Assembly (NCBI GenBank): GCA_937967455.1
Contig: CALCJK010000003.1
Location: 62,001-126,000, forward strand
Length of the DNA: 64,000 nucleotides
DNA from: an uncultured bacterium
Lineage (GTDB): Bacteria; Bacteroidota; Ignavibacteria; UBA10030; BY39
Direction of reading: 5' to 3'
Within the stretch, counting starts at the first letter, position 1, and the number at the start of each line of letters is the position of its first letter. Positions 1 to 64,000 of this stretch are shown in pieces. Under the pieces are notes generated by a model that did not search any database, was not told the DNA's origin, and saw nothing but the letters and a program-made list of their open reading frames with translations. Position numbers and translations under genes: made by a program.

Positions 1-214
1 CAACAATAAAACTTATGCAGCATCGTTCTATAATTTGGGAAAATTTCTGCTCCCCTTTCTGAGTGCCCTCCTTATGACACATTGTACATTGCTCTGATGA
101 GAAGGAATGCATCATTTTGCAATAATGGAGAACAACTGGTAGTCCAGAATTAAAAATAGTGAAAAATATAATTACTGTGATGAAGATAAGTTTTAATTTT
201 GTTATTGTTTTCAT
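1..214 (-). CDS. Partial (C-terminus outside window) small secreted cysteine protein, HYC_CC_PP-like
   Basis: Reverse-complement reading from CAT at 212-214: MKTITKLKLIFITVIIFFTIFNSGLPVVLHYCKMMHSFSSEQCTMCHKEGTQKGEQKFSQIIERCCISFIV...; signal-peptide-like N-terminus, HYC and CC motifs. Runs off the left edge. Confidence 0.6.
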   Translation of the reverse strand, partial: MKTITKLKLIFITVIIFFTIFNSGLPVVLHYCKMMHSFSSEQCTMCHKEGTQKGEQKFSQIIERCCISFIV

Positions 215-277
215 ACTACCATCATTAACATAGCAAATATTTATTAAGTTTCAAAATTCATTAGTTTAAGAATATTG

Positions 278-1006
278 TTATCTATATAAAAATTTTAAAT
301 CAAATAAGTTTGAAACACCAAGAGGTTTAGGTGAATACAATGGTTCTCCATATTCAACTCCAATCAAATTTCCGTAATATTTAGCCCGAATATCTAAGAA
401 TTCTAGAAAAGATTTTTTGCTTAAAAGTGTTTCAGGATCTTCGGATTTTGGATTATAAAATTGAGATTTATATGCTTTAACAGCTTTTTGACGTATATGA
501 TAGACATCGCTAATGTCAATTATTATGCTTGGTATAAATTCTAATTTCATCATAAAGTTGAAGTATGTGAGAGGCCTCCATGCTTCTTGAACTTTAGTGT
601 TCTCAGTGGTTTTAATGTTTGCAAGACCTGAGTAATACCATGCCTCCTTGCATAATTGATGTGCTTTTGTATGATCTGGATGTCTATCATGCCAGTGTGG
701 AAATAATAAGATTTCTGGTTTATATTTTCTTATTACTTTAATTAACTTTAGAAGATTGATTCGGTTGTTTTCAATTTCTGTATCTTGTAAATTAAGATTT
801 AAACGTGTTTTTACACCCAGAATTTTTGCTGCTAAAGCGGCTTCCCTGGATCTTATTTCTTTTGTGCCTCTTGTTCCAAGTTCACCTTCAGTGAGATCAA
901 CTATAACAACTTTATAACCTAATTTTATCAATTTTGCGACGGTACCAGCACATCCAAGTTCAACATCATCAGGATGTGCTCCAACTGCAAGAACATCAAT
1001 TTTCAT
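278..1006 (-). CDS. bshB1: Bacillithiol biosynthesis deacetylase BshB1 (LmbE/PIG-L family)
   Basis: MKIDVLAVGAHPDDVELGCAGTVAKL and HWHDRHPDHTKAH motifs of LmbE-like zinc deacetylases. Confidence 0.88.
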   Translation of the reverse strand: MKIDVLAVGAHPDDVELGCAGTVAKLIKLGYKVVIVDLTEGELGTRGTKEIRSREAALAAKILGVKTRLNLNLQDTEIENNRINLLKLIKVIRKYKPEILLFPHWHDRHPDHTKAHQLCKEAWYYSGLANIKTTENTKVQEAWRPLTYFNFMMKLEFIPSIIIDISDVYHIRQKAVKAYKSQFYNPKSEDPETLLSKKSFLEFLDIRAKYYGNLIGVEYGEPLYSPKPLGVSNLFDLKFLYR

Positions 1007-1128
1007 TGTTTAAATTCCGTATTTGTTTTTGTCAAATATAAGTATCATGCTTAATTATTTCAAATTTTTATCCTGATTGTATTTATGAATAATTTTTAAT
1101 ATATTTTGAAAGATTTATTTTTTATTCC

Positions 1129-1968
1129 ATGAAATATGAAGAAATTTTAGTAAAGAACTCAAATGGTGAACCATTTGGAGTTGATTTAAGATACAAAGGT
1201 AGAAAAGATTTCTTTGAATATAAAAATTTCATTTTGATATGTCCAGGTTTTATGGCGTTTAAAGATTGGGGACCATTCCCTTATCTTGCAGAACGATTGT
1301 GTGATGATTTATTTGCTACAATTGTAATGAATTATTCACACAATGGTATAAGTGATAATCGATATAAGATTACGGATTTTAAAAAGTTCTTTGAAAATAC
1401 TATATCAAAAGAATTAAATGATATTGCTTCTGTATTAAATTGGTTATTTAAAATACATGGTGATCGAATTATCAATATAGTTTTGGTAGGGCATTCTCGT
1501 GGAGCGGCAAACAGCATTTTAATTGCTTCAAATTATATAATAAATGGTTTAATAACGATTTCACCAATTGCAAATTATGATCGCTGGAATGACCACCAAA
1601 AATCTTTGTGGCAAAAAAAAGGTTATCTTCCAGTCTCCAATGAAACTTCTAATCCTGCCCTCAAGATTGGTATAGAGTATTTGATTGACCTTGAAAAAAA
1701 TAGAAATGTGTATAATCTTGAATCGGCTATTAAAAAATTAAAGATACCATGGCTTATAATTCATGGTGGGAATGATATTGTTGCAAAACCTGATGAAGCT
1801 AAAAAATTATATGAATTATCTAATAAAAGTACTACAGAGTTAAATTTTATTCCCGATATGGGCCATTTGTTAGGTTATAATCAGAATTCTAATAATGAAA
1901 AAAATATTTTCTTAAATAAAATAATACTTATCATTAAAGAGTGGTTAAATAAAAATTTTAGGAGCTGA
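1129..1968 (+). CDS. Alpha/beta hydrolase
   Basis: VGHSRGAAN nucleophile elbow, CPGFMAFKDWGPF, C-terminal DMGHLL His motif. Confidence 0.8.
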   Translation: MKYEEILVKNSNGEPFGVDLRYKGRKDFFEYKNFILICPGFMAFKDWGPFPYLAERLCDDLFATIVMNYSHNGISDNRYKITDFKKFFENTISKELNDIASVLNWLFKIHGDRIINIVLVGHSRGAANSILIASNYIINGLITISPIANYDRWNDHQKSLWQKKGYLPVSNETSNPALKIGIEYLIDLEKNRNVYNLESAIKKLKIPWLIIHGGNDIVAKPDEAKKLYELSNKSTTELNFIPDMGHLLGYNQNSNNEKNIFLNKIILIIKEWLNKNFRS

Positions 1969-1969
1969 A

Positions 1970-2542
1970 ATGAATAATGACAACATAATAATTAAGGAAA
2001 CAATTATAGTAAGATCCAGTAGTTTAATAAAAAGCATAACTTTAATCTTATCGTTTTCTGTACTTACGGCTGTAGGTGCATGGATTGAAATTCCGACGCA
2101 ACCGGTGCCTTTTACTTTACAAACATTTTTTGTTTTATTGTCGGGTGCTATTCTTGGCTACAGGTATGGTTTTTATAGCCAAGTCATTTATTTAATCATG
2201 GGTGTAATTGGGATACCAGTATTTGCAGGTTTTAGTTCGGGAATTTTGAAATTATTTGGACCAACTGGTGGCTATTTATTAAGTTTTCCAATAGCAGCCT
2301 TTATAACAGGATACTTAGTAAATAAAAAAGATAGTTATTTGTGGGTAATGTTTTCAGTTGCATCAGGAATGGCTTTAGTATTTTTATTAGGCACATTGTA
2401 CTTGAATATCGTTTATTTTAAGAATATTTTTAAGGCAATTTCATACGGATTTGTAATTTTTTCCTGGTGGGATGCTCTTAAAATACTAGCTGTGACTTCG
2501 ATATATAAAGTATTCAATAATTGCTTTAGATTGGAAAAATAA
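1970..2542 (+). CDS. bioY: BioY family biotin transporter
   Basis: GAWIEIPTQPVPFTLQTFFVLLSGAILGYRYG...GPTGGYLLSFPIAAFITGYL typical BioY. Confidence 0.88.
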   Translation: MNNDNIIIKETIIVRSSSLIKSITLILSFSVLTAVGAWIEIPTQPVPFTLQTFFVLLSGAILGYRYGFYSQVIYLIMGVIGIPVFAGFSSGILKLFGPTGGYLLSFPIAAFITGYLVNKKDSYLWVMFSVASGMALVFLLGTLYLNIVYFKNIFKAISYGFVIFSWWDALKILAVTSIYKVFNNCFRLEK

Positions 2543-2581
2543 TTATATTAATACACTTTATTTTTAGATTTATCCAGAATA

Positions 2582-3256
2582 TTGAAGAAAATAATAATTG
2601 CAATCGACGGACCTGCAGCAGCAGGTAAATCTACAACTGCTAAATTAGTGGCTGAAAAACTTAATTATTTACACATCGATACCGGGGCAATGTATCGAGC
2701 ATTAACCTACAAAATTCTGCGAGAAGGAATAGACCCCGAGAACGAAACTGCTGTTATCGAAGCGTTAAAAAATAGTAAAGTTGACCTAATAAAAGAAGAA
2801 AATAGAATAAAGGTTTTTTTAGATAATAAGGATGTAAGCGAAAATATAAGAAGCATAGATGTTACAAATGCAGTTAGTGCAATTAGTAGTTATAAAAAAG
2901 TTCGTGAAATGATGGTGGATATACAACGCAGAATCAGTAAAGAAGGTGGTGTTGTATTAGAAGGTAGAGATATAGGTACAGTAGTGGTGCCCAATGCAGA
3001 ACTTAAAATATTTATGATTGCAGGAATAGAAACAAGAGCTAAGCGCCGACAAAAAGAATTATCTGAAAAAGGTTTATTTATTGATTATAACAAGATTGTT
3101 AATGAAATAATAGAAAGAGATAATAAAGATTCAAAAAGAAAAGAAAGTCCTTTGCGCAAAGCTGATGATGCAATCGTGCTAGATACATCAAATTTATCGA
3201 TAGAACAACAAGTAAATTTTATTGTAAAAAAAGCATTAGAAATTATTGAAAATTAA
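2582..3256 (+). CDS. cmk: (d)CMP kinase
   Basis: IAIDGPAAAGKSTTAK P-loop, HIDTGAMYRALT, LEGRDIGTVVVPNAELK; TTG start. Confidence 0.93.
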   Translation: MKKIIIAIDGPAAAGKSTTAKLVAEKLNYLHIDTGAMYRALTYKILREGIDPENETAVIEALKNSKVDLIKEENRIKVFLDNKDVSENIRSIDVTNAVSAISSYKKVREMMVDIQRRISKEGGVVLEGRDIGTVVVPNAELKIFMIAGIETRAKRRQKELSEKGLFIDYNKIVNEIIERDNKDSKRKESPLRKADDAIVLDTSNLSIEQQVNFIVKKALEIIEN

Positions 3257-4139
3257 CATAGATAAAAATTCAGGTTTCTGCTGGGGTGTTGTGCGAACCA
3301 TCGATATGGCTGAAGATGAACTGAAAAATAATTCTCAGCTTTATTGTTTGGGTGAAATTATTCACAACCCCTCTGAGATTAAAAGATTGGAATCGCTTGG
3401 ACTTAAGACAATTACAAGGAATGATTTTCCAAGTATACCAAATTCCCGGGTTCTGATTAGGGCTCATGGTGAACCACCTGAGACATATGAACTAGCAAAA
3501 AAATATAACATAACCTTAATAGATGCAACCTGTCCCGTTGTTACAAAAGTTCAAGAACGAATCAGAAATTATGATAAAATGGGCTATCAGATTGTTATTT
3601 ATGGTAAACAAAACCACGCTGAAGTTATAGGTCTTCTAGGACAGATGAAAGGTACTGGAATAGTTATAGGTTCTTTCGAAGAGGTTGATAAAGTTGATGT
3701 ATCAAAAAATACTGTATTATTTTCACAGACAACGATGGATAAGAATATGTTTTATAAAATACGTGATGAGCTGAAAAGAAGAGTGAAGGAATTAATTGTT
3801 GATTCTTTCGAAACACAGGCGGTACAGTTTATCACAAAAGACACAATATGTGGTCAGGTTTCTGGAAGAGATGTAAAGTTACGGGAATTTGCCAAACAAA
3901 ATGATGTTGTCCTATTTGTTGCTGGTAAATCAAGTTCTAACGGTAAAGTTCTTTATAATATTTGCAAAGAAGTAAATTCAAATACATACTTCATCGAAGA
4001 TGAAACAGAGATAGATTTTAAGTGGTTTATTAATGCTAAGACAGTCGGTATCAGTGGTGCTACTTCCACGCCTCAATGGTTAATGGAAAAAGTTAAAAAT
4101 AAAATTGAAGAAGAATTTAAAGAATGTGTTTCGATATAA
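3246..4139 (+). CDS. ispH: 4-hydroxy-3-methylbut-2-enyl diphosphate reductase
   Basis: GFCWGVVRTIDMAE, DATCPVVTKVQ, SGATSTPQWLM; overlaps cmk end, TTG start. Confidence 0.93.
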   Translation: MKINIDKNSGFCWGVVRTIDMAEDELKNNSQLYCLGEIIHNPSEIKRLESLGLKTITRNDFPSIPNSRVLIRAHGEPPETYELAKKYNITLIDATCPVVTKVQERIRNYDKMGYQIVIYGKQNHAEVIGLLGQMKGTGIVIGSFEEVDKVDVSKNTVLFSQTTMDKNMFYKIRDELKRRVKELIVDSFETQAVQFITKDTICGQVSGRDVKLREFAKQNDVVLFVAGKSSSNGKVLYNICKEVNSNTYFIEDETEIDFKWFINAKTVGISGATSTPQWLMEKVKNKIEEEFKECVSI

Positions 4140-4261
4140 AAGCCATCAATAATAAAATAAACAATAACCAAAAACAAATCTTTCTGTTTACGAAACTTAG
4201 TTATGATGGCTGGCTAAGAATCGCAAACAGTAAAGATAATTCTGTGTTAACCGCAGAATGA
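4124..4261 (+). CDS. Possible 45-aa small ORF between ispH and rpsA (GNAT-like DGWLR motif; could be a remnant)
   Basis: ATG at 4124 overlapping the ispH end: MCFDIKAINNKINNNQKQIFLFTKLSYDGWLRIANSKDNSVLTAE*; ends just before the rpsA Shine-Dalgarno. Confidence 0.35.
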   Translation: MCFDIKAINNKINNNQKQIFLFTKLSYDGWLRIANSKDNSVLTAE

Positions 4262-4278
4262 ACCTTTAAGGAGGTTTA

Positions 4279-6120
4279 ATGTCAGAAGATTTAAATGTGA
4301 AAAGTGAATCTAATGTATTAACAACATCAGATGCACAGGAAATGAAAAAAAACACAAAAAATAATTCATTTAATTCTATTAGTCGGATAATCGAAAAAGA
4401 ATATGATGAAAAAGAATTTCAAGAATTAGAAAAATTTTATGAACCCACACTTAGTACTATTACAGCTAATCAGCTAGTAAAGGGAAGGATTATTGCAATT
4501 GGAGAGAATGAAGTTTCCATTGATATAGGTTTCAAATCTGAAGGTGTTGTACCAATAAGCGAATTCCCAAACATCGATGAGCTAAAAGTTGGTGACGAAA
4601 TTGAAGTCTTCCTTGAAAGCATAGAAGATAAAGATGGGCAACTTGTTTTATCTCGTAAACGTGCCGATTTTATGCGCGTTTGGGAAAAAGTTACCAAAGC
4701 TTATGAGACTGGTGAAGTTATTCAAGGTAGAATATTAAGAAGAATTAAAGGTGGCTTAGTTGTGGATATCTGGGGAATAGAAGCATTTTTACCTGGTTCA
4801 CAAATAGATGTAAAACCAATCCGTGATTTTGATCAATTCATAGATAAAGTAATGGATTTCAGAATCGTTAAAATTAACCATGCTGCTGAAAATATAGTGG
4901 TAAGCCATAAAGTCTTAGTTGAAGAGGAAATGGCTGATCAGAGAAATGCAATTCTAAATTCAATTGAAAAAGGTCAAATTTTAGAAGGAACAGTAAAAGC
5001 GATAGCAGACTTCGGTGTTTTTGTGGATTTGGGTGGTGTAGATGGATTAATTCATATCACTGATCTATCTTGGGGTAGAATCAATCATCCATCAGAAGTA
5101 GTGAAGCTTGATCAAGTGATTAATGTTGTTGTTACTGATTATGATCCTGAGAAGAAACGAATATCACTTGGATTAAAACAATTAACTCCACATCCGTGGG
5201 AAAACATAGAAGAAAAATATCCTGTTGGAATGAAGGTTACTGGAAAAGTGGTATCTTTAACTGATTATGGTGCCTTTGTTGAAATTGAAAAAGGTATTGA
5301 AGGATTGATACACATATCTGAAATGAGCTGGACTCAACACATCAAACACCCATCGCAGGTTGTTTCAATGGGACAAATGGTCGATGCAATAATTTTAAGT
5401 CTTGATAAAGAAAATAAAAAAATATCTCTTGGAATAAAGCAATTAGAACCGGACCCCTGGTACAATCTTTTACAAAAATACCCAGTTGGTTCAAGACATA
5501 AAGGTATAGTCAGAAATCTCACCAATTTTGGTGTTTTCGTTGAATTAGAACAAGGTGTTGATGGCTTAATCCATATTTCTGACCTATCCTGGACTAAGAA
5601 AATACGGCATCCTGGAGAAGTTGTAAAGAAAAATCAGCAAATTGATGTAGTGATTCTGGGTGTTGATGTTGAACAAAGAAGAATATCTTTAGGCCACAAA
5701 CAACTTCAAGATAATCCTTGGGATCATTTCGAAAATGTTTATAAAGTAGGTGTAGAAGTAGAAGGTAAATTAACAAGGATAATCGAAAAAGGAGTCATCG
5801 TTGAATTACCTCTTGGAGTTGAAGGATTTGTCCCAGCTTCTCAACTTTCAACAGTACCACTTAAAAATATTGCTGAATCATTTAAGGTTGGGGACATTTT
5901 ACAGCTTAAAGTAATTGAGTTTGATAAAGATTCTAAAAAAATAGTCCTTTCTGCAATTGAATATCTGAAAGGTAAAGAACAAAAATTAGTTGAAGAGTAT
6001 ATAAGTCAACATAAGCTACCTCAAATGAATTTTAAAGATGCCGTGAAAGGTCCACAACCTTCTGAAATTGCATCTTTTGAGGAGTTAGACAAAGCACCCA
6101 GTCCAGATGATATCATCTGA
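4279..6120 (+). CDS. rpsA: 30S ribosomal protein S1
   Basis: Six S1-type repeats (e.g. [31 protein letters not shown]); AAGGAGG Shine-Dalgarno upstream. Confidence 0.95.
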
Positions 6121-6146
6121 TTTTAGAAACTAAAAATTGGATTTAA

Positions 6147-6176
6147 GAGTTAGTTCATATGAACTAACTCTTTTTT
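6147..6176 (+). terminator. Rho-independent terminator after rpsA
   Basis: GAGTTAGTTCAT/ATGAACTAACTC perfect inverted repeat followed by TTTTTT. Confidence 0.9.
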
Positions 6177-6188
6177 AATATTAATAAA

Positions 6189-7499
6189 ATGAATAAAGTA
6201 GCATTTTACACCTTAGGATGTAAATTAAATTTTGCAGAAACCTCTACAATAGCCAGAACATTCCTTGAAAATGGTTTCTCAATTACAAAATTTGAAGATA
6301 AATCCGATGTATATGTAATTAATACTTGTACTGTATCTCAACGGGCTGATAAAGAATGTAGAAAAATAATTAGAAGCATAATTCGTCGTTCACCAAAAGC
6401 ATATGTAATAGTTACTGGATGCTATGCACAACTAAGACCAGAAGAAATTGCTTCGATCGAAGGTGTAGATCTGGTTTTAGGTACTACAGAAAAGTTTAAT
6501 ATACAGAACTACCTTCCAAATCTAGACAAATCGAAATCGCCACAAATTTATGTATCTGAGCTTTCCGAAAATAATGACTTTGGAATTGCTTATTCAGGTG
6601 ATGTTGATGATAGGACAAGAGCATTTCTGAAAGTTCAGGATGGTTGCGATTTTAATTGCTCATTCTGTACAATACCTCTTGCCAGAGGTGATAGCAGAAG
6701 CCTGCCGATAAAATCTGTATTGCAACAGGCAAGGTATTTAGCGGATAGAGGATATAAAGAAATCGTACTTTCGGGTGTCAATGTTGGTGATTATGGGAAA
6801 AAAGATGGTGAAAATTTGCAAATGCTTTTGAAAAGTCTTGTGCAAATTGAAGGCATCGAACGCATAAGAATTAGCTCTATAGAGCCAAATTTATTGAGTA
6901 CAGATCTCATCAATTTTATACTTGATAACGAAAAATTATGTAATCATTTTCATGTACCTCTGCAAAGTGGATCAAATGAAATCCTTAAAATGATGCGCCG
7001 AAGATATACAGCAGAAAATTATCAAAATCTCATTAATGATATAAATAGAAAAGATCCGAATGCTGCAGTAGGTGCTGATGTTATAGTTGGTTTTCCAGGG
7101 GAAACAGAAAAACATTTTCTGGAAACTTACCAGCTTTTGTTAGATTTACCCGTGTCATATTTGCATGTATTTACATATTCAGAAAGACCTAATACTCCCG
7201 CTGCTGAATTTGAAAATCGTGTTGAACCTAGAATTAGATTCGAAAGAAACAGAAAATTGAGATTGCTGAGCAAGAAGAAAAAAACTAATTTTTTTTCTAA
7301 ATTCTTAAATAAATATGTTCAAGTTCTTTTTGAATCCAATCATGAGGATGGATATATCTACGGTTTTACAAGGAATTATATAAGAGTTCGTACAGAATAT
7401 TCAGAAAATTTGGTTAATAAAATTGTTCCCGTCCAAATTATTTCAATAGATGATGATGTATGTGTAGCAAGTTTACAATCTGAAATTTTAACTGTATAA
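6189..7499 (+). CDS. mtaB: tRNA t(6)A37 methylthiotransferase MtaB
   Basis: UPF0004 TLGCKLNFAETS, radical SAM CDFNCSFCTIPLARG, TRAM-like C-terminus. Confidence 0.9.
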   Translation: MNKVAFYTLGCKLNFAETSTIARTFLENGFSITKFEDKSDVYVINTCTVSQRADKECRKIIRSIIRRSPKAYVIVTGCYAQLRPEEIASIEGVDLVLGTTEKFNIQNYLPNLDKSKSPQIYVSELSENNDFGIAYSGDVDDRTRAFLKVQDGCDFNCSFCTIPLARGDSRSLPIKSVLQQARYLADRGYKEIVLSGVNVGDYGKKDGENLQMLLKSLVQIEGIERIRISSIEPNLLSTDLINFILDNEKLCNHFHVPLQSGSNEILKMMRRRYTAENYQNLINDINRKDPNAAVGADVIVGFPGETEKHFLETYQLLLDLPVSYLHVFTYSERPNTPAAEFENRVEPRIRFERNRKLRLLSKKKKTNFFSKFLNKYVQVLFESNHEDGYIYGFTRNYIRVRTEYSENLVNKIVPVQIISIDDDVCVASLQSEILTV

Positions 7500-7511
7500 G
7501 AAAGATAAATT

Positions 7512-8255
7512 ATGAAACAGATACAATTAATTATAGTTTTAAGCTTATTATCGCAATTTCTTTATTCTCAAACTGATAAAAATATTACAAATAAAAACAG
7601 AATTGATTTTTTTGCAAATTATCAGAACAATATATCAGGTTTCAATCAAGCAGATTTTCAGTATAATGAAAATAAAAAGAAATCGGTGCCTCTTGCAGTT
7701 GGTTTGTCGTTATTAATTCCCGGAATGGGGGAATTGTATGTTGGTAATTATAATAAAATTGGTCGCTACTTTACAGGAGCAGAAGCAACCCTATGGTTGA
7801 CTTACGCATCATTGACTTACTACAGCAAATGGATAATTGATGATGCCCGTAAATTTGCTGGCGTTAATGCAAAAGTTAATATATCAGGGAAAGATGAGAA
7901 ATTTTTTGTAAATATTGGTAATTATTCAGACATATATCAATATAATGAAAGAAAACTTCAGGAAAGGAAAGAAGAACAATTATACGACCCTAATTCTGAT
8001 TATTTCTGGCAATGGAATAGCGAAACAAATAGATTAAAATATAGAAGCTTAAGAATTAAAGGTGATGATTTTCTCAATAGCACGCAATTTGTTTTAGGTG
8101 CAATATTGGCTAATCACATTATAAGTGCAGTTATTGCTGGTAACTTAGCCATCAAATATAATGAAACGAATAATCAGACATTACAAATAAATACAGATGT
8201 TAAAGGTACTGTTGATTTTCCAATACTTGTTTTAACTATTTCTAGTACATTTTAA
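7512..8255 (+). CDS. Secreted/membrane protein, DUF5683-like
   Basis: Signal peptide; SVPLAVGLSLLIPGMGELYVGNYNKIGRYFTGAEATLWL. Confidence 0.55.
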   Translation: MKQIQLIIVLSLLSQFLYSQTDKNITNKNRIDFFANYQNNISGFNQADFQYNENKKKSVPLAVGLSLLIPGMGELYVGNYNKIGRYFTGAEATLWLTYASLTYYSKWIIDDARKFAGVNAKVNISGKDEKFFVNIGNYSDIYQYNERKLQERKEEQLYDPNSDYFWQWNSETNRLKYRSLRIKGDDFLNSTQFVLGAILANHIISAVIAGNLAIKYNETNNQTLQINTDVKGTVDFPILVLTISSTF

Positions 8256-8257
8256 AG

Positions 8258-8986
8258 TTGCGAAATATCAAACTTAAAATTGAATATGATGGTACAAATT
8301 ACGTTGGGTGGCAATCTCAATCCAATGGCAAAAGTGTACAAACAGAAATTGAGAATTGTCTAAAGCAGATATTGCAGGAAAATGTATCACTAATAGGTGC
8401 AGGAAGAACAGACAGTGGTGTACACGCAAAAGGTCAGGTTGCAAATTTTAAATCTAATACAAAACTTGATTTAAATAAAATTCAGAAAAGCTTGAATTCT
8501 CTATTACCTGATGACATAAAAATAATGAGTATTCAAGAAGTGCCGATTGATTTCCATTCAAGATATAGTGCAAAATCCAGAATTTATGTTTACTACATAT
8601 CAACTTTTCCGACTGCAATATTTAGAAATTACTCATGGTATGTAAAATATAATTTAAACATAGATTTATTAAATGAATGTTCAAAATTAATTCTGGGGGT
8701 ACATGATTTTGAAGGATTTTCCAAACTTGATGAGGCTAATGAAAATTATTTGAGTAATGTATTTATTTCAGGATGGATTGTCAAAAAAAAGTTTTTAAAA
8801 TACAAGATAGAAGCAAATAGGTTTTTATATGGTATGGTTCGCGGATTGGTTGGTACGATGGTAGATGTAGCGAGAGAGTATTTGACCATTGAAGATTTTA
8901 AGTTTGTTTTGGACAAAAAAGATAGGTGCAGAGCAGGACAATTTGCTCCAGCTAAAGGTTTATTTTTAGAAAATATTAAATATTGA
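8258..8986 (+). CDS. truA: tRNA pseudouridine synthase A
   Basis: KIEYDGTNYVGWQSQ, GAGRTDSGVHAKGQVANF; TTG start. Confidence 0.93.
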   Translation: MRNIKLKIEYDGTNYVGWQSQSNGKSVQTEIENCLKQILQENVSLIGAGRTDSGVHAKGQVANFKSNTKLDLNKIQKSLNSLLPDDIKIMSIQEVPIDFHSRYSAKSRIYVYYISTFPTAIFRNYSWYVKYNLNIDLLNECSKLILGVHDFEGFSKLDEANENYLSNVFISGWIVKKKFLKYKIEANRFLYGMVRGLVGTMVDVAREYLTIEDFKFVLDKKDRCRAGQFAPAKGLFLENIKY

Positions 8987-9000
8987 TAAAAGGAGGAATT

Positions 9001-9816
9001 ATGAAAAACTATATTACATTATCAATCTTAATTTTATGGTTGGCAGTATTTAGTTTTATGTGTGCAAGTCTGGCTTTTAATATTTTCTCAGATCAAGATG
9101 ATGTAAAACTTGGTCAACAACTTGATGAAGAAATAAGAAGTAAACCACAGGAATACCCAATCTTACAAAATCGGAAAGATATATTAAATTATATTGAGCA
9201 AATCGGTCAGAAAATCTTGAATTCTCCAAATGTTAAGAAAAGAGGTATTTATGCGTACAAGTTTGAGGTAATTCACGATGATAACACTATAAATGCATTT
9301 GCTACACCTGGTGGTTATGTATATGTATATACTGGTTTGTTAAAATTTGTAGATAATGAAGCAACACTGGCAGGTATTATAGGACATGAGATTGCTCATG
9401 CTGAAAGAAGGCATGCAACTCAACGATTGACAAAATATTATGGCGCAAGTATTTTACTTTCAATTGTACTTGGAGAAAAACCCTCTCAGCTAGCTGAGAT
9501 TGCAGCAAATCTTTTTACTGGACTGGCATTTTTAGCAAATAGCAGAGCAGATGAAAAAGAATCAGACGAATATTCCATAAAATATTTAAAGGATACTGAA
9601 TATTATCCGGGAGCAATTAAGTATTTCTTCGATAAGATACAGGCTGAAAAAGGTACCAGAGGTGGAAGTATAGAACGACTTCTCTCCACACATCCGTTAC
9701 CACAGGATCGGGTCGACTTTGTAATACAGGAAATGCAGAAAATTGGTAATCCTGAACCTAATGAGAATAACCTATTTACAACAAGATACCAGAATTTTAA
9801 AAGAACATTACCTTAG
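9001..9816 (+). CDS. M48 family metalloprotease, signal/lipoprotein-like N-terminus
   Basis: HEIAHAERRHATQR zinc motif. The track start 8983 precedes the AAGGAGG Shine-Dalgarno (~8990-8996), so ATG at 9001 is preferred. Confidence 0.88.
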   Translation: MKNYITLSILILWLAVFSFMCASLAFNIFSDQDDVKLGQQLDEEIRSKPQEYPILQNRKDILNYIEQIGQKILNSPNVKKRGIYAYKFEVIHDDNTINAFATPGGYVYVYTGLLKFVDNEATLAGIIGHEIAHAERRHATQRLTKYYGASILLSIVLGEKPSQLAEIAANLFTGLAFLANSRADEKESDEYSIKYLKDTEYYPGAIKYFFDKIQAEKGTRGGSIERLLSTHPLPQDRVDFVIQEMQKIGNPEPNENNLFTTRYQNFKRTLP

Positions 9817-9885
9817 TTTGTTTATATTTAATCTTTGTTTTAAATTTAAATTAAACATTATGTAAAACTAATTGAAAACTTATTT

Positions 9886-11196
9886 TTGAGTTTTATATTA
9901 CCAATTTTCCTTTTGTTGTTTTTAGCAGGAGTCTGTTCTGCGTGCGAAACTAGTATTTTAACCGTACCTAAAAGTTTAATAAAAGATCTTACTAAAGCAA
10001 ATAGCAAATCTGCTATATTAATTGATAAGTTACAATCCGATCCGGAATCAGTAATCGCTGTTTCTAAGGTAGGTTTTATTATAGGTTTAAGTTTAGCAGC
10101 TTTCATATCTGGGTTGTTTTCAATTGAAGTACTCTCGCCGGTTTTACAAACTTCCAATGTAAAATTTTTACAATTGTATTCTGATCTTATTTCAGTTGTA
10201 ATTTTTGTACCAATTTTTTCCTTTATTGCAATAATTTTTTGTGATTTAATTCCTAAATCTATTGCAAAGAAATTTCCACTACAAATAGCAAAAATTCTTG
10301 TATTACCATTTTATTATTACCTTATTTTGGTAACTCCAATTACTAATTTGCTTACGAAAATAACAAATATTATTCTAAGTCCTTTTAAAGACCAAACTAA
10401 TTTCATTGAATCAAGAGTATCTGAAGAAGAATTTAAAATTTTGCTTGAAGAAGGCAGAAAAACTGGTACAATCGATAAAACAGAACAAGAACTAATAACA
10501 AGTATTTTCGAATTTACTGATACTATTGCTAAAGAAGTAATGATTCCAAGAACAGATGTCGTTGCAATCGATATAAACACACCAAGAGAAAAGCTTGTGA
10601 ATATTGTACTTGAAGAAGGTTATTCTCGAATACCTGTATATTCTGGTTCAATTGATAATATAGTGGGTGTCATTTATACAAAGGATTTAATAGGACTTCT
10701 GGAGCATCGTGAGGTAATTGTTTTATATGACATCATCAGACCAGCATATTTTGTACCTGAAACAAAAAAAATAAGTGTTTTGTTGCGTGAACTTCAACAA
10801 CAAAAAATTCATATGGCAATTGTAATTGATGAATTCGGCGGTACAGAAGGTATAATAACTCTGGAAGACATTATTGAAGAGATTGTAGGTGAGATACACG
10901 ATGAATATGATGAAGAATTAAAAGAAATTGAATCAGCTTCTGATGGAACTTACCTTGTAAATGCAAGAATTAATATAAAAGATTTCAACCAAAAATTTCA
11001 AACAAATATTCCTGAAAATCCAGACTATGAAACACTTAGTGGTTTTCTTCATAAAATATCAGGAAAAATACCTGATATGGGAGAAGAAATAGTTTATGAG
11101 GATCTGAAGTTCGTAATAGTTAAAAAAAGTTTAAGGAGAATCCGGCAGGTTAAAGTAATTTTTGTTCACCGACAAAATCCATCTATCAACCAATAA
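9886..11196 (+). CDS. Hemolysin/CNNM-CBS-CorC domain transporter
   Basis: N-terminal CNNM TM region, CBS pair (VMIPRTDVVAID...IDEFGGTEGIITLEDIIEEIVGEI), C-terminal CorC_HlyC domain. Confidence 0.9.
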   Translation: MSFILPIFLLLFLAGVCSACETSILTVPKSLIKDLTKANSKSAILIDKLQSDPESVIAVSKVGFIIGLSLAAFISGLFSIEVLSPVLQTSNVKFLQLYSDLISVVIFVPIFSFIAIIFCDLIPKSIAKKFPLQIAKILVLPFYYYLILVTPITNLLTKITNIILSPFKDQTNFIESRVSEEEFKILLEEGRKTGTIDKTEQELITSIFEFTDTIAKEVMIPRTDVVAIDINTPREKLVNIVLEEGYSRIPVYSGSIDNIVGVIYTKDLIGLLEHREVIVLYDIIRPAYFVPETKKISVLLRELQQQKIHMAIVIDEFGGTEGIITLEDIIEEIVGEIHDEYDEELKEIESASDGTYLVNARINIKDFNQKFQTNIPENPDYETLSGFLHKISGKIPDMGEEIVYEDLKFVIVKKSLRRIRQVKVIFVHRQNPSINQ

Positions 11197-11203
11197 TTTA
11201 TTG

Positions 11204-12793
11204 ATGAATCTTGAAGAGCTGAAACAACCAGAAAAATTCCCACAAAAAATTGTAAAAAACACAATTTATAATATTATTGGTAATTTTACTCTTATTACTA
11301 TTGGATTTATTTTAGTGCCATATATAATTAAACACATTGGTGTGAATGTTTATGGAAGTATATGGGTCATAGCAATAATAGTGATATCATTTTCACAACT
11401 TTTCGATTTTGGTTTAACAAGTGCTTGTACAAAGTATATTGCAGAATATCATACAAAATCTGATGTACAAAATATGAATCGGGTAGTTAATACAGTCTTC
11501 TTTTTTTTTCTTATTTTCTGGGTTCTAGTTTATCCTTTGATATATATATTCAGAGAAGAAATAATTTTATTATTGGGCACGAGTTCAGATCTTAAATCAG
11601 AAATGTATTTTGTTCTATTTGTAGTCACAGCAATTATGGCTGTTAACCATATTACCTCACCTTTCTATGCAAGTATTAGCGCGATACAGAGATATGACTT
11701 GCTCAATATTTTCATTATTTCAGCTGCAATTTTAAATATTATTTTGATAGTAATTTTGTTTAATACCGGTTTTGGTGTTAATGGTTTAGCAATTAGTTAT
11801 TTTATATTTTATTTTTCTATTGCTGTTTCAGTAATTTTATATTGCTTTAAGCTAATACCGGGACTTCAATTTGGTTTAAAGTATTTAAACATAGATACTT
11901 TTAAAAAGGTATTCTATTTTGGTATAAATCTACAAATAGGTAAAATTTCGCAAATTGTAGTTTTCCAGCTTGATAAGTTTTTGGCTCTAAAATTATTCGG
12001 TGGCAAATATGCTGCTTTTTATGAGGTAGGTTCGAAAATAACCAGTTTTACGAGAAGCATTCCGCTTTTACTTGTATCTGCCATCGTTCCAGCTGCAACT
12101 GAGTTAGATGCGAAAGGAGAAAATTTAAAATTAAAAATTTTATTTGAAACCGGCACAAGGTACCTTATCATTGGCGGATTTTTGATAGGGGGGTTCATTT
12201 TTTCTCACGCTGATTTGATAATTCAATCATGGATTGGGAAAAAATTAACTATCGAAGGTATCTATATTTCATCATCTATAATTAGATTGATTGTATTGGG
12301 TTATTTTGCAAATATGATAACCGGAGCAATGAGTTCAATCGCACTTGGCTTTGACAGAACGGAATTTGAAAGGCGTGCAGGAATAGTTACAATTATTTTG
12401 TTTCCATTATTAGCTATTATTCTTTTACCAATTTTCGGTTTTTATGGTATAGCTATGAGTGTCTCACTCACTTTAGTTATTTCATCCATATATTTTATGC
12501 TGTTGTTTGTTAGGTTTATAGATTATAAAATTTACAATGTATTCAAAATGCTACTCATACCTATTTCAGCTGCTATTCTGAGTGCTATTTTAACATATGT
12601 TTTATATAAATTTATCCCTGAAAGTTACATGGAAAACAGAATCAGCAGTTTAATTGTTACAGGAATTTTATTTTTAATTTATCTAATTTTATTTTCAGGA
12701 TCTTTCGTGATATTAAAAGGATACACAAATACTGATTTAATAATAATAAAAATGTTTATTGATAAGTTAAAAACTATTAAAACCAGAATCTAA
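11204..12793 (+). CDS. Polysaccharide flippase (Wzx/MATE-like, MOP superfamily)
   Basis: About 12-14 predicted TM segments, NTIYNIIGNFTLITIGFILVPYII start. Start moved from TTG 11162 to ATG 11204 to avoid overlap. Confidence 0.8.
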   Translation: MNLEELKQPEKFPQKIVKNTIYNIIGNFTLITIGFILVPYIIKHIGVNVYGSIWVIAIIVISFSQLFDFGLTSACTKYIAEYHTKSDVQNMNRVVNTVFFFFLIFWVLVYPLIYIFREEIILLLGTSSDLKSEMYFVLFVVTAIMAVNHITSPFYASISAIQRYDLLNIFIISAAILNIILIVILFNTGFGVNGLAISYFIFYFSIAVSVILYCFKLIPGLQFGLKYLNIDTFKKVFYFGINLQIGKISQIVVFQLDKFLALKLFGGKYAAFYEVGSKITSFTRSIPLLLVSAIVPAATELDAKGENLKLKILFETGTRYLIIGGFLIGGFIFSHADLIIQSWIGKKLTIEGIYISSSIIRLIVLGYFANMITGAMSSIALGFDRTEFERRAGIVTIILFPLLAIILLPIFGFYGIAMSVSLTLVISSIYFMLLFVRFIDYKIYNVFKMLLIPISAAILSAILTYVLYKFIPESYMENRISSLIVTGILFLIYLILFSGSFVILKGYTNTDLIIIKMFIDKLKTIKTRI

Positions 12794-12816
12794 TTATGAA
12801 TAATAATAATTAGTTT

Positions 12817-13638
12817 TTGAAAATGAACTTTTTGGTCTCTGTCATAATTATAAATTACAAAACATTTGATTTGCTCAAAAATTGTTTGCAATCTTTAATA
12901 CTTAACCATAATAAAATAAATTATGAAATTATCATTGTTGATAACGACTCTAAAGATAATGCTATTGATAATCTAAAAAGTATTTACCCAGATGTGAGAA
13001 TTGTGCAATTGTCAGAAAATATTGGTTTCAGCAGAGCAAATAACATAGCAGCAAAACAGGCTGTAGGAGATTATTTTCTATTTGTAAATAGTGATGTGCT
13101 ATTTATTGAAAATTCTATTGATAAAATGCTAAATTACTATATAAATGGAAAAAATATTGGTATATTGGGTCCAAAATTGTTAAATCTGGACTATTCATTT
13201 CAATTATCTGCAGGGAAATTACCAAACTTCTTTGTTGAGATTAAAGATAAAATTATTTATTCAATCTGTAAAAAATCCAAGTATTTTAACTCGTTGGTAG
13301 AAAGAATATTTTTCGATAAAATATCAGAAGTTGAATGGGTTACTGGTGCTTGTATGCTTATCGATAGAGATACTTATTATCAAGTTCATGGTTTTGATGA
13401 AAATTTCTTTTTGTATTTTGAGGATAAAGACCTTTGTGCCAGAGTAAGAGCTCTTAATAAAAAAATAATTTATTATCCAGAAACATCAGTAATTCACCTG
13501 CTTGGTGGAAGTTCCAGGCAGAAACATACTAAAGAAGTGAAAGATATATACCGCAATAGTCAGATATACTATTACAAAAAACATCTAAATTGTTTCCACA
13601 ATAAATTATTGAAACTATATTTATCTAAAAATGCCTGA
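12817..13638 (+). CDS. Glycosyltransferase family 2
   Basis: VSVIIINYKTFDLLKNCLQSL, VDNDSKDN, WVTGACMLIDRDTYYQVHGFDENFFLYFEDKDLC. Confidence 0.9.
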   Translation: MKMNFLVSVIIINYKTFDLLKNCLQSLILNHNKINYEIIIVDNDSKDNAIDNLKSIYPDVRIVQLSENIGFSRANNIAAKQAVGDYFLFVNSDVLFIENSIDKMLNYYINGKNIGILGPKLLNLDYSFQLSAGKLPNFFVEIKDKIIYSICKKSKYFNSLVERIFFDKISEVEWVTGACMLIDRDTYYQVHGFDENFFLYFEDKDLCARVRALNKKIIYYPETSVIHLLGGSSRQKHTKEVKDIYRNSQIYYYKKHLNCFHNKLLKLYLSKNA

Positions 13639-14767
13639 ACATAAAAAAATCAAAGTACTCGAATTAGTTGACGAAGCAAAGATTGGTGGGGGTCAAATTC
13701 ATCTATTGCTTTTAACAAAATATATAGATAAAAATAAATTTGATTTGTATGTAGCTTGTGAAGGCGAAGGATTTTTAGTCGATGAGTTAAAGAAATTACA
13801 TATTCCAGTTATTCCTGTTTCAATATCAAATAATTTAAAATTATCCAACTTGTTTGATCTTATTGCGATTTATAATAAATATAATTTCAATATTGTTCAT
13901 TCTCACGGTGGAACTGCTGGTTTCTGGGGAAGATTAGCTGCAATATTTGTAAAACATAAACCAATTTTAGTTCACACATACCATGGAATACATTATTTAT
14001 ATTCAAATATTTTCAAAAAATATTCCTATATCTTAATAGATTACTTTTTGAATAAAATTACAGATAAAATTGTTTTTGTATGCGAATCGGATTATAAGAA
14101 GGGAAGTAAAATATCTGCTAGAAAAAAAAGTATTGTTATTAAAAATGGTATTGAAATAGATAATTATGTTAAGGATGTTGATAGGGAAGAACTTAGAGCG
14201 AAATTTGGTTTTAAAAATCAATTCGTTTTTGGTAATATTGGAAGATTGCACAGGCAAAAGGGCCAGAAATATTTGATAGAGGCTTTTACGGAACTTTGTA
14301 AAAAATATTCTGATGTTTTGCTTGCAATTGTGGGTGATGGGGAGTTATATGATGAATTAAAAAAATTAACAATTAATTTGGATATAAATAATAAAGTAAT
14401 TTTTCTGGGTAGTAGAAATGATATTGTTGATTTCCTTAATGCTATCGATGCGTTTGTTTTACCTTCTTTATGGGAAGGTCAACCAATAACAATATTTGAA
14501 GCAATGGCAACATCTAAACCAATAATTGCTACATCAGTTGATGGAGTTAATGAGATACTGATGAATATGAACAATGCATTGTTATGCCCTCCAGCAAATG
14601 TAAAGGCACTTTCTAATTCTATGGAGTACATTTATAAGGATCGTGAATTAGCAGGCAAACTTGCAAAAAAAGCTAAAGATGATGTAATTTATATTTATTC
14701 AGCTCGTCAAACAGCAAAACATGTTTCTGATTTGTATCAATTACTCTTCAGGAAATTTAATATTTGA
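13631..14767 (+). CDS. Glycosyltransferase family 4
   Basis: GGGQIHLLLLTKYI, FGNIGRLHRQKGQKYLIEAF, LPSLWEGQPITIFEAMATSKPIIAT. Confidence 0.9.
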   Translation: MPEHKKIKVLELVDEAKIGGGQIHLLLLTKYIDKNKFDLYVACEGEGFLVDELKKLHIPVIPVSISNNLKLSNLFDLIAIYNKYNFNIVHSHGGTAGFWGRLAAIFVKHKPILVHTYHGIHYLYSNIFKKYSYILIDYFLNKITDKIVFVCESDYKKGSKISARKKSIVIKNGIEIDNYVKDVDREELRAKFGFKNQFVFGNIGRLHRQKGQKYLIEAFTELCKKYSDVLLAIVGDGELYDELKKLTINLDINNKVIFLGSRNDIVDFLNAIDAFVLPSLWEGQPITIFEAMATSKPIIATSVDGVNEILMNMNNALLCPPANVKALSNSMEYIYKDRELAGKLAKKAKDDVIYIYSARQTAKHVSDLYQLLFRKFNI

Positions 14768-14791
14768 TATAATATTGTTATATTTACACAA

Positions 14792-15529
14792 ATGAGAAAC
14801 AAGAACTCGATAGCATTAATAAAAAGAGATTTTAATCTTCGAAGGAATGTTTTGGATTCTCCATTTTCAGGGTTATCCTGGGAGGATACCGAAATGCTTT
14901 TTATGACAATATTAAGTGACATGTTAATTGGATTATCCAAAATTCCAGAAACTGATATAATAGTTTTTGTTAAAAAGTCTGAACTGCATTATGAATATAT
15001 ATCTGATGTTGAAGACAAAGTAATTGTTGTGGATACTGAAGAACTAAATTCAAAAGAAATACTGAATTACTCTATAAGTTATTTAAAAACTGCGAATTAC
15101 TGGCGCAATATATTATTAATGAATTATTATCCTATATGTGATTCAACATTTTATAAAAATATTCTAATGTATTTGGGAGAAGAACAAGAGCACATCTTTG
15201 TAGCTCCTATGAAGGATTTTACTATAGGAATGATAGCATTCAGGCATGATAATAAAATGATATTTGATGATTTATTAAAGATACAAGTATTTGATTTTGA
15301 AAAATTTTTAGAAAAGTTTATAAATTATGATGCATTTTTGATCACTCCTAATTTTATACCCTCAATTATTAATGTAAGTGATGTGATCAATCTTAAAAGT
15401 AAAATTGAGAAAATGATAAGATTAAAAAATGGATATCCTCAAAATACCTATAATTTATTGAAGTCCTTTGAAAAGAAATATGTAATTAAAAGTAATAATG
15501 AAATTAGGCATATTCGGCGGTACTTTTGA
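14792..15529 (+). CDS. Hypothetical protein, weakly GT-A/DUF2064-like
   Basis: Full-length ORF in the operon, overlaps nadD; no strong motif. Confidence 0.5.
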   Translation: MRNKNSIALIKRDFNLRRNVLDSPFSGLSWEDTEMLFMTILSDMLIGLSKIPETDIIVFVKKSELHYEYISDVEDKVIVVDTEELNSKEILNYSISYLKTANYWRNILLMNYYPICDSTFYKNILMYLGEEQEHIFVAPMKDFTIGMIAFRHDNKMIFDDLLKIQVFDFEKFLEKFINYDAFLITPNFIPSIINVSDVINLKSKIEKMIRLKNGYPQNTYNLLKSFEKKYVIKSNNEIRHIRRYF

Positions 15530-16073
15530 TCCGCCTCACATAGGACATTTAATTGTTGCTGACAACGTAAAAGAACAACTAAATTTGGAAAAAATAATTT
15601 TTATTCCATCCTACCAGCCTCCTCATAAATTTGAATCTAATTCTGCTAAACCACTTCAAAGATTTGAGATGGTAGAATTGTCTATAAAAAATAATAAGGA
15701 TTTCCAGGTTTATGATATTGAAATTCAAAGAAAAGGAAAATCTTATACAATTGACACTATAAATACATTGACACTCATTCATCCACAGGCACAATTTTAT
15801 TTAATTATCGGTATGGATAATTTAATAGAGTTTCCTCAATGGAAATCACCTCATGAAATTATTTCTCGTGTGGAATTAGTCGTTATGAATCGTCCTGGTT
15901 ATGATAAGCCATTAAAAAGTGAATTTAGCAAATATGCTACATTTGTTCGTGTTCCTAATGTTGATATTTCGTCTTCAGAAATTCGAAGAAGAGTTAAAAT
16001 GGGCAGAACAATCAGATATCTAGTGCATCAAGATGTTGAAAAATATATCAATCTGAATGGTCTTTATAAATGA
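15498..16073 (+). CDS. nadD: Nicotinate-nucleotide adenylyltransferase
   Basis: LGIFGGTFDPPHIGHLIVAD, ISSSEIRRRV. Confidence 0.93.
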   Translation: MKLGIFGGTFDPPHIGHLIVADNVKEQLNLEKIIFIPSYQPPHKFESNSAKPLQRFEMVELSIKNNKDFQVYDIEIQRKGKSYTIDTINTLTLIHPQAQFYLIIGMDNLIEFPQWKSPHEIISRVELVVMNRPGYDKPLKSEFSKYATFVRVPNVDISSSEIRRRVKMGRTIRYLVHQDVEKYINLNGLYK

Positions 16074-16462
16074 CTTGTTCTCATATGGAAAACACCAAAT
16101 GGATATTAATCGTAGAAGATGATTCTCAAATAACGGGGCTACTTGAACTACTATTGATTAGCAATAATTACAATGTCGTGATAGCTAAAGATGGTGATGA
16201 AGCTTTTAAAATTTATAAATCGCATATACCTAAAATTGATCTTATCATAAGTGATCTTGGATTGCCAAAACTTGGTGGAATAGAATTATTTCACAAAATT
16301 TATGCAGAAGATAATTCAGTAAAATTTATTGCATCAAGTGGATTCAGTAATAAAAATTTTGGTGATGAACTAATAAAACAAGGAATAAAAGCTTTTCTAC
16401 CAAAACCATATCATGCTGAACATTTAATTCAAACAATTAAAAACATCCTGGAAAAAGATTAA
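16070..16462 (+). CDS. Stand-alone response regulator receiver protein
   Basis: ILIVEDDSQITGLLELLL, IISDLGLPKLGGIELF, KPYHAEHLIQTI; no output domain. Alternative ATG at 16085. Confidence 0.88.
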   Translation: MTCSHMENTKWILIVEDDSQITGLLELLLISNNYNVVIAKDGDEAFKIYKSHIPKIDLIISDLGLPKLGGIELFHKIYAEDNSVKFIASSGFSNKNFGDELIKQGIKAFLPKPYHAEHLIQTIKNILEKD

Positions 16463-16481
16463 ATAGAAGTTATTAAATTCA

Positions 16482-18680
16482 ATGAGCGATATTTATCATA
16501 ATCCCGGAAAAACAATTTACTTGATGTTGCTATTCCACCAGCACCAACCTTTTTATTTAGATAGGGATATGAAGAGCTTAATTGCTCCGTGGGTACGAAC
16601 CCATACAACGAAAGATTACTTGTATGTCCCAAATATATTAAAAAAGTATCCAAATGTTCATCTTACAGTTAATTTGACTCCATCCCTATTGTTACAGATT
16701 CAAGAGCATTATGTTAAAAATTTAAAGAAATTTGTAGATGTTAAGAAAATAAATTTAAAACGTATAAGAAAATTTCCTGAAGTCGAAAGGCTTTTAGATT
16801 TGTTAATTAAACCAACAAAATATTTTACAAAAGAAGATATATTAAGTTTATATACCTATCATTATAGTACACTTAGTGTAAATGAAGTACTTCGACATTA
16901 TTTTCCGGAATATGAAAAACTTTATAAAATATTTTCTGAAGCCAGAGAGAAAAATATTTTGATTAATAACCTCCAGCTATTAAGAGAATTAAAATTTTGG
17001 TTTACACTTTTGAATTTTAATTTAGATATTATTGAAGGTCCTATTAAATTAACAGATAATAGTATAGTTGATTTATCAGATTTTTTATTTAAAAAAACAG
17101 ATGGTAAATATTATTTGAGAAGAAAAATTACTGAACATGATTGTGAAAAGTTGTTTGTTGCATCATATTGTATGATGATAAATTTTGTGCCTGTTCACAA
17201 ACAAATAATCTATAATCCTCATAACAATATTGGACAGATTGAATTAAGTACATCACCATATAGCCATCCAATTCTTCCGTTGATATATGATACGGAATCA
17301 GCAAAAGAATGCATGGATAGTTATATTTTACCAAATAGATTTCATTATCCAGAGGATGCAAGATTGCAAGTAAAAATGGGTCTCGAAATTTTTGAAAAGT
17401 ATTTTGGCTATAAACCCACTGGCATGTGGCCATCGGAGGGTGCAATCAGTCGCAGTGTAGCGAAAATATTTATAGAAAATAATTTACAGTGGTTCGCAAC
17501 AGATATGCAAATACTATATCAATCGGTTGGACGTAAGATTTCGCACCTGACTCCATATAATTTAAATATCGATAATCAAAATATTGTAGCATTTTTTAGA
17601 GATACAGTATTATCAGATAAAATTGGTTTTAGATATCAAAATTTTGACGGAGAAGAATCTGCCGATGACTTTATAAAACATATACTATCGTATTCGGATA
17701 GAAATGAAGAAAAAGTAGTAAGTGTAATTTTAGATGGAGAAAATGCATGGGAATGGTATCGTAAGGATCCTGGAGCAAGGGAGTTTTTGAATGCTTTATT
17801 CAGAAAATTAGAAAAACTTTATCGTACAAAGGCAATTGTAACAATAACCCCTTACGAATATATTAATGGAAACATTTCTCGTGGAATATTACCTCATCCA
17901 AAAGAAAAGTTACCGGTTCTTAAACACATTTCGAGTGGTTCATGGATTCATGGTAATTTTGGGAAATGGATAGGTAGTATGGAGAAAAATTATGTCTGGG
18001 ATATACTACTTGAGGCAAGAATGAATCTTGAAAAAACAGGATATACATTTGAACATTTAAGAACTTTAAAAAGGAAATCAAAGAGAGAAAAATATTTATT
18101 TAAAGCTTATGAATGTATGTTTATCGCTGAGGGCTCAGATTGGTTCTGGTGGGCTGGCGAAGATCAAGAATCATACACCGGTGAACCTTTTAACGAACTT
18201 TTTTTTAACTATATTAATCAGGTTTATGTTAATTTATTGAAGGCAGGTTATAAAGTTAAAGCTCCGAAAATTATTTCGTTTGAAAAATTAAAAAAAGAAG
18301 AAAAATTTTCTGTCTCTAAAATTGGTTCAATGAAAATGGGACAGAAAACTCTGACCATCAAGTTTATCTGCGATAGCAATGGAATAAATGTTCCAGACGC
18401 TATTTATATAGCTGGTAATCTTGAAGAATTGGGTGAATGGGTACCTAATCTTGTCCGTATGAATAAGATAACGGCTAAGGGTAAATTGTATTCAACTTTA
18501 TGGGAATATGAGATAAAAGTTCCTGAAGGGACTGTTATACATTATAAGTATACCAATAGTGGAAAGCGCGGTGAGTGGAGTGGTAGCGAAGAGTTTCCAG
18601 CACTCAATCGAACTGTTATAGCCCAAACTAAAGCAGGTGAAAATTTAATTATTCTAAAAGATAAATTTGGTAAATTGTAA
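16482..18680 (+). CDS. Glycoside hydrolase family 57 with C-terminal CBM20-like starch-binding domain
   Basis: [31 protein letters not shown]-term [18 protein letters not shown]...[14 protein letters not shown]. Confidence 0.88.
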
Positions 18681-18691
18681 GGAACAAAACT

Positions 18692-19105
18692 ATGAAATTC
18701 CATACAGAATATATTTGGATGAACACCAAAAAACTTCGTGATTATATAAACATTACACAAGATGTTAATGAGATATTAAAGAGAAGTGGTATCAAAGAAG
18801 GTTTAATAATTGTTTCAGCTATGCACATAACTGCAGGAGTATATATAAACGATGCTGAAAGTGGTTTAATACAGGACATTGATGAATGGTTAGAAAAATT
18901 AGCTCCTTTTAATATCAATTATAAACATCATCGAACAGGAGAAACAAATGGAGATGCACATTTAAAGAGTTTGTTAATACATCACGAAGTGATCGTACCC
19001 GTCACGAATGGAGAAATGGATTTCGGTCCATGGCAACAGATTTATTATGCAGAATTTGACGGACAGAGAAGGAAGAGAATTATTGTGAAGGTGATAGGCG
19101 AATAA
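18692..19105 (+). CDS. YjbQ family protein
   Basis: [59 protein letters not shown]. Confidence 0.88.
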
Positions 19106-19162
19106 TTTTGTATAATTTTCAAGTTTAAACTATATTAAAAAAAATAATAAAAAGGCAAAATA

Positions 19163-20563
19163 ATGAAAAAAATAATTAAAAAAGTGATAATATTAGCTTT
19201 AAGTTTAATATCATTGAATACTTCAATTTTATCAGAGATCTTACAACCAAAGCATAATTTACAACTAAGTATTGATTTTGCAAGATTTTTTGGTGATGAA
19301 GAAAGGATTTTTCTTGAAACATATTATAGTTTTCGCACAGATGAAATAACTTATGTATTTGATAATGATAAATATGTAGGTGGAGTAAATATATTTTTAC
19401 AAATTAGAGAAAAAGAGAGCATAATAGAAGCACAAGAATGGACAGTACCAAGTGTTGAAGTTGATACAAATATTATAAGAGTTGGTAAAACATTAGTTGG
19501 GCTTAAAGCATTTTTCCTGAGACCTGGAAATTACAGTATATCGATTGTAGCAGTTGATTTCAACAATCCGGAAAGAAAAGATAGCTTGTATTATCCATTA
19601 CAGGTAGCACAATTTCCAGATGATAGAGATGCAATCAGTGATATTGAATTATGTTCCTCAATCAAACAGATACCAAAGGATGATAATAACATCTTTTATA
19701 AGAATACACTAGAAGTGATACCAAATGCAAGTTTATTATATGGTAGTGGTTTGCCGATAATATATTATTATTTTGAAGCATATAATTTATTAAATGAACC
19801 AAAAACAGAAAATTATATCGTTCGTACATCTATAATTGATGCGTTTGGAAAAGAAGTATTTTTTGCCGAAAAAAGTAAGAATAGAAAAAATAATTCTTCA
19901 GTTGAGGTTGGAACAGTAAACACGACTACATTAAAAGGTGGTACTTATGTTTTTAAGGCAGAAATTATTGATACAGTTAAAAAAACAGCAGCAGTTGCAG
20001 CAAAAAGATTTTTTGTTTACAAACCGTCTCAGTCCGATTCATTGGTAACATTATCTGGTGGTGCTTTTGTGACTGGTGAATACGCAGTTATGAGTGAAGA
20101 TGAAATTAAGTATGAATTTGAGGTTGCTTCGTATATTTCGACAGAAGCTGAGAAAAAGCAGTTTTCAAATTTAGTTGAACTTGATGCGAAAAGGAAGTTT
20201 TTGTATGACTTCTGGAAAAGAAGGGATATTGATCCCATGACACAGGAAAATGAATTTAAAACTGAATATATGAAGCGTGTGTCTTATGCTAACGAAAATT
20301 TCACTAGTGCATTTAGGAAAGGTTGGAATACAGATAGAGGAAGAGTTTACATTGTGTATGGTCCACCAGATGATATTGAACGATATCCTAGTTCATACGA
20401 TGCTGAACCGTATGAAATATGGAATTATAACTCTTTACAAAATGGTGTGATATTTATATTTATAGATAGAACAGGACAGGGTGATTATAGGTTGGTACAT
20501 TCAAATCACCGTAACGAGTTACAAGATGAAACCTGGTATAGTAAAATCAAGAAAACTCGCTAA
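19163..20563 (+). CDS. GWxTD domain-containing secreted protein
   Basis: Signal peptide; FRKGWNTDRGRVYIVYGPPDDIERYPSS. Confidence 0.82.
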   Translation: MKKIIKKVIILALSLISLNTSILSEILQPKHNLQLSIDFARFFGDEERIFLETYYSFRTDEITYVFDNDKYVGGVNIFLQIREKESIIEAQEWTVPSVEVDTNIIRVGKTLVGLKAFFLRPGNYSISIVAVDFNNPERKDSLYYPLQVAQFPDDRDAISDIELCSSIKQIPKDDNNIFYKNTLEVIPNASLLYGSGLPIIYYYFEAYNLLNEPKTENYIVRTSIIDAFGKEVFFAEKSKNRKNNSSVEVGTVNTTTLKGGTYVFKAEIIDTVKKTAAVAAKRFFVYKPSQSDSLVTLSGGAFVTGEYAVMSEDEIKYEFEVASYISTEAEKKQFSNLVELDAKRKFLYDFWKRRDIDPMTQENEFKTEYMKRVSYANENFTSAFRKGWNTDRGRVYIVYGPPDDIERYPSSYDAEPYEIWNYNSLQNGVIFIFIDRTGQGDYRLVHSNHRNELQDETWYSKIKKTR

Positions 20564-20616
20564 AAGATAATATAAGTGTTTAAAAAATATGATTTTATTC
20601 TTCTCTTTTTCTGAAA

Positions 20617-21510
20617 ATGAAAAAATATTTTGAATATCTTCTTGTATTATTCTTAAAAAATCTCGTCAACATGTTTCAATTGGACTTTGCGCGTAAAATT
20701 GCGATTTTCCTTTCGAATATTACTTATTATTTTTTTCATAAACGTAGAAAGATTACTATAGAAAATCTTACCAATGCCTTTCCAGAAAAAAGTATCAAAG
20801 AAATTAAACTCGTTGCAAAGAAGGTTTTTCAAAATATAGGAATTACATTTATTGAATTGGCTTTATTTCCTAAACTTGATAAAGAAAAAATCGTGAAACT
20901 TGTGAAATATAAAAATCTTGATTTAATGATTGAAAAATTTAGACTTAACAGAGGATTAATAATGTTATCTGGACATTTTGGTAATTGGGAGTTAATTGCT
21001 TTCTCTGCAGGCTACATTTCTGGTCACCCGCTCACAATTATTGTAAAAACACAATCAAATAAATTTGTGGATAGTTTAATAAATAAACACAGGACTCTGT
21101 TAGGAAATAAGGTTGTTCCGATGCAGAATTCTGTTAAAGAAATCTTAAATACATTAAAAGCAGGTGGGGTAGTTGCAATGTTGGCAGATCAAAGTGCACC
21201 AAAAGAAAGTGTTTTCATAAACTTTTTTAATAGGGAAGTGGCAACATTTCAGGGACCTGCTGTTTTTGCATTAAAGACGAAAGCACCAATGTTGATGGGT
21301 TTTATTATCAGAAAGGAAGATTTTACTTATGAAGTTGTTCTCGAAGAAATTCAGACAGAGGATCTTGTTGAGTATTCTGAAAAAAATGTGCAAATACTAA
21401 CACAGCGACATACTGAAATGCTTGAAAAATATATTCGCCAATATCCTCATTTGTGGATGTGGACTCACCGCAGGTGGAAAAATATAAGGGAAAAGTCATC
21501 AATCAGTTGA
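20617..21510 (+). CDS. Lysophospholipid/lipid A-type acyltransferase (LpxL/HtrB family)
   Basis: LSGHFGNWELIAFSAGY HxxxxD/E-like motif, VAMLADQSAPKESVFINFF, HLWMWTHRRWKN. Confidence 0.88.
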   Translation: MKKYFEYLLVLFLKNLVNMFQLDFARKIAIFLSNITYYFFHKRRKITIENLTNAFPEKSIKEIKLVAKKVFQNIGITFIELALFPKLDKEKIVKLVKYKNLDLMIEKFRLNRGLIMLSGHFGNWELIAFSAGYISGHPLTIIVKTQSNKFVDSLINKHRTLLGNKVVPMQNSVKEILNTLKAGGVVAMLADQSAPKESVFINFFNREVATFQGPAVFALKTKAPMLMGFIIRKEDFTYEVVLEEIQTEDLVEYSEKNVQILTQRHTEMLEKYIRQYPHLWMWTHRRWKNIREKSSIS

Positions 21511-22556
21511 ATTTACAAAAGTATCTAATTGTTCAAACAGCATTTATTGGAGATGTTATATTAACACTTCCAATCGTTCAATTAATTAAAGAAAAAATCC
21601 CACATTCTGAGGTTGATTTCCTAACAATAAGTCGATCAGCAGAAATTCTGAACAATCATCCAGATATTAATTCGATCATTATTTATGAAAAAAATAAAGA
21701 GGATCGAGGTATAATTGGATTTTTAAAGATTTTAAAAAAATTGAAGCAAAAAAAATATCAAATAGCTGTAATACCACATAGATCATTGAGAAGTGCTTTG
21801 CTTGTATATATGGCTGGTATTCCTAAAAGAATTGGCTTCGATAGAAGTGCAGGGAAATTTCTTTTCACTGATATTATTGAATATAATAACTCTTTACATG
21901 AAATTGAACGGAATATTTCTTTATTAAGTAAATTATTTGAAGTTGGAGAATTAAAAATATCTCCAAAACTTTACCCAGATATTTCTGATATAGATAAAAT
22001 TGAAAGTATTTTGGCAAATAATGGAATTAATAAATCAGAAAAATTTATTTGTGTTGCTCCTGGTTCAGTATGGAATACAAAAAGATGGACTAAAGAGGGT
22101 TATATTGAGCTTATTAAGAAGCTTATTAAGAAAAATTATTTAATATTTTTGATTGGCTCAGAATCTGATTTTATGTTGTGTGATTATATCAAAAGATGTG
22201 TGAACGATTCTAAAGTTATAAATCTGGCGGGGGAGTTGAGTTTACTACAATCTGCAGAATTGATTAAACGTAGTGTACTGATGGTCTCAAATGATAGTGC
22301 TCCAGTACATATAGCAACTGCAATGAATACACCAGTAGTGGTAATATTTGGTCCAACATCTCCAGTTTTTGGTTTTTATCCTTATCACCAAGAAAGTGAA
22401 GTAATTGAATTTGCGAATTTGAAGTGTAGACCCTGTAGGATTCACGGCAGCAAAAAATGTCCTACAGGGAAATTTGAATGTATGACAGGAATTACACATG
22501 AACTTGTTTTGGATAAAGTTGAAGAACTTTTAAATAAATTTGATAAAGTGGGATAA
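21507..22556 (+). CDS. Glycosyltransferase family 9 (heptosyltransferase-like)
   Basis: YLIVQTAFIGDVILTLPIVQLIKE, VAPGSVWNTKRW, VSNDSAPVHIATAMNTPVVVIFGPT. TTG at 21507 overlaps the upstream TGA (TTGA), preferred over 21453. Confidence 0.88.
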   Translation: MNLQKYLIVQTAFIGDVILTLPIVQLIKEKIPHSEVDFLTISRSAEILNNHPDINSIIIYEKNKEDRGIIGFLKILKKLKQKKYQIAVIPHRSLRSALLVYMAGIPKRIGFDRSAGKFLFTDIIEYNNSLHEIERNISLLSKLFEVGELKISPKLYPDISDIDKIESILANNGINKSEKFICVAPGSVWNTKRWTKEGYIELIKKLIKKNYLIFLIGSESDFMLCDYIKRCVNDSKVINLAGELSLLQSAELIKRSVLMVSNDSAPVHIATAMNTPVVVIFGPTSPVFGFYPYHQESEVIEFANLKCRPCRIHGSKKCPTGKFECMTGITHELVLDKVEELLNKFDKVG

Positions 22557-22585
22557 ATTTCTTAATTTTTAAAGAATTAGAAGAT

Positions 22586-22659
22586 GCGCCCGTAGCTCAG
22601 CAGGATAGAGCGGCAGCCTCCGGAGCTGTAGGTCGCGCGTTCGAATCGCGCCGGGCGTA
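22586..22659 (+). tRNA. tRNA-Arg (anticodon CCG)
   Basis: GCGCCCG...CGGGCGT acceptor stem, GCAGC-CTCCGGA-GCTGT anticodon arm (CCG), GCGCG-TTCGAAT-CGCGC T arm; CCA not encoded. Confidence 0.95.
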
Positions 22660-22697
22660 CCCAATAATAAAGTATAATTAACAAAATAGGTAATAAT

Positions 22698-23387
22698 ATG
22701 CTTCGTCCAAAAAAGAAAATTTCAAAAAAAGAAATTAAAGTTGATCCGTTGGTCTCTAGTTACAAAAAATTCTTGGATTTTTACGAAGAAAATAAAAAGA
22801 AGATTTCGTATGTTCTAACTGGTATAATAATAGTTGTAATTGGAGTGATCATTTATGTTAATAATCTTTCAGCAAATAATGAGAGAGCAGCTGCGGAGCT
22901 TGGTAAAATTTTCCCATATTATGATCAAGAAAATTATCAGCTGGCAATCAATGGCGATCTTAATCGAAATTTACCCGGTTTGATAAAAATTGTTGATGAA
23001 TATGGTAGCACAAAGTCTGGAAAAATGGCACGTTTCTATCTTGCTAATGCCTATTATGAGATTGGAGAAACTGATAAAGCACTTAAAGAATTCGATGCAC
23101 TTAGTTTCTCGGATGACTTGCTTCAAGCATCTGTATATGCAGGAATAGGTGCTTGTTATGAACGGAAGGGTGATTATATAAAAGCAGCAAAGTATTTTGA
23201 AAAGGCAGCATCACAAAGCAAGGAAAATGTATTGAATCCAGAATATCTTATTATAGCTGCTAGGAATTATGGAAGTGCTAGTGAAAAGGAAAAAGCTTTG
23301 GATATACTCAACAAGGTTAAGAAGGAATATAAAGAAAGTGCGGCAGTTAGAGAGATTGATAGATATATTTCAGCTTTTTCATATTAA
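22698..23387 (+). CDS. TPR-repeat membrane-anchored protein
   Basis: Single N-terminal TM (YVLTGIIIVVIGVIIYV) then TPR-like repeats (ARFYLANAYYEIGETDKALKEF...). Confidence 0.72.
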   Translation: MLRPKKKISKKEIKVDPLVSSYKKFLDFYEENKKKISYVLTGIIIVVIGVIIYVNNLSANNERAAAELGKIFPYYDQENYQLAINGDLNRNLPGLIKIVDEYGSTKSGKMARFYLANAYYEIGETDKALKEFDALSFSDDLLQASVYAGIGACYERKGDYIKAAKYFEKAASQSKENVLNPEYLIIAARNYGSASEKEKALDILNKVKKEYKESAAVREIDRYISAFSY

Positions 23388-23403
23388 TATAGTAATCTTT
23401 GAT

Positions 23404-23439
23404 GAACCCACTCGAGCTTCGAGTGGGTTCTTGTTTTTT
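23404..23439 (+). terminator. Rho-independent terminator
   Basis: GAACCCACTCGAGCTTCGAGTGGGTTC followed by TTGTTTTTT. Confidence 0.88.
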
Positions 23440-23443
23440 ATTT

Positions 23444-24796
23444 ATGATAAAACTCTTTCCAAATAAAAATCTTTTAAAAGAAATTATGGATATTGCTATT
23501 CCAGTAATTGGTGGTTTAGCAACACAATTGATGTTATCAATAATCGATACTGCTATGGTAGGCCGACTTGAAAATGCACAGATTGCATTAGCTGCACAGG
23601 GTATTGCTTTGCTCGCATCATGGACATTAACAAGTTTTTTTTCGAGTATTAGTACTGGAACACATGTAGTTGTTGCAAGGAAACAAGGTGAGGGTAACTA
23701 TCGTGGAGTTGGGAATGCTCTCAATAACTCAATTATATTGTCATTAATATTAGGTATTTCATTTGCAGTTTTTGGTTATTTGTTGGCTGGTTCTATAATG
23801 AATTTTTTTTCTAAGGATGCAACTGTTGCACAAGAAGGTACGGGATACATGATTTTTAGATTTTTAAGCTTGCCCTTTTTTCTTATGGTAGTTTCGTATC
23901 GTGGATTTTTCTATGGTATCGGGCATTCAAGAATGGTTTTGATATCAGCAATTGTAACTATGATAATTCATATTGTATCAAACTTTTTATTTATATTTGG
24001 TAATTTAGGATTTCCAAAACTTGGGCTGACTGGTGCAGGTGTTTCTTCATTTATAAGCTTAATTGCTGGATGGTTAGTTCTATTTTCTGTAACTTTTCTT
24101 CCGTCGTATCGAATAACATATGAACTTTTTCATAATTTTAAACTAAATAAGCAAGTGATTCAACAAATTTTAAAAATATCTGCACCTATTTCTATCCAAA
24201 ATGTATTAATTTTGTTAGGCTTTCTTGTATTTATATCAATTGTTGGAATTATAGGAACAATAGCTCAAGCAGCAAGTCAGGTTGTAATTAGTACACTTTT
24301 TATATCATTCATATTTTCTTTTGGCCTGGGAGCTGCGGCTCAAACTTTAGTTGGACAATCAATTGGTAAAGGTAATTTTTCAAGAGCTCAATTATATGGT
24401 TTTGAAACTGCAAAGATAGGTACATATATGACACTTTTTATCGGAGTACTGTTTATTGCATTTCCTTCAGATATTTTGAGTTTAATTACAAATGATAAAA
24501 CGATAATTATTACAGCTAAACCTCTCCTTCAGATTGCAGGCTTATCTCAAATTCTATATGGTGCTGGTATCATTTTAGCTCATTCATTACAAGCTGCTGG
24601 TGCCACAATATATGTTATGATTGTAGAAATTTTAACTCATTGGTTTGTATTCTTGCCATTAACTTATATTTATGGTGTAATCTTACATGGTGGAGTTACC
24701 GCCGCCTGGTGGGCGTTACCAATCTATGTCCTAATGTTTTTAGCTCTTAACTATCTAAAATTTCACTCAAAGAGTTGGGTAAAGATTAAATTATAA
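23444..24796 (+). CDS. MATE family efflux transporter
   Basis: IAIPVIGGLATQLMLSIIDTAMVGRL; start moved from 23399 because that lies in the terminator hairpin. Confidence 0.88.
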   Translation: MIKLFPNKNLLKEIMDIAIPVIGGLATQLMLSIIDTAMVGRLENAQIALAAQGIALLASWTLTSFFSSISTGTHVVVARKQGEGNYRGVGNALNNSIILSLILGISFAVFGYLLAGSIMNFFSKDATVAQEGTGYMIFRFLSLPFFLMVVSYRGFFYGIGHSRMVLISAIVTMIIHIVSNFLFIFGNLGFPKLGLTGAGVSSFISLIAGWLVLFSVTFLPSYRITYELFHNFKLNKQVIQQILKISAPISIQNVLILLGFLVFISIVGIIGTIAQAASQVVISTLFISFIFSFGLGAAAQTLVGQSIGKGNFSRAQLYGFETAKIGTYMTLFIGVLFIAFPSDILSLITNDKTIIITAKPLLQIAGLSQILYGAGIILAHSLQAAGATIYVMIVEILTHWFVFLPLTYIYGVILHGGVTAAWWALPIYVLMFLALNYLKFHSKSWVKIKL

Positions 24797-26904
24797 TGAT
24801 AAATATCCAAAAAAATCTGGGTAAAGTATTAAATCTAGTCTTTGCTTTAACTTTTTTCATTATTGGTTTATTGATTGATATCATTGGAAAAAATTTTGAA
24901 ACACAGCCGATATATAAAGACATATTTAAGATATTAACTTTTTTGTTCTTTTATTTTTATATAAAAATTAACTGGAAAAGAGAATCAGTACCTCTTAGAA
25001 GATTAATTGCAATTTTGATAATGGGAGTAATATTAATTACAATTACACTTGCACTCTCGATTTTGTCTATCAATTTTGAGTTCCAGGAAAAATCGAATAA
25101 TTTAATTCCAGTAAATTTTCTAACAATTTTAATTTCAAACTTTGTCACTTTAATCATAGGTGTATCATCTCTTATTCTACTTTTTGCAATTAAAGATATT
25201 TTTTATTACAAACAAAAAAAGCATACAGCAAGGAATTTTTTAATTTTAAATTTGCTTTTGTTGGCAACTGTAATTTCAAGTATTAATATTGATCCACTGG
25301 ATTCTCGATTAATAACAAATATATTATTTGGCTTATTTATTTTTTCATCTTTCGTTTTTTCATTTAAAATGCCCTGGATTGTTTATCTTACTAAAAAAGA
25401 CAAAGTTCTAACAATTCTGTTTACTTTTCTTGTGATGATTTCATTTTCTGTACTGAGTTTATTGTATCAAAATAGCACTCAAATTGGAAAACTTATATTA
25501 TATTCCTCACCAGGAATTTACAATTTTACAAAAGAAATCTTTGCATTTTTAATAATTTATTCTGCGATAGCTTTTCTAAGTACTATATTTCATTTACCAA
25601 CAGCAGATGCATTTGATAAAAAAATGAGTGAAATTAGTTCACTTCATAATATGAGTAAGCTTATAACTCAGGTACTTGACTTCGATGAGTTAGTCAGTAC
25701 AGTAACTAAAACAACATTGGAAGTCTGTGAAGCCGAGAGTTCCTGGTTGGAAATTAATAAAACTTTTTTAAAATCGAATAATAAATATAGAAACTTAGAA
25801 TATGATACAAATTTTTATGTAATATCTCATTTAAATATTTCTACACAAGAAATTGCGTTGATTAATGAAAGTTTAAAGACCCATTTGCGTGATAGGATAA
25901 TATTAGATAAGAAACCAATAATAATTCAGGATTTTAAATTAGAACGTAATCAGTCGTTGGATAAAGGAGTGAATAATAAAGTAAGTTCACTAATTGCTGT
26001 TCCACTTATTGCAAGAAATGAGATTTTTGGCGTACTTTATGCAACAAAGGATATAGAATATGGTTTTGATCAAGAGGATCTTGATATTGCATCAGCTTTT
26101 GCGGATCAAGCAGCGGTAGCAATTGAAAATTCCAAACTTATAGAAAAATCTATTGAAAGAGAGAGATTGGTAAGAGAAATGAGTTTAGCCCAAGGAATGC
26201 AGCAGAAATTATTGCCACAAAGAATACCTGAAATAAAGTCAATAGAAATTGAAGCATTCTTCTCACCAGCATTTGAAGTTGGTGGAGATTATTATGATTT
26301 TTTAATGATAGATGAAAATAATTTAGCAATTGTAATTGGAGATGTATCCGGAAAAGGAATATCAGCAGCTTTTTATATGTCTGAAATGAAGGGAATTTTT
26401 CAGTCCTTATGTAAAATTTTCCCATCTCCAAAAGATTTTCTTGTTAAAGCCAATGAGGTAATTTCTGGAAGTATAGATAAAAAGTCATTCATTAGCCTTG
26501 TGTATGCAACTTTAAACCTTGAAACTGGGAAATTAAGAGTTGCTCGAGCAGGACATTGTCCGATTATTCACGCATCTGAAAATGAAACAAAATATGTCCG
26601 CCCAAATGGAATTGGACTTGGTATGGGAAACAGTAAACTATTTAAAAAATTTGTTGACGAGATCGAAATCCAGATTTCAAAAAATGATGTTTTAGTTTTT
26701 TATACAGACGGTATAATTGAAGCTCATTCAAAAAATGGTGAGGAATATGGTTATACACGTCTGCTTGAAACTGTCAGACAAAACTGGCAGAAATCAGCAA
26801 TTGAAATTAGAGATGAAATTATTTCAAGTGTTAACAATCATACAAACGAGGAACCACCGTTTGATGACATCACATTAATAATATTAAAATGGTTTGGTAA
26901 ATAA
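24796..26904 (+). CDS. Membrane GAF-SpoIIE (PP2C-type) serine phosphatase
   Basis: N-terminal multi-TM region, GAF (VAVPLIARNEIFGVLYATKDIEYGF-like), SpoIIE core VGGDYYDFLMIDENNLAIVIGDVSGKGISAA. Confidence 0.87.
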   Translation: MINIQKNLGKVLNLVFALTFFIIGLLIDIIGKNFETQPIYKDIFKILTFLFFYFYIKINWKRESVPLRRLIAILIMGVILITITLALSILSINFEFQEKSNNLIPVNFLTILISNFVTLIIGVSSLILLFAIKDIFYYKQKKHTARNFLILNLLLLATVISSINIDPLDSRLITNILFGLFIFSSFVFSFKMPWIVYLTKKDKVLTILFTFLVMISFSVLSLLYQNSTQIGKLILYSSPGIYNFTKEIFAFLIIYSAIAFLSTIFHLPTADAFDKKMSEISSLHNMSKLITQVLDFDELVSTVTKTTLEVCEAESSWLEINKTFLKSNNKYRNLEYDTNFYVISHLNISTQEIALINESLKTHLRDRIILDKKPIIIQDFKLERNQSLDKGVNNKVSSLIAVPLIARNEIFGVLYATKDIEYGFDQEDLDIASAFADQAAVAIENSKLIEKSIERERLVREMSLAQGMQQKLLPQRIPEIKSIEIEAFFSPAFEVGGDYYDFLMIDENNLAIVIGDVSGKGISAAFYMSEMKGIFQSLCKIFPSPKDFLVKANEVISGSIDKKSFISLVYATLNLETGKLRVARAGHCPIIHASENETKYVRPNGIGLGMGNSKLFKKFVDEIEIQISKNDVLVFYTDGIIEAHSKNGEEYGYTRLLETVRQNWQKSAIEIRDEIISSVNNHTNEEPPFDDITLIILKWFGK

Positions 26905-26920
26905 TATAAAGGAAAATAAA

Positions 26921-27274
26921 ATGAACGAGTTCAAAATTAAAATTCGTGAACAATCTAATGTACAGATCGTAGATCTTAAAGGATACCTTGATGCACATAC
27001 TGCACCTGAATTTGAACAAACAATGCAAAAATTAATCAATGAAAAGAAATACAATATACTTGTTAATTGTAAAAATTTATCTTACATAAGTAGTGCAGGG
27101 CTTGGCGTTTTTATGGCATATATTGAAGAAATTAGAAAATATAAAGGCGACATTAAATTGGCAAATATGCCACCAAAAATTTATAATGTATTCGATATTC
27201 TCGGCTTTCCATTAATATATGAAATATACAATAATGAAGAAGAAGCACTCAATAAGTTTCTAAAAAAATCTTGA
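26921..27274 (+). CDS. STAS-domain anti-sigma factor antagonist
   Basis: IVDLKGYLDAHTAPEFEQTM, CKNLSYISSAGLGVFMAY; ATG 26921 preferred over 26894. Confidence 0.88.
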   Translation: MNEFKIKIREQSNVQIVDLKGYLDAHTAPEFEQTMQKLINEKKYNILVNCKNLSYISSAGLGVFMAYIEEIRKYKGDIKLANMPPKIYNVFDILGFPLIYEIYNNEEEALNKFLKKS

Positions 27275-27711
27275 TGAAAACGAAAAATAGTAATATCAAA
27301 AAATACCTTAAAATTCTAAGCCAATTTGAGAACTTATCAAAAGTCAGAAAATTTGTATCTGATGCAGCAAAAGATTTTGGCTTCGATGATGATGAAATCA
27401 ACCGAATTGCACTTGCAGTTGATGAAGCCTGTACTAATATAATCCGTCACGCATACGAAAATAAAAATGACAAAACTATAGAAATTTATTTATCAACTTC
27501 CGATTACAGTTTCGAAGTTAGAATTATTGATTATGGAAAACCATTTGAACCAAAGAAAGTGAAAAAACCTGATCTCCAACATCACCTTGAAAAATACAAC
27601 AAAGGTGGATTAGGTATGTTTTTAATGCGCTCACTTATGGATAAAGTTCAGTATCAAATAAATAAAAATAATTGTAATGAAGTCCGATTAATTAAGAAAC
27701 TTCATAAATGA
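27271..27711 (+). CDS. RsbW-like anti-sigma factor serine kinase (HATPase)
   Basis: ALAVDEACTNIIRHAYE N-box, IIDYGKPFEP, GGLGMFLMRSLMDKV. Confidence 0.88.
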   Translation: MMKTKNSNIKKYLKILSQFENLSKVRKFVSDAAKDFGFDDDEINRIALAVDEACTNIIRHAYENKNDKTIEIYLSTSDYSFEVRIIDYGKPFEPKKVKKPDLQHHLEKYNKGGLGMFLMRSLMDKVQYQINKNNCNEVRLIKKLHK

Positions 27712-29411
27712 AACGAGGTGACTTAACAGAAGAAAAAACAAAAATTGATGTAAGATCGCTTTTTGAATTTAGCAAGATAGTTAATCAAGATGTAAGTATT
27801 GAGTTTATTATAAATTTTTTGATACTTACATTGATGGGAAAGTTGGTATGTACTAAGGCAATGGTTTTTTTAAGAAATGAAAACGGTGAATTTTATGTTA
27901 AACTTTCAAAGGGTTTACAGGGTAAATCAAAAAAATTTAAACTAACAAAGAATTATTTGAAATTAGTAAACACAAGTAAATTAAAAGGGCAAAATGGTAA
28001 ATTCGTAAGATATTTAAAAAATTCTGGAATAAAATTCCTCATTCCCTTAATATACAGGGATAAAATACTTGGTTATATAGGGTTTAGTAGATTTGAAGAT
28101 CGAAAAATAAATAAGGAGGAAGCAAATTATTTAAACTCTATCGCGAATATCGCAGCATCAGCATTACAGCAAAAATTAAACAGAGATGAATTAGTGAATC
28201 TTAATAGGGAATTAGACAAAAAGATTCACCAGATGAATACACTTTTTGATCTCAGTAAAGAGTTTGCAACTGTTTTGAATGAGGAGAATTTAATAAAACT
28301 GTTTACATTATCTTTAATGGGACAGATTGGAATTTCCCAATATGGCATCTTTTTTAAAGAAAAAGGTATAATGAAGACAGTTTCATCACGGTTAACAGAA
28401 AATGTTGATTGTGATTTTTTGGAGGGAATTTGTAATCTTAAAAAACCAGAACTAACAACTCAATTATCTAATCGTTTAATAAGGAAAAAACTAGAGAGAA
28501 TTGGTATCCAAGCCATTGTCCCGATGACTCTTCGTGATGAAGTACGTGGCATTTTGTTGCTGGGAGAAAAAATGAATAAGAGTGCTTATTCAGATTCTGA
28601 TCTAGAATTTTTATATTCATTAAGTAACATTGCTATAATTTCACTTGAAAATTCACGTTTACTGAAGGAAGCTATTGAAAAACAAAAAATGGAAGATGAT
28701 TTGTTAATTGCTAAAGAAATACAACAAGGACTTATTCCAAAATTATTACCACAGCATAAAGACTTAGATTTATCAGCGATAAATATTTCTTCAAAGATTG
28801 TGGGTGGTGATTATTATGATATTATTGATTTAGATAAGAGAAAATTTGTATTTGCAATTGCAGATGTTTCGGGTAAAGGTACAGCTGCATCACTACTAAT
28901 GGCAAGTATACACGCAATGTTTCATACTCTTTTACCGCTTGATATGCCTCCATCTGAACTTGTGAAAAGAATGAACAATTTAATCTTTGATAATACTTCA
29001 AACGATCGCTTTATTACTTTTTTTTATGGTATTTTAGATGTTGAGACGAAGTTGTTCACATATGTTAATGCTGGGCATAATTTACCCATTTTATTAAAGA
29101 ATAATGACAAAATTATCCGACTTGATAAGGGTGGTGTAATTCTTGGAGTTACAAAAGAATTTATCACTTATGAGGAAGGGAATATAAAATTGGAATGCGG
29201 CGATCTCCTTTATTTTTTCACAGATGGTGTAACCGAAGCAATGAATGCTGAAAATGTTGAATTTGGTGAGGATCGGTTAATAAAGATTCTCCGTGCATCA
29301 AAGAACTTATCTGCAAAAGAAATTCAAAATATTATCGTGGATAATCTTAAGAATTATTGCGGTGAAAATCAATCTGATGATATAACAATGATTGTGGCTA
29401 AAATATTGTAA
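27708..29411 (+). CDS. GAF-SpoIIE serine phosphatase
   Basis: Two GAF-like segments, VGGDYYDIIDLDKRKFVFAIADVSGKGTAAS, FTDGVTEAMNAENVEFGEDRL. Confidence 0.87.
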   Translation: MKRGDLTEEKTKIDVRSLFEFSKIVNQDVSIEFIINFLILTLMGKLVCTKAMVFLRNENGEFYVKLSKGLQGKSKKFKLTKNYLKLVNTSKLKGQNGKFVRYLKNSGIKFLIPLIYRDKILGYIGFSRFEDRKINKEEANYLNSIANIAASALQQKLNRDELVNLNRELDKKIHQMNTLFDLSKEFATVLNEENLIKLFTLSLMGQIGISQYGIFFKEKGIMKTVSSRLTENVDCDFLEGICNLKKPELTTQLSNRLIRKKLERIGIQAIVPMTLRDEVRGILLLGEKMNKSAYSDSDLEFLYSLSNIAIISLENSRLLKEAIEKQKMEDDLLIAKEIQQGLIPKLLPQHKDLDLSAINISSKIVGGDYYDIIDLDKRKFVFAIADVSGKGTAASLLMASIHAMFHTLLPLDMPPSELVKRMNNLIFDNTSNDRFITFFYGILDVETKLFTYVNAGHNLPILLKNNDKIIRLDKGGVILGVTKEFITYEEGNIKLECGDLLYFFTDGVTEAMNAENVEFGEDRLIKILRASKNLSAKEIQNIIVDNLKNYCGENQSDDITMIVAKIL

Positions 29412-29460
29412 TTTTGATTATTTACTATACAATTATTATTTTTTATAAAAAATTTTGAAC

Positions 29461-30009
29461 ATGAATAGAGAAGAAGCTCTAAAATTATTACATAATTATG
29501 TTTCAAATGATGCTCTAAGAAAACATATGTATGCTGTTGAAGCAGCAATGAGAGCATATGCTCGAAAACTAAGTGAGGATGAAGAAAAATGGGCAATTGT
29601 TGGTTTATTACATGACTTTGATTATGAAATGTATCCAAATGCTCCAGATCATCCACTGAAGGGTTCTGAAATCTTAAGGCAAATAGGTGTTGATGAGGAT
29701 ATAATCAAAGCTATTCTTGGTCATGCTTCATATACTAATGTGCCACGTGATACAAAAATGGCAAAAGTTCTTTATGCTGTAGATGAATTGTGTGGTTTTA
29801 TAACAGCTTGTGCTTTAGTAAGACCAAATAAAATTTCAGACTTGGAGGCTGTCTCAGTCAAAAAAAAGATGAAAGATAAAGCATTTGCCAAAAATGTTAA
29901 CAGAGATGAGATAATCCAGGGAGCAGAAGAATTAGGTGTTGAACTGACAGAACATATTAATTTTGTTATCAATGCGATGAAGTCAATTTCAAACAATTTA
30001 GGATTATAA
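29461..30009 (+). CDS. HDIG domain-containing hydrolase
   Basis: LLHDFDYEMYPNAPDHPLKGSEILRQIGV, LGHASYTNVPRDTKMAKVLYAVDELCG. Confidence 0.82.
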   Translation: MNREEALKLLHNYVSNDALRKHMYAVEAAMRAYARKLSEDEEKWAIVGLLHDFDYEMYPNAPDHPLKGSEILRQIGVDEDIIKAILGHASYTNVPRDTKMAKVLYAVDELCGFITACALVRPNKISDLEAVSVKKKMKDKAFAKNVNRDEIIQGAEELGVELTEHINFVINAMKSISNNLGL

Positions 30010-30011
30010 AG

Positions 30012-30674
30012 ATGTTGCCGAGAATACTTGAACCAGAAGTGATGGATACAATAGAAGACGCTCTTGAATACGATGCAATGGATTTCACTGATGTTAATAC
30101 AGCATTTGCTGAAAGAGCAGTAGAGCTTTTACCACCAGAGGGAATCATTATAGATTTAGGAACTGGCACTGCAAGGATACCAATATTAATAACGGAGCTT
30201 AATCCTAGATTGAAAATAATTGCTACAGATTTATCAAAAAATATGCTTGAAGTGGGAAAAAAAAATGTAAGTAAATCAAAATTTAAAGATAACATAGTCT
30301 TATTAACTGTTGATGCTAAACATCTTCCATATCCAGATCATTTTTTTGATGGTGTTATATCAAATAGTTTAATACATCATATTCCTGATCCGTTACAGGT
30401 TTTTAAAGAAATAAACAGGGTGGCAAAGTCTACAGCAACAATTTTTTTAAGGGATTTAATAAGACCTGATAATGAAGTACAACTAAATGATTTATTACTG
30501 AAATATGCTTCAGACTGTAATGAACATCAAAGAAATTTATATAAGGACTCGTTATTAGCTTCTTTAACAATTAAAGAAGTAGAACAATTAGTCAAAGAAT
30601 CAAATCTCACAAGATGCATTATATATCAATCTTCAGATCGTCATTGGTCGATTGAAAGGTTATGGGAGTTATAA
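30012..30674 (+). CDS. Class I SAM-dependent methyltransferase
   Basis: GIIIDLGTGTARIPILITELNP, IIATDLSKNMLEVGKKN, DHFFDGVISNSLIHHIPDP. Confidence 0.85.
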   Translation: MLPRILEPEVMDTIEDALEYDAMDFTDVNTAFAERAVELLPPEGIIIDLGTGTARIPILITELNPRLKIIATDLSKNMLEVGKKNVSKSKFKDNIVLLTVDAKHLPYPDHFFDGVISNSLIHHIPDPLQVFKEINRVAKSTATIFLRDLIRPDNEVQLNDLLLKYASDCNEHQRNLYKDSLLASLTIKEVEQLVKESNLTRCIIYQSSDRHWSIERLWEL

Positions 30675-30713
30675 TTTTTGTAAACAGTTGGGGCCATTTA
30701 ATAACCTATTCAA

Positions 30714-30734
30714 TTTGTTGAATTCTTCAACAAA
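30714..30734. promoter_or_regulatory. Perfect inverted repeat, candidate upstream activator site
   Basis: TTTGTTGAA-TTC-TTCAACAAA, ~120 bp upstream of the sigma-54-like promoter; no T-tract. Confidence 0.4.
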
Positions 30735-30840
30735 AATTTCAATATTGAAAAATAGCATAAATTATTTTAAAAAATAAGAAAAGCAAATTTGAAGTTTTTC
30801 TCAAATCAATTTAATTTGCATATATTTCGATTTTGAAAAT

Positions 30841-30855
30841 TGGCACTTAAATTGG
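30841..30855 (+). promoter_or_regulatory. Sigma-54-like -24/-12 promoter upstream of the hydrogenase/Hdr operon
   Basis: TGGCAC-TTAAA-TTGG; spacing matches TGGCAC-N5-TTGC with one mismatch at the -12 C. Confidence 0.45.
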
Positions 30856-30942
30856 GTATTATTTTGGTTTGAAATAGTAATATTTCTCCCCGATTAACAG
30901 TTAGAATAGTTCTTTTTCTAGTAAAAATTAATTTATAAACTT

Positions 30943-31485
30943 ATGAAGAAAAAGATAATCATTATTGGTTTAGGTAATGAATATATATCAGATGATGGTG
31001 TTGGAGTAAAAGTTGTGAGACAACTCCAGAAACAAATAAAAGATAATGGAGAAATCACAGACTGGTTTGATATAAAATTTGAAGAGCTTGCAATCGGTGG
31101 CTTGGGAATTATTGATGTTATTAGTGGATATGATATATGCATAATTATCGATGCAATATATACACGCAAAAAAAAAGTTGGAACAATATACAGATTCGTT
31201 CAGAGAACGGACAAAGAAATTAAAGAAGTAAAATCATCTCATCAGATAAGCCTTTCACAAGTTCTTACATTAGCTCAAATTTTAAATATTAAAATACCTG
31301 AGCTAGTAGTAGTATATGGAATAGAGGTTAAGGATGTAACGACTTTTAATGAAGCTTGTACACCTGAAGTTGAAAGAAAGATAAAAAATTTAGCTTTATT
31401 GGTTTATAACGATTTTGTAAATTTTAATATACAATATATTTCTTGTCAACCTATTGATATATATTTTGAAGAAGAATTGATGTAA
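30943..31485 (+). CDS. [NiFe] hydrogenase maturation protease (HycI/HyaD/FrcD-like)
   Basis: IIIGLGNEYISDDGVGVKVV, IGGLGIIDVISGYDICIIIDAI, SSHQISLSQVL, VVYGIEVKDV. Confidence 0.88.
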   Translation: MKKKIIIIGLGNEYISDDGVGVKVVRQLQKQIKDNGEITDWFDIKFEELAIGGLGIIDVISGYDICIIIDAIYTRKKKVGTIYRFVQRTDKEIKEVKSSHQISLSQVLTLAQILNIKIPELVVVYGIEVKDVTTFNEACTPEVERKIKNLALLVYNDFVNFNIQYISCQPIDIYFEEELM

Positions 31486-31510
31486 TCCTAAAAATTTTTA
31501 AGGAGAATTT

Positions 31511-32197
31511 ATGGATAATTTAAATTTTCAATCAGCTGGGTATATGAGTAAAAAAGAGGTGGAATTAAGAAGAATTTTTCTCGAACAGGTGAATTATATT
31601 CCAGCGGGTGAGAGGATTAAAAGATGTATTCAGTGCGGCACCTGTACTGGATCTTGTCCTGTAAGTTATGCTATGGATATTTCACCACGCCAATTGATTG
31701 CACTTTTTCGTGCGGGGGAGATGGAAACAATTATGAAAAGTCGTACAATCTGGATTTGCGCATCTTGTTATGCATGTACAACCAGATGTCCTTCTGGTAT
31801 TAAGATTACGGATATTATATATGCACTTAAAAGGACTGCTATGGAGAAAAATTATATATCTCAAGCAAATCAAGTGCAGATACTGGCAAATCTTTTTGTT
31901 AATAATTTAATGAAATATGGGAGATTACATGAGGGAACCCTAATAAGAAATTATTATCTTAAAACCAGTTTATGGAAATTATTTAAACTTATTCCATTAG
32001 CTAAGAAATTGTATCAAACGAAGAGATTATCTTTATTTCCTAAGCGAATAAATGCATATCATTCACTATCAAAAATAATCAAGAAAGCTCAGGAAATTGA
32101 TCTAAGAATAACTGCCCCGCCGTTAGAATATTCTCCTGAATATGTAGGTTATAGAACATTGGGTGAAATGAAACTCGAACAAAGGAAAGGTGAATAA
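31511..32197 (+). CDS. hdrC: Heterodisulfide reductase subunit C-like (HdrC), two [4Fe-4S]
   Basis: RIKRCIQCGTCTGSCPVSYAMDISPRQLIALFRAG, WICASCYACTTRCPSGIKITD. Confidence 0.88.
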   Translation: MDNLNFQSAGYMSKKEVELRRIFLEQVNYIPAGERIKRCIQCGTCTGSCPVSYAMDISPRQLIALFRAGEMETIMKSRTIWICASCYACTTRCPSGIKITDIIYALKRTAMEKNYISQANQVQILANLFVNNLMKYGRLHEGTLIRNYYLKTSLWKLFKLIPLAKKLYQTKRLSLFPKRINAYHSLSKIIKKAQEIDLRITAPPLEYSPEYVGYRTLGEMKLEQRKGE

Positions 32198-33079
32198 ATG
32201 AAATACGCATACTATCCAGGATGTAGCCTGGAAAAAACACAAAGAGGATATGATCAATCTGTTAGAGAAATTTTTAAAATTCTTGGACAGGAGTTGATTG
32301 AAATCGAAGATTGGAATTGTTGTGGTGCTACAATGTATATGTCGGTAAAGGAGACTGTATCATTGGCTGTATCTGCACGTAATCTTGCTATAGCCGAAAA
32401 GATGGGACTTGATATTGTGGCTCCTTGTAGTTCCTGTTTTACTGTATTGGCAAAAACCAATCGAATATTAAATCAAGTACCAGAAATGCATCAAAATGTT
32501 AATGAAGCACTTTCAGAAAGCGGATTGAGCTATAGTGGTAAAACCCGTGTTCGTCATCCTCTTGATATTTTAGTTAACGATATCGGAATTGAATCGATAA
32601 TTCATAAAACCAAACGTAGCTTAAATGGACTTAAAGTTGCTCCATATTATGGCTGTCAGATAGTAAGACCTGAAAAAGGGTTTGATGATCGCGAGAATCC
32701 AGTACTAATGGATAAGTTATTTAATAAATGTGGTGCTGAAATAGTGTATTATCCTATGAAAGTAAGATGTTGTGGTGGAATGTTAATGACTACATTTGAA
32801 GATACGGCATTAAAGTTAAATAAAGAACTATTGGAGTGTGCTCAGAAACATCAAGCTGACATAATTGTGACAACCTGTCCTTTGTGTCACATGAATTTAG
32901 AAGGATATCAGGATCGAATTAATGAAATATATAATACTAAATTTAATATGCCAATTTTGTATTTCACACAATTGCTTGGTATCGTGCTGGGTCTACCAGA
33001 ATCAAGCTTAGGTTTAGATTCTAGTTTTATCCCAATGCCTCAAAAATTAAAATCCATAATGGAGGTTCAATATGTATAA
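32198..33079 (+). CDS. hdrB: Heterodisulfide reductase subunit B-like (HdrB), two CCG domains
   Basis: YYPGCSLEK...WNCCGATMYMS...APCSSCF and YYGCQIV...VRCCGGMLMTTFE...TTCPLCHMNLEG. Confidence 0.9.
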   Translation: MKYAYYPGCSLEKTQRGYDQSVREIFKILGQELIEIEDWNCCGATMYMSVKETVSLAVSARNLAIAEKMGLDIVAPCSSCFTVLAKTNRILNQVPEMHQNVNEALSESGLSYSGKTRVRHPLDILVNDIGIESIIHKTKRSLNGLKVAPYYGCQIVRPEKGFDDRENPVLMDKLFNKCGAEIVYYPMKVRCCGGMLMTTFEDTALKLNKELLECAQKHQADIIVTTCPLCHMNLEGYQDRINEIYNTKFNMPILYFTQLLGIVLGLPESSLGLDSSFIPMPQKLKSIMEVQYV

Positions 33080-33944
33080 AGAGAAAACAGAAGGTAACGG
33101 TCAAGTAAAAATTGGTGTTTATATTTGTCATTGCGGTGTAAATATTGCAGCTACTGTAAATGTAGTTGCTGTTCGGGAGTTTATATCTAAGCAGCCTAAT
33201 GTTATCATAGCTCGCGATTATAAATTTATGTGTTCTGACCCCGGCCAGGATTTGATTAAACAAGATATTAAAAATTTGGGTATAAATAGGGTTGTTGTAG
33301 CTGCATGCTCTCCATTAATGCATGAACTTACTTTTAGGGTTGCTGCAGAAACAGCTGGACTTAATAGATATCTCGTACAAATTGCCAATATTAGAGAACA
33401 TTGTTCATGGGTGCATGACGATAGAGATGCGGCCACAGAAAAAGCAAAAGCATTGGTTAACGCCGCTGTGAAGCGAGTTGCACTTCATAAAGAACTTCAA
33501 ATTACAAAGCAACCTTTAAATAAAAATACATTAATAGTTGGTGGTGGAATTGCAGGAATTCAAGCCGCTCTTGAGATTGCTAATGCTGGATATCATGTTT
33601 ATCTTGTAGAAAGGGAGCCTTCAATTGGTGGTAAAATGGGCCTGTTTGATAAAACATTTCCCACACTCGACTGTGCCGCTTGTATCTTAACTCCAAAGAT
33701 GGTATCTGTTGGTCACCGTAAAGATATTACTCTTTTAACCTACTCTGAAATTGAGGGTGTATCTGGTTATATTGGGAATTTTAAAGTAAAAGTTCGTAAA
33801 AAAGCTAGATATGTAGATACAGAAAAATGTACCGGTTGCGGACAGTGCTGGAGTAACTGCCCTGCTACTAGAATTCCGACAGGTCGAGCAATATATTTTG
33901 GTGATAAATTAGTAAATGAAATTTCTACAAAACCAAAAGAATAA
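33072..33944 (+). CDS. N-terminal half of HdrA (N-domain, first half of FAD domain, first [4Fe-4S] motif of inserted ferredoxin)
   Basis: IGVYICHCGVNIAATVNV, LIVGGGIAGIQAALEIANAGYHVYLVEREPSIGGKMGLFDKTFPTLDCAACILTPKM, KVKVRKKARYVDTEKCTGCGQCWSNCPATRIPTGRAIYF, then stop at 290 aa. Confidence 0.85.
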   Translation: MYKEKTEGNGQVKIGVYICHCGVNIAATVNVVAVREFISKQPNVIIARDYKFMCSDPGQDLIKQDIKNLGINRVVVAACSPLMHELTFRVAAETAGLNRYLVQIANIREHCSWVHDDRDAATEKAKALVNAAVKRVALHKELQITKQPLNKNTLIVGGGIAGIQAALEIANAGYHVYLVEREPSIGGKMGLFDKTFPTLDCAACILTPKMVSVGHRKDITLLTYSEIEGVSGYIGNFKVKVRKKARYVDTEKCTGCGQCWSNCPATRIPTGRAIYFGDKLVNEISTKPKE

Positions 33945-33946
33945 AA

Positions 33947-34339
33947 ATGCTTCTTTCAGAAATTGTTAAAATACTATCTTGTTATGTGTTTGCTTGTGAT
34001 AATCGTTTAGATATCGATATAAAATTTGGATGTGCATCTGATCTTATGAGTGATGTGCTTGCCTTTTCACAACCTGATGCTGTATTATTAACAGGGCTTG
34101 TTAACTCTCAGACAATTCATACTGCATACATATCAGAAATAAGGGCAATTGTATTTGTTAGAGGTAAAAAGCCTACAGAAGATATTGTTCAATTAGCTGA
34201 AAGTAAATCTATACCTTTACTCTGTACAAACTATTCAATGTATGAAGCGTGTGGGTTGTTGTATAAAGCTGGTTTGGAATCAACTATGGAATTTGTTCCA
34301 CCAAATTCATCAAAAAAGTCATTTAATAGTTCTTTTTAA
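33947..34339 (+). CDS. DRTGG-domain protein (copy 1)
   Basis: KFGCASDLMSDVLAFSQPDAVLLTGLVNSQTIHTA...IVFVRGKKPTEDIVQLAESKSIPLL. Confidence 0.75.
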   Translation: MLLSEIVKILSCYVFACDNRLDIDIKFGCASDLMSDVLAFSQPDAVLLTGLVNSQTIHTAYISEIRAIVFVRGKKPTEDIVQLAESKSIPLLCTNYSMYEACGLLYKAGLESTMEFVPPNSSKKSFNSSF

Positions 34340-34764
34340 TGAATGAGTTTTTTTCACAAACCTATGAAATAAAAGGTAAAGATTTTCAAAATGCAGGAAA
34401 AGTTTCAACAGGTATCAAAACTTTATTAAAACAATTGGGCATAAAACCGGAAATAATCAGAAAAGTTGCTATTGCATGTTATGAAGCTGAAATGAATATA
34501 GTTATGTATGCAAAAACAGGAACAATGAAATTGGATATAGATACAAAAAAAATAAAAATTACTGTCTTAGATCAAGGTCCTGGTATTCAAGATATAGATC
34601 TTGCAATGAAAGAAGGGTACTCAACTGCAACACCAGAAATGCGAGAAATGGGTTTTGGTGCTGGAATGGGTCTGCCTAATATTAAAAAGAATTCTGATGA
34701 ATTTAAAATTGAGTCTTCTATTGGTGAAGGAACAAAACTTGAAATTACAATATTTATTAACTGA
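34339..34764 (+). CDS. RsbW/anti-sigma-type HATPase
   Basis: RKVAIACYEAEMNIVMYAKTG, ITVLDQGPGIQDIDLAMKEGYSTATPEMREMGFGAGMGLPNIKKNSDEF. Confidence 0.82.
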   Translation: MNEFFSQTYEIKGKDFQNAGKVSTGIKTLLKQLGIKPEIIRKVAIACYEAEMNIVMYAKTGTMKLDIDTKKIKITVLDQGPGIQDIDLAMKEGYSTATPEMREMGFGAGMGLPNIKKNSDEFKIESSIGEGTKLEITIFIN

Positions 34765-34766
34765 GA

Positions 34767-36092
34767 ATGCAGAACGATTTTAGATCAATAAAAATTGATA
34801 GCGAAAAATGCCAAGGACGAATGGCATGTATGCGTATTTGTCCAACGCAGGCAATAAGAGTTAAAAATCGTAAAGCTATCCTGATAAATGAAAAATGCAT
34901 TGACTGTGGGATGTGTGTAAGAGTTTGTCCAAATAATGCAGTGATTCCAAAAACAAGTTCGTTTAGTGATTTTTCAAAATTCAAATACACAATTGCATTA
35001 CCTTCACCTGTTTTATATTCACAATTTAAAGTTGAAATTACTCCAAGTTTGATATTAAATGCTTTTAAGAAAATTGGTTTTGATGATGCATATGATGTAG
35101 CTTGCGCTTCTGAAGCCGTGAGTATTGCAATTCAAGAATTTTTAGATACCAATTTTACACATCAACCTTATATATCTCCTTTTTGTCCAGTGATTGTGAG
35201 ATTAGTTCAAATAAGATACCCAAACTTGCTGGAACAACTAATCCCAATCGATTCACCAATGGAAATTGCTGCACGTGAAGCTAAAAATCTAAAAATGAAA
35301 GAAACAGGTTTGAGTGCAAAAGATATTGGTGTTATATATATAACTCCCTGCCCAGCAAAGATGATTGCAATTAAAAATCCTCCGAGGAAAAAATATTCTT
35401 TTGTGGATGGAGCAATTTCTATTGCTGAAATATATCCAAATTTAATTCAAGCACTGACCAAATCAAATGATGATGGATCCAAGAGTGAAATTAAAGGAAT
35501 TGGATTAGGTTGGCCAATGTTAGGTGGACAAGTATCAACACTTAAAGCTCACGATACGATTGCAATTGCAGGTATCTTAGAAGTAATCAGAATTTTTGAA
35601 GAGATTGAAAATGGAAAACTTAAAAACATTAAATATATTGAATGTCATTCCTGCAATACTGCATGTGTAGGTGGATCTTTAAATATTGAAAATCCTTATA
35701 TCGCAAGAAATCGTGTCATAAAAATGTTAGAAAAATATGGTAACACACCATGCCAGGATAGAAATTATATAAAAAACTTAATACAAAAGAATTTCTTTTC
35801 GTTACCGGGTAAGATTCCACCAACACCAATAGCTCCAATTGATAGTGATATATCACAAGCCTTGAAAAAAATACAGGAAAAAGCAAATATATATGAAAAG
35901 TTGCCGAAAATTGACTGCGGTGCTTGTGGCTCCCCTGACTGCAATACATTTTCTGAAGATGTGATTACAAACAACGCTGAGCTTGATGATTGTGTTTTTA
36001 TTGCACTGAAAAAATTTGATAATGCAACAGTAAAATCATCGGATATCATAAAAAAACACTTAAATAAAATTTATAAAAATTTTGATAACTGA
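34767..36092 (+). CDS. [FeFe]-hydrogenase-like large subunit, sensory (HsfB-type) with N-terminal 2[4Fe-4S] and C-terminal four-Cys Fe-S domain
   Basis: CQGRMACMRICPTQAI/CIDCGMCVRVCPNNAV ferredoxin; degenerate H-cluster loops SPFCPVIVRL, TPCPAKMIAI, IECHSCNTACVGGSLNIENPYIARNR; C-term KIDCGACGSPDCNTFSEDV. Confidence 0.82.
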   Translation: MQNDFRSIKIDSEKCQGRMACMRICPTQAIRVKNRKAILINEKCIDCGMCVRVCPNNAVIPKTSSFSDFSKFKYTIALPSPVLYSQFKVEITPSLILNAFKKIGFDDAYDVACASEAVSIAIQEFLDTNFTHQPYISPFCPVIVRLVQIRYPNLLEQLIPIDSPMEIAAREAKNLKMKETGLSAKDIGVIYITPCPAKMIAIKNPPRKKYSFVDGAISIAEIYPNLIQALTKSNDDGSKSEIKGIGLGWPMLGGQVSTLKAHDTIAIAGILEVIRIFEEIENGKLKNIKYIECHSCNTACVGGSLNIENPYIARNRVIKMLEKYGNTPCQDRNYIKNLIQKNFFSLPGKIPPTPIAPIDSDISQALKKIQEKANIYEKLPKIDCGACGSPDCNTFSEDVITNNAELDDCVFIALKKFDNATVKSSDIIKKHLNKIYKNFDN

Positions 36093-36097
36093 AAATA

Positions 36098-36442
36098 ATG
36101 AAATTAGCAGAAATTATTAAAATATTAAATCTGAACGTCATAACTGGTGAAAATGATTTAGACAAAGAAGTAAATGGTGGTTATGCGAGCGATTTATTAA
36201 GTGATGTAATTGCTAATGCCCAAAATGGTCAATTATGGATTACTATGCAGACTCATGTAAATATTGTTGCTGTAGCTGTTCTAAAAGAACTCTTAGCAAT
36301 AATTATTGTAAATGGAAGAAACCCTGCTGATGATACTATACAGAAAGCAAAAGAGCAGGGGGTGGTAATTTTATCTAGCAATTTATCCGCATTTAAGTTA
36401 TGCGGAAAATTATATGAATTAGGTATTGGCAAAGATGTTTAA
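36098..36442 (+). CDS. DRTGG-domain protein (copy 2)
   Basis: NGGYASDLLSDVIANAQNGQLWITMQTHVNIVAVAVLKELLAIIIVNGRNPADDTIQKAKEQGVVILSSNLSAFKLCGKLY; paralog of 33947 ORF. Confidence 0.78.
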   Translation: MKLAEIIKILNLNVITGENDLDKEVNGGYASDLLSDVIANAQNGQLWITMQTHVNIVAVAVLKELLAIIIVNGRNPADDTIQKAKEQGVVILSSNLSAFKLCGKLYELGIGKDV

Positions 36443-37179
36443 TGGCTAAAGTATACAAGGCAGATTTGCATATTCATACATGCTTGTCGCCTTGTGGTGA
36501 CTTAAAAATGTCACCAAAAAATATCATAGAGCAAGTTCTTAAAAATAATATTGATATTATAGCAATATGCGATCATAATTCCGCTAAGAATGTATCAGCT
36601 GTAATTAAAGCAGCTCAAAATAAAAATGTGTACGTTATTCCAGGCATGGAAATATCAAGCAGTGAAGAAGTTCATATATTGGCGCTCTTTGAAAATATAG
36701 AATCTGCGATTGAAATGGAAAAGCTTGTTTATGAAAATCTTCAAGGTTTCAATGATCCAGATTTGTTCGGTATGCAGATAATTGCAAACGAGTTTGATGA
36801 GGTTGAAGGTTTTGAAGAAAAATTACTTATCGGTGCAGTTAGTTTAAGTATCGATCAAGTAGTAGATTTTATACATCAGCTGAATGGTTTAGCTATCGCA
36901 AGCCATATCGACAAACAAAATTATAGTGTAATAAGCCAGCTGGGTTTTGTACCAGAAAATATTAAATTTGATGCACTTGAAATCTCAACAAACATTGATT
37001 TAACAAATGCTAAGAACATGTTTAATGAATATAGTAAAATACCGTTTTTAACAAATTCTGATGCACATTTTATTGAAGAAGTTGGCAAAGTTACAAATAA
37101 TTTTTTGCTTGAATATCCATCATTCAATGAGATACGAAAAGCTTTAAAAAATGAAGATAGAAGAAAAATAGTAATTTAA
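36442..37179 (+). CDS. PHP-domain phosphoesterase-like protein
   Basis: ADLHIHTCLSPCGDLKMSPKNI, AICDHNSAKN, PGMEISSSEEVHILALF, LTNSDAHFIEEVG. Confidence 0.85.
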   Translation: MAKVYKADLHIHTCLSPCGDLKMSPKNIIEQVLKNNIDIIAICDHNSAKNVSAVIKAAQNKNVYVIPGMEISSSEEVHILALFENIESAIEMEKLVYENLQGFNDPDLFGMQIIANEFDEVEGFEEKLLIGAVSLSIDQVVDFIHQLNGLAIASHIDKQNYSVISQLGFVPENIKFDALEISTNIDLTNAKNMFNEYSKIPFLTNSDAHFIEEVGKVTNNFLLEYPSFNEIRKALKNEDRRKIVI

Positions 37180-37194
37180 TGAGGGTCTTTAAAA

Positions 37195-37749
37195 TTGGAA
37201 GATTTATCTTTGCATATACTGGATATAGTTGAGAATTCTATTAAGGCCAATGCAAAAAATATTGAGATTAAAATTTTGATTGATAAGAAAAATGATATCA
37301 TTAAGGTTACAATTAAAGATGATGGAAAAGGAATGACTGAAGATGAATTAAAAATAGCTTTTGATCCATTCTACACAAGTGGTAAAAATAAAAAAACAGG
37401 TTTAGGATTATCACTTCTAAGAGATTCAGCATTAAAGGCTGAAGGTAATGTAGATATTGTTTCTGAAATAAATAAAGGAACGGAAATTCAAGCATATTTT
37501 AAAATAAGTCATCCAGATATGATACCATTGGGTGATCTTAGTAAAACAATGTTAGTAATGGTTGCTGCAAATCGGGATAAGCAATTTAGATTAAGTCACA
37601 TATACAATGGATTGGAATTTAATTTTGATACAGCAGAATTCAAGGCACACAAAACGGACATTGTATCATATTTAAAACAGATAAAAGATAAACTTGAAGA
37701 GTATAAAAACTTTTTAGAAATAATAAAAGGAGATTTATATGGAATATAG
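37195..37749 (+). CDS. HATPase (histidine-kinase-like ATPase domain) without phosphoacceptor domain
   Basis: LHILDIVENSIKANAKNIEI N-box, VTIKDDGKGMTEDEL, KTGLGLSLLRDSALKAEG; TTG start. Confidence 0.8.
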   Translation: MEDLSLHILDIVENSIKANAKNIEIKILIDKKNDIIKVTIKDDGKGMTEDELKIAFDPFYTSGKNKKTGLGLSLLRDSALKAEGNVDIVSEINKGTEIQAYFKISHPDMIPLGDLSKTMLVMVAANRDKQFRLSHIYNGLEFNFDTAEFKAHKTDIVSYLKQIKDKLEEYKNFLEIIKGDLYGI

Positions 37750-38206
37750 TGCAATTGAAGTAGCTAAAAAAGTATCTAATCGTTGGGGAAACAAACCTGA
37801 AAACATTATTGAAATGATGCACGATATACAGACAGAATTAAATTATCTCCCCAAAGATGTACTTTATGAAATTTCCAAGTATGCAAATGTTCCAATAAGT
37901 AAAATTTTTAATATCGCTACTTTTTACAATGCATTTAGTTTAAAGCCTAAAGGAAAATATAAGATTTGTGTTTGTATGGGCACTCCTTGTCATGCCCTGG
38001 GTGCACCCAGGATAGTGAGCGCTCTTGAAAGGGAACTGGATATTAAATGTGGTGAAACAACCAAAGATATGAAATTTAGTGTAGAGATTACTGGTTGTGT
38101 TGGTACTTGTGGACTTGCCCCAGTAGTTGTTATTAATGAGGATCTTTATGGACCTGTCCAAGTATCGAGTGTACCCAAATTAATCAAAAAATATGATTCA
38201 AAATAA
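37739..38206 (+). CDS. NuoE/HydC-like thioredoxin-fold [2Fe-2S] subunit
   Basis: DIQTELNYLPKDVLYEISKYANVPISKIFNIATFYNAF, CMGTPCHALGA, GCVGTCGLAPVVVIN. Confidence 0.9.
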   Translation: MEYSAIEVAKKVSNRWGNKPENIIEMMHDIQTELNYLPKDVLYEISKYANVPISKIFNIATFYNAFSLKPKGKYKICVCMGTPCHALGAPRIVSALERELDIKCGETTKDMKFSVEITGCVGTCGLAPVVVINEDLYGPVQVSSVPKLIKKYDSK

Positions 38207-38220
38207 AAGGAGAATATAAA

Positions 38221-38604
38221 ATGGGAAAGTTAAAAATAGAAGATCTTGACAAAATTGCTGAGAGTGCTCGTAAGAAAATCAGTCTAAGAGAAGGTGCGGG
38301 AAAAGTAAAAATAACAGTTCATATGGGTACCTGTGGTATCGCAGCAGGTGCAAGAAATATAATGGCAACATTTTTAAATGAAATTGAAATGCATAATGCA
38401 AAAGACATTATTGTTGTTACCTCAGGATGTGCTGGTTTATGCAGTAAGGAACCTATGGCAACTATAGAATATGAGAATCAAGCTCCTGTTAAATATATCG
38501 AATTAAATGAAGAAAAAGCTAAAAAGATATTCGATGAGCATGTATTACATGGTAAGATCGTACCTGAATATGCTCTTTCGATAGGAAGTGAAAGAATTCA
38601 ATAA
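38221..38604 (+). CDS. (2Fe-2S) ferredoxin domain protein (HydD/TM1420-like)
   Basis: ITVHMGTCGIAAGARNIM...VVTSGCAGLCSKEPMATIEY, located between NuoE and NuoF. Confidence 0.8.
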   Translation: MGKLKIEDLDKIAESARKKISLREGAGKVKITVHMGTCGIAAGARNIMATFLNEIEMHNAKDIIVVTSGCAGLCSKEPMATIEYENQAPVKYIELNEEKAKKIFDEHVLHGKIVPEYALSIGSERIQ

Positions 38605-38622
38605 TCTATAGGAGAATTCAAA

Positions 38623-40455
38623 ATGAAAAATTACAGATTACAGCTTATGGTATGTGCTGGAACTGCCTGTGTATCAAACCACTCTCTAGAAATAAAGGAA
38701 GCATTAGAAAAAGAAATTCAAAACCATCACATTGAAAATGAAGCACAGGTAGTTCAAACTGGTTGTAATGGATTTTGTGGTGCAGGACCTATACTTGTTG
38801 TCCAACCAGATGGTATATTCTATCAGCTTCTAAAGGTAACAGATGTAAAATTAATTGTTGAAGAACATCTTATAAAAGGTAGACCTGTTAAAAAGCTTTT
38901 ATATACACCACCAGAAGAAAAAACACCTATTCCAAAATTATCCGACATACCATTCTTTGCTGAGCAGACCCTCATTGCATTAAGAAACAGAGGTTTAATA
39001 GACCCTGAAAGCATTGATGATTATATTGCACGTGGTGGCTACAAAGCACTAGCAAAGGTATTAACATCTATGACTCCTGATGAAGTATTGAATGAAATTA
39101 AAATTTCAGGTTTAAGAGGTAGAGGGGGTGGTGGATTTCCAACAGGTGTAAAATGGGAAACTTGTAAAAAAGCACATGGAGATGAAAAATATGTAATTTG
39201 CAATGCAGATGAAGGAGACCCAGGAGCTTTTATGGATAGATCAATTATTGAAGGAGATCCTCATTCTGTTATTGAAGGTATGATTATTGGAGCATATGCA
39301 ATAGAAAATGTTAAACAAGGATATATATATGTAAGAATGGAATATCCACTTGCTATCAAGAGATTCCAAATAGCAATAAATCAAGCAAGAGAATATGGTT
39401 TATTGGGTAAAAATATATTTGATAAAGGATTTGACTTCGATATTGAAATACGACGCGGTGCAGGTGCATTTGTATGTGGTGAGTCAACTGCTTTAATGGC
39501 ATCAATAGAAGGGAAACCAGGCGAACCAAGAGCAAAATACATACACACTGTCGAGAAAGGTCTTTGGGATAAGCCTACCTGTTTGAACAATGTCGAAACT
39601 TGGGCAAATGTTCCTCAGATAATATTGAGAGGTGGAAAATGGTTTGCTAGTATTGGCACAGGTGATGTTTCTGAAGATCCATGGGGTGGAAGCAAAGGAA
39701 CTAAAGTTTTTTCATTAGCAGGTAAAGTGAATAACACTGGTTTAGTGGAAGTTCCAATGGGAATTACACTTAGAGATATTATATTTAGAATTGGTGGTGG
39801 GATTCGTGATGGCAAGAAGTTTAAAGCAGTACAAACGGGTGGTCCTTCAGGTGGTTTCATACCTGAAAGCTTAATTGATCTGCCAGTCGATTATGAGGAA
39901 CTTACAAAAGTTGGTTCAATGATGGGTTCAGGTGGAATGGTAGTTACTGACGAAGAAAACTGCATTGTTGATATGGCAAAATATTTCCTCGCTTTTACTC
40001 AGGCTGAATCATGTGGAAAATGTATACCATGTAGAGAAGGAACAAAGAGGATGTTAGATATTCTAGAAAAAATAACTGCAGGACATGGTACTGAAGAAGA
40101 TCTCATCTTGTTAGAAGAATTGTCGAATGCTGTTGTGGAATCTTCTTTATGTGCACTTGGTGGTTCAGCTCCAAATCCAGTACTTACTTCTCTAAAGTAT
40201 TTTAGAGATGAATATGAGGCACACGTAAAAGGTAAAACGTGTCCAGCTCATATATGCAGACAATTGAATGTATATAAAATTGATGAAAAAGTATGCCTTG
40301 AAATCGGGCACGGTTGCGACGTGTGTAAAAAGTATTGCCCCGACGGAGCAATTATTGGTGAAAGAAAAAAAGTCCATTACATAGATCCGGCAAAATGTGG
40401 TAAATGTGGCGCCTGCTATGATGTATGTAATTTTAATGCAATTTATATAGAATAA
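38623..40455 (+). CDS. NuoF/HydB-like NAD(H):FMN subunit with N-terminal [2Fe-2S] and C-terminal 2[4Fe-4S] domains
   Basis: CAGTAC...GCNGFCGAGP; GLRGRGGGGFPTGVKWE, CNADEGDPGAFMDR, GAGAYVCGE-like GAGAFVCGESTALMASIEG, ESCGKCIPCREGT; C-term CDVCKKYCPDGAI, CGKCGACYDVCNFNAI. Confidence 0.92.
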   Translation: MKNYRLQLMVCAGTACVSNHSLEIKEALEKEIQNHHIENEAQVVQTGCNGFCGAGPILVVQPDGIFYQLLKVTDVKLIVEEHLIKGRPVKKLLYTPPEEKTPIPKLSDIPFFAEQTLIALRNRGLIDPESIDDYIARGGYKALAKVLTSMTPDEVLNEIKISGLRGRGGGGFPTGVKWETCKKAHGDEKYVICNADEGDPGAFMDRSIIEGDPHSVIEGMIIGAYAIENVKQGYIYVRMEYPLAIKRFQIAINQAREYGLLGKNIFDKGFDFDIEIRRGAGAFVCGESTALMASIEGKPGEPRAKYIHTVEKGLWDKPTCLNNVETWANVPQIILRGGKWFASIGTGDVSEDPWGGSKGTKVFSLAGKVNNTGLVEVPMGITLRDIIFRIGGGIRDGKKFKAVQTGGPSGGFIPESLIDLPVDYEELTKVGSMMGSGGMVVTDEENCIVDMAKYFLAFTQAESCGKCIPCREGTKRMLDILEKITAGHGTEEDLILLEELSNAVVESSLCALGGSAPNPVLTSLKYFRDEYEAHVKGKTCPAHICRQLNVYKIDEKVCLEIGHGCDVCKKYCPDGAIIGERKKVHYIDPAKCGKCGACYDVCNFNAIYIE

Positions 40456-40470
40456 TCAAAGGAGAAAAAA

Positions 40471-42231
40471 ATGGTAAATATAAAAATTGACGACATCGAG
40501 GTTCAAGTTCCAGAGGATACCCCTATACTTAAAGCTGCTGAAAAAGCAGGAATATGGATACCCACAATGTGCTATAATGATCTGATTGAGCCATATGGTG
40601 TATGCCGTCTTTGCAGTGTAGAAGTAGTAAGGGGAAAACGCAGCAGGGTTGTAACATCCTGTAATTATCCTGTAAGGGAAGGTATTTCTGTGCGGACGAA
40701 CTCAGAAAAAATTAAATGGTTAAGAAAAGTAATAATGGAATTAATGGTTTCCAGATGGCCTAATGTTAAAGTTGTCAGAGAAATGGCTGAAAAATTAGGC
40801 GTTGAAAAACCAAGATTTGAATCTCTAGAAAAAGATGAATCTCCTGATGCCTGTATCTTATGTGGACTCTGTGTAAATGTTTGTCGTGACTTGGTTGGCG
40901 CAAGTATTCTCGGTTTCGCCTACAGAGGAATTAAAAGAGAAGTTGTACTTCCTTTTGATGAGAAAACAGACAAGTGTATTGTTTGTGGTGCATGTACTCA
41001 TGTGTGCCCAACGGGACATGTCAAAATGGTAATTGAAGATTATAAAGGCAAAAAGCCCGAGTTTTCACTTGGTCCAAAAACAGCTATTTACGTTCCATCA
41101 ATGCAAGCAGTTCCAAGGGTTCCTGTAATTGATCCAAATTCATGCATTCATTTTAAAACTGGAGGATGTGAAACCTGTGCAAAAGTTTGTGAACCTAAAG
41201 CCATTAATTATGATATGAAAGATGAAATTGTTGAGTTAGATGTCGGACAAATACTTGTAGCAACTGGATATGATATCTTTGATGCTTCTCAGATGGCTCA
41301 GTATGGTTATGGTAGATACGATAATGTATATAGTTCACTTGAATTTGAAATGATGTTAAATTCTACTGGTCCAACCGGTGGAAAGGTTCTTACGAAAGAT
41401 GGTAAAGAACCTCGTTCTGTAGGTATCATTCACTGCATCGGCTCTCGGGATACAAATTATCACCCATATTGCTCCCGTGTTTGTTGTATGTATGCTCTTA
41501 AGTTTGCACATCTTGTACACGATAGAACAAATGCAGCAATATATCAATTTTATATTGATATGAGAGCTTTCGGAAAAGGTTACGAAGAATTCTATTCTAG
41601 ATTATTAGATGAAGGTATTAATATGATTCGTGGTAAAGCAGCAGAAGTGGTTGAAGCCCCTACTGTAAATGGTCAGGAAGGCAATCTATTGATTAGATGT
41701 GAAGATACTCTGATAGGAAAGTTTAGAGAAATTCCTGTTGATATGGTAATTCTTTGCAATGCCATAGAACCAAAACGTGATAGTGATACAGTACGTAGAT
41801 TATTTTCAATAAGCAAAAGTCCAGACGGATTCTTCCTCGAGCGACATCCAAAGCTTGATCCAACATCGACCACAACAGATGGAGTATATATTGCCGGTTG
41901 TGCACAGGGTCCAAAGGACATTCCAGATACTGTCGCACAGGCGAGTTCCGCTGCAGCAAGAATACTTACTTTAATCTCTAAAGGTGAAGTTGAAATTGAT
42001 CCTATCAGAGCAATGGTAATGGATGAATATTGCTCTGGATGTAGAATTTGTAACAATTTATGTCCTTATGGAGCAATTGAATATATTGAAGATAAGAAAA
42101 TATCTCATGTTAATGAAGCACTATGTAAAGGTTGCGGTACGTGTGTCGCAGCTTGTCCATCCTCAGCTATGACCGGACAAGGTTTTACAGACGCACAAAT
42201 ATTATCAGAATTAGAAGGACTTATGATTTAA
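40471..42231 (+). CDS. Fusion: NuoG/HydA-type N-terminal Fe-S module + C-terminal half of HdrA
   Basis: [2Fe-2S] C-x10-C-x2-C-x15-C (TMCYNDLIEPYGVCRLCS...TSCNYP), CILCGLCVNVC/CIVCGACTHVC, then TAIYVPSMQAVPRVPVIDPNSCIHFKTGGCETCAKVCEPKAINY...FYIDMRAFGKGYEEFYSRLL...GVYIAGCAQGPKDIPDTVAQASSAAARIL...CSGCRICNNLCPYGAI...CKGCGTCVAACPSSAM. Confidence 0.88.
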   Translation: MVNIKIDDIEVQVPEDTPILKAAEKAGIWIPTMCYNDLIEPYGVCRLCSVEVVRGKRSRVVTSCNYPVREGISVRTNSEKIKWLRKVIMELMVSRWPNVKVVREMAEKLGVEKPRFESLEKDESPDACILCGLCVNVCRDLVGASILGFAYRGIKREVVLPFDEKTDKCIVCGACTHVCPTGHVKMVIEDYKGKKPEFSLGPKTAIYVPSMQAVPRVPVIDPNSCIHFKTGGCETCAKVCEPKAINYDMKDEIVELDVGQILVATGYDIFDASQMAQYGYGRYDNVYSSLEFEMMLNSTGPTGGKVLTKDGKEPRSVGIIHCIGSRDTNYHPYCSRVCCMYALKFAHLVHDRTNAAIYQFYIDMRAFGKGYEEFYSRLLDEGINMIRGKAAEVVEAPTVNGQEGNLLIRCEDTLIGKFREIPVDMVILCNAIEPKRDSDTVRRLFSISKSPDGFFLERHPKLDPTSTTTDGVYIAGCAQGPKDIPDTVAQASSAAARILTLISKGEVEIDPIRAMVMDEYCSGCRICNNLCPYGAIEYIEDKKISHVNEALCKGCGTCVAACPSSAMTGQGFTDAQILSELEGLMI

Positions 42232-42251
42232 TAAACAAAAAAGGTTGAACT

Positions 42252-42428
42252 ATGCAACTCATCTTAACAAAAGAAGAAAAACAAATTTTAGAAGAATTAC
42301 TAATAAGTGAAATAAAAGAAATAAAAGATGAAATTCACCATACAGATGATCATGATTACAAGGAAGAGTTGAAAAATAAAGAAAAAGCGCTTGAAGAATT
42401 GTTATCAAAAATTCAAATATTGGATTAA
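42252..42428 (+). CDS. Small 58-aa charged coiled-coil-like protein (not in ORF track)
   Basis: ATG 42252: MQLILTKEEKQILEELLISEIKEIKDEIHHTDDHDYKEELKNKEKALEELLSKIQILD*; fills the gap between the fusion and radical SAM genes. Confidence 0.6.
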   Translation: MQLILTKEEKQILEELLISEIKEIKDEIHHTDDHDYKEELKNKEKALEELLSKIQILD

Positions 42429-42432
42429 CAGA

Positions 42433-43359
42433 ATGACTCCATCATATCTGAAATTAAAAAATTCTAACGAATTATCTGAAAGAGTTGTTCAATTATACAA
42501 TTTGATAAAAGAATGTAGATTGTGTCCGCGTGCTTGTAAAGCAAAACGTTTTGAGAAAAAGTATGGTGTTTGCCGTTCTACTAATCAATTATTTGTTTCA
42601 AGTTTATCAGCTCACTTTGGCGAAGAACCAGTTTTAGTTGGCTGGAATGGATCAGGCACAATATTTTTTACAAATTGTAATCTTTGGTGCATTTATTGTC
42701 AGAACTATGATATTAGTCATTTAAAAAATGGAGAACCAATAAGTATACAGCAATTAGCTGAAGCAATGTTATCATTACAACAATTAGGTTGTCATAATAT
42801 AAATTTAGTTACACCGACTCATTATGTACCAATGATTATTGAATCATTAAATATTGCAGCAGAAAAAGGATTAAACATTCCAGTTGTTTATAATTCTGGT
42901 GGTTATGAATCTGTAGAAACTTTAAAATATCTCGATGGTATTATTGATATTTATATGCCAGATATCAAATATTCTGATAATCATAATTCAAAAAAGTATT
43001 CTGGTGTTGACGATTACTGGGATGTGGTTCGCAAAGCAGTGATTGAAATGCACCGCCAGGTAGGTGATCTGAAAATTAACAATTTTGGAATTGCTGATAG
43101 AGGTTTATTGGTCCGTCATCTTGTATTACCTAATAACATAGCTGGTTCAGAAAGGGTATTAGACTTTATTGCTAATGAAATTTGTATTGATACTTATGTG
43201 AACATAATGGATCAATACAGACCTTGCTTTAAAGCTAGTCTGTATCCTGAGCTAAATAGGAGAATTACTGAATCAGAATATCAATATGTTTTGCAATATG
43301 CTGAATCATTAGGTTTACATAGGGGATTTGGAAAATTTGAAAAATTATCAATAACATAA
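42433..43359 (+). CDS. Radical SAM protein, PflA-like (COG1313 type)
   Basis: CRLCPRACKAKRFEKKYGVCRS, FFTNCNLWCIYCQNYDISH; ATG at 42433 preferred over 42391, which overlaps the small ORF. Confidence 0.82.
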   Translation: MTPSYLKLKNSNELSERVVQLYNLIKECRLCPRACKAKRFEKKYGVCRSTNQLFVSSLSAHFGEEPVLVGWNGSGTIFFTNCNLWCIYCQNYDISHLKNGEPISIQQLAEAMLSLQQLGCHNINLVTPTHYVPMIIESLNIAAEKGLNIPVVYNSGGYESVETLKYLDGIIDIYMPDIKYSDNHNSKKYSGVDDYWDVVRKAVIEMHRQVGDLKINNFGIADRGLLVRHLVLPNNIAGSERVLDFIANEICIDTYVNIMDQYRPCFKASLYPELNRRITESEYQYVLQYAESLGLHRGFGKFEKLSIT

Positions 43360-43365
43360 AGAAAG

Positions 43366-43815
43366 GTGTTAAAAATGTCTTTTGAACCCAAAATAATTGG
43401 CTTTTTATGTAACTGGTGTTCGTATTCAGGAGCAGATCTTGCAGGAGTATCAAGAATAAAATCCGCTCCCAATGTGCGTGTTATTCGGACTATGTGTAGT
43501 GGTAGAGTTGACCCAACTTTTATATTAAAAGCTTTTCAGTTAGGGGCTGATGGGGTTGTTGTTATGGGATGCCACCCAGGTGATTGCCACTATCAAGAAG
43601 GTAATTATAAAACTATGAGAAGAATTCCATTTCTTAAACGAATAATTAAAGATTTTGGAATTGAACAAGAGCGTTTAAGATTGGAATGGGTTAGTGCCTC
43701 AGAAGGAGATATATATGCTAAAGTTGTAAATGAATTTACCGAAGAAATTAGAAAACTTGGACCAATTAAACACCCTTCATGTAAAGTTAAACTTGAAAAA
43801 GTATTAGGAGGATAA
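43366..43815 (+). CDS. mvhD: F420-non-reducing hydrogenase iron-sulfur subunit D (MvhD)
   Basis: IIGFLCNWCSYSGADLAGVSR, RTMCSGRVDPTFILKAFQLGADGVVVMGCHPGDCHYQEGNYK. Confidence 0.92.
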   Translation: MLKMSFEPKIIGFLCNWCSYSGADLAGVSRIKSAPNVRVIRTMCSGRVDPTFILKAFQLGADGVVVMGCHPGDCHYQEGNYKTMRRIPFLKRIIKDFGIEQERLRLEWVSASEGDIYAKVVNEFTEEIRKLGPIKHPSCKVKLEKVLGG

Positions 43816-43816
43816 T

Positions 43817-44779
43817 ATGCAAAAACCAAAATTAGCTTTGTATTGGGCAGCAAGCTGTGGTGGTTGTGAAATTGCAGTTTTGGATATACAGGAAAAAATA
43901 CTCGATGTTGCAAACACTTTCGATATAGTTTTTTGGCCTGTTGCAATGGATTTTAAGTATGATGATGTCAGAAAAATGGATGACAAAAGTATAGATATTT
44001 GCTTGTTTAATGGAGCAATTAGAAATTCTGAAAATGAAGAAATTGCACATCTACTCCGTCAAAAATCAAAAACTTTGATAGCATTTGGCTCTTGTGCATA
44101 TGAAGGTGGTATACCAGGATTAGCGAATTTGAGTTCAAAAGAGGAAATGTTAAACTTTGTATATAAGGAATCCCCTTCAACTATTAGTGTTGATAACGGT
44201 TTCCCAAAAACACATTATAATGTACAAGAAGGTGAAATCGAGATTCCTGAATTATATGATTATGTAAAGCCATTAAAAGATGTAGTTGCAGTTGATTACT
44301 ATATTCCTGGTTGTCCACCTCAGCCAGAACAGATATGGAAAGTTATTGAATATATTTTAAGTGGGCAGCCGTTACCACCTACTGGCTCAATTCTGGGTGC
44401 AGGTGATAAAACATGCTGCGATGAGTGTCCAAGAGAAAGAAAAGAGAAAAAAATAAAAAAATTTTACAGACCTTTTGAGATTATTCCAAATCCAGATGAA
44501 TGCTTATTGGATCAGGGAATTATATGTATGGGACCTGCTACAAGGAGTGGTTGTGGAGCATTGTGCGTAAAAGCTAATGTTCCATGTAGAGGCTGTTATG
44601 GCGCTCCGCCAAATTGCCTTGACCAGGGTTCAAAAATGATAAGTGCCCTAAGCTCCGTTATCGACGCACATTCTCCTGAAGAAATAGGACAGGTTCTAGA
44701 TACTATCGCAGATCCAATAGGCACGTTTTATAGATTTTCGTTGGCTTATTCAATATTAAAAAGGAGAGATATACAATGA
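43817..44779 (+). CDS. mvhG: [NiFe] hydrogenase small subunit, group 3c-like (MvhG)
   Basis: WAASCGGCEIAVLDI, AFGSCAYEGGIPGLAN, YIPGCPPQPEQIW, C-terminal Cys-rich cluster region. Confidence 0.9.
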   Translation: MQKPKLALYWAASCGGCEIAVLDIQEKILDVANTFDIVFWPVAMDFKYDDVRKMDDKSIDICLFNGAIRNSENEEIAHLLRQKSKTLIAFGSCAYEGGIPGLANLSSKEEMLNFVYKESPSTISVDNGFPKTHYNVQEGEIEIPELYDYVKPLKDVVAVDYYIPGCPPQPEQIWKVIEYILSGQPLPPTGSILGAGDKTCCDECPRERKEKKIKKFYRPFEIIPNPDECLLDQGIICMGPATRSGCGALCVKANVPCRGCYGAPPNCLDQGSKMISALSSVIDAHSPEEIGQVLDTIADPIGTFYRFSLAYSILKRRDIQ

Positions 44780-46242
44780 AACATATTAAAATAGACCCGA
44801 TTACACGCCTTGAAGGTCACGGAAAAATTAATATCTTTTTAGATGAAAATGGTGAAGTTGCAAATACATATTTTCAGATTCCAGAACTTCGAGGATTTGA
44901 AACATTTTGTGTAGGAAGACCAGTTGAAGAAATGCCAAGAATCACAACACGCATATGTGGAGTTTGTCCAGAAGCTCACCATATGGCCGCTGCTAAAGCA
45001 TGCGATGCTGTGTTCAAAGTTGAGATTCCATCAGCTGCAAAAAAATTAAGAGCTCTGCTCTATAATGTTTTTTTTGCAGGTGATCATACAACACATTTTT
45101 ATGCGCTTGGTGGACCAGATTTTGTTGTCGGTCCTGATGCCCCTGCGTCCGAAAGAAATATTTTAGGAGTAGTAAAAAAAGTTGGTCTCGAAATTGGTGG
45201 TAAAGTCATTGAGATGAGAAAAAGAACTCAAGAAGTAATCAAAATACTCGGTGGCAAACAAACACATCAAGTTACATCATTACCTGGTGGTGTTAGTAAA
45301 GGTCTATCGATTGAAGAAGCTAAGGAAATTGAAAAACACTGTGAGTGGTTTGTGGAATTTGGAAAATTCACAATCAAAATCTTTAACGATATTGTATTAG
45401 CAAATAAAGCATATGTTGATCTAATTTTGTCAGATACATTCACTCATAGAACTTACTATATAGGATTGGTTGATGAAAATAATAAAGTAAATTTTTATGA
45501 TGGTAAAGTGAGAGTTGTGGACCCTAATGGAAAAGAATTTGCAAAATATGCACCATCAGAGTATTTAGATCATATTGCAGAACATGTTGAACCATGGACA
45601 TATCTGAAATTCCCATTTCTAAAAAAGGTTGGTTGGAAAGGTTTTGTAGATGGTAAGGAGAGTGGTGTATATCGTGCAACACCTCTTTCTAGATTAAATG
45701 CTGCTGATGGAATGCCAACACCACTTGCCCAAGCAGAGTATGAAAGAATGTATTCAACACTAGGTGGGAAACCTGTTCATGCTACACTTGCTACCCATTG
45801 GGCTAGAATTATTGAACTACTTAGTGCAGCAGAAATGGCATATGACTTAATAAGAGATCCAGAAATAACAAGTACTCACATAAGAAATATTCCAACAGAA
45901 ACACCCTCAGAAGGAGTCGGTATTGTTGAAGCACCAAGAGGTACACTCACTCATCATTATATAACAGATGAAAAAGGTATTTTAAAAAAGGTAAATTTGA
46001 TCGTGGGAACAACAAATAACTATGCACCAATATCAATGTCTATAAACAAGGCAGCAAGAGGTCTTATTAAAAAAGGTGTACAAGTCACCGAAGGATTACT
46101 CAATATGGTTGAAATGGCATTTAGGGCATATGACCCATGCTTTGGTTGTGCAACTCATTACTTGCCAGGTAAAATGCCTTTAGAGGTGTCAATTTTCGAT
46201 AAAGAAGGAAATTTAGTTGATGTAATTTCACGAAATACTTAA
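44776..46242 (+). CDS. mvhA: [NiFe] hydrogenase large subunit, group 3c-like (MvhA)
   Basis: ITRLEGHGKINIF, TRICGVCPEAHHMAA, YDPCFGCATH followed by a short C-terminal peptide expected to be cleaved. Confidence 0.93.
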   Translation: MKHIKIDPITRLEGHGKINIFLDENGEVANTYFQIPELRGFETFCVGRPVEEMPRITTRICGVCPEAHHMAAAKACDAVFKVEIPSAAKKLRALLYNVFFAGDHTTHFYALGGPDFVVGPDAPASERNILGVVKKVGLEIGGKVIEMRKRTQEVIKILGGKQTHQVTSLPGGVSKGLSIEEAKEIEKHCEWFVEFGKFTIKIFNDIVLANKAYVDLILSDTFTHRTYYIGLVDENNKVNFYDGKVRVVDPNGKEFAKYAPSEYLDHIAEHVEPWTYLKFPFLKKVGWKGFVDGKESGVYRATPLSRLNAADGMPTPLAQAEYERMYSTLGGKPVHATLATHWARIIELLSAAEMAYDLIRDPEITSTHIRNIPTETPSEGVGIVEAPRGTLTHHYITDEKGILKKVNLIVGTTNNYAPISMSINKAARGLIKKGVQVTEGLLNMVEMAFRAYDPCFGCATHYLPGKMPLEVSIFDKEGNLVDVISRNT

Positions 46243-46268
46243 ATATTTTTTATTTTTCGCAAAAAATG

Positions 46269-46304
46269 GCCATTTTAGAGTAAATCTCTAAAATGGCTTT
46301 TTTG
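46269..46304 (+). terminator. Rho-independent terminator ending the hydrogenase/Hdr operon
   Basis: GCCATTTTAGAG-TAAAT-CTCTAAAATGGC followed by a T-run. Confidence 0.92.
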
Positions 46305-46345
46305 TTATTTTACATCACATTATATTTAACAATTTAATAAAAAAC

Positions 46346-46374
46346 TTGACATTTATCCGATAAGTTATTATATT
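46346..46374 (+). promoter_or_regulatory. Sigma-70-like promoter
   Basis: TTGACA-N17-TATATT, ~30 bp upstream of ATG 46405. Confidence 0.75.
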
Positions 46375-46404
46375 TAGCCAAGTCAAATTAAATAGGAGTT
46401 TTTT

Positions 46405-48621
46405 ATGAAAAAGTTTTATCTTTTTGTATCAATTTTATTGATTGTAAGTTTCTGCAATGTATGGTCTAATGATCTTTCACAAAAAAAGATTTTTCCAACA
46501 CTAAAAAACATTTCAAATGTTACATTACAAAAATCAAACAATGGATTAATTACATATTTTTATGCTTCAAATTCCATTAACGGACCATTTACATCACCTG
46601 CAGTTATATCAACTAGAGACTCATTATTTATTAAGATGGATGTAACACCTGGGGGGACAGTGAATGCAATCTTTTGGATTGATATAAATTCAAATGATAT
46701 TATTGATCCAGATGATTTTCCGATTGGACAAGATAGTTTTAATGATAATTCTCCTAATGATTTGGATCAGACTCCTGGAGTTATTTTGGTCTGGATAGAA
46801 ACTGACGTTCTACCTTCAATGAAAGTTATTGCCCAAGCACTCGAAGGTATGACAGAAATACTTGGATATGTGGAATTTGTGAATCCACCCGCACCTTTTA
46901 GTTTTTCAGGCACTATCTACGATAAGAACACCTTAGAACCCATTAAAGGTGCTATGATATTTGCTTTTGTTTCAGAAAATGATTTTGCTGGAGATATTTC
47001 GGATGTTAACGGTAATTTTGATATACCTGTAGACTCCGGCTGGCATTTTATTAGAATTGACCATATGTTAGGACAATATAAAACTTTTGATACGCTGATT
47101 TATATTGAAGGTAATGTAATACAAAATTTTTATCTCGAAACTTTAACCTCATATATCAAAGGATTTGTTAGAGATGATTTAAATAATCCAATTCCTAATG
47201 TGCGGTTGTGGGTACAAATGGATAATTGGCATGGTGAAGCACAGACAAACTCTAATGGAGAATATCTTGTTTCAGTCCCAGCAGGTTATGGTACGATTGG
47301 ATTGAGCAGCGAGTCATTAATTCCAAATTATTTAGTTCCAATGCAACATAATTTTTCAATTGGAGATAATGATTCTATTGTAGATAATGAAACATCTAAT
47401 TTTGTTTGTTATCGTGGAAACGCAACTATTACTGGACAGGTTATAGATAATATACATATGCCTCCTTTTCCTACATATGTTATAGGTGCATGGTCATCTC
47501 AATTATCAAGTTACACTGAGACATTAACTGATGGAAATGGAAATTATACACTAAGTGTCCATTCAAATCAAATTTTGCAACCTACGTATGGAGTTTGGGT
47601 ACAGACAGACGATTGGCGATATCCTTTTCCAGAAGATGTTTATATAGATACTTCTTATTGGAATCTAGTCCCTGGCTCAGTAGCGAACTTTAGAATTATT
47701 GCAGCTGAGACTTCTGCTGTAGACCCATTTATCGGTAATTATGTTAACCCCGATCCTGATAAATGGTACATATATTCATTTGGCAGTCCTTGGGGAAGTG
47801 AATCATATGTATTGAATATCAACGATAAGTTAGAGGCTAAATGTAAAAGCAATTTTGGTCTGTCTGGAGTTGGTGTTATGACCAAAAAACCATTCAGTTT
47901 GAAGAATAGGGAATATAGAATCTACATTGAAACACAGAATTTGGGACAGAACAATACAGCTCATATTATGTTTACAAACCAGATAAGGTATGATAACCCT
48001 GATTATATAAATAATTGGATAAAGTTAAACTGGTCAGCTTTGGGCTGGAGTTTAGATATAAAAGTCGATAACAGCGTACAAACTGTTTGGTCAACAAATA
48101 ATCCTACTGGTGGACATATATTATTCCAGTTTTTAGATAATCCAAAAAGATTAAGACTGAAAATTGATGGGGATATAAAATATGAAGGTTCGTGGGGCAG
48201 CCATTTACCATTTGCTTATTTTTATGCTTTTACTCAAAACGAATATCCTAACAATGCAACAAATGTTTTCTTCGATGAATTCTTTGTAGGTGCTATTGGT
48301 TCAACTGGAATTAGAGAGATTTCAGATAATGTACCTTCAGAATTCAAACTCTATCAAAACTATCCAAATCCCTTTAACCCGAAGTCTTATATCAAGTACC
48401 AGTTGTTTTCTAATAGCATCGTAAAAATGAATGTGTATAATTTGTTAGGACAGGAAGTTGGTACCTTGGTAAATTCAGAACAAAAAGCTGGAACATATGA
48501 AATAGAATTTGATGCTAGCCAACTTTCAAGTGGTATTTATTTTTATCGAATCAACGCATTTGATCCACTTAACGGTAAATTGCTATTTAGCGACATGAAA
48601 AAAGCAATATTGATTAAGTAA
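46405..48621 (+). CDS. Secreted protein with carboxypeptidase-regulatory-like repeats and T9SS type A C-terminal sorting domain
   Basis: Signal peptide; FSGTIYDKNTLEPIKGAMIFAFV, IKGFVRDDLNNPIPNVRLWV repeats; C-term FKLYQNYPNPFNPKSYIKYQL...GIYFYRI. Confidence 0.87.
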   Translation: MKKFYLFVSILLIVSFCNVWSNDLSQKKIFPTLKNISNVTLQKSNNGLITYFYASNSINGPFTSPAVISTRDSLFIKMDVTPGGTVNAIFWIDINSNDIIDPDDFPIGQDSFNDNSPNDLDQTPGVILVWIETDVLPSMKVIAQALEGMTEILGYVEFVNPPAPFSFSGTIYDKNTLEPIKGAMIFAFVSENDFAGDISDVNGNFDIPVDSGWHFIRIDHMLGQYKTFDTLIYIEGNVIQNFYLETLTSYIKGFVRDDLNNPIPNVRLWVQMDNWHGEAQTNSNGEYLVSVPAGYGTIGLSSESLIPNYLVPMQHNFSIGDNDSIVDNETSNFVCYRGNATITGQVIDNIHMPPFPTYVIGAWSSQLSSYTETLTDGNGNYTLSVHSNQILQPTYGVWVQTDDWRYPFPEDVYIDTSYWNLVPGSVANFRIIAAETSAVDPFIGNYVNPDPDKWYIYSFGSPWGSESYVLNINDKLEAKCKSNFGLSGVGVMTKKPFSLKNREYRIYIETQNLGQNNTAHIMFTNQIRYDNPDYINNWIKLNWSALGWSLDIKVDNSVQTVWSTNNPTGGHILFQFLDNPKRLRLKIDGDIKYEGSWGSHLPFAYFYAFTQNEYPNNATNVFFDEFFVGAIGSTGIREISDNVPSEFKLYQNYPNPFNPKSYIKYQLFSNSIVKMNVYNLLGQEVGTLVNSEQKAGTYEIEFDASQLSSGIYFYRINAFDPLNGKLLFSDMKKAILIK

Positions 48622-48645
48622 ACTTTAAATCTTGTTGTATGCTGA

Positions 48646-48681
48646 TGCCGTAGATTATTTTTAGTCTACGGCATTTTTTTT
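48646..48681 (+). terminator. Rho-independent terminator
   Basis: TGCCGTAGA...TCTACGGCA followed by TTTTTTTT. Confidence 0.88.
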
Positions 48682-48742
48682 GGATTGTGGTTATTATTTT
48701 ATATCTTAATGACAAATTAATATTAACAACTAAGAATTTTAT

Positions 48743-50086
48743 ATGAAAAAGTTATTATTCCTATTATTTTTCTTTCCTTTCTTTTCCAATTCGCAACTTA
48801 ATATCGATTTTGAAAAATATGTCTTACCAAATGGTTTGCAGGTAATTTTACATCGTGATACCTCAGTTCCATTAATATCCACAAATATCTGGTATCATGT
48901 TGGTTCAGCTAGAGAAAAACCTGGTAAAACTGGTTTTGCACACTTATTCGAACATTTAATGTACGAAGGTTCAGAAAATGTTCCTGATGGAAGATATGAT
49001 GAGATTGTAGATGGTTCTGGTGGGTTAAATAACGGTTCAACAGGTAACGATAGAACGAATTACTGGACAATTATTCCAAAAAATTATCTTGAACCCGTTC
49101 TCTGGTTAGAATCTGACAGAATGGGATTTTTGTTAGGTGCAATTACTCAGGAAAGACTCGATATTCAAAGAGCTGTAGTTAAGAATGAAAGACGTCAAAT
49201 TTATGAAAATCAACCATACGGAATGGCATATAAGATGATTTTGGAAGCAATCTATCCACCCGATTTCCCATATCACTGGATGACGATAGGTTCTCAAGAG
49301 GATCTTGACTCAGCTTCACTTGAAGATGTCAAGGAATTTTTTAGAAATTATTACGGTCCCAATAATGCAAGCTTATGTATAGGTGGCGATATAAATATTG
49401 TTGAAATAAAACAATTGATTGAAAAATATTTTTCAGATATACCTGCTGGACCTGAAGTAAGTAAACAAAAACCATTTGAATACAAATTGGATCAGACAAA
49501 ATATTTGTTGCTTGAGGATAGAGTTGAATTACCTCGTTTATATATGTTCTGGATATCAGTTCCTGAGTTTTCAAAGGATGATGCGGCTTTAAATTTACTT
49601 GGTGAGATTTTATCAAATGGTAAAAATTCCAGGTTGTATAGAAGTCTAGTTTATGAAAAACAAATAGCCCAAGAAGTTTACGCATTTCAACAAGGAATGG
49701 AGTTAAGTGGTCTTTTTGGTATTGTAGTAACTGGAAAAGCAGAACAATCTCTTAAAGAGTTAGAAACCGAAGTTAGAAAAGAACTTACCTCATTAATCAA
49801 TAATGGTTTACAAGATAAAGAATTGCAAAGGTTTAAAAATATTATTAAAGCAAATTTTATATATAGATTACAACAAATTGGTGGTTTTGGATCTAAAACT
49901 GACCAACTAAATTATTACAATGTATTTTTGGGAGATCCGGGTAAATTTAATTTTGATCTGGAAAGGCATCAGAAGGTTAGTAAAAAAGAAATTCAAAATG
50001 TTGCAAAAAAATATTTATTTGATGCAAACGCTGTAATTCTGAGTGTAGTACCTGAGGGTAAAACCTATTTAAAAGCAGGAGAATAG
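48743..50086 (+). CDS. M16 family zinc peptidase (catalytic)
   Basis: GFAHLFEHLMYEGSENV HxxEH motif. Confidence 0.9.
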   Translation: MKKLLFLLFFFPFFSNSQLNIDFEKYVLPNGLQVILHRDTSVPLISTNIWYHVGSAREKPGKTGFAHLFEHLMYEGSENVPDGRYDEIVDGSGGLNNGSTGNDRTNYWTIIPKNYLEPVLWLESDRMGFLLGAITQERLDIQRAVVKNERRQIYENQPYGMAYKMILEAIYPPDFPYHWMTIGSQEDLDSASLEDVKEFFRNYYGPNNASLCIGGDINIVEIKQLIEKYFSDIPAGPEVSKQKPFEYKLDQTKYLLLEDRVELPRLYMFWISVPEFSKDDAALNLLGEILSNGKNSRLYRSLVYEKQIAQEVYAFQQGMELSGLFGIVVTGKAEQSLKELETEVRKELTSLINNGLQDKELQRFKNIIKANFIYRLQQIGGFGSKTDQLNYYNVFLGDPGKFNFDLERHQKVSKKEIQNVAKKYLFDANAVILSVVPEGKTYLKAGE

Positions 50087-50087
50087 T

Positions 50088-51509
50088 ATGAAAAGAATAG
50101 TATTAATTATTTTAATTTTTACTCAATTAATTTATGGACAAATTGACCGTTCTATTGAGCCTAAGCCCAAACCAGACTTTTCAATGTCTATTCCTAATAT
50201 TAAAAGGGCCGAACTTGAAAATGGATTGAGAATACTTGTTGTTGAACACCATGAACTACCAATTGTTCAAGTTACAATGCTAATCAGATCTGGCGCTGAT
50301 GCAGATCAAAATGGTAAATTTGGCACCGCAAATCTTACAGCAGATATGCTGGATGAAGGTACAAAATCGAAAACAGCATTACAAATTGCTGAGGAACTTG
50401 ATTTCTTAGGTACCGAACTTTCAACTTATGCAAATTATGATGCAACTGTCGGAAGTATGCTCACTTTGAAAGAACATTTATCAAAATCTTTGAATATTTT
50501 GGCGGATATTTTTTTAAATCCAACTTTTCCTGAATCCGAATTTAATAGATTAAAAAATGAGCTGTTAACCGATCTATCCTCTAAAAAAACACGTGCGGAT
50601 ATAATTGCAACTGAAATATTTTATGAAAAGTTGTATGGTCGTGATCATCCATATGGGCAATCAAACGAAGGTACTGAAGAAACTGTTAGTGAAATAACAA
50701 TTGAAGATATTAAAAAATTTTATTCAGAAAACTATATTCCTAATAATTCATCCCTGATTTTTGTAGGTGATATTACATTAAATGAAGTACTTGAGCTTGT
50801 GAAGAAGAATTTCAGTAAATGGAAAAAGAATAAATTCACACCAACAAAATTACTGGTTAAAAACAGGGAGAATAATATTGAGATATTTTTAATTGATAAA
50901 GAGAATGCACCGCAATCTCAGATCAGGATTGGAAATATTGGCATTGAAAGAAATAATCCAGATTTTTATGCGGTAAACATTTTAAATCAAATTATTGGTG
51001 CTTCTAATGGTAGGCTGTTTTTAAATTTAAGAGAGGCAAAAGGATACACTTATGGTGCATATGCAAATTTTTCAATGCGTAAATCTCCTGGACCATTTAT
51101 GGCTTATGCCGGCGTTAAAACAGAAGTTACAGATAGTGCTTTGATAGAATTTTTCAAAGAACTCAATCGTATTAGGGAAGAGTTGGTTGAAGAAAATGAG
51201 TTTAATATGTATAAACTTGCTGTAATTCAGAGATTACCCAGAGTTATGGAAACGCCTACACAAATAGCATCTCAAATTATGGCAATAGAACTATTTAACT
51301 TACCAGATGATTTTTTCTCCAATCTGTTGGATAATTATAAAAAAGTAACAAGAGAAGACATCTTAAAAACTGCAAAAAAATATATTAATCCCGAAAAAGC
51401 TGTTATAGTAATTGTTGGAGATGTACAAAAAATTCTTTCAAAAATTGAAAATTTAAAACTTGGTAATATTTTCTTATGCGATGAAAAAGGTAATTTAAAA
51501 AATAAATGA
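50088..51509 (+). CDS. M16 family peptidase-like partner lacking HxxEH
   Basis: LRILVVEHHELPIVQVTMLIRSGADADQNGKFGTANLTADMLDEGT; H-x-x-E-H position reads NLTADML, indicating a non-catalytic subunit. Confidence 0.85.
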   Translation: MKRIVLIILIFTQLIYGQIDRSIEPKPKPDFSMSIPNIKRAELENGLRILVVEHHELPIVQVTMLIRSGADADQNGKFGTANLTADMLDEGTKSKTALQIAEELDFLGTELSTYANYDATVGSMLTLKEHLSKSLNILADIFLNPTFPESEFNRLKNELLTDLSSKKTRADIIATEIFYEKLYGRDHPYGQSNEGTEETVSEITIEDIKKFYSENYIPNNSSLIFVGDITLNEVLELVKKNFSKWKKNKFTPTKLLVKNRENNIEIFLIDKENAPQSQIRIGNIGIERNNPDFYAVNILNQIIGASNGRLFLNLREAKGYTYGAYANFSMRKSPGPFMAYAGVKTEVTDSALIEFFKELNRIREELVEENEFNMYKLAVIQRLPRVMETPTQIASQIMAIELFNLPDDFFSNLLDNYKKVTREDILKTAKKYINPEKAVIVIVGDVQKILSKIENLKLGNIFLCDEKGNLKNK

Positions 51510-54500
51510 GGGAAAAAATGAAAAAGGTATTACTTATTATTGCTATTTTAGTTTTTTATTCTAATGTGCTTTCACAATTCGATGAAACACGATTATTAAG
51601 ATTTCCAGCAATTTATAATAATCAGGTTGTGTTTACTTATGCTGGGGATCTTTATACGGTATCGGCTCAAGGTGGAATTGCTCGTAAACTTACATCTTTC
51701 GAAGGTTATGAAATGTTTCCAAGATTTTCACCTAACGGAAAGTTAATCGCCTTTACTGGTGATTACGATGGGAATCGAGAAGTTTATGTAATTCCTGCAG
51801 AAGGTGGAGAACCAAAACGATTAACTTTTACTGCCACCTTGAACAGAGATGATGTGGCTGATAGAATGGGACCTAATAATATCGTTATGGGTTGGAAAAA
51901 TGATGGTAAACATATTGTCTTTAGATCAAGAATGAGAGAATTTAACGATTTTAAAGGTCAACTTTATCTGGCTTCTATTTATGGCGGTATTCCCGAACAA
52001 TTACCACTCCCTCGCGGTGGCTTTTGTTCTTTTTCCCCAGACGATAAAAAATTGGCTTACAATCGTGTGTTTAGAGAATTTCGTACCTGGAAACGTTACC
52101 GTGGTGGTATGGCTGACGATATCTGGATTTATGATTTCCAGACAAAGAAAACAGAAAATATAACTAATAATCCAGCCCAAGATATCATTCCAATGTGGAT
52201 AGGTGATAAAATATATTTCTTATCTGATAGAGATGAAAATAAACGAATGAATTTATATGTCTATGATTTAAATACAAAACAGACAAAACAACTTACATTC
52301 TTTAAAGAATTTGATATAAAATTTCCATCCAATAGTAGAGAATCAATTGTATTCGAAAATGGTGGGTACATATATAAATTTGATATTTCAACAGAAAAGT
52401 ATGAAAAGATACCTATAAGAATTGCAAATGATTTTGTAACAGGACGTAACCAACTTATTGACGCTAGTAAATATATTACAAATTACGAAATCTCACCAGA
52501 TGGTAAGCGAGCACTATTTGGAGCTAGGGGTGATATATTCACAGTTCCAGAAAAATATGGCAATATAAGAAATTTAACTCAAACCCCTGGAATACATGAA
52601 AGAAATTCACTCTGGTCACCTGATGGAAAATATATTGCATATATCTCCGATTTAAGTGGTGAAGATGAAATTTATATAATGCCATCTGATCAATCTGGGA
52701 AAATAGAACAATTGACATATAATTCCGATACATATAAATATCAGATTTTATGGTCACCAGATAGTAGAAAAATAATGTGGGCTGATAAAAAACTCCGATT
52801 GAGATATGTGGACATTCAAACAAAAAAAGTTACTGATGTTGCCATAGCAGAGGAATGGGAATTTAGTGATTATAACTGGTCACCAGATAGTAGATGGATA
52901 GCATATTCTCGACCTGAAGTGGAATCTATGTCAAAAATATATATTTATTCGATTGAAACTGGAAAAACTTTCGAAGTTACAGATGGTTGGTATTCATCCA
53001 CTAAGCCCGTATTTAGTTCAGATGGTAAATATCTCTTCTTCGTATCGGATAGGGATTTTAACCCAATCTATGGAAGAACGGAATGGAATCATATTTATCT
53101 TGATATGTCAAGAATTTATCTGGTTACTTTAAATAAAGAGATTAAATCACCATTTGAACCAAAAAGTGATGAAGTAGAAATATTGAAAGAAGAGAACAAG
53201 CAAAGCAAAGAGACAAAACTTGAAACGAAGAAAGAAACAAAACCAGAATTAAAAGAAATTAAAGTAAAGATTGATTTTGAGGATATAAAAAGCAGAATTG
53301 CTGCATTGCCAATAGATCCAGCAGATTATAGAAATCTTGCATCGACTGGTGATAAATTATATTATATAAAACGCTCAAGTAAAGATACCTTAAATTATCT
53401 TAAAATGTTTGAGTTTGATAAATTAAAAGAAACTGAGCTGGGTAGCATTGATGGGTTTGAAATCTCAGCAAATGGGAAGAAAATGCTTATATCGAAAGAA
53501 AAAAAGTATGCAATAATAGAACTCCCTTCATCAAAGCTTGAGATTAAAGAGTATTTAAATGTTTCTCCAATGGAAATGCTTGTCGATAGAAAAGCAGAAT
53601 GGAAACAAATATTCAATGAATGCTGGCGACAAATGCGTGATTTCTTTTATGCACCAAATATGCACGGTGTAGATTGGAAAGCTGTAAAAGCAAATTATGA
53701 ACCTCTTATTGAATATGTGAACCACAGAGCCGATCTAACATATATAATTGGTGAGATGATTAGTGAATTAAACGCCGGTCATGCCTATGTTGGTGGAGGA
53801 GATGTTCCTTCACCCAAAAGGATACAGACGGGTTTACTTGGTGCTCAGTTAGAAAAAGATCCCAAATCAAAGTATTTTAGAATAAAGAAGATCTTGAAAG
53901 GTGAAAACTGGACTAAAAATATCCGTTCTCCATTAACGGAAATAGGTGTAAATGCTAAAGAGGGTGATTATATAATTTCAGTTAATGGTAAATCTACTGA
54001 AGATATGGTTGATATCTATGAAGCACTTGTTAACACTGTGGGAAAGCAGGTTAAACTAAAGATAAATTCGCAACCTTCTGAAAATGGAAGCAGAGAAGTT
54101 GTTGTAATTCCGATTGCAGATGAAAGTGGATTGTATTATTACAATTGGGTTCAAAATAATTTAGCTAAAGTTGAAAAGGCTACAGGTGGAAAGGTAGGTT
54201 ATATTCATGTTCCTGATATGGGTGTTACAGGACTAAACGAATTTGTAAAATATTTTTATCCGCAACTTCGTAAAAAAGCTTTAATCATTGATGTGAGAGG
54301 TAATGGAGGTGGTAATGTTTCCCCAATGTTGATTGAGAGATTACGTAGAGAAATTGCAATGTTCACTTTTGCCAGAAATACAGTACCGACACCTGATCCC
54401 GAGGCAATGATTTGGGGCCCAAAGGTATGCTTGCTTGATGAATTTTCGGCGTCCGATGGGGATTTGTTCCCATATAGATTCAAAAAATATAAACTTGGTA

Positions 54501-54796
54501 AGTTAATTGGCAAGCGATCCTGGGGTGGAGTTGTTGGAATCCGAGGTACACTCCCATTACTTGATGGTGGATATTTGATGAAGCCTGAATTTTCAAGATA
54601 TGATGATGAAGGCAAGGGCTGGATTATCGAAGGTGAAGGTGTTGAACCCGACATTTATGTTGACAATGATCCAGCAAGAGAATATGAGGGCATCGATGAG
54701 CAGTTAGATAAAGCTATAGAGGTAATACTTGAGGAATTAAAAACTCAGGAAAAAAAGATTTTACCCATTCCTCCATATCCTGATAAAAGCAAATAG
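51506..54796 (+). CDS. Tricorn protease homolog (WD40/PD40 propellers, PDZ, S41-type catalytic domain)
   Basis: Repeated WSPDGKYIAYISD-type PD40 motifs, NAGHAYVGGG, DVRGNGGGNVSPMLIERL, SWGGVVGI, C-term EGVEPDIYVDNDPA; signal peptide. Confidence 0.9.
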   Translation: MREKMKKVLLIIAILVFYSNVLSQFDETRLLRFPAIYNNQVVFTYAGDLYTVSAQGGIARKLTSFEGYEMFPRFSPNGKLIAFTGDYDGNREVYVIPAEGGEPKRLTFTATLNRDDVADRMGPNNIVMGWKNDGKHIVFRSRMREFNDFKGQLYLASIYGGIPEQLPLPRGGFCSFSPDDKKLAYNRVFREFRTWKRYRGGMADDIWIYDFQTKKTENITNNPAQDIIPMWIGDKIYFLSDRDENKRMNLYVYDLNTKQTKQLTFFKEFDIKFPSNSRESIVFENGGYIYKFDISTEKYEKIPIRIANDFVTGRNQLIDASKYITNYEISPDGKRALFGARGDIFTVPEKYGNIRNLTQTPGIHERNSLWSPDGKYIAYISDLSGEDEIYIMPSDQSGKIEQLTYNSDTYKYQILWSPDSRKIMWADKKLRLRYVDIQTKKVTDVAIAEEWEFSDYNWSPDSRWIAYSRPEVESMSKIYIYSIETGKTFEVTDGWYSSTKPVFSSDGKYLFFVSDRDFNPIYGRTEWNHIYLDMSRIYLVTLNKEIKSPFEPKSDEVEILKEENKQSKETKLETKKETKPELKEIKVKIDFEDIKSRIAALPIDPADYRNLASTGDKLYYIKRSSKDTLNYLKMFEFDKLKETELGSIDGFEISANGKKMLISKEKKYAIIELPSSKLEIKEYLNVSPMEMLVDRKAEWKQIFNECWRQMRDFFYAPNMHGVDWKAVKANYEPLIEYVNHRADLTYIIGEMISELNAGHAYVGGGDVPSPKRIQTGLLGAQLEKDPKSKYFRIKKILKGENWTKNIRSPLTEIGVNAKEGDYIISVNGKSTEDMVDIYEALVNTVGKQVKLKINSQPSENGSREVVVIPIADESGLYYYNWVQNNLAKVEKATGGKVGYIHVPDMGVTGLNEFVKYFYPQLRKKALIIDVRGNGGGNVSPMLIERLRREIAMFTFARNTVPTPDPEAMIWGPKVCLLDEFSASDGDLFPYRFKKYKLGKLIGKRSWGGVVGIRGTLPLLDGGYLMKPEFSRYDDEGKGWIIEGEGVEPDIYVDNDPAREYEGIDEQLDKAIEVILEELKTQEKKILPIPPYPDKSK

Positions 54797-54814
54797 TTTT
54801 TATATTCTGATACA

Positions 54815-54851
54815 AAAAACCCCAGCTAATACTTGATTGGCTGGGGTTTTT
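54815..54851. terminator. Bidirectional Rho-independent terminator
   Basis: AAAAACCCCAGC...GCTGGGGTTTTT symmetrical A/T tails. Confidence 0.85.
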
Positions 54852-54865
54852 GATTATCTAATGGT

Positions 54866-55276
54866 CTACTTTTTTGTTGAATTCAAAAAAAGCTTACCAT
54901 TTTGATTTACTTTAACCCAGTAAGCTTTTGCAGGAAGTAACTCTGTAGTTATGAAGTATCCATTATTATAGCCATAGAAATTAGAAGTGATTATATTTTC
55001 TGGCTCCGATGTTATGTTAGAAACTAAAACTGTTTCTGATATACATCCAATTAAGTTCCAACCTTCAACTACATCAATTGTATCGCTTAAAATTGGGATT
55101 CCTTCTAATGGTATTGTTTGATATGCATTAAATTTGAGCCAATAGTCAATACTATTATAAATAGTATCTTTTTGAGCGTATCCTGTTCCTGGAATGTATA
55201 AGAAGGCATTTGATGTAGCAGTTGGAAATAATATGATTTTTCTTGGATCATTAACTACAAGTGGTAAGGAAATCAT
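54866..55276 (-). pseudogene. Orphan C-terminal domain fragment of a secreted protein (GWNLIS/GWNLIG repeat type)
   Basis: MISLPLVVNDPRKIILFPTATSNAFLYIPGTGYAQKDTIYNSIDYWLKF...DVVEGWNLIGCIS...AKAYWVKVNQNGKLFL; upstream in frame reads SAWSNKKFKNGWNMISLPLV but no signal peptide is present. Confidence 0.5.
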
Positions 55277-55445
55277 ATTCCAACCGTTTTTAAATTTTTT
55301 GTTACTCCAGGCAGAAATTATTGCACGATTTAAATAGCTTCATGTTGCATTTGATAGTAATCTGTTCATTTTTAACAAAAATGCATTATTGATATTTCGC
55401 GTCTGTATTTTGTGTAAAATTTGTAGAACTGTTATAGGAATGAGT

Positions 55446-56936
55446 CTATTCGTCAGAATGTTGACTTTTCTTTCTGAATAAATCATACACCAAAGATTTT
55501 TCTTTTTTTAATCTTTTGTTATAGATATTTGCATCATTTCCTGATTTTGGTTTCCAAGCATCACTTGATGTTTCAAGAGCATTTTCGAATTGCCATTTAT
55601 AAGAGAATGCTCGGCCATGCAAACATTTAAGAGCTTCCAATCTTTTGTGTAAAATTTTACCGTTTGATAGGTTGTTTTTTGCAATTGTAGAGTCAACAAA
55701 AAAACTATCTAATTCTGAGAATGAGAATATTAGATATATTTGATTTTCTTTCCATTTATGTTCTTTTTTTAAAGTTTGGCGAAAAAGAGCTGAACCTGTA
55801 AAATCTTTGTCTTTTAATTTTAATAGTGGCTCTATTGGAATATTATGTTGAGAAAGAGTTGTTAGCACTTCACTGGATATTTTATATTTAATCTGATTGA
55901 CTACTTTTTGTTCAAAGACATTCTGTACAAAGAACAAAGTTACAAAACAAATGAGAGCAGCAGTAATAGGTGCAAAAGCCCATCCAGTTACAATTTTTCC
56001 AAGAATTTTGTAATTAATCCCTCGTCCACCTTTTGCTAAGCCTACTCCTATAACTGCTCCTATTGTTAGCTGTGTACTGGATAATGGTACTAAAGGTATC
56101 GAAGGTAGTTTATGACTTATTAACCAGTATTCCAGTTGTTCTGATGAAAACAAAAAAAGTACAATAGCTTCGGATAGTACAACGATCAAACCTGTTATGG
56201 GTGTTATTTTATATAATTCGTTTCCTACTGTCAACATAACTTTATAACTATATGTAAAAATACCAATTGCGATGGCAATACCGCCAACAAGGAAAAGTTG
56301 TTTTGTGCTGGAGAAAATAAAAATTTGAAATATATGTATGTCGCTAAACGGAGCAGAATTTACAAACATTCCCATTACATTAGCAATATTATTTGCTCCT
56401 AAAGAGTAAGATGCAAAAGCCCCAATGATAAGGAATCCAATTCTTGTTAATGCATCTAACCTTAATATGTGTAATTTAATTTTCCTTAAAATAGCTGCTA
56501 TTATTATAAAAATTATTAGAGCAAAACCAGCAGATAGAACTGGTCCGACCACCCATGTTGATAAAATTTTTGTTAATGATGTGGTATCAGTAGGTGATCC
56601 AGTAAATATATTCCATCCAATAATTCCACCTACCACTGCTTGAGAAACTGAAACTGGAAGTTTTAACTTGGTCATCATTGTTACAGTAATAGCAACAGCT
56701 AAAGCAACAGTAAAGCTACCTGCAAGCGTATTTACTGCACCCAGTTCATTAAGAGTTTTTGATGCTCCTTCACCACTTATTACAGCACCTAAAGTAACAA
56801 ATATACCGGCAATAATTGCAGCAGTTTTAAATCTAACCATCTTGGAGACAACTGCGGTCCCAAAAATATTTACTCCATGGTTAGCTCCTAAGGACCATCC
56901 CAAAAATAATCCGCTTGTCAGGAAAAACCATATCAT
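55446..56936 (-). CDS. PiT family inorganic phosphate transporter with long cytosolic C-terminal tail
   Basis: LGWSLGANHGVNIFGTAVVSKMV, SYSLGANNIANVMGMF, duplicated PiT signature; ~150-aa hydrophilic C-tail. Confidence 0.88.
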   Translation of the reverse strand: MIWFFLTSGLFLGWSLGANHGVNIFGTAVVSKMVRFKTAAIIAGIFVTLGAVISGEGASKTLNELGAVNTLAGSFTVALAVAITVTMMTKLKLPVSVSQAVVGGIIGWNIFTGSPTDTTSLTKILSTWVVGPVLSAGFALIIFIIIAAILRKIKLHILRLDALTRIGFLIIGAFASYSLGANNIANVMGMFVNSAPFSDIHIFQIFIFSSTKQLFLVGGIAIAIGIFTYSYKVMLTVGNELYKITPITGLIVVLSEAIVLFLFSSEQLEYWLISHKLPSIPLVPLSSTQLTIGAVIGVGLAKGGRGINYKILGKIVTGWAFAPITAALICFVTLFFVQNVFEQKVVNQIKYKISSEVLTTLSQHNIPIEPLLKLKDKDFTGSALFRQTLKKEHKWKENQIYLIFSFSELDSFFVDSTIAKNNLSNGKILHKRLEALKCLHGRAFSYKWQFENALETSSDAWKPKSGNDANIYNKRLKKEKSLVYDLFRKKSQHSDE

Positions 56937-57577
56937 AGATGTCTCTTAATTGTTGCTATTGATAATCGATCGCATACATCTTCAGCTTCGTCTGCAATTA
57001 ATTCTATATGGTAAGCAAAGTAACGCATATGGATTTTAAAACAGAGATCTATGCTTGTTTGAAAAACTGTTCTTTTTATTTTCTCACTAATTTTATCAGT
57101 TTCTTTTTCATAATACATCGCTTTATTTATGTTGTCTCTAACTTTATTTAATTCAGTAAAATATGATCGGATTGCCGTTACCATTGCTTCGACTGCAAAG
57201 GTAGATGCATCAGTTAATTCTATATATAATGGTTTAAGTTCTTCTAAAATTTTTGGCATTTCTACATCAAATTGTGCCAAAGTATCAGCCATCATATTTA
57301 GAACTTTATCCGCACTTTCTAGTAAACCTAATACATCACCTCGAAACTCTGGTATCAAAGTTTCCAGATAAAGCTTTGTTTCAATTGCTCTTCTAAGAGA
57401 ATCTCCTTTGCTTTCAATTTCGTCGATATTATGTCGATCATCGGAAAAACGATCCAACTGACCGTTTAAATAGTGTCTAATACTAGTTCGGAAAGTTAAA
57501 GCTCCTTTAACAATCATATCGAGATATTCATCTATTTGCATCTCGAGTTCTTTTGTCTTTTTAAGTAATAAGTCCAT
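56933..57577 (-). CDS. DUF47/PhoU-like phosphate transport regulator
   Basis: IDEIESKGDSLRRAIETKLY, ESADKVLNMMADTLAQF; overlaps the PiT start. Confidence 0.87.
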   Translation of the reverse strand: MDLLLKKTKELEMQIDEYLDMIVKGALTFRTSIRHYLNGQLDRFSDDRHNIDEIESKGDSLRRAIETKLYLETLIPEFRGDVLGLLESADKVLNMMADTLAQFDVEMPKILEELKPLYIELTDASTFAVEAMVTAIRSYFTELNKVRDNINKAMYYEKETDKISEKIKRTVFQTSIDLCFKIHMRYFAYHIELIADEAEDVCDRLSIATIKRHL

Positions 57578-58205
57578 GTTTTTACCATATAATTTAAATT
57601 TATTTAATTAGTTTAAAGAAATATAAAAATCCAGGATATTATAATCATTGAAATTTCAAACTAGAATGTTTCGGTTGAAACTATAATGATTCGTTTCATA
57701 TAATATTGCTGCGGGTTTGTTATCAACAAGTTAATATATAAACATTTTCTATTAAAAATGCTACTATTAGAGCAAAACTAATTCCGTTATATCTGGATAT
57801 GTCTGTAAGATTTTCACGAATTTTTATATTATCCATACTTACCTCGGAAAGTATGTAAACTTCATAGCTTTCATATGTTAATTTTTCTGTATAATTTCTA
57901 ATGTTTTTTATTAAATTTACCCAGATTTGTGAAAATGCGCTTTCCGTAATGAAATATATTATCATACATAAACTATTAAAGTTAATATTATTTTAAAACT
58001 AATAAATTTTCAAATCAAATCCATATTAATTAAATTATATATGCACTTTGTGATAAAAATTTTGCTAAAATACTAATATTTTGACGGAATTTGACTTTTA
58101 CGATTAAAAAGTTCAAAAATTGCTTTTAGTATAATTGGCCTACAATATCATGGGATTGGAAAATTTCCGCATTTTTATGAATGCATCGCACAAAAAGAAA
58201 AATGA

Positions 58206-58325
58206 ATTCTTGAAAGAGCACTAAAAACTACAAATAAAAATATTACCGTTCAAGTAAATCTTTCGAAATTAACAAGAAGTGCTCTAAAAAGTAAACTACA
58301 AAATTTTTTAAAGATTTATATTTAA
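58206..58325 (+). pseudogene. Remnant of a Fis-type HTH (NtrC-family sigma-54 activator C-terminus)
   Basis: Frame reads GLQYHGIGKFPHFYECIAQKEK*ILERALKTTNKNITVQVNLSKLTRSALKSKLQNFLKIYI*; matches the ALxxxxxNxTxxxxxLxLTRSALxxKL pattern of Fis/NtrC HTH with an internal TGA at 58203-58205. Confidence 0.42.
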
Positions 58326-58486
58326 ATAATGATGTAAATAAATTGTATTAAAATATTTTTTCACTTATGAGAGCGAGATAAAAACTATTTACCGGTTATA
58401 TGTAACTCTAATATGACAATATTTTGATTGATAAATAAATTTTCTTAAATTTTGTATGTATAACAAAACTAAAGAGGAAATATATT

Positions 58487-59335
58487 ATGAATACTATAAA
58501 AACAGCTATTTTGATGACTATCTTAACATTGCTACTTATTTTTGTTGGTAATTTAATTGGTGGCAATGGTGGAATGATAATCGCTTTTATATTTGCTGTA
58601 TTAATGAATTTTACAACTTACTGGTTCAGTGATAAAATTGTATTGAAAATGTATAGAGCTCAACAGATTCAACCTCAAGATAGCCCTGAGCTTTTTAGAT
58701 TGATTGAGAACTTAACTGCCAGATCGAATCTGCCGATCCCCAAAGTATATATAATACCATCAGATCAACCAAATGCCTTTGCAACTGGACGTAATCCCCA
58801 AAATTCAGCTGTTGCATTAACAGAAGGTATTATCAAATTATTAAATAGAGAAGAATTAAGTGGTGTGATTGCTCATGAATTATCGCATGTAAAAAATCGT
58901 GATATATTAGTCGGTACTATTGCTGCAACCATAGCAGGGGCAATTAGTATGCTTGCAAATATGGCTCAATGGGCTTTAATATTTGGTGGTAGAGGCAACA
59001 ATGATCGTGAAGGTAATCCTCTTGGATTACTTGTATCAATTATAGTTGCTCCAATTGCTGCCATGTTAATTCAATTAGCAATATCTCGTTCTAGAGAATT
59101 TATGGCAGATGAATCAGGGGCAAAAATGACAGGTAATCCACTATATTTAGCTAATGCTCTAAAAAAATTACATATAAAAAGTCAACAAATTCCAATGCAA
59201 GCAAATGCAGCTACTGCTCATATGTTTATTGTAAATCCATTAAGTGCAAAAGGTATGGCAAAGTTGTTTAGTACTCATCCTCCTATCGAAGAAAGAATTA
59301 AAAGGTTAGAATCAATGGTCTATGGTAATTATTAA
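58487..59335 (+). CDS. htpX: Zinc metalloprotease HtpX
   Basis: [55 protein letters not shown]. Confidence 0.92.
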
Positions 59336-59352
59336 AAAATGAAAGTTTTACC

Positions 59353-60240
59353 TTGAATTTAAATACAGTAATTAATACCAATATTCCAAATTTAAAACTT
59401 TTCCGTAAAGGGAAAGTCAGAGATGTTTATGAAATTGATGATAAACTTCTCATTGTTTCAACTGATAGAATATCTGCCTTTGATGTGGTATTTCCTAACG
59501 GTATACCATACAAGGGTAAGGTTTTGAATATGATTTCAGTTTTTTGGTTTAAAAAGCTTAATAGTATTTTCCCAAATCATTTTATTTCAAGTGATGTGGA
59601 AACTGTTATAAATGATAATTATGATTTCTTAAAACAGAGATCAATGATCGTCAAGAAAGCAGAACCAATAAAAATTGAAGCTGTTGTTAGGGGATATCTC
59701 GCTGGATCAGCATTAGTTGAATATAAAAAGACTGGAAGCATTTGTGGTAAAAAATTGCCAGCAGGATTAAAGGAATCTTCGAAGTTGCCTGAACCAATTT
59801 TTACTCCGTCTACTAAAGCAGACATAGGTCATGATGAAAACATTACTGAATCTCAAGCAATTAATTTAATTGGTAAAGAAATATTTTATAAAATTAAAGA
59901 AACCAGTTTGAAATTATATAATGAAATTGCAGAATACACATATTCAAGAGGAATAATTTTTGCCGATACAAAGTTTGAATTCGGGATATTAGATGGCGAG
60001 CTAATGTTAATTGATGAAGTTGGTACACCAGATTCCTCAAGATTTTGGGATCTTTATACTTATAAAGAAGGTGTGTCACAGCCATCTTTTGATAAGCAAT
60101 TTGTGAGGGACTATTTAATAAGTATTGGCTGGGATAAAAATCCACCAGCACCAGAACTTCCCAAAGAAATCGTAGAAGAAACTAGTCGGCGGTATCTTAA
60201 CGCGTATAAATTGATTGTTGGAGAAGATCTTTTAGTGTGA
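59353..60240 (+). CDS. purC: Phosphoribosylaminoimidazole-succinocarboxamide synthase
   Basis: RKGKVRDVYEIDDKLLIVSTDRISAFDVVFP, DEVGTPDSSRFW; TTG start. Confidence 0.93.
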   Translation: MNLNTVINTNIPNLKLFRKGKVRDVYEIDDKLLIVSTDRISAFDVVFPNGIPYKGKVLNMISVFWFKKLNSIFPNHFISSDVETVINDNYDFLKQRSMIVKKAEPIKIEAVVRGYLAGSALVEYKKTGSICGKKLPAGLKESSKLPEPIFTPSTKADIGHDENITESQAINLIGKEIFYKIKETSLKLYNEIAEYTYSRGIIFADTKFEFGILDGELMLIDEVGTPDSSRFWDLYTYKEGVSQPSFDKQFVRDYLISIGWDKNPPAPELPKEIVEETSRRYLNAYKLIVGEDLLV

Positions 60241-61250
60241 ATACTCAGATTATCAAAGTATCTCCGATAAATCCAGAACATAATGTAATAAACCTTGCAG
60301 CAGAAATATTAAAAATTGGTGGTTTAGTTGCATTCCCAACAGAAACAGTTTATGGCCTTGGTGCAGATGCTTTTAACCCAATTGCTGTTAGAAAAGTATT
60401 TGAAGCAAAAAATCGACCACCAGATAATCCTTTAATTGTGCACATATCAAGTTCTGAACAATTAATGGAGTTAACTGATTTTTTACCAGAGGTGGGAAAA
60501 ATTATCACAGATGCATATTGGCCTGGACCTCTTACAATTGTAGTAAAAGCCTCCAAATTTATACCTGCTATCGTTACTGGAGGTCTTGAAACTGTTGCTG
60601 TGAGAATGCCAAATAATAAAGTGGCTCTAAAGTTAATTGAAGCACTTGATAAACCGATTGTTGGACCAAGTGCGAATTTATCAGGTAAGCCAAGTCCAAC
60701 ATCTGCTGAGCATGTATTTCACGATTTAAGTGGGAAAATTGATTTAATTCTGGATGCTGGATCAACTGAAATTGGTGTTGAGTCTACTGTTATCGATATA
60801 ACTGTTCATCCACCATTAATATTAAGATTTGGTGGGTTAACAAAAGAAAAAATTGAGCAGTTAATTGGTGATGTTAAAACAACTGAAGATTTAAAGTATA
60901 AAAAAAGATCTCCAGGTACACGGTATCGTCATTATGCACCTGAAGCAAAAGTTGTACTATTTGAAAGAAGTGATGCATTAGCTTTTAATCAATTAGTTCA
61001 AAAATATATTGAAGAGGGGTATAAAGTAGGATACATAATATATTCAGATGAAATTCGTCCTGATAAAAATCTAATAGGTAGAATTTTATCAAACGATATA
61101 GAAGTTTATGCTAAAGAACTTTTTCATTCTTTAAGAGATTTAGACTTGCAGGATGTTGGTGTTATTTTAGTCGAAAGTGTTGAACCCAGAGGTCTGGGTT
61201 TGGCAATCATGGATAGATTAATTAAAGCATCAAAATCTAAAAATAAATAA
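60237..61250 (+). CDS. L-threonylcarbamoyladenylate synthase (Sua5 with C-terminal Sua5 domain)
   Basis: GGLVAFPTETVYGLGADAFNP, KNRPPDNPLIVHI, GPSANLSGKPSPT, SPGTRYRHYAPEA. Confidence 0.92.
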   Translation: MNTQIIKVSPINPEHNVINLAAEILKIGGLVAFPTETVYGLGADAFNPIAVRKVFEAKNRPPDNPLIVHISSSEQLMELTDFLPEVGKIITDAYWPGPLTIVVKASKFIPAIVTGGLETVAVRMPNNKVALKLIEALDKPIVGPSANLSGKPSPTSAEHVFHDLSGKIDLILDAGSTEIGVESTVIDITVHPPLILRFGGLTKEKIEQLIGDVKTTEDLKYKKRSPGTRYRHYAPEAKVVLFERSDALAFNQLVQKYIEEGYKVGYIIYSDEIRPDKNLIGRILSNDIEVYAKELFHSLRDLDLQDVGVILVESVEPRGLGLAIMDRLIKASKSKNK

Positions 61251-61262
61251 TAAGGTATAAAT

Positions 61263-61925
61263 ATGAAAATCAAAACAAACTTAGCTGAAGCAATCAATTC
61301 CATGTATCAGGATCTCAACAAAATTATTAAAAGCAAAAGTATTAAATTTAAAGATAAAAATTTAAAATTTAAAAATGAGATTTTTTATACAAAAAATATT
61401 GATGAAAACAGTATTGAATACAAGCTTGAACTATTAAATTCTAAATCTGAAAAAAATGTCTTGGTCACAATAATAATGGGGAGTGAAAATGATCGTTCTG
61501 TGATGGAACCGGCGGCAGAGCTATTAAAAAGTTTTGGAATAAATTATGAAATGAAAATAATTTCTGCTCATCGTTTACCGAATAGATTAAGAGAGTATTT
61601 AGCAGACATAGAACAGCGAGGAATTGAAGTAATAATTGCTGGTGCAGGCATGGCAGCACATTTACCGGGTGTGGTTGCATCTCAAGTTAAAATTCCAGTA
61701 ATTGGGATTCCTATCCAGAGTGGAGCTTTGAACGGGTTAGATGCTTTACTAAGTATTGTTCAGATGCCAAGTGGTATTCCAGTGGCAACTATGGCAATAA
61801 ATGGCGCTAAGAATTCAGCGATTTTTGCAATTCAGATTCTTTCACTAAAATATCCAGAAATTAAGAATAAATATGCAAAATACATTGAAGAAACACAACA
61901 TAAACTTGAAAAATTAACATATTGA
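61263..61925 (+). CDS. purE: 5-(carboxyamino)imidazole ribonucleotide mutase with N-terminal extension
   Basis: IIMGSENDRSVMEPAAELL, ISAHRLPNRL, AGAGMAAHLPGVVAS, SIVQMPSGIPVATMAI; ~65 extra N-terminal residues. Confidence 0.88.
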   Translation: MKIKTNLAEAINSMYQDLNKIIKSKSIKFKDKNLKFKNEIFYTKNIDENSIEYKLELLNSKSEKNVLVTIIMGSENDRSVMEPAAELLKSFGINYEMKIISAHRLPNRLREYLADIEQRGIEVIIAGAGMAAHLPGVVASQVKIPVIGIPIQSGALNGLDALLSIVQMPSGIPVATMAINGAKNSAIFAIQILSLKYPEIKNKYAKYIEETQHKLEKLTY

Positions 61926-61999
61926 TAATAAAAAGAATTCTATAACTTATTCATTTATAATAACTTATTAAAAATTAAACAAATATTTGGTTAAACGAC

Positions 62000-62028
62000 T
62001 TGATAATTTCAAAAAAATTTCGTATAAT
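62000..62028 (+). promoter_or_regulatory. Sigma-70-like promoter
   Basis: TTGATA-N17-TATAAT, ~70 bp upstream of ATG 62099. Confidence 0.72.
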
Positions 62029-62098
62029 ATGTACAAATTAAATCGCTATAATTAATATTAATTAATCGTAACTAATTGAAAGAATAATAAGATAAATT

Positions 62099-62296
62099 AT
62101 GGAAGTTAAATCAAAAGCAAAAGTAATAGGTTTGGTAATTACTACGTGTCCTGCATGTCACAATCCAATTAATTTTGATAGGCAAACTACAAAAATTTGC
62201 GCTTATTGCGAAACTGAAGTTCAAATAAATTTGGATAAGGTTGAGGTAAGTTTGAAAAGCCCAATCAATAAAAAGGTAAAACTTAATTTAAACTAA
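62099..62296 (+). CDS. Small zinc-ribbon protein (65 aa)
   Basis: CPACHNPINFDRQTTKICAYCETEVQI, CxxC...CxxC; flanked by its own promoter and terminator. Confidence 0.7.
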   Translation: MEVKSKAKVIGLVITTCPACHNPINFDRQTTKICAYCETEVQINLDKVEVSLKSPINKKVKLNLN

Positions 62297-62300
62297 ATTG

Positions 62301-62333
62301 AAATATTTCTCTAGCAATAGAGAAATATTTTTT
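62301..62333 (+). terminator. Rho-independent terminator
   Basis: AAATATTTCTCT-AGCAAT-AGAGAAATATTT then TTT. Confidence 0.82.
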
Positions 62334-62345
62334 GAATTAAAAATG

Positions 62346-62358
62346 GACTAAAATAGTC
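62346..62358. promoter_or_regulatory. Rrf2/IscR-type operator
   Basis: GACTAAAATAGTC, matching the GACT-RWWWY-AGTC core of IscR type 1-like sites, directly upstream of the Rrf2 gene. Confidence 0.6.
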
Positions 62359-62367
62359 GTATATAAA

Positions 62368-62775
62368 ATGTTAAATTTTTCTAAAAAAATTGAATATGGT
62401 TTGATTGCACTCAGATATATTGCATTAATAGGAGATGGCAATATTGTAACAGCTAAAGAGATTTCTGATAAATATAAAATTTCTTACGAACTATTAGCAA
62501 AAGTCTTACAGAAATTAGCAAAGGCTGGCATAATTAATTCATTCTATGGGGTGAATGGTGGTTATACATTAGCCAAATCACCTGAAAAAATAAAATTGTC
62601 GGAAGTAATTTTAGCGCTGGAAGGTAAGTCAAATATATCAATCGTCACTTGTAATTCTGATCAACCCGAATCATGCACAATTTTTGATAGATGCACTATC
62701 AAAACTCCACTTAATAAAATTCAAAGTGTCATAAATAATATGTTTAGTGAAATAAGCATTTCGGAAATTTTATGA
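62368..62775 (+). CDS. Rrf2 family regulator, IscR-like with three conserved cysteines
   Basis: FSKKIEYGLIALRYIAL, YELLAKVLQKLAKAGIINSFYGVNGGYTLAKSP, TCNSDQPESCTIFDRCTI. Confidence 0.88.
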   Translation: MLNFSKKIEYGLIALRYIALIGDGNIVTAKEISDKYKISYELLAKVLQKLAKAGIINSFYGVNGGYTLAKSPEKIKLSEVILALEGKSNISIVTCNSDQPESCTIFDRCTIKTPLNKIQSVINNMFSEISISEIL

Positions 62776-63953
62776 TGAAGATGATTTATATGGACAATCA
62801 TGCGACCACTCAAATTGATCCTCGTGTTTTAGAGGTGATGCTACCTTATTTCACTGAACACTATGGAAACCCTGCAAGTAGACAGCACCGATTTGGCTGG
62901 GTTGCTGAAGAGGCTGTCGAAGCAGCAAGAAACAAGATTGCAAAATTTTTAAATGCTGAACCAAATGAAATAATTTTTACCAGTGGAGCAACTGAATCAA
63001 ATAATCTTGCTATAAAAGGTATAGCTGAAGCTTATGCCTATAAAGGTAGGCATATAATAACAGTGGCAACTGAGCATAAATCAGTTTTGGATAGTTGTGA
63101 TCATTTAAGTAAAGCTGGTTTTAAAATTTCGTATTTACCAGTAGATCAATATGGCTTAGTGGATTTGAACATTCTTGAAAGAGAAATAAATAGTGATACT
63201 ATTTTGATTTCAGTAATGTATGCAAATAATGAGATTGGAACTATACAGAATATAAATGAGATCGCAAAAATTTCTACAGAAAGAAATATTATTTTTCATA
63301 CTGATGCAACACAAGCTGTTGGGAAATTGAAAATCGACTTAAAAAATTCTCAAATAGATTTGTTATCTTTTTCAGGACATAAGATTTATGGACCAAAAGG
63401 GATTGGTGTTTTGTATATTAAAAATAAATCTCCTAAGGTAAAATTAATTCCTCAAATGGATGGTGGTGGACACGAAAGGGGATTAAGATCGGGAACACTG
63501 AATGTTCCAGCAATTGTTGGATTAGCAAAAGCTTTAGAGCTATGCGACCAATTTATGGATGAGGAAAATAAAAGATTATCAGAATTTAGAAATAAAATGC
63601 AAACTGAATTTTTGGCAAATCTTGAAAATGTATTTCTAAATGGGCATCCTTCTCAAAGAATTCCTAATAATTTGAATATTAGTTTTCTCCATGTAGAGGA
63701 TACGGCGTTAATCATGGCATTAAAAGATATTGCGGTATCATCTGGATCAGCATGTTCAACTGCAAATGCACAAGGCTCTCATGTATTAAAGGCTTTAAGA
63801 TTAAGTGATAGTAGAATTCACTCAGCAATTAGATTCGGTTTGGGGAGATTTAATACCGCCGAAGAAGTTGATTATGTAATCGACAAAGTAATCGTTGAAG
63901 TAAAAAAGTTGCGAAAATTATCATTTTTTAAAAATAAAAAGGTTGAATTATGA
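62772..63953 (+). CDS. Cysteine desulfurase (NifS/IscS type)
   Basis: YMDNHATTQIDPRVLEVMLPYF, HTDATQAVGKL, SFSGHKIYGPKGIGVLY, SSGSACSTANAQGSHVL. Confidence 0.93.
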   Translation: MMKMIYMDNHATTQIDPRVLEVMLPYFTEHYGNPASRQHRFGWVAEEAVEAARNKIAKFLNAEPNEIIFTSGATESNNLAIKGIAEAYAYKGRHIITVATEHKSVLDSCDHLSKAGFKISYLPVDQYGLVDLNILEREINSDTILISVMYANNEIGTIQNINEIAKISTERNIIFHTDATQAVGKLKIDLKNSQIDLLSFSGHKIYGPKGIGVLYIKNKSPKVKLIPQMDGGGHERGLRSGTLNVPAIVGLAKALELCDQFMDEENKRLSEFRNKMQTEFLANLENVFLNGHPSQRIPNNLNISFLHVEDTALIMALKDIAVSSGSACSTANAQGSHVLKALRLSDSRIHSAIRFGLGRFNTAEEVDYVIDKVIVEVKKLRKLSFFKNKKVEL

Positions 63954-64000
63954 AATCTTTAGAAAAATACTCCGATTTTATTATATCAAATCAGAAGGAA
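63950..64000 (+). CDS. Partial downstream CDS of the Fe-S operon (MKSLEKYSDFIISNQKE...)
   Basis: ATG 63950 overlaps the nifS stop by 4 nt (ATGA); runs off the right edge, too short to assign. Confidence 0.5.
   Translation, partial: MKSLEKYSDFIISNQKE

Follow-up and report, generated by a model that had tools for sequence, protein, structure and literature searches.

The window, by which we mean the whole 64,000-nt stretch of DNA analysed here, comes from an Ignavibacterium-like host and carries a run of 18 genes on its forward (+) strand, from a [NiFe]-hydrogenase maturation protease (30943–31485; TIGR00072, 5.6e-26) to the hydrogenase large subunit MvhA (44776–46242). Gaps between the genes range from −11 to 25 nt, with a single one of 159 nt. 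The protease gene is followed by hdrC (31511–32197; TIGR03290, 5.4e-24), encoding a 2[4Fe-4S] protein with all eight cysteines conserved in 25/25 sequences, and by hdrB (32198–33079; PF02754, 5.5e-31; TIGR03288, 7.9e-66), with two intact CCG motifs and ten cysteines conserved in 24/24. Directly downstream lie a 290-residue HdrA half (33072–33944) and six regulator-like genes (33947–37749; DRTGG, HATPase, Fe_hyd_lg_C, DRTGG, PHP and HATPase, an order kept in many loci). The NADH-linked part consists of BfuC/NuoE (37739–38206; PF01257, 8e-46; four [2Fe-2S] cysteines in 29/29), an HndB-like protein and BfuB/NuoF with extra Fe-S domains (38623–40455), in which C447, H534, C540 and C545 are invariant (33/33) and correspond to the B2 cluster ligands. 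The 586-residue fusion protein that is the subject of this study (40471–42231) comes next, and the hydrogenase genes close the run: MvhD (43366–43815; PF02662, 3.4e-54; five cysteines in 31/31), the small subunit MvhG (43817–44779; VhuG, 3.5e-72) and MvhA (VhuA, 2.6e-120), whose Ni ligands C61/C64 and C455/C458 are kept in 28/28 sequences. No tungsten benzoyl-CoA reductase subunit is found among the identified genes between 30943 and 46242.

Some of the smaller genes have features of their own. The HndB-like protein (38221–38604), which has a thioredoxin fold of the 2Fe-2S type and matches PF01257 weakly (1.3e-5) and fdxn_Clost (1.6e-7), contains only three cysteines (C38, C70 and C74) together with an invariant His34 (24/24), which suggests a [2Fe-2S] site with one His and three Cys ligands. 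Among the DRTGG, HATPase and PHP genes, the 441-residue product of 34767–36092 has an Fe_hyd_lg_C domain with H-cluster-like cysteines (FCP, TPC, CHSCNTAC) and is the sole PF02906 protein of the genome; it is possibly an H2 or redox sensor for the cluster. A radical SAM gene (42391–43359) sits between the fusion gene and mvhD, a position that it has only in the closest relatives (L007 and L008).

The initial annotation had described the 40471–42231 product as a NuoG-type Fe-S module joined to the C-terminal half of HdrA, and had proposed a profile search for both domains as a check. Both were recovered. Residues 1–190 (40471–41040) resemble NuoG/HydA-type proteins (PDB 9mqx_A, E = 7e-42; 8a6t_A, 1.8e-33), and residues 166–585 match HdrA (NCBIfam HdrA2, E = 7e-134, over profile positions 239–638; PDB 8rvv_A, E = 8e-123). 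The C-half amounts to the last 390 residues of HdrA, with HdrA positions of about 260–650 at 41047–42228. The [2Fe-2S] pattern reported for the first 200 or so residues is present as C34-x10-C45-x2-C48-x15-C64 (site A1; 40570–40662), and the two [4Fe-4S] motifs are C128/131/134/138 (A2-type; 40852–40884) and C169/172/175/179 (A4-type; 40975–41007). To these we add two 4-Cys sites that had not been listed: C225/233/236/240 (41143–41190), the second motif of the inserted ferredoxin domain of HdrA in the HA5/HA6 region (domain role from PMC12350162), and C322-x11-C334-x3-C338-C339 (41434–41487), the FAD-domain cluster that faces HdrBC. As had been described, the chain ends in a 2[4Fe-4S] domain (C521–C562; 42031–42156; Pfam). 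This gives seven predicted clusters, and none of their 28 ligand cysteines varies among 30 aligned homologues. The same alignment shows conservation of the AGxxQxPKDIPD segment and invariance of E293 (41347–41349) and K344 (41500–41502), which align with the bifurcation residues E356 and K409 of M. thermolithotrophicus HdrA, the latter contacting FAD N5 (PMC12054007).

The feature that had drawn attention to this protein, a stretch free of Cys and His where NuoG has its HxxxCxxCxxxxxC cluster, is real: residues 79–127 contain neither amino acid, and the HxxxCxxCx5C motif is missing from all 35 homologues. We nevertheless reject it as a novelty. Type 2 Bfu enzymes are defined as those whose BfuA is without A3 and A5 (Schut et al., PMC9304861), and the loss of the His-Cys site is therefore a known hallmark of Type 2 BfuA and not peculiar to this protein. 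The nearest solved relative, 9mqx_A (247 residues, from a bifurcating tungsten aldehyde oxidoreductase), aligns through the 79–127 region and is likewise devoid of the motif.

What the fusion chain does lack is HdrA positions 1–238, and with them the part of the FAD site that contains GxGxxG; HdrA-N with its GxGxxG is likewise missing from the fused chain in 35 of 35 homologues scanned. A genome search for HdrB-type CCG domains pointed upstream within the window, to the 290-residue gene at 33072–33944. Its product, HdrA-N, directly follows hdrC and hdrB in the same cluster as the fusion gene and contains the HdrA N-domain, the dinucleotide motif GGGIAG (33540–33557) and the first motif of the inserted ferredoxin domain, C253/256/259/263 (33828–33860; 24/24). 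It matches NCBIfam HdrA2 over profile positions 1–256 (1.4e-111) and 8rvu_a over residues 2–266 (3.2e-104). HdrA-N and HdrA-C thus cover profile positions 1–256 and 239–638, so that all HdrA domains are encoded, and since the GxGxxG half missing from the fusion chain is supplied by a separate gene, HdrA is split. We are highly confident, from the sequence comparisons, that HdrA is broken within its inserted ferredoxin domain and that BfuA is grafted onto the C-half at this break. Labelling the product as plain NuoG or plain HdrA conceals a split protein.

The two halves go together across loci. HdrA-N is encoded in 29 of the 29 fusion loci with sufficient upstream DNA; in the remaining 7 of the 36 fusion loci, the contig begins less than 3.7 kb upstream of the fusion gene. 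A genome search (genome 99% complete) found no second copy of HdrA-N or HdrA-C in the organism from which the window derives. Pairwise distances of HdrA-N and HdrA-C correlate with r = 0.89 (26 loci), compared with r = 0.69 for HdrA-C and the BfuA part of the same chain (resampled difference 0.08 to 0.34); for reference, the N and C parts of single-chain HdrA give 0.83, as do BfuA and NuoF. Some loci link the parts naturally. In a planctomycete locus (L039) a single chain comprises HdrA-N, a dicluster of BfuA type and HdrA-C, HdrA-N is fused to NuoE in L038, and in L041 and L059 the two half-genes adjoin, with the BfuA domain kept. L041 (a short contig) and L059 contain both halves and no NuoEF within the fetched locus, and L018 and L025 have no adjacent MvhD, so the complete gene set is not always clustered.

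Structure prediction with AF2 gave a contrasting picture for the split and the continuous protein. The fusion protein alone is modelled well in its BfuA part (pLDDT of about 90 at residues 1–120) and poorly at the FAD-domain strands (pLDDT of about 25–45); Foldseek superposes the model on 9mqx with an rmsd of 2.6 Å, and its TMt against HdrA is 0.29. For the one-chain relative L039, the TMt against 8rvu/5odc is 0.84. That a natural one-chain relative models as a full HdrA and the fused chain alone does not supports the split without deciding the matter, because the two alignments differ in depth (30 versus 48 rows); the models are of single chains and not of a complex.

Relatives of the fusion occur in about ten bacterial phyla, with records from Ignavibacteria, Bacteroidota, Chlorobi, Calditrichota, Zixibacteria, Acidobacteria, Planctomycetota, Eisenbacteria, Fischerbacteria and others. 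At the class level the distribution is patchy (13/197 genomes); a further 4 genomes match residues 232–585 only, as type III HdrA does, and 3 have an HdrA of about 700 residues. In the phylum-level search, the matches besides that of the window itself were HdrA proteins aligned to the HdrA part only. Other loci have HdrA-N and HdrA-C joined around GltD in a chain of about 1130–1160 residues (Pfam), and their hdrCB neighbours, and for the most part also mvhDGA, are those of the fusion loci. In trees of the C-half and of the N-half alike, these GltD loci are intermingled with the fusion loci, suggesting that the socket in HdrA was refilled more than once. A single origin of the fusion is rejected by AU tests (p = 2.7e-5 for HdrA-C and 1.4e-36 for HdrA-N), which used quick trees and groups named after the first tree had been seen.

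GltD-inserted HdrA (L042–L065 and others) is common beside hdrCB and mvhDGA in many bacterial phyla; PMC12054007 reports it from nine archaeal sequences only. One 1243-residue chain (L074, 5646–9377) combines HdrA-N, GltD, a BfuA-type dicluster and HdrA-C, with both input modules present together. In two further HdrA genes (L069, 8057–8677; L072, 9200–9796), in-frame TGA codons fall at FAD-domain Cys positions (PTMDCPT*ILGPKM and PSMD*AI*ILGPRM), making these candidate selenocysteine HdrA proteins.

With HdrA in two pieces, one of them fused to the entry subunit of an NADH-linked electron-splitting enzyme, the hydrogenase, the Hdr reductase and the NADH/ferredoxin enzyme probably form one machine. 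The initial annotation had proposed an electron wire from NuoE/NuoF via the NuoG-like module and the HdrA FAD to MvhD. This topology is backed by the domains, the gene order and the conservation of the ligands, while three points need revision: the HdrA FAD is not provided by the 40471–42231 chain alone, the GxGxxG half being encoded at 33072–33944; the missing His-Cys site is, as said above, a known mark of Type 2 BfuA; and the wire has more than two ends, since hdrB and hdrC (31511–33079) add a further branch and BfuB has the B2 His/Cys ligands of genuinely bifurcating Bfu enzymes. We favour, with somewhat better than even confidence, a single soluble HdrA(split)BC-MvhADG-BfuABC complex in which BfuABC occupies the low-potential port of HdrA. 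Of the HdrA parts, HdrA-N has the N-domain, the GxGxxG portion of the FAD site and the first of the two 4-Cys motifs; behind the Type 2 BfuA, HdrA-C has the second 4-Cys motif, the remainder of the FAD site with the two bifurcation residues, the CxnCx3CC cluster and the ferredoxin domain at the C-terminus. It follows that the FAD domain would assemble only when HdrA-N pairs with the BfuA-HdrA-C chain. The ligand rule for 2[4Fe-4S] ferredoxins would place both clusters of the inserted domain across the chains, each with three cysteines from one polypeptide and one from the other. The separation of the two HdrA halves by six regulator-like genes counts against the single complex, as does the incomplete clustering seen in L041, L059, L018 and L025.

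In Hdr complexes of known structure, the HdrA FAD receives electrons from MvhD and sends them along two paths: one electron reaches HdrBC through HA4, and the second moves over the C-terminal shuttle cluster to HA5/HA6 in the inserted ferredoxin-like domain, which serves as the low-potential exit (PMC12350162). Since the inserted domain is the low-potential port in these known complexes, BfuABC would be hard-wired at the port, as a partner in place of free ferredoxin. The complex would join H2 (via Mvh), an HdrB substrate and, through BfuBC, NAD(H) and ferredoxin. In the forward direction, electrons may run from the HdrA FAD to HA5/HA6, on to A4 of BfuA and then to BfuBC; in reverse, NADH and reduced ferredoxin would push electrons in, and H2 would be released.

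The strongest competitor keeps the same complex and makes the inserted domain an entry: BfuABC would confurcate NADH and reduced ferredoxin and pass mid-potential electrons into HdrA, and the outputs would be H2 and the HdrB substrate. NADH has been proposed as the mid-potential donor where GltD sits in the inserted domain of type III HdrA (PMC12054007), BfuABC has been proposed to feed HdrA in Bam-Bfu (PMC9304861), and BfuBC here has the full bifurcating ligand set. We nevertheless regard this direction as unlikely, if worth keeping in mind, since the solved HdrA complexes receive mid-potential electrons at the FAD from MvhD, which is present here, and the inserted domain is described as an exit (PMC12350162).

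Our first idea was that, GxGxxG being missing, the HdrA C-half acts as an Fe-S relay without flavin that connects MvhD and BfuA; we dropped it when HdrA-N was found upstream. A version with HdrA-N employed elsewhere and BfuBC as the sole bifurcator would fit both the absence of GxGxxG from all 35 fused chains and the unfolded FAD-domain part in the AF2 model, and is improbable: HdrA-N accompanies the fusion in every informative locus (29/29) and is the partner with which HdrA-C co-varies best, E293, K344 and the AGxxQxPKDIPD segment are conserved, and L039 unites both halves in one chain. Slightly less probable still is that HdrABC-MvhADG and BfuABC are two separate enzymes whose genes just happen to lie in one operon. 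In Firmicutes, loci L061 and L064 do have unfused BfuABC-type genes beside a complete hdrCBA-mvhDGA, an arrangement that is possibly the precursor of the fused cluster. In the window, however, BfuA and HdrA-C are one polypeptide and the genome has no other HdrA-C, so the two enzymes could not assemble separately unless HdrA function were lost. An assembly artefact or a frameshift in a once continuous hdrA, to which the further breaks of HdrA-N in L019 and L040 might point, is refuted by conservation and has a negligible probability, given that several intact genes separate the halves and that the same architecture recurs in over 35 independent assemblies spread across about ten phyla.

The single complex with BfuABC at the low-potential port leads, from sequence, to a wider and more tentative proposal, to which we give somewhat less than even weight. 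Two bifurcating centres, the HdrA FAD and the FMN-FeS centre of BfuBC, would work in series in one soluble complex, with BfuA spliced in at the break in HdrA and two [4Fe-4S] junction clusters ligated across two polypeptides. Such a complex might exchange electrons among H2, NAD(H), ferredoxin and the HdrB substrate, and the input module, either BfuABC or GltD, may have been swapped repeatedly in evolution.

Every part of the cluster comes from a known family; what is new is that HdrA is split, that BfuA is grafted on at the break and that both features are combined with HdrBC and a [NiFe] hydrogenase. The closest match for the NADH-linked part is the Type 2 Bfu of Wor-Bfu from Acetomicrobium mobile (PMC9304861), which shares the BfuBC core with the B2 His and a BfuA with A1, A2 and A4 and without the His-Cys A3. 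All its sequence marks are found here (B2 ligands including the His in BfuB, the [2Fe-2S] site in BfuC and a BfuA devoid of A3), with the difference that the BfuA in the window bears the HdrA C-half and partners with Hdr and a [NiFe] hydrogenase. The NiFe-Bfu enzyme HydABCSL (7t2r/7t30) likewise couples a [NiFe] hydrogenase to BfuABC, but is of Type 3, with the A3 His-Cys cluster that is missing here, and has no Hdr. On the Hdr side, HdrABC-MvhADG (5odc) and the Elp/Fdh-Hdr complexes (8rvu, 7bkb) have in common with the window both halves of HdrA, HdrB with CCG domains, HdrC, MvhD/G/A and the bifurcation residues. The two CCG motifs of HdrB (24/24), the 2[4Fe-4S] set of HdrC (25/25) and MvhD/G/A with the NiFe ligands all agree with HdrABC-MvhADG. 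These systems differ in that the HdrA FAD domain is complete in one chain, whereas the bacterial HdrA described here is divided over two, with BfuA at the break in the ferredoxin domain. Type III HdrA (PMC12054007) has a pyridine-nucleotide module at the same inserted ferredoxin domain and occurs with mvhADG, as here; its module is GltD, within an unbroken chain, where the window has BfuABC and a broken one, and Pfam detects no GltD in the 40471–42231 product.

Ignavibacteriae Ch128a (L029) has the same cluster, noted in PMC7509429 as a group 3c MvhADG/HdrABC; that account, in its accessible portion, mentions neither a link to BfuABC nor a division of HdrA. A literature search, with subscription papers mostly outside it, likewise returned no description of a split HdrA or a BfuA-HdrA fusion, an absence that is not proof. 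A precedent for the overall design is Bam-Bfu of class II benzoyl-CoA reductase (BamB-I; PMC9304861), which also combines BfuABC with an HdrA-type module and for which two bifurcations in series have been proposed. According to the description in PMC9304861, its HdrA stands next to BfuABC (BamGHI) as a module of its own, whereas the two are fused here; Bam-Bfu has no [NiFe] hydrogenase, and the window has no tungsten BamB. If our reading is correct, the cluster encodes a naturally fused genetic link between two known families of electron-bifurcating enzymes, so that serial bifurcation, proposed for Bam-Bfu and not demonstrated there, becomes testable in a soluble enzyme, and the ferredoxin insert of HdrA would be a socket into which different NAD(P)H modules can be plugged.
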